Assembly: GCA_018381425.1 (NCBI GenBank)
Contig: JAGZRY010000027.1
Span: 1-14,002, forward strand
DNA: 14,002 bases
Reading direction: 5' to 3'
DNA from: Haemophilus parainfluenzae
GTDB taxonomy: Bacteria > Pseudomonadota > Gammaproteobacteria > Enterobacterales > Pasteurellaceae
Part shown: positions 1-14,002 of the stretch, in pieces
How the letters are laid out: every line of letters begins with the position of its first letter
Numbering within the stretch: position 1 is the stretch's first letter
Program-made: the position numbers and the translations under genes
Notes under the pieces: generated by a model
The model's database searches: none
The model's input: the letters and a program-made list of their open reading frames with translations, nothing else
Told to the model about the DNA's origin: nothing

Positions 1-89
1 CCTCTTTAGCAAAGAGGGGTAGGGGAGATTTACTCGCTTCGCTCGCACTTCGTGCTGTTGCTAAAGCAACGTTCAAACGCAAGCGTTTG
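1..89. repeat. cluster of intergenic stem-loops
   Basis: Three perfect inverted repeats and one shorter one are packed into 89 bases. CCTCTTT (1-7) pairs with AAAGAGG (11-17). GCAC (45-48) pairs with GTGC (52-55) across TTC. GTTGCT (57-62) pairs with AGCAAC (65-70). CAAACGC (74-80) pairs with GCGTTTG (83-89). No coding potential is apparent. It may be a Haemophilus intergenic dyad element or a transcript-processing or attenuation structure. The upstream gene lies outside the window, so I cannot tell whether this is its 3' region. Confidence 0.55.
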
Positions 90-120
90 TGGCAGAAGTG
101 AAAACAGAGAAATATAAAAG

Positions 121-687
121 ATGATTAAGAAACCATATTCAATAATTTTTATTTGCGTATTGTTAATAATAGGTTGTACGAATAGTAATTCCGTTGTTCA
201 AAAACAAATAACACATATACGTTTTTTTGATAATTCTATTCATGTTCAGATAAATGAAAAACTGTATCATTTAAAGAGCAAAGATAAGAAAACAATACAA
301 CAATTTAAAGAATTTTATGATAGTTACCATTATAAAGTATCTAAACAAGCTTTAAACCTGCAAATACTAACGCAAAGTTCTAATGAGCTTATATACTCAC
401 TTTTTATTGATAAAAATCTATTAAGTGATGATGACTTAATCAAATTAAAAAAAGTATATCAAGCTGAAGCTTATGAAAAACAATATATAAAAGTAACATT
501 CTTGGCTGATGCTGAGACTTTTTATGGTTTAAATAATTTAACTGATGAATATAAATTAGATACCCCACTACCAATAGTAGTAACTGACAAAAGACCTTTT
601 TTTGAAACTGGTAACGGTCAATTGTTATTTATTTTAACAATGCCAGTTTGGGTACCATTTGCATTAGTATTTGGTTTAAAGCCTTAA
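121..687 (+). CDS. predicted lipoprotein, unknown function
   Basis: This 188-aa protein begins with a short basic n-region (MIKK), a hydrophobic stretch, and a lipobox-like LIIGC with Cys at residue 19, so it is probably a lipid-anchored envelope protein processed by signal peptidase II. The middle is polar and Lys/Tyr-rich with no motif I recognise. The last 25 residues are hydrophobic and Pro/Phe-rich, possibly a second membrane contact. The start codon follows an A-rich stretch with no good Shine-Dalgarno sequence. It ends 42 bases before glyS on the same strand. It is much more AT-rich than glyS, which suggests acquired or fast-evolving DNA. The function is unknown. Confidence 0.7.
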   Translation: MIKKPYSIIFICVLLIIGCTNSNSVVQKQITHIRFFDNSIHVQINEKLYHLKSKDKKTIQQFKEFYDSYHYKVSKQALNLQILTQSSNELIYSLFIDKNLLSDDDLIKLKKVYQAEAYEKQYIKVTFLADAETFYGLNNLTDEYKLDTPLPIVVTDKRPFFETGNGQLLFILTMPVWVPFALVFGLKP

Positions 688-729
688 TATTTATAATGAT
701 ATAAATTATGTTTACATAGAGACTCCAAA

Positions 730-2796
730 ATGACAACCCAAAACTTCCTAGTAGAAATCGGCACGGAAGAGCTGCCACCAAAAGCTCTCAAAACATTAGC
801 GACCTCTTTTGCGGATAACGTTGAAGCGGAGTTAAACCAAGCGGGTTTATCATTCGACAAGATCGAATGGTTTGCGGCACCGCGTCGTTTGGCGGTGAAA
901 GTGTTGAACTTAGCCACACAGCAACCAAGCAAAGAAATCGAAAAACGCGGACCTGCAGTGTCTGCAGCCTTTGATGCGGAAGGTAAACCAACAAAAGCAG
1001 CTGAAGGCTGGGCGCGCGGTTGTGGTATTACCGTTGAGCAAGCAGAACGCATTTCAACTGATAAAGGTGAATGGTTAGTTCATCGTGCAAAAATTGAGGG
1101 GCAGCCAACCAAAAACTTACTTAACGACATTGTGGCAAATGCGTTGGCGAAATTGCCAATTCCAAAACCAATGCGTTGGGCTGACAAAACCGTGCAGTTT
1201 ATCCGTCCGGTTCACACCGTAACTATGTTATTGGGTGATGAGTTAATTGAAGGTGAAATTTTAGGTGTAGCAAGCGCACGCACCATCCGCGGTCACCGTT
1301 TCTTAGGTGAAAAAGAATTTGAAATTCAACATGCCGACCAATATCCGCAATTATTGCGTGAAAAAGGATCTGTGGTAGCCGATTTCAACGAGCGTAAAGC
1401 AGAAATTTTGGCAAAATCTCAAGCAAAAGCGACCGCACTTGGCGGCGTGGCTGACATTGAAGAAAGCTTGCTTGAAGAAGTGACTTCGTTGGTTGAATAT
1501 CCAAACGTCTTAGCGGCGAAATTCGAAGAACGTTTCTTAGCGGTGCCTGCGGAAGCCTTGGTTTACACTATGAAAGGCGACCAAAAATATTTCCCAATTT
1601 ATGATAAAGACGGCAAATTATTACCGCACTTTATTTTTGTCTCGAACATCAACCCAGAAGATCCAACTGCGATTATCGAAGGGAACGAAAAAGTGGTTCG
1701 CCCACGTTTAACCGATGCGGAATTCTTCTTCAAAACTGACTTAAAACAAAAACTGGTGGATCGTTTACCGCGTTTAGAAACCGTGTTGTTCCAACAACAA
1801 CTCGGTACATTGAAAGATAAAACTGACCGTATTGAACAACTTGCAGGTGAAATTGCAAAACAAATCGGTGCAGATGAAGTGAAAGCAAAACGTGCAGGTT
1901 TACTGTCAAAATGTGACTTGATGACCAACATGGTATTTGAATTCACCGATACGCAAGGTGTAATGGGTATGCATTACGCTCGTCATGATGGTGAAGATGA
2001 AGAAGTGGCAGCGGCGTTAAACGAGCAATATATGCCACGCTTTGCGGGTGATGAATTACCTAAATCTTTGGTGGCAAGTGCAGTCGCTTTAGCGGATAAA
2101 TTTGACACCTTAACGGGGATATTCGGTATCGGACAAGCGCCGAAAGGCAGTGCCGACCCATTTGCATTACGCCGCGCAGCGTTAGGCGCATTACGTATTA
2201 TCGTTGAGAAAAACTTGCCGTTGGATTTGGAAGATTTAGTGAAAAAATCCACCGCACTTTTCGGTGATAAACTCACTAATAAAAATGTGGTTGCTGATGT
2301 CGTGGATTTTATGCTAGGTCGTTTCCGTGCATGGTATCAAGATGAAGGCATTGCAGTGGATGTGATTCAAGCGGTATTGGCGCGTCGTCCAACCCGTCCG
2401 GCTGATTTTGATGCGCGCGTGCGTGCGGTATCACACTTCCGTACTTTAGATTCAGCAGAAGCGTTAGCAGCTGCAAATAAACGTGTCAGCAACATCTTAA
2501 CGAAAGCGGATGCTGCAATTGGCGAGATTAATTTGACCGATTGCGTAGAACCAGCAGAAAAAGCCCTTGCTGAAGCGGTACTTGCATTACGCAGCGAAGT
2601 ACAACCACTTATCGCACAAGGCGATTACACCGCAGTATTAGATAAATTAGCGAACTTACGCGCACCGGTAGATAGTTTCTTTGATAACGTAATGGTAAAT
2701 GCTGAAGATCCAGCATTACGCCAAAACCGCTTAGCGATTTTAAACACGTTGCAAGGCTTATTCTTACAAGTGGCGGATATTTCGGTATTGCAATAA
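730..2796 (+). CDS. glyS: glycyl-tRNA synthetase beta subunit
   Basis: GlyS is the beta chain of the bacterial alpha2-beta2 glycyl-tRNA synthetase. It works in the cytoplasm with GlyQ to charge tRNA-Gly, and the beta chain supplies most of the tRNA contacts. The 688-aa length fits the family. The N-terminus [16 protein letters not shown] is the GlyS signature, and the C-terminal third containing [16 protein letters not shown] is the anticodon-binding region. The protein reads almost identically to the H. influenzae one as I remember it. Start: ATG at 730, preceded by a weak GAGAC. glyQ is not in the window and is presumably upstream. A strong terminator follows. Three uptake 9-mers lie in the gene. 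Confidence 0.97.
1432..1440 (-). repeat. DNA uptake signal sequence core
   Basis: ACCGCACTT, the complement of the Haemophilus uptake core AAGTGCGGT, lies inside glyS. Confidence 0.85.
1623..1631 (-). repeat. DNA uptake signal sequence core
   Basis: ACCGCACTT inside glyS, followed by the T-rich tract typical of the extended uptake signal. Confidence 0.85.
2251..2259 (-). repeat. DNA uptake signal sequence core
   Basis: ACCGCACTT inside glyS, again followed by a T-rich stretch. Confidence 0.85.
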
Positions 2797-2804
2797 TAGA
2801 TCTA

Positions 2805-2839
2805 AAAAGGATGGTCAATTTTCCAACGACCATCCTTTT
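2805..2839 (+). terminator. glyS rho-independent terminator
   Basis: A perfect 12-bp stem pairs AAAAGGATGGTC (2805-2816) with GACCATCCTTTT (2828-2839) around an 11-base loop. It starts 8 bases after the glyS stop codon and its 3' arm ends in four T. The A/T ends are symmetrical, so it could also stop transcription from the other strand. Confidence 0.9.
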
Positions 2840-2844
2840 GTATA

Positions 2845-2873
2845 TAGACTTCAACGGATTATTTCTCTATAAT
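2845..2873 (+). promoter_or_regulatory. promoter of the tRNA gene
   Basis: A consensus -10 box TATAAT (2868-2873) lies 17 bp after TAGACT (2845-2850), which matches TTGACA at four of six positions. The predicted start near 2880 is a few bases before the mature tRNA 5' end. Confidence 0.7.
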
Positions 2874-2874
2874 C

Positions 2875-2883
2875 ACCGCACTT
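2875..2883 (-). repeat. DNA uptake signal sequence core
   Basis: ACCGCACTT sits between the tRNA -10 box and the first base of the mature tRNA. Confidence 0.85.
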
Positions 2884-2884
2884 T

Positions 2885-2961
2885 CCCCCCTTAGCTCAGT
2901 CGGTTAGAGCAGGCGACTCATAATCGCTTGGTCACTGGTTCAAGTCCGGTAGGGGGGACCA
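2885..2961 (+). tRNA. tRNA with CAU anticodon, probably tRNA-Ile2
   Basis: A complete cloverleaf is visible. The acceptor stem CCCCCCT (2885-2891) pairs with AGGGGGG (2951-2957), followed by discriminator A and encoded CCA. The D-arm is GCTC/GAGC. The anticodon stem GGCGA/TCGCT encloses the loop CTCATAA with anticodon CAT. The T-arm is ACTGG/CCGGT around TTCAAGT. The body closely resembles E. coli ileX, so it is more likely the minor tRNA-Ile, whose C34 becomes lysidine through TilS to read AUA, than a tRNA-Met. Automated annotation may label it tRNA-Met. Its 3' end is the integration site of the downstream element. Confidence 0.93.
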
Positions 2962-2963
2962 TT
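2955..2963 (+). other. probable attL core
   Basis: GGGACCATT spans the last bases of the tRNA and recurs at 12494-12502. The wider match is GGTAGGG followed by GGGACCATT here against GGTAGGGACCATT at the right end, a difference of three G. Confidence 0.6.
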
Positions 2964-3073
2964 CGACTTGTCAAATAACGTCTTTTCTGTCAAAAAACAT
3001 CATAAAAACAGCATTTTAGAATCAATCTTATTGTTGTTTTTGTCTTTTATTGTTTGTCATTGTTCGTTTTTAT

Positions 3074-3122
3074 TGTTCCCTTAAATGTTCCCTCTTTATG
3101 AAGGAACAAAAACGAGGGAACA
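3074..3122. promoter_or_regulatory. left integrase arm-type sites
   Basis: TGTTCCC occurs at 3074-3080 and 3086-3092, 12 bp apart, followed by inverted GGAACA (3103-3108) and GGGAACA (3116-3122). The same direct pair with the same 12-bp spacing occurs at the right end. The sites also overlap the region where the integrase promoter should lie, so they could be autoregulatory. Confidence 0.65.
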
Positions 3123-3159
3123 GAAGAACGGTAAATTTTTATTTATTAGGGTTTGAACA

Positions 3160-4386
3160 ATGGCTAGAGACTTTTCAAAAAAATTCACTGATTCTTATAT
3201 TCATGGAATTAAACCAACCGATAAAGAGCAACTATTTTCTGATAGGGATAATCTGTATTTATTGGTTAAACCAACTGGAGCCAAAATATGGCGATTCATT
3301 TACACTCACCCAACAACCAAAAAACGCATTAAAAAATCTTTTGGAAACTATCCATCAATTCCACTTGCTTTCGCTAGGGATAAGGCTCGTATATGGTGCG
3401 GGCTATTGGCACAAGGTATAGATCCTGCTGAAGAAGAACGTATGCAGCAAGAGGAGAAAGAGAAGAAATCTGTGACCTTTAAGAGCTTGCTATGCTATGG
3501 CGTGATAAACGATTAAAGAAGGGGGAGTTAAAAGAAAATAGTATTGAGAAAGCTTATAGAAGAGTAGAGCTTTATTTGTTTGATAGATTTAATTTTTCTA
3601 GATTGTTAGCTAAAAATATTAATTTGAGCATCTTTTGATGATGCTCTACTTCCCATAGAGGGAACAGATACGTGCGATAAGTTATGCATTGCAATAAAAC
3701 AAATATTTGATAATGCGATTGATGAAGGCGTGTTAGAAAATAATCCTTTTACAAGATTATCCAAAAGATTTAAAAAGCCAATTACTAAGAATTTTCCATC
3801 AATACCGCCTAAGGAATTACCACGGGTATTTGCTAAACTTAATTTATCTAATGCAAAGATAGCGACAAAATGCCTTATTGAATTTCAGTTGCTCACTATC
3901 TTGAGGGCCAGTGAAGCAGTGAAGATAGAGTGGAGTGATATAAATTGGGAAGAAAAGGCTCTACATATTCCCGCTGAACGAATGAAAGGCGGTAAGCGTC
4001 CGCATAGTGTACCTTTATCTAGTCAGGCATTGCGAATTCTAGAGTGTATGCGTGAAATAAATGGCCATCGCAGATTTGTTTTTACTAGTTATATTGCACC
4101 ATGGAATAAACCAATGAATAGCCAAACCGTTAACAAGACTTTAAGAGATCTTGGATTTACTGGCGAATTAGTTGGGCATGGTTTTCGTGGTATCGCCAGC
4201 ACTTATTTGCATGAATTAGATTGTTTTTCTTATGAAGCGGTTGAGTGGTGTTTATCTCATGAAACGCGTAATGAAGTTCGTAAAGCCTACGATAAATCGA
4301 AGAAATGGCGTTCTAGACAAGAGATTATGCAGACGTGGGGAGATTATGCTGAGCAGTGCAAGGTTCAAGCCTTGCGGATGAGTTAG
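3160..4386 (+). pseudogene. P4-type tyrosine integrase, two frameshifts
   Basis: The protein would insert and excise the element at the tRNA. The N-terminal 110 residues are the DUF4102-type arm-binding domain (LYLLVKPTGAKIWRF, KKSFGNYPSIPLAFAR). The C-terminal part has the catalytic set: Arg near 3904 (LRASEA), Lys in RMKGGKR, HGFR near 4177, His in CLSHE and Tyr near 4288. The first frame ends at TAA 3514-3516. Homologous sequence (LWRDKRLKKGELKEN) continues in another frame from about 3492 to 3635, then returns to the first frame after an extra T in 3633-3636 (FDDALLPIEG). The net shift is zero, and the repaired length of 408 aa is normal for the family. It is probably inactive unless these are assembly errors. 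RBS: TTAGGG before the ATG. Confidence 0.9.
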
Positions 4387-4393
4387 CATTATG

Positions 4394-4414
4394 GGGCGGA
4401 TATTCCGCCCTTTA
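4394..4414. terminator. terminator between convergent integrase and small exported protein gene
   Basis: GGGCGGA (4394-4400) pairs perfectly with TCCGCCC (4404-4410) around a 3-base loop and is followed by TTTATT. It starts 8 bases after the integrase stop codon and directly abuts the stop of the convergent gene, so it can serve both. Confidence 0.75.
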
Positions 4415-4681
4415 TTCTTCCTCGCATTCATCTTCATCTAAACAATCTTCATCATAATAAGGCTCAATATATCCATCTTTTACCGCTTTCGCCTTTTGTT
4501 GTTCCTCTTCCTTGTCTTTGTAATGTTTAACTACTCGATAGACAACATAAGCGGCAACGGCTTTTTTAATTATTCCGCTAGATTTCTTTTTCTGTGCTGC
4601 AATAGCTGGATTCACAGAACTTGTAGCTATACCTAGCACAAAGAAATAAGTTAAAGCCTGTTTAATCATTGATGAAGCCAT
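4412..4681 (-). CDS. small exported protein with acidic Cys-containing tail
   Basis: This 89-aa protein has a signal peptide: a short n-region, hydrophobic LTYFFVLGIA, then NPAIAAQ with likely cleavage after Ala28 or Ala29. The mature part of about 60 residues starts with KKK, continues as a basic amphipathic or hydrophobic helix (GIIKKAVAAYVVYRVVKHY), then a charged KDKEEEQQKAK segment, and ends in a very acidic tail with two Cys. I do not recognise a family. The start could also be Met5; neither ATG has a good ribosome site. An extended -10 promoter lies just upstream. Function is unknown; periplasmic or membrane-associated cargo is the safest reading. Confidence 0.65.
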   Translation of the reverse strand: MASSMIKQALTYFFVLGIATSSVNPAIAAQKKKSSGIIKKAVAAYVVYRVVKHYKDKEEEQQKAKAVKDGYIEPYYDEDCLDEDECEEE

Positions 4682-4706
4682 GCTTTTACTGGTTTTCTAT
4701 GAGTTT

Positions 4707-4715
4707 ATTATATCA
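4707..4715 (-). promoter_or_regulatory. extended -10 promoter of the small exported protein gene
   Basis: On the minus strand this reads TGATATAAT, a consensus -10 with the TGn extension. TTGTAG lies 15 bp upstream as a poor -35. The predicted RNA starts only about 20 bases before the ATG. Confidence 0.6.
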
Positions 4716-4835
4716 AAATCGCAAGCCCTACAATTCCTAAAATCCTATTTTCCCCTGGATTTTTCCGATTATTTTCGCTTATGAAACATCGCACCCCTCG
4801 CACGCCCGCACGCTTTTACTTGATACCTCATTTTT

Positions 4836-4944
4836 AACGCAAGCCTCGGCAAGCTCTTACCCTTGGTTAATACTGGCTTTTCTTGATATTTTTAAACCGC
4901 AATCATTAACGCAAATCAACGCAAACTAACGCAAAATTTGCGTT
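4836..4944. repeat. AACGCAA iterons, possible origin or operator
   Basis: AACGCAAA occurs at 4908-4915 and 4918-4925, with a third copy at 4928-4935. The exact 10-bp period puts them on one DNA face. An inverted copy TTTGCGTT follows at 4937-4944, forming a perfect dyad with the third copy. An outlying AACGCAA lies at 4836-4842. Such helically phased arrays are typical of replication-initiator or repressor binding sites. Confidence 0.7.
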
Positions 4945-5046
4945 AAAAATTCTGCTTTTTAGTGATTTTTGACAAATGAAAATCGGACAGTTTAGAAAGC
5001 GTTACACAAAGTCCGGTTAAATATGCCACTATATTTCTCCTAATTA

Positions 5047-5108
5047 TGTGAATCCATTCCTCACAACCCCCGCCGAATGCATACCAAACGCATATTTTCT
5101 ATTATAAA
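5047..5108 (+). promoter_or_regulatory. possible activator-dependent promoter of the capsid operon
   Basis: A dyad TGTG (5047-5050) N11 CACA (5062-5065) is centred about 59 bp before the start expected from a TATAAA box at 5103-5108, with no recognisable -35. P2-type late promoters bound by Ogr/Delta have a TGT-N12-ACA dyad near -55. Here the spacing is one base longer, so this is suggestive only. Confidence 0.3.
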
Positions 5109-5167
5109 AATCGTTCCACAGAGTACCGCACGGACATCACAATAACTACATTTTATAGGTAAGAAAA

Positions 5168-5386
5168 ATGCAAGAAACCCAAACGAAAGAACGTTTTTTA
5201 CGGATTGATGCCGTAATTGAATTAACAGGGCTTGCGCGTTCTACTATTTACGAAAAAACACGATTAAACCAATTTCCACAGCCCGTAGATTTGGGCGGGA
5301 ATAAGAAAGCATGGCTAGAAAGTGAAGTAAATAAATGGATGCAAGAGCGCATTGAACAACGAAACCAAAAAACAGCAGGAAAATAA
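5168..5386 (+). CDS. AlpA-family regulator, first copy
   Basis: This 72-aa protein fits the AlpA/MerR-like winged helix-turn-helix family. FLRIDAVIELTGLARSTIYE (residues 10-29) is the helix-turn-helix, FPQPVDLGGNKKAW is the family wing, and ESEVNKWMQERI is the last helix. Members bind DNA near integrase genes and act as activators or excisionase-like factors. It is the first gene of the capsid operon, and its 3' end carries the AGGA ribosome site of the next gene, whose ATG follows the stop by one base. RBS: AGGTAAG before the ATG. It differs clearly from the second AlpA-like protein at 8980. Confidence 0.88.
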   Translation: MQETQTKERFLRIDAVIELTGLARSTIYEKTRLNQFPQPVDLGGNKKAWLESEVNKWMQERIEQRNQKTAGK

Positions 5387-5387
5387 A

Positions 5388-6074
5388 ATGAAACTACAAA
5401 ACCCACAAATTCAAGAAAAAATGACCGCACTTTTAGAGCAGTTTAATAATCAGAAAGAGATGCTAATCATGATTGATCGTGAATTAGCCGCCTTACACAT
5501 GCAACAAGCTAAAAACACCGCCACGATTGCCGCAGTTAAATCTGAGTATGAACAAGAAGCCGCAGCAATTAAGGTTAAATTTGAGCAAAGCCATGAGTTA
5601 GCACTTGATGACTATACTTTAATTCAAAGAGCCAAAGCCGAATTAAAAGCTCGCCTTGATTTCTTCACTGCAACTGGAGAAGAGTTGGAAGAAAAAATCT
5701 ATCAAAAATCTGAGCAAGTTTTTACAGCTAAAGCGCAGTTATTGACAACGCGAAAACATTTAATTTTTAGTTATGGTGAAGCGTTAGCAAATGAATTTAT
5801 TCAGCAACATATCGAACAAATCACCTTGTTTAGAAGCTTAATCGTGAATGGTATTGAATATGATCCAATAACAGAAAAAGATGGCAAAGATGTATTTAAT
5901 GAAATACTCATTAAGAAATTATCTGATTTTGATAATTCATTACCCGATGAATTTAAATTGCCAACGCTTAATCTACAACAAGATTGGAAACCTAAAACCC
6001 CAACCCAAAAACATGTTGATAGCTTTAAACCTCAATCAGATAAAGGGTTTAAACGTTTATTAAATAATTTCTAG
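5388..6074 (+). CDS. coiled-coil protein upstream of capsid, possible scaffold or Sid-like factor
   Basis: This 228-aa protein is almost wholly helical. Residues 1-130 are Glu/Lys/Gln/Ala-rich with long predicted coiled coils, and the C-terminus is a polar, Pro-containing tail (WKPKTPTQKHVDSFKPQ). It directly precedes the capsid gene, the place the scaffold gene O has before N in P2. In length and helical make-up it also recalls P4 Sid (about 244 aa), which cages P2 procapsids to make them small. I cannot align it, so both are hypotheses. I chose ATG 5388 because AGGA lies just before it; an in-frame ATG at 5352 would overlap the AlpA-like gene. One uptake 9-mer lies near the start. Confidence 0.6.
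   Translation: MKLQNPQIQEKMTALLEQFNNQKEMLIMIDRELAALHMQQAKNTATIAAVKSEYEQEAAAIKVKFEQSHELALDDYTLIQRAKAELKARLDFFTATGEELEEKIYQKSEQVFTAKAQLLTTRKHLIFSYGEALANEFIQQHIEQITLFRSLIVNGIEYDPITEKDGKDVFNEILIKKLSDFDNSLPDEFKLPTLNLQQDWKPKTPTQKHVDSFKPQSDKGFKRLLNNF
5424..5432 (-). repeat. DNA uptake signal sequence core
   Basis: ACCGCACTT followed by TT, within the coiled-coil gene of the element. Confidence 0.85.
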
Positions 6075-6084
6075 GATAATAAAT

Positions 6085-7026
6085 ATGGAACGTATTACAA
6101 GTCAAAAATTCGCAGAATATAAAAATAAGTTAGGCGGTAACAATGCCGGTGAAAGTGAATATATGCACGATTTTGCCAAGATTGAATCTATTCTCAATGA
6201 GGGAATTCAAAATAATGCATTTTTACGCATGATTGACGTTAAATTCACCCCGCTTACCTTGAATCAAGCGCATGAATTATCCTTACCAGTGGTTAGTCGA
6301 ACCAATACAGATAATTCTGCTCGAGTGCCTAAAAATTATGTTCAAGCTGGCGTAGATTTTAATTGTCGACAAGTCAATTTTGATACCAAAATTTCTTATC
6401 GAGATTTAGATAAGTTTTCCGACGTAGATTTTGAAAAATCAATTAATGACAGCATGATCAGCGAATTCATGCAAAATATTATTATGATTGGTTTTAATGG
6501 GGAACGTTGGGCGGATGATAGTGATCCTGTACAAAACCCATTAGGGCAAGATGTGGCGAAGGGCTGGACGGCTCAACTTAAAGAAAAAGGGCAGATTATC
6601 AATGCTGCAACAGAACAAGGAGCAAGTATTAATCAATTAATTGCTAAAGCGCTTGATAAGTTGCCTGCTAAGCTTCGACATAGTGGTGAATTAATCGCTA
6701 TTTGTGGGGATAATTTGCTAGGCGGTGACTTTGTTAATGTGGCTTATTCTGATTTACAGAGCGCCAAAACAAACAACGTTATCATTTCTCAAAAGCTTAT
6801 CGGGGGATTAAAGGCAATCAATGTAAGCTATTTCCCAAAAAATGCGATTTTAGTTACTGCACTTTCTAATCTAGCCATTTATTTTAAAAAGGATAGTTCA
6901 CGTCTTTTCTTCCAGGATAAACCGCGTGAAAATGCACTTGAAGTATATTTTTCTACAAATCTTGATTTTCTACTAGGAAATCATTTACATGCGGTTTTAA
7001 TAGATGGCATTAGTACAGAGGCGTAA
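6085..7026 (+). CDS. P2 gpN-type major capsid protein
   Basis: The 313-aa protein matches the P2-family major capsid protein, an HK97-fold shell subunit, along its length. Conserved blocks include GFNGERWADDSDPVQNP followed by QDVAKGW (P2 has GFNG, SNPMLQDVAVGW), VIISQKLIGGL (P2 VIISQKRIGNL), YFPKNAILVTALSNLAIYF (P2 YFPADAMLITKLENLSIYY) and the ENALEVYFSTNLDFL region. It is about 45 residues shorter than P2 gpN (357 aa), with losses in the middle and C-terminus. The N-terminal arm is present. No protease, portal or terminase gene is nearby. It is 10 bases after the coiled-coil gene and 3 before the next, so it is in one operon. It appears intact. Confidence 0.9.
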   Translation: MERITSQKFAEYKNKLGGNNAGESEYMHDFAKIESILNEGIQNNAFLRMIDVKFTPLTLNQAHELSLPVVSRTNTDNSARVPKNYVQAGVDFNCRQVNFDTKISYRDLDKFSDVDFEKSINDSMISEFMQNIIMIGFNGERWADDSDPVQNPLGQDVAKGWTAQLKEKGQIINAATEQGASINQLIAKALDKLPAKLRHSGELIAICGDNLLGGDFVNVAYSDLQSAKTNNVIISQKLIGGLKAINVSYFPKNAILVTALSNLAIYFKKDSSRLFFQDKPRENALEVYFSTNLDFLLGNHLHAVLIDGISTEA

Positions 7027-7029
7027 TCT

Positions 7030-7272
7030 ATGACAGAGATAAAACAAGGCTCTTTTACCTTGCTTGAGTGCGCCGAAAGAATGTTAGAGGCAAGCCGAAC
7101 AATGACGATCTTTTGTATTGAAGAAGCAATAAAACAAGGGCATATTTCAGAAAATGATAAAATCGAACTCATGCTAGCCTTTGCGGATTTAATGGAAAAG
7201 GAAGCGCAAACATTCAAACAAAGCTTTAAGCGAACTCAAAGCGGCCAAAAAAGCGAGATCTTTAACTTTTAA
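7030..7272 (+). CDS. small helical protein of the capsid operon, unknown
   Basis: This 80-aa protein looks all-helical: FTLLECAERMLEASRTMTIF, then EEAIKQGHISENDKIELMLAFADLMEKEAQTF, with a basic Ser/Gln-rich tail. It starts 3 bases after the capsid stop codon, with GAGG inside the end of the capsid gene as ribosome site, so it is translationally linked. In P2 the gene after N encodes the small terminase, but I see no terminase features here. It could be a capsid-associated or assembly factor by position only. A terminator follows. Confidence 0.65.
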   Translation: MTEIKQGSFTLLECAERMLEASRTMTIFCIEEAIKQGHISENDKIELMLAFADLMEKEAQTFKQSFKRTQSGQKSEIFNF

Positions 7273-7278
7273 TTAATC

Positions 7279-7300
7279 GCCCCGAAAGGGGCTTTATTTT
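7279..7300 (+). terminator. terminator of the capsid operon
   Basis: GCCCC (7279-7283), a GAAA tetraloop, GGGGC (7288-7292), then TTTATTTT. It begins 6 bases after the stop codon of the 80-aa gene. Confidence 0.85.
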
Positions 7301-7312
7301 TATATTAAAACC

Positions 7313-7340
7313 TTTTAAAAACTTTTAAAAGTGCTATTAT
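7313..7340 (+). promoter_or_regulatory. toxin-antitoxin promoter with double palindromic operator
   Basis: TTTTAAAA occurs at 7313-7320 and 7323-7330, exactly 10 bp apart, just before an extended -10 TGCTATTAT (7332-7340). The palindromes cover the -35 area, as expected for an operator bound by the antitoxin or the complex. Confidence 0.65.
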
Positions 7341-7377
7341 CATATCCAATGAAGATAAACCATACGGAGGAAAAAAT

Positions 7378-7632
7378 ATGGCAATTCACCAAATTTTGAC
7401 ACAACAAGCGGCAAGTATTACCGATCTAAAACGTGACCCGATGGGGATTGCGCATGCAAGCGAAGACGGCGCAGTAGCAATTTTAAATCGTAATCAGCCC
7501 GCTTTTTATTGTGTAACACCTGCCCTTTTTGAATATTTTCAAGAGTTAGCGGAAGATGCTGAATTAGGCAAAATTGCGCAAGAGCGTAAAGCGGATGGGG
7601 ATTTTGTTGCGGTAAATATTAATGACCTATAG
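7378..7632 (+). CDS. RelB/StbD-type antitoxin
   Basis: This 84-aa protein has the layout of Phd/YefM/RelB-like antitoxins: an N-terminal DNA-binding part (ASITDLKRDPMGIAHASEDGAVAILNRNQPAFYCVTPALFEYF) and an acidic, flexible C-terminal toxin-binding tail. It would neutralise the following toxin and repress its own promoter. A strong GGAGG (7366-7370) precedes the ATG. Its last 11 bases overlap the toxin start, typical of translational coupling. The pair has its own promoter and is flanked by terminators, so it is an independent module. It resembles stbD/stbE pairs as I remember them. Confidence 0.88.
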   Translation: MAIHQILTQQAASITDLKRDPMGIAHASEDGAVAILNRNQPAFYCVTPALFEYFQELAEDAELGKIAQERKADGDFVAVNINDL

Positions 7633-7912
7633 TTTAAAATTTCATGAAAAAGCACTTAAAGAATGGCAAAAACTGGGTGAGCCAATCAGAAATCAATTAA
7701 AAAAGAAGTTGATGGAACGCCTCGAAAATCCACACGTTCAAGCTGATAGATTAAGTGGATTTTCGACCGCACTTTATAAAATTAAGTTACGTTCATCAGG
7801 CTATCGTTTAGTTTATGAAGTTAATGATAATGAAGTAACGGTTTTTATATTATCTGTAGGGAAAAGAGATCGTTTACAAGCCTATGAAAACGCAAGAAAT
7901 AGAACGCATTAA
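7622..7912 (+). CDS. RelE/StbE-type mRNA-cleaving toxin
   Basis: This 96-aa basic protein is of the RelE/ParE fold. Typical segments are the N-terminal YSLKFHEKALKEWQKLG, the RLSG turn, and the core strand KIKLRSSGYRLVYEV (residues 53-67) with Arg57 and Arg62, followed by VGKRDR (79-84) near the C-terminal helix. RelE toxins cut mRNA in the ribosomal A site and stop translation. By overall sequence it is closer to the StbE/RelE branch than to ParE gyrase poisons, so mRNA cleavage is the favoured activity. The gene contains an uptake 9-mer that encodes residues 49-51. It is intact. Confidence 0.9.
   Translation: MTYSLKFHEKALKEWQKLGEPIRNQLKKKLMERLENPHVQADRLSGFSTALYKIKLRSSGYRLVYEVNDNEVTVFILSVGKRDRLQAYENARNRTH
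7766..7774 (-). repeat. DNA uptake signal sequence core
   Basis: ACCGCACTT followed by TATAAA, inside the toxin gene. Confidence 0.85.
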
Positions 7913-7922
7913 AATAATACAA

Positions 7923-7950
7923 AAAGCCCCTTGATGGGCTTTCTTTTTAT
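7923..7950 (+). terminator. terminator of the toxin-antitoxin operon
   Basis: AAAGCCC (7923-7929) pairs with GGGCTTT (7936-7942) around CTTGAT and is followed by CTTTTTAT. It begins 10 bases after the toxin stop codon. Confidence 0.88.
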
Positions 7951-7971
7951 TTTTTATTTAAGGATCAAGAA

Positions 7972-8838
7972 ATGGCAAAGAAACCAACATTACCACCTAG
8001 AAAATGGTATAGCTTGCAACAGGCAGCGGATAAATTGAGAAGAGAATTTGGCGAACCTGTAACAATAGATGACCTATTACATTATTCTCAAATAGGCCTT
8101 TTAGAATTATCTGTTTATATAGCAACAAGTAAAGAAACAATAAAAATAGGAAATAATATATTTTCAACTTATGAAAAAATAAATGGAAAGGATACTTACC
8201 CTAGAGAATTTTTAGAGTTTTATTTGATGGGGGAATATGAGAATAGTATTTCAATACCACATATTTTTTCAATGAAAAAAGGATCGGCAACGGTTTATCA
8301 AAATAAATTTGTAAAGACAATAATTGTAAATGATGACCCCAAATTAGATGAGCTGATTTACATTGATGGATTTATGAATTTATATGTAAGTTTAGGAAAT
8401 ACTAGTGAGGATATAGAAAATATAAAAGAAAATGGATTTAAATTAGGATTTCAGAATTATCTAATATCCCCTAATAATGAGATTGATGACGGTGCAGTTG
8501 TTATTTTTCATTTGACTGATCTAGCTAAAGAAGATGTTTTTATAACGTTGGATGATATTTATATTTTAGCTAGTGATTTAAATAATTTTCTTGAAGGTAA
8601 AGGAAGACAACAGCCAAATGAAATAATTGAAAGTCAGAAAAATAAGTCTCCTCGCCAAGAGGCTAATCAACTTGATTTTATCCGTGCTTTACTCAAAACC
8701 CACTACGGCACAGATGACCCAAACGAATGCCGCAAATTACTTGAAAGCGGAAAATTAGCGAAAGATTTTGCTAGAGCTGAAGTTGAGCAAAATATCACAC
8801 CAGAAACCCTTAGAAACTGGCTTAAAGCAGAAAAATAA
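7972..8838 (+). CDS. 288-aa AT-rich accessory protein, unknown function
   Basis: Three parts can be seen. Residues 1-45 (RKWYSLQQAADKLRREFGEP, then VTIDDLLHYSQIGLLELSV) resemble an N-terminal domain I associate with Pasteurellaceae prophage proteins, possibly a helix-turn-helix. Residues 45-215 are Asn/Ile/Glu-rich, very AT-rich and unlike any family I know. Residues 225-288 (DFIRALLKTHYGTDDP, KDFARAEVEQNITPETLRNWL) form a helical module with a putative helix-turn-helix end, again with normal composition. A good AAGGA ribosome site precedes the ATG. It is isolated between a terminator and the next operon's control region, a position where satellites often carry cargo. I found no obvious promoter of its own. 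Confidence 0.7.
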   Translation: MAKKPTLPPRKWYSLQQAADKLRREFGEPVTIDDLLHYSQIGLLELSVYIATSKETIKIGNNIFSTYEKINGKDTYPREFLEFYLMGEYENSISIPHIFSMKKGSATVYQNKFVKTIIVNDDPKLDELIYIDGFMNLYVSLGNTSEDIENIKENGFKLGFQNYLISPNNEIDDGAVVIFHLTDLAKEDVFITLDDIYILASDLNNFLEGKGRQQPNEIIESQKNKSPRQEANQLDFIRALLKTHYGTDDPNECRKLLESGKLAKDFARAEVEQNITPETLRNWLKAEK

Positions 8839-8849
8839 TCTTTTCAATA

Positions 8850-8962
8850 TTTGGAAATTTCCAAACTATTTTTGGAAATTTCCACCTTTCAAAATTCTCA
8901 CCCCATACCATACGCCCCGACAAACAAGACATTTCAAGACACATTATTTGACAATTTCCAAA
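8850..8962. promoter_or_regulatory. paired GGAAATTTCC palindromes ahead of the second operon
   Basis: The first site is a perfect 16-bp palindrome TTTGGAAATTTCCAAA (8850-8865). The second is a perfect 12-bp palindrome TGGAAATTTCCA (8873-8884). Their centres are 21 bp apart, two helical turns. A half site AATTTCCAAA (8953-8962) lies 90 bp further, directly after TTGACA (8948-8953). The arrangement looks like cooperative repressor or activator sites for the operon starting at 8980. I cannot assign a good -10 box. Confidence 0.7.
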
Positions 8963-8979
8963 ACTAAACAGGGGCAACT

Positions 8980-9198
8980 ATGGAAAAAAATACCTACGCT
9001 GAAGTGCGTTACTACTCAACTGCTACGATTTGCAAAATGCTTGATGTATCTCGTGCGTGGTTATGGGATCAGGTTAATGCTGGCCATTTTCCTAAACCGA
9101 TTAAATTTGGACGATTAGCGCGTTACAAGGCAGAAGATGTAGAGCGTTTTCTCGCAGACCAAGAGCAAGTAACAGAAATTAATTTAATGGGGGAATAA
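8980..9198 (+). CDS. AlpA-family regulator, second copy
   Basis: This 72-aa protein belongs to the AlpA family: YYSTATICKMLDVSRAWLWD (residues 11-30) is the helix-turn-helix, HFPKPIKFGRLARYKAEDV is the conserved wing and following helix, and VERFLADQEQ ends it. It is a better match to the family than the copy at 5168. AGGGG lies before the ATG. It leads the second rightward operon, and its stop codon directly abuts the zinc-finger gene. By position it could act on the palindromes just upstream and serve as excisionase or master activator of the element. Confidence 0.92.
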   Translation: MEKNTYAEVRYYSTATICKMLDVSRAWLWDQVNAGHFPKPIKFGRLARYKAEDVERFLADQEQVTEINLMGE

Positions 9199-9504
9199 AT
9201 GGCAGGCTTAACAATTTATTGTCCTTTTTGCGGACAACGTGCAGGCATTCATACCACTGAAAAACTTTCATTACTTGTTACTAAAGCTCGCATTTATTGC
9301 CCTTCATGCGGGCAATTAAACGCCGATTTTGTCGGGCAGATTAGCAACATTAAAAGAGCGGTTTATGTAGATTGTCCTGAAGCGAACAACTGGGAGAAAA
9401 CCGAAAAAGAAACTTTACAGGAAAAGGGCATTAAGCCGATGACGAATGAAGAACGATTAGCGCAGCTAAAAGGGCAAGATAAATCGCAAGGCAAGTTATT
9501 TTAA
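9199..9504 (+). CDS. Ogr/Delta-like zinc-finger activator
   Basis: This 101-aa protein has C8-X2-C11-X22-C34-X2-C37. The Ogr/Delta family of P2 and P4 late activators has C-X2-C-X22-C-X4-C, so the central spacing is the same and the last knuckle is two residues shorter. It is followed by a short hydrophobic region ending in KRAVYVD, comparable to the Ogr region after the finger. The C-terminal half is polar and charged and may be an extension. Ogr/Delta proteins bind dyads near -55 and recruit RNA polymerase to late promoters; P4 Delta does this on helper genes. It could also be another zinc-ribbon protein. The start is fused to the AlpA-like stop codon. Confidence 0.72.
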   Translation: MAGLTIYCPFCGQRAGIHTTEKLSLLVTKARIYCPSCGQLNADFVGQISNIKRAVYVDCPEANNWEKTEKETLQEKGIKPMTNEERLAQLKGQDKSQGKLF

Positions 9505-9532
9505 ACCGTATGCTGAATTGAGGGCAAAAAAA

Positions 9533-9555
9533 AGCCCAGTCTTCAACACTGGGCT
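9533..9555 (-). terminator. strong hairpin oriented as a leftward terminator
   Basis: AGCCCAGT (9533-9540) pairs perfectly with ACTGGGCT (9548-9555) around a 7-base loop. On the plus strand an A-run precedes it and no T-run follows, so the poly-U signal is on the minus strand. No minus-strand gene is visible to its right. It may end an antisense RNA or be a structured leader element. Confidence 0.6.
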
Positions 9556-9615
9556 ATCCATAAACCAACCTAAGATATTGGATAAACAAAGGAATTAATT
9601 TATCTAAGGAATGAT

Positions 9616-10197
9616 ATGAATTATACAATTAAATCAATGCACTACAAAGAAAAGCGCGAAAAAATAAACAAATTTACAATTTCACTATTGACAGATAAAA
9701 CGAGATTAAACTATATTAATCCCGCACTCGCAAAATCGAGAGCCGGCCGTGACAAGCTGAATTTACAAATGGCGAACAGTAGCACGCCAGTTTTAACTCG
9801 TGCTTTTTTTGTTCGTAGCGTTTACGCACCTATCCAAAATAATCTATCTTTTGATAGACTATTCTCAATGGTAGCGCGTGATGGGCAACCCTTAGCGGTT
9901 GGCTGCTTTCCATTTGTAGCAGTTTGTCACCCCGTTACGTGCTACCGCCCGACCGTGACAAGTCTAGCGGTAGTTCCTAAAAGTTTACAAATGGACACCG
10001 CAGAAATGATCTACAAATTTCTATGCGTTAATCGCACACACCCGCACTTTAATTTGTGCATTCAAACTATTCACGCCAACACCGAAGAAAGAGCAAGATT
10101 AAGCCTTAACGCTGATTTTCGCCACCTCGTCACCGTTGCAAAAATCAACCCGAAATTTAACCGCACTTTAGCGATGAAAGCGGGGATTTATGTGTAA
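9616..10197 (+). CDS. Icd/Ash-like host-interference protein
   Basis: This 193-aa protein resembles the Icd-like/Ash family of P4 and related elements. The diagnostic block is FSMVARDGQPLAVG (residues 83-96), followed by a Cys/Pro-rich stretch and a C-terminal domain starting IYKFLCVNRTHPHFN with ARLSLNADFRHLVTVAKINP. P4 Icd is reported to interfere with host cell division; Ash is linked to the satellite's early region. The role here is inferred from similarity remembered, not aligned. AAGGA lies 5 bases before the ATG; a closer ATG at 9611 runs straight into a stop. Its end overlaps a 54-aa ORF by 8 bases. One uptake 9-mer lies near the 3' end. Confidence 0.75.
   Translation: MNYTIKSMHYKEKREKINKFTISLLTDKTRLNYINPALAKSRAGRDKLNLQMANSSTPVLTRAFFVRSVYAPIQNNLSFDRLFSMVARDGQPLAVGCFPFVAVCHPVTCYRPTVTSLAVVPKSLQMDTAEMIYKFLCVNRTHPHFNLCIQTIHANTEERARLSLNADFRHLVTVAKINPKFNRTLAMKAGIYV
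10160..10168 (-). repeat. DNA uptake signal sequence core
   Basis: ACCGCACTT near the 3' end of the Icd/Ash-like gene. Confidence 0.85.
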
Positions 10198-10354
10198 TGT
10201 TTTCTTTCTCTCAGCATTCGATCACTTTCACCAAAAATACTATTCAAGCAGGTTTTTCTTTTACGAAGAAGCCGAGAGGGTAGCGCGCCATTTAATGGAA
10301 AATGACCCTAACGTATGGGCCGTAAAAATTCAAAAAATGGGAGGTGAAAAATGA
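10190..10354 (+). CDS. 54-aa protein overlapping both neighbours
   Basis: The ORF begins with MCNVFFLSAFDHFHQKYYSS and ends VWAVKIQKMGGEK. Its ATG lies within the last 8 bases of the Icd/Ash-like gene, and its stop TGA overlaps the next ATG as ATGA. These overlaps on both sides, plus the GGAGG of the next gene falling inside it, argue that it is translated. The protein is aromatic-rich at the N-terminus (FF, YY, FFFY) with a helical EEAERVARHLMEND middle. No family is recognised. Confidence 0.6.
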   Translation: MCNVFFLSAFDHFHQKYYSSRFFFYEEAERVARHLMENDPNVWAVKIQKMGGEK

Positions 10355-10677
10355 GCAGAGAATTAATAACAACGACAGATGGGATCTTAATTTGTCGAGA
10401 TTCTGAAAAAGATAAAAAGGCTAATCCTTCTATTTTATTGATTAATGATTTAGCCGAACATTTCCTTATTCCTAAGTATGATGAACACAAAAATGTAACA
10501 GATGCATTGGCTTTTTATAGTGTTTGCTATTTAGCTTTAATGAAAGAATTAAAAGGCACGGAAGTTTTAAAGTGGATTAATAGAAATTTATGCGATGTGT
10601 ATTCGCATAATGGCGGTTTGCCACTTGAACAAACACTTGAAAAATATGCAGAAACAAAATCACAAAAAGGAGAATAG
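10351..10677 (+). CDS. 108-aa protein, unknown function
   Basis: A soluble, mixed protein with no signal peptide or membrane segment. It opens MSRELITTTDGILICRDSEK and has a helical middle (NVTDALAFYSVCYLALMKEL) and a polar, Lys-rich end. I do not recognise the family. GGAGG lies about 8 bases before the ATG, which overlaps the previous stop codon, and the next gene begins 2 bases after its stop, so it belongs to a tight polycistron with the regulators. Confidence 0.7.
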   Translation: MSRELITTTDGILICRDSEKDKKANPSILLINDLAEHFLIPKYDEHKNVTDALAFYSVCYLALMKELKGTEVLKWINRNLCDVYSHNGGLPLEQTLEKYAETKSQKGE

Positions 10678-10679
10678 AA

Positions 10680-11051
10680 ATGAGTAGAGCGAAATTAGAA
10701 GCATTAATTGATGGCGCAATGCAACAAATTAAAACAGCCTTATTGAATGAGTTTGATGAAGTGATGAACTCCATGAAAAAAGATGAATTAGAAAAGTTAA
10801 AACAGAAGGAACAAGATGTGCTTCAACGACAAATTCAAGAGACAAAGATTGGTGCAGCTATTGAACAGTCAAGAATGCCAAGCGGTGATAGATACTTTTC
10901 AATCAAAGAAATTGCAGAAAGTGGCTTATGTTCAGAACCAACTATTAAACGTTGGATAGCAAGCGGCAAATTAAAATCTTATAAGTTTGGCAGAAGTCGG
11001 AAAGTTGTTGAAAGCGATTTGAACGCCTATTTAGCTATTTGCAAACAATAA
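10680..11051 (+). CDS. coiled-coil plus excisionase-type helix-turn-helix protein
   Basis: The 123-aa protein has two parts. Residues 1-60 are a Lys/Glu/Gln-rich coiled coil (KKDELEKLKQKEQDVLQRQI), probably for dimerisation. Residues 72-123 are a MerR/excisionase-type domain: YFSIKEIAESGLCSEPTIKRW is the helix-turn-helix, IASGKLKSYKFGRSRKV the wing, and VVESDLNAYL the final helix. Such proteins bind element DNA as recombination directionality factors or regulators. AAGGAGAA precedes the ATG. It sits in the same operon as the second AlpA-like gene, so it may be the actual excisionase. Confidence 0.82.
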   Translation: MSRAKLEALIDGAMQQIKTALLNEFDEVMNSMKKDELEKLKQKEQDVLQRQIQETKIGAAIEQSRMPSGDRYFSIKEIAESGLCSEPTIKRWIASGKLKSYKFGRSRKVVESDLNAYLAICKQ

Positions 11052-11092
11052 GATATGACCGAGAAAACCAAGATTAAAACAAAGGATAGAAC

Positions 11093-11386
11093 ATGATGCA
11101 ACAACAAGAACAACCACTAACCGTAGAGAGCCTAAAGCGTATTCTTGCGAACCATGACGAACGCCTAAGTCGTTTGGAGAATGATAAGAAAGCTTATGGA
11201 TTAGATGAAATCTGGACAGCGAAAGACGTGGCTCAATACGCAAAGATTTCTTATGGCTATTTTATGCAAACCCTTTCACTTGATCCCAATTTTCCCGCAA
11301 GCGTCGGCACGCTGAAGAAACGCGCTCCGAAAAAATACCGCGCGGCAGAGGTTATCGAGTTTTTTAAGAATCGGAATAAGGCATAG
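11093..11386 (+). CDS. AlpA/excisionase-like helix-turn-helix protein
   Basis: This 97-aa protein has a helical N-terminus (VESLKRILANHDERLSRLEND), likely a coiled coil, then IWTAKDVAQYAKISYGYFMQ as a helix-turn-helix and PNFPASV with KKYRAAEVIEFFKN as the AlpA-like wing and last helix. It is the fourth small DNA-binding protein of this type in the element. Start: two adjacent ATG codons at 11093 and 11096; AAGGA at 11081-11085 serves either. A 41-base gap separates it from the previous gene, and 9 bases from the next. Confidence 0.78.
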   Translation: MMQQQEQPLTVESLKRILANHDERLSRLENDKKAYGLDEIWTAKDVAQYAKISYGYFMQTLSLDPNFPASVGTLKKRAPKKYRAAEVIEFFKNRNKA

Positions 11387-11395
11387 GGGAAAAAG

Positions 11396-11800
11396 ATGAG
11401 TTATAAAAAACACCCACCAAAAGCACCGCACTTTGACGAACAAGGGCGCGTAGCCTTTGAGCATATTCACGCATTAATTGGCAATAAAGTGTGGAATGCT
11501 TGGGGATTTGGTAAAGATAAAGGCAATGGCCTTGAATGGGGTTTATTGCGCGATAAATTAGGGCTTGAGCGTGATTATAAGCCAATAATTTTAGATACGG
11601 AGAAACTGGCAAAGGCTGGCGATTATCAGATTTTAAAAGATGATGTGCACGCCGTGACGTTTTACCGTTTTGGCAACGTGACAAGCGACCAAGAAAACGC
11701 TCTTTTTCGCACATCTTGGAATAAATCACCTACTTTCCAAAAGTATAAAAAAGATACATTTTACTTTTATTTTTTTCTGCTTGCCTTAGAATCAAATTAA
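11396..11800 (+). CDS. 134-aa protein, possible stump of a replication gene
   Basis: The first 105 residues look like a conserved domain (AFEHIHALIGNKVWNAWGFG, LEWGLLRDKLGLERDYKPII, DYQILKDDVHAVTFYRFGNV). The last 30 (SPTFQKYKKDTFYFYFFLLA) are low-complexity and aromatic, and their DNA turns AT-rich from about 11735. That break suggests a reading frame cut by a deletion and ending in unrelated DNA. Satellites of this kind usually have a primase-helicase gene here, so I infer that this is its N-terminal remnant; the domain itself is not one I can name with certainty. GGGGAAAAAG precedes the ATG. One uptake 9-mer lies near the start. Confidence 0.5.
   Translation: MSYKKHPPKAPHFDEQGRVAFEHIHALIGNKVWNAWGFGKDKGNGLEWGLLRDKLGLERDYKPIILDTEKLAKAGDYQILKDDVHAVTFYRFGNVTSDQENALFRTSWNKSPTFQKYKKDTFYFYFFLLALESN
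11425..11433 (-). repeat. DNA uptake signal sequence core
   Basis: ACCGCACTT followed by TGAC, near the start of the 134-aa gene. Confidence 0.85.
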
Positions 11801-11813
11801 ACAATAACCATGG

Positions 11814-12293
11814 ATGAAAGAAATGATTGCCTTGATCCTATTTCTAATTGCTGCACCAATTTATTTACTGATAGCAGGGCTTTTTATTGGTGGCACATAT
11901 TTAATCAACATTCTGCCAGCATTTATCGTAATCTATCTATTGTTGGTATTTTTAGCTGTAATGCTGACTCCATTCAAACCGTGGTTTAATCGGAACCGTG
12001 CCAAAATAAATTCTTCAGGAAAATTGATTCTTTTAGTTTTATTTGGGCCACTAATAGCTGTTCTAACGATATCTATCATTGTATTACCTTTCGTTATGAT
12101 TTACGCAATAGCTGATAACCCATTTTTATGGTATGCAGTGATTTTATTATTTGTTTTCGTCTATGGTTTCATCATAAGAAATTCAATAAAACGAAAGGAA
12201 GAAGAAAGGGTTTGGGAAAAAACTCGTGAACGCGCAGCATTACATAAGGAAAGATATTTTTACGGTGAACAAAAATACACTAAAGAAGATTAA
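11814..12293 (+). CDS. four-helix membrane protein, unknown function
   Basis: This 159-aa protein has four hydrophobic segments at about residues 4-24, 28-50, 70-98 and 104-122, then a charged cytoplasmic-looking tail of about 37 residues (IKRKEEERVWEKTRERAALH and onward). The short positively charged loop after the second segment (FKPWFNRNRAK) suits the inner membrane with a cytosolic tail. No family is recognised. It is the last gene before the right end, a usual place for cargo such as superinfection-exclusion proteins, but that is inference. A TAGAAT at 11787-11792 could be its -10. The start is uncertain: ATG 11814 has no ribosome site and ATG 11823 is an alternative. Confidence 0.65.
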   Translation: MKEMIALILFLIAAPIYLLIAGLFIGGTYLINILPAFIVIYLLLVFLAVMLTPFKPWFNRNRAKINSSGKLILLVLFGPLIAVLTISIIVLPFVMIYAIADNPFLWYAVILLFVFVYGFIIRNSIKRKEEERVWEKTRERAALHKERYFYGEQKYTKED

Positions 12294-12404
12294 GCTATAA
12301 AAATGAACTCATAAAACGAAATTAAACGTAAAGATTGATAAATTTTCTAACTTGCCAAATAATTCCCAAATAATGACATCAAAAAAGACCATTTTTTGTA
12401 GTGA

Positions 12405-12423
12405 TGTTCCCTGTTTTGTTCCC
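12405..12423. promoter_or_regulatory. right integrase arm-type sites
   Basis: TGTTCCC occurs at 12405-12411 and 12417-12423, 12 bp apart, matching the orientation and spacing of the pair at 3074-3092. It lies about 70 bp inside the right junction. Confidence 0.65.
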
Positions 12424-12493
12424 TTTTTAGATACTAATACTCTTATTAATTCCAGGTATGACAAGGGATGAGTTCAAAAAATGGAAGTAGGTA

Positions 12494-12502
12494 GGGACCA
12501 TT
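12494..12502 (+). other. probable attR core
   Basis: GGGACCATT matches 2955-2963 at the tRNA 3' end, within the longer GGTAGGGACCATT. TTCAA about 20 bases upstream recalls the T-loop. The copy is imperfect compared with the tRNA (three G fewer), so the exact crossover is uncertain. Confidence 0.5.
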
Positions 12503-12508
12503 TATTGA

Positions 12509-12531
12509 GATCGCATTAGGCGGTCTTTTTT
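12509..12531 (+). terminator. probable original tRNA terminator displaced by the element
   Basis: GATCGC (12509-12514) pairs with GCGGTC (12520-12525), with one G-T pair, around ATTAG, followed by six T. It lies 6 bases after the attR copy of the tRNA 3' end, where a tRNA terminator would be expected before integration. It could also limit readthrough from the element into the convergent kdkA. Confidence 0.65.
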
Positions 12532-12552
12532 ATTACCTTTTTCTAATGCGTT

Positions 12553-13278
12553 TTAGGCGTTATATCCTTTCAACAATTCAGTCCAATTTTCTGCATTGAA
12601 TTGAATATTCATTCTGCCGACTTCTTTGACAAAAGAGCGGTGTAATCTTTCCAAGTTGCCTTGTTTCCAAGAATCTCCTGATTTTTGACCACACTTATCG
12701 AAATCAATGAGCCAACATTTTTGTTCATTTCCAAGTTGTTGAACGAGAATATTATGAGCGTTGAGATCCGTATGGCAAATTTGTAAATCATGTAATTGGC
12801 GAATTAATTTGCCGATGGCTTGCCAGATATCATTAGGCAGCTGCTGGGTTTGCAAAAGTGCGGTCAGATCTTGGGCATTTTCGATCTTTTCAATCAAGAT
12901 ATCCGCTTGGTAGCAAATTCCTAATTTGCCTTTTTTAACACGTGCAGCAATCGGTTTGGGTACGGCTACACCTGCTTGATGGAGTTGATTTAAAAGCTGA
13001 AGCTCTGCCACGCTACGTGTTTCAGTCAATGATTGAAAACGATAGCGATCTTTGTTGAATTTTCCCCATAAACCACCGCGATAATAGTGACGAAGGGCTG
13101 TATTTACACCAAACAGATCTTTTGTATCCAGGAAGTAGGTTGTGCCACGTCCTTTGGCTGAACCAGTAATACGTTGTTGCTTTTCCCAAAAAGCCGATTC
13201 AAAAAATGAAGCGGGCTCCGTTGGTTTTTCCGTGAGATTAAAAAGAAAGAATTGATTATCTTGTTGGAATTCAAGCAT
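12553..13278 (-). CDS. kdkA: 3-deoxy-D-manno-octulosonic acid (Kdo) kinase
   Basis: KdkA phosphorylates the 4-OH of the single Kdo residue on Haemophilus lipid A at the cytoplasmic face of the inner membrane, giving the phosphorylated Kdo typical of this genus. The 241-aa length is the family norm. Kinase-like motifs are GRGTTYFL (residues 43-50) near the nucleotide site, Glu92 in the AELQLL helix, the catalytic loop HTDLNAHN (169-176) with Asp171 as likely base, and the metal-binding IDFD (191-194). It is divergent from opsX across 77 bp, as in H. influenzae. It is intact, with no strong ribosome site before the ATG. An uptake 9-mer lies inside. Confidence 0.95.
   Translation of the reverse strand: MLEFQQDNQFFLFNLTEKPTEPASFFESAFWEKQQRITGSAKGRGTTYFLDTKDLFGVNTALRHYYRGGLWGKFNKDRYRFQSLTETRSVAELQLLNQLHQAGVAVPKPIAARVKKGKLGICYQADILIEKIENAQDLTALLQTQQLPNDIWQAIGKLIRQLHDLQICHTDLNAHNILVQQLGNEQKCWLIDFDKCGQKSGDSWKQGNLERLHRSFVKEVGRMNIQFNAENWTELLKGYNA
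12856..12864 (+). repeat. DNA uptake signal sequence core
   Basis: AAGTGCGGT in the forward orientation, inside kdkA; the only copy of this orientation that I found in the window. Confidence 0.85.
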
Positions 13279-13296
13279 TTTAGTTGAACCGAATAA

Positions 13297-13325
13297 TAGA
13301 AAATGCTCTCATTCTACTTTAAAAT
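13297..13325 (+). promoter_or_regulatory. promoter of opsX
   Basis: TAGAAA (13297-13302) and TAAAAT (13320-13325) are 17 bp apart and lie 30 bp before the opsX ATG. On the other strand TATTAT (13293-13298) could be the -10 of kdkA, so the two promoters would overlap back to back. Confidence 0.4.
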
Positions 13326-13355
13326 AGGTGGAAACTAAATGCGCGAGGAACTCAA

Positions 13356-14002
13356 ATGTCCCATTCTCCACTTTTTACCTCTCCCCCTAAATCACTTTGT
13401 ATTTTGCGTTTGTCTGCGGTGGGTGATGTTTGCCATGCGCTTGCGGTGGTACAACATATTCAACGTTATTGGCCGCAAACAAAATTAACGTGGATTGTGG
13501 GTAAAACAGAAATGGGTCTGCTTTCTGGTATTGAAGGCGTGGAATTGGTTCCTTACGATAAAAAGAGCGGTTGGAAAGGTGTGTGGAATTTATGGATGTT
13601 TTTGAAAAATAATCAATTTGATGCACTTTTGAATATGCAGACGGCATTTCGTGCTTCTATTATCTCTCTTGGTATTCAAGCAAAATATAAAATTGGGTTT
13701 GGCAAAAAACGTTCTCGGGAAGGGCAGTGGTTGTTTGTGAATCGTCGAGTTCAGGATCCTGAAACGTCTCATGTACTAGATGGTTTCATGGCTTTTACAG
13801 ATTATCTTGGTGTACCACCAGCAGAGATGCTTTCTTGGCAATTGGCAATTTCTGATTCAGATCGAGAATATGCCAAACAGTTTATTGATCCTACACGTAA
13901 AAATCTGATTATTTCCCCTTGTTCTAGTAAAGCCGAGAAAGATTGGTTGGTAGAGCGTTATGCGGAAGTGGCAAATATTGCTCATCAACATAATGTGAAT
14001 GT
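13356..14002 (+). CDS. opsX: lipooligosaccharide heptosyltransferase I, 5' part
   Basis: The reading frame is open from ATG 13356 to the window end (215 complete codons). The protein has the family 9 glycosyltransferase start LCILRLSAVGDVCHALAVVQ, then WPQTKLTWIVGK, LLNMQTAFRAS, IGFGKKRSREGQW, and NLIISPCSSKAEKDW opening the second Rossmann domain. OpsX adds the first heptose to Kdo-phosphate on lipid A from an ADP-heptose donor at the inner membrane, directly after the KdkA step, which explains the neighbouring pair. GAGGA lies about 8 bases before the ATG; an upstream ATG at 13339 is in another frame. The 3' end is outside the window. Confidence 0.93.
   Translation, partial: MSHSPLFTSPPKSLCILRLSAVGDVCHALAVVQHIQRYWPQTKLTWIVGKTEMGLLSGIEGVELVPYDKKSGWKGVWNLWMFLKNNQFDALLNMQTAFRASIISLGIQAKYKIGFGKKRSREGQWLFVNRRVQDPETSHVLDGFMAFTDYLGVPPAEMLSWQLAISDSDREYAKQFIDPTRKNLIISPCSSKAEKDWLVERYAEVANIAHQHNVN

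Follow-up and report, generated by a model that had tools for sequence, protein, structure and literature searches.

The window, that is, the whole stretch of 14,002 nucleotides of Haemophilus parainfluenzae DNA that was analysed, contains an island running from ~2961 to ~12490, with a tRNA-Met gene on its left and a Kdo-kinase gene on its right. The right end (~12490) was placed by eye, and a direct repeat was not found in the window. The features of the locus are the following:

2885..2961, + strand, tRNA-Met (cat), with the presumed attachment site at its 3' end
3160..4386, + strand, integrase, split (arm-binding part 3160-3516, catalytic part 3730-4386)
4702..4940, + strand, cos-like region (GC-rich core 4797-4811, AACGCAAA repeats 4908-4935)
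5168..5386, + strand, AlpA-like regulator (PF05930, E 3.4e-18)
5388..6074, + strand, helical partner protein, 228 aa, Sid-like by predicted fold and a putative scaffold for head size
6085..7026, + strand, P2 gpN-type major capsid protein, 313 aa (profile, PHROG and structure matches, and tree)
9199..9504, + strand, Ogr/Delta-like zinc finger, putative late activator (PF04606 across the family)
9616..10197, + strand, Ash family protein (PF10554, E 1.7e-13)
11396..11800, + strand, primase/helicase, truncated start, 134 aa (comparison with relatives)

The two integrase parts lie in separate frames (PF13356, E 4e-20, and PF00589, E 2.8e-22). PF04606 was detected at E <= 0.01 in 16 of 17 family members, with the window's own match (21.0 bits) falling below the cut-off of 26.3. 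Relatives encode a whole primase/helicase of ~730 aa, and compared with one of them (L032) the window is without ~2.3 kb, corresponding to the remainder of the primase gene and the stretch behind it. This copy of the satellite is decayed, with its integrase split and its primase truncated, and the cos-like region, the partner gene and the capsid gene are all present and open in it. A preliminary description of this DNA had called the capsid gene intact, which held; corrections apply to the integrase, which is split, and to the 11396-11800 ORF, which is the truncated primase. Also on the island are a gene for a second HTH protein and, at 7378-7912, a ParE-type toxin gene preceded by an ORF. This pair, 82-90% identical, occupies the same place in several of the P2-type satellites described below and follows the primase in several HP1-type ones, and seems mobile as a cassette since its place differs between the satellite types. 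A 288-aa ORF at 7972-8838, without a Pfam family, recurs in most satellites with widely varying identity. The named protein matches listed were from Pasteurellaceae (e.g., Aggregatibacter, Haemophilus, Rodentibacter, Bibersteinia, Mannheimia), and the nearest genome searched had 23% of the window's words in common.

The preliminary description had placed an intact P2-type capsid gene and a coiled-coil partner within 5388-7026, and this was borne out. Both ORFs (5388-6074 for the partner, 6085-7026 for the capsid) are open and separated by a gap of 10 bases; the partner ORF was listed with a TTG start at 5352, the ATG being at 5388. The 313-aa protein matched Phage_cap_P2 (PF05125, E 6.2e-52, 177.1 bits against a curated cut-off of 27), the PHROG 70 major head protein (E 5.9e-55) and the solved structure of P2 gpN (7jw1_A, E 2.8e-33). 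Portal, terminase, protease and tail genes had been described as absent, and when 23 P2/HP1 query proteins covering head, packaging, tail and replication functions were compared with the window element, the capsid was indeed the sole match at E 0.01. The same queries found nothing besides the capsid at E 0.01 in 14 P2-type and 9 HP1-type elements. The preliminary description had named portal or terminase genes elsewhere in the element, or homologues confined to full prophages, as findings that would speak against it; no such genes turned up with these queries, and the nearest homologues lie in satellites instead. Capsid relatives in phages shared at most 33% identity among the matches listed, a search of the genome contigs database with the capsid query confirmed no relative, and the element DNA gave no useful match in phages in near mode.

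We have then looked at 140 genomes of one family, taken from these names to be Pasteurellaceae, 57 of which gave a capsid match at E <= 1e-5, and scanned the surroundings at all 70 places (54 loci plus 16 of a further 19). By our own reading, 16 genomes had lone P2-type capsid satellites, one of them on a contig that is cut short, and 11 had lone HP1-type capsid satellites, the latter count being a lower bound because they were found with a P2-type query; as one genome has both types, 26 of the 140 carry a satellite. The remaining capsid places were P2-like or HP1-like prophages with more head genes, apart from three remnants. The gene order int-cos-AlpA-partner-capsid-...-Ash-...-primase is kept across genomes, and the integrase lies beside a tRNA or tmRNA gene in 14/14 P2-type relatives and 6/7 HP1-type loci. 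An AlpA-type regulator, a primase and genes running mostly in one direction are further marks of a Gram-negative PICI. All of them are seen here, although the primase is complete only in the relatives, and the window is a member of a satellite family with this layout. Short direct repeats gave an element size of 10.2-12.3 kb in 7/10 elements, close to that of P4 (11.6 kb). Just 3' of the primase gene, where Gram-negative PICIs have repeats (iterons), AT-rich 10-mers occurring at least three times were seen in 7/9 relatives, counted without a shuffle control; the window is missing this stretch. A P2-type satellite and a full prophage of the same type occurred together in 6/16 genomes, against 25/124 for genomes lacking the satellite (p = 0.12), and the corresponding figures for the HP1 type were 2/11 and 6/129 (p = 0.12); neither association was significant.

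In a tree of 68 capsids, from which the fragments L038, L050, L078 and L079 were left out, the P2-type satellites (window plus 15) formed one clade (support 100/100) and the 11 HP1-type satellites another (100/99). With midpoint rooting, each clade was placed among the phage capsids of its own type, the inner order of the tree being unsure because long branches meet. Capsid and partner are under purifying selection: dN/dS among close relatives lay at 0.11-0.17 (capsid) and 0.09-0.18 (partner, leaving out the window), and in pairs with the window it was 0.18-0.30 for the partner and saturated in 5/6 for the capsid.

The P2 cos sits just past the end of gpQ. We have compared the corresponding stretch of 30 P2-like prophages with 14 of the 17 P2-type elements, including the window (L034, L038 and L077 were left out), using P2 versus P4 cos as the positive control. 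All 14 satellites matched, the best match in each (E between 1.5e-4 and 8e-27) lying on the same strand, in the interval from integrase to AlpA; a few weaker matches fell at other places. The best E for the window's cos-like region was 2.8e-7. The alignment revealed a GC-rich core and ACGCA repeats common to satellites and phages. Of the 11 HP1-type elements, 9 were compared with the HP1 cos region (L083 and L107 were left out) and 8 matched it (E 3e-25 to 5e-4), with 6 matches spanning the junction. The cross-tests gave one match of P2-type satellites to the HP1 cos and six weak matches of HP1-type satellites to the P2-type stretch, one of them (L112) at its own cos place. Shuffled queries gave one match and random prophage segments 13/150; of the five random-segment matches listed, four overlap the cos stretch itself, the exception being L064 versus L041. 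By these matches and cross-tests, the type of the capsid and that of the cos region are paired.

The protein encoded next to the capsid is nearly all helix, in agreement with the coiled-coil partner of the preliminary description, and its gene adjoins the capsid gene in 15/15 strong matches found in the 140 genomes, with an internal stop in one of the 15 (G128). A related protein is encoded upstream of the capsid gene in 10/11 HP1-type satellites, the contig of the eleventh ending too early; the comparison between the two partner types, with the HP1-type alignment free of P2-type rows, gave 94%. Sid, a protein of P4, is a scaffold that causes P2 heads to form at a small size. Two models of the partner were predicted separately, and with both of them Sid had the highest TM-score among the 50 matches listed (0.55/0.54 and 0.58/0.57), the likeness extending over the full length but with a Foldseek E-value that was not significant and a tied Z. 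Both the predicted full-length fold and the helix layout were nearest to Sid. Hence, the fold of the partner, as predicted, is most like that of P4 Sid, bearing in mind that fold likeness among long-helix proteins is weak evidence on its own.

Sequence comparisons showed no such kinship. Alignment of partner profiles with 56 Sid sequences (hhalign) gave E 0.14-0.44, and single Sid and gpO sequences did not match the partner profile; a Sid- or Psu-type size or decoration protein, the mark of a P4-like satellite, was not recognised by sequence. PHROG scans with two partner families returned coiled-coil noise, with Psu/Sid named by one of 10 families in one scan and by none of the listed families, out of 46, in the other. 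The best match of the partner profile among PDB sequences was a collagen adhesin (E 0.0017); the viral structure library gave nothing at E <= 0.001, and phages and viral contigs gave no useful match. We have rejected homology of the partner to gpO, gpM, gpQ or gpL, for which there was no profile match. A C-terminal motif, [T/S]PxQ[K/R/H], was present in 16/46 partners, 27/52 Sid sequences and 1/818 other ORFs of at least 200 aa, having been picked after viewing the alignment and falling to 5/46 partners in a stricter form, so that a motif shared by partners and Sid is only suggestive. The C-terminus is the part that differs between P2-type and HP1-type partners. In Sid, capsid binding resides in the C-terminus, and it is at the loop that the partner C-terminus would meet that the satellite capsid differs most.

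This loop, known as sir, is the Sid contact site on the P2 capsid protein. In gpN it comprises residues 183-224 (PMC7552001). The median capsid length is 314 aa in P2-type satellites versus 347.5 aa in P2-like phages, and the biggest deficit over any 42 residues, 11.8 residues, is reached at P2 residues 181-222 among other such spans. The sir-loop region has 24-29 residues in P2-type satellites versus 36-44 in phages, the ranges being disjoint. Among the published sir sites, M184 is replaced in 15/16 and Y207 in 10/16 P2-type satellite capsids, and L221 falls in a gap in 16/16, a result that depends on the alignment. P2 and the three prophages shown alongside it all retain M184 and Y207, and D206 is variable there too. 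The loop of HP1-type satellites is not shortened (35-36 vs 36-37 residues). One satellite capsid of 291 aa (L077) is without a conserved stretch.

Parts of this arrangement have precedents. The preliminary description took it as new that a small satellite should carry a capsid gene on its own; this has to be given up, as such a gene is already published for SaPIbov5, whose Ccm is a capsid homologue (passages of PMC8569155), and capsid homologues occur in 21/29 reference Gram-negative PICIs, most Pasteurellaceae ones included (passages of PMC10111431; also PMC6092414). PmCI172 makes small heads with a Mu-like helper (PMC6092414, PMC10111431 and PMC6893505, in part); in the relevant passage of the review PMC6893505 no Sid is recognised and the mechanism of its capsid homologue is called still undetermined. 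PmCI172 and EcCICFT073, according to partial accounts, are likewise small tRNA-site islands with int, an AlpA-type regulator, a primase, genes in one direction and one capsid gene. The satellites differ from PmCI172, which was compared by description, in their P2- or HP1-type capsid, matching cos and Sid-like partner. SaPIbov5 is alike as a cos-type satellite having a capsid homologue without other head genes; its Ccm, also compared by description, belongs to another helper and capsid type, needs no partner and turns a prolate head isometric. In small T = 4 shells Ccm takes the pentamer positions, and it is unable to form capsids by itself (passages of PMC8569155 in both cases).

P4 shares with the satellites a P2-type helper and cos, a similar size, AlpA and an Ogr/Delta-like protein, and the partner here has a Sid-like predicted fold. 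The primase is DUF927-type, unlike that of P4. The preliminary description had contrasted the element with P4; the contrast stands in that P4 lacks a capsid gene and uses the helper's gpN, but the likeness of the partner to the protein by which P4 itself determines head size makes it weaker. As for cfPICIs, they carry a whole head and packaging set, whereas the satellites carry only the capsid gene of the head set; assignment to this group was rejected, since own portal, terminase and head-completion genes were not found with the P2/HP1 queries in the 14 + 9 elements. cfPICIs make their own capsids (PMC11389934, in part), as the satellites would. In open-licence PMC papers, preprints apart, we found nothing on PICIs with P2- or HP1-type capsids and either a matched cos or a Sid-like partner. 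A lone capsid in a PICI is therefore already known, and what is added is a P2-/HP1-type capsid with a matched cos and a Sid-like partner.

The genes, synteny, cos match, clade structure, purifying selection and predicted fold were all computed, and taken together they point to what is probably a decayed Gram-negative PICI-type satellite of P2-like (Peduoviridae) phages, ~10-12 kb when intact, with a helper-matched small-head cassette of cos, Sid-like scaffold and capsid. The satellite would be turned on in the late phase of the helper through AlpA and the Ogr/Delta-like protein, and whole relatives, judging from their gene, would replicate by their own primase. The satellite capsid protein, which is changed at the Sid contact loop of P2/P4, would then assemble with helper portal and gpO into small shells, the Sid-like protein acting as a cage that fixes their size. 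The helper terminase would load satellite DNA at the P2-type cos, and helper tails would attach to the satellite heads, so that the helper would give the portal, gpO as scaffold and protease, the terminase, the head-completion functions and the tail. The preliminary description had proposed that a shell sized by the satellite uses the motor, portal and tail of the helper. This idea gains circumstantial support because of the matching cos, the Sid-like predicted fold, the sir-loop change and the purifying selection; we infer from these the formation of small particles, a Sid-like action of the partner and a satellite share of the shell, which may amount to much or all of it. A capsid gene reported as dispensable for transfer in an E. 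coli PICI (passages of PMC10111431) counts against the present reading.

A more specific form of it, which we put forward tentatively, has the Sid-like cage on the satellite's own capsid protein, an all-satellite shell that is proof against the sir mutations by which helpers are known to escape through their own capsid gene, and the cassette fitted at least twice. Two known tricks would thereby be joined into a third, the helper adding only portal, motor, protease and tail, and one PICI chassis would have received a cassette of cos, cage and capsid fitted to P2-like and to HP1-like helpers. The satellite protein might instead fill only some positions, e.g., the pentamers, of a helper-gpN shell and set its size alone, the partner being accessory. 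Ccm in the pentamers of small T = 4 shells (PMC8569155, in part) is a precedent for such a hybrid, and the window capsid has kept F9 and Y12, two positions in the N-terminal helix of gpN, which would let it mix with the gpN of the helper; but Ccm acts without a partner, and here the partner accompanies the capsid in 15/15 cases and has a relative in the HP1-type lineage, which makes this unlikely. We consider it quite improbable that the partner is an internal scaffold replacing helper gpO, with no external cage: profile similarity to gpO of P2-like or HP1-like prophages was not found and the full-length predicted fold and helix layout are nearest to Sid, against its position directly upstream of the capsid gene, which is gpO's place in P2 and HP1, and its conserved C-terminus, a trait of CpmB and of the scaffold that CpmB imitates (PMC6893505, in part).

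Capsid and partner could also poison helper head assembly and shield the host, with no satellite particles being made. The capsid proteins of satellite and helper are alike and would come together during assembly, and known satellites interfere with their helpers (passages of PMC6092414). Yet the matching-type cos carried by 14/14 tested elements points to packaging, and integrase and primase are whole in relatives, leaving this highly improbable as the whole account; poisoning is compatible with the small-head satellite proposed above, and both may hold. That the capsid gene was left by a decayed P2-like prophage is scarcely credible and was rejected: the broken integrase and primase of the window would suit a remnant, but the satellites form a single clade (100/100) with kept synteny and whole int and primase in relatives, the genes are under purifying selection, and the P2/HP1 queries found no P2 gene besides the capsid.

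The pairing of cos and capsid in two lineages, together with the Sid-like partner, names the likely helper class of the satellites described here. A possible reason for an own capsid is that the helper cannot escape by altering its own. A lone capsid gene with a helical partner offers a way to find such satellites, and cos a prediction of their helper.

Several loci had features of their own. L078 and L079 are remnant satellites in which a capsid piece abuts an integrase piece, and L085 holds just a short capsid piece. In one genome (G102:C5), a P2-type and an HP1-type satellite (L044 and L082) lie side by side in the same direction. One HP1-type satellite also encodes a protein homologous to ORF34 of HP1, which belongs to the baseplate complex (L084:10545-11210; PF25759, E 8e-72). 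A second tyrosine-recombinase-like protein is encoded near the primase at L035:4441-5445 (PF00589, E 3e-25), and its loose cluster also takes in ORFs of L036 and L077. In the HP1-like prophages L108, L109 and L110, portal and terminase are 93-95% identical to those of HP1 and the capsid only 44-46%, a pattern suggestive of an exchange of the capsid gene.
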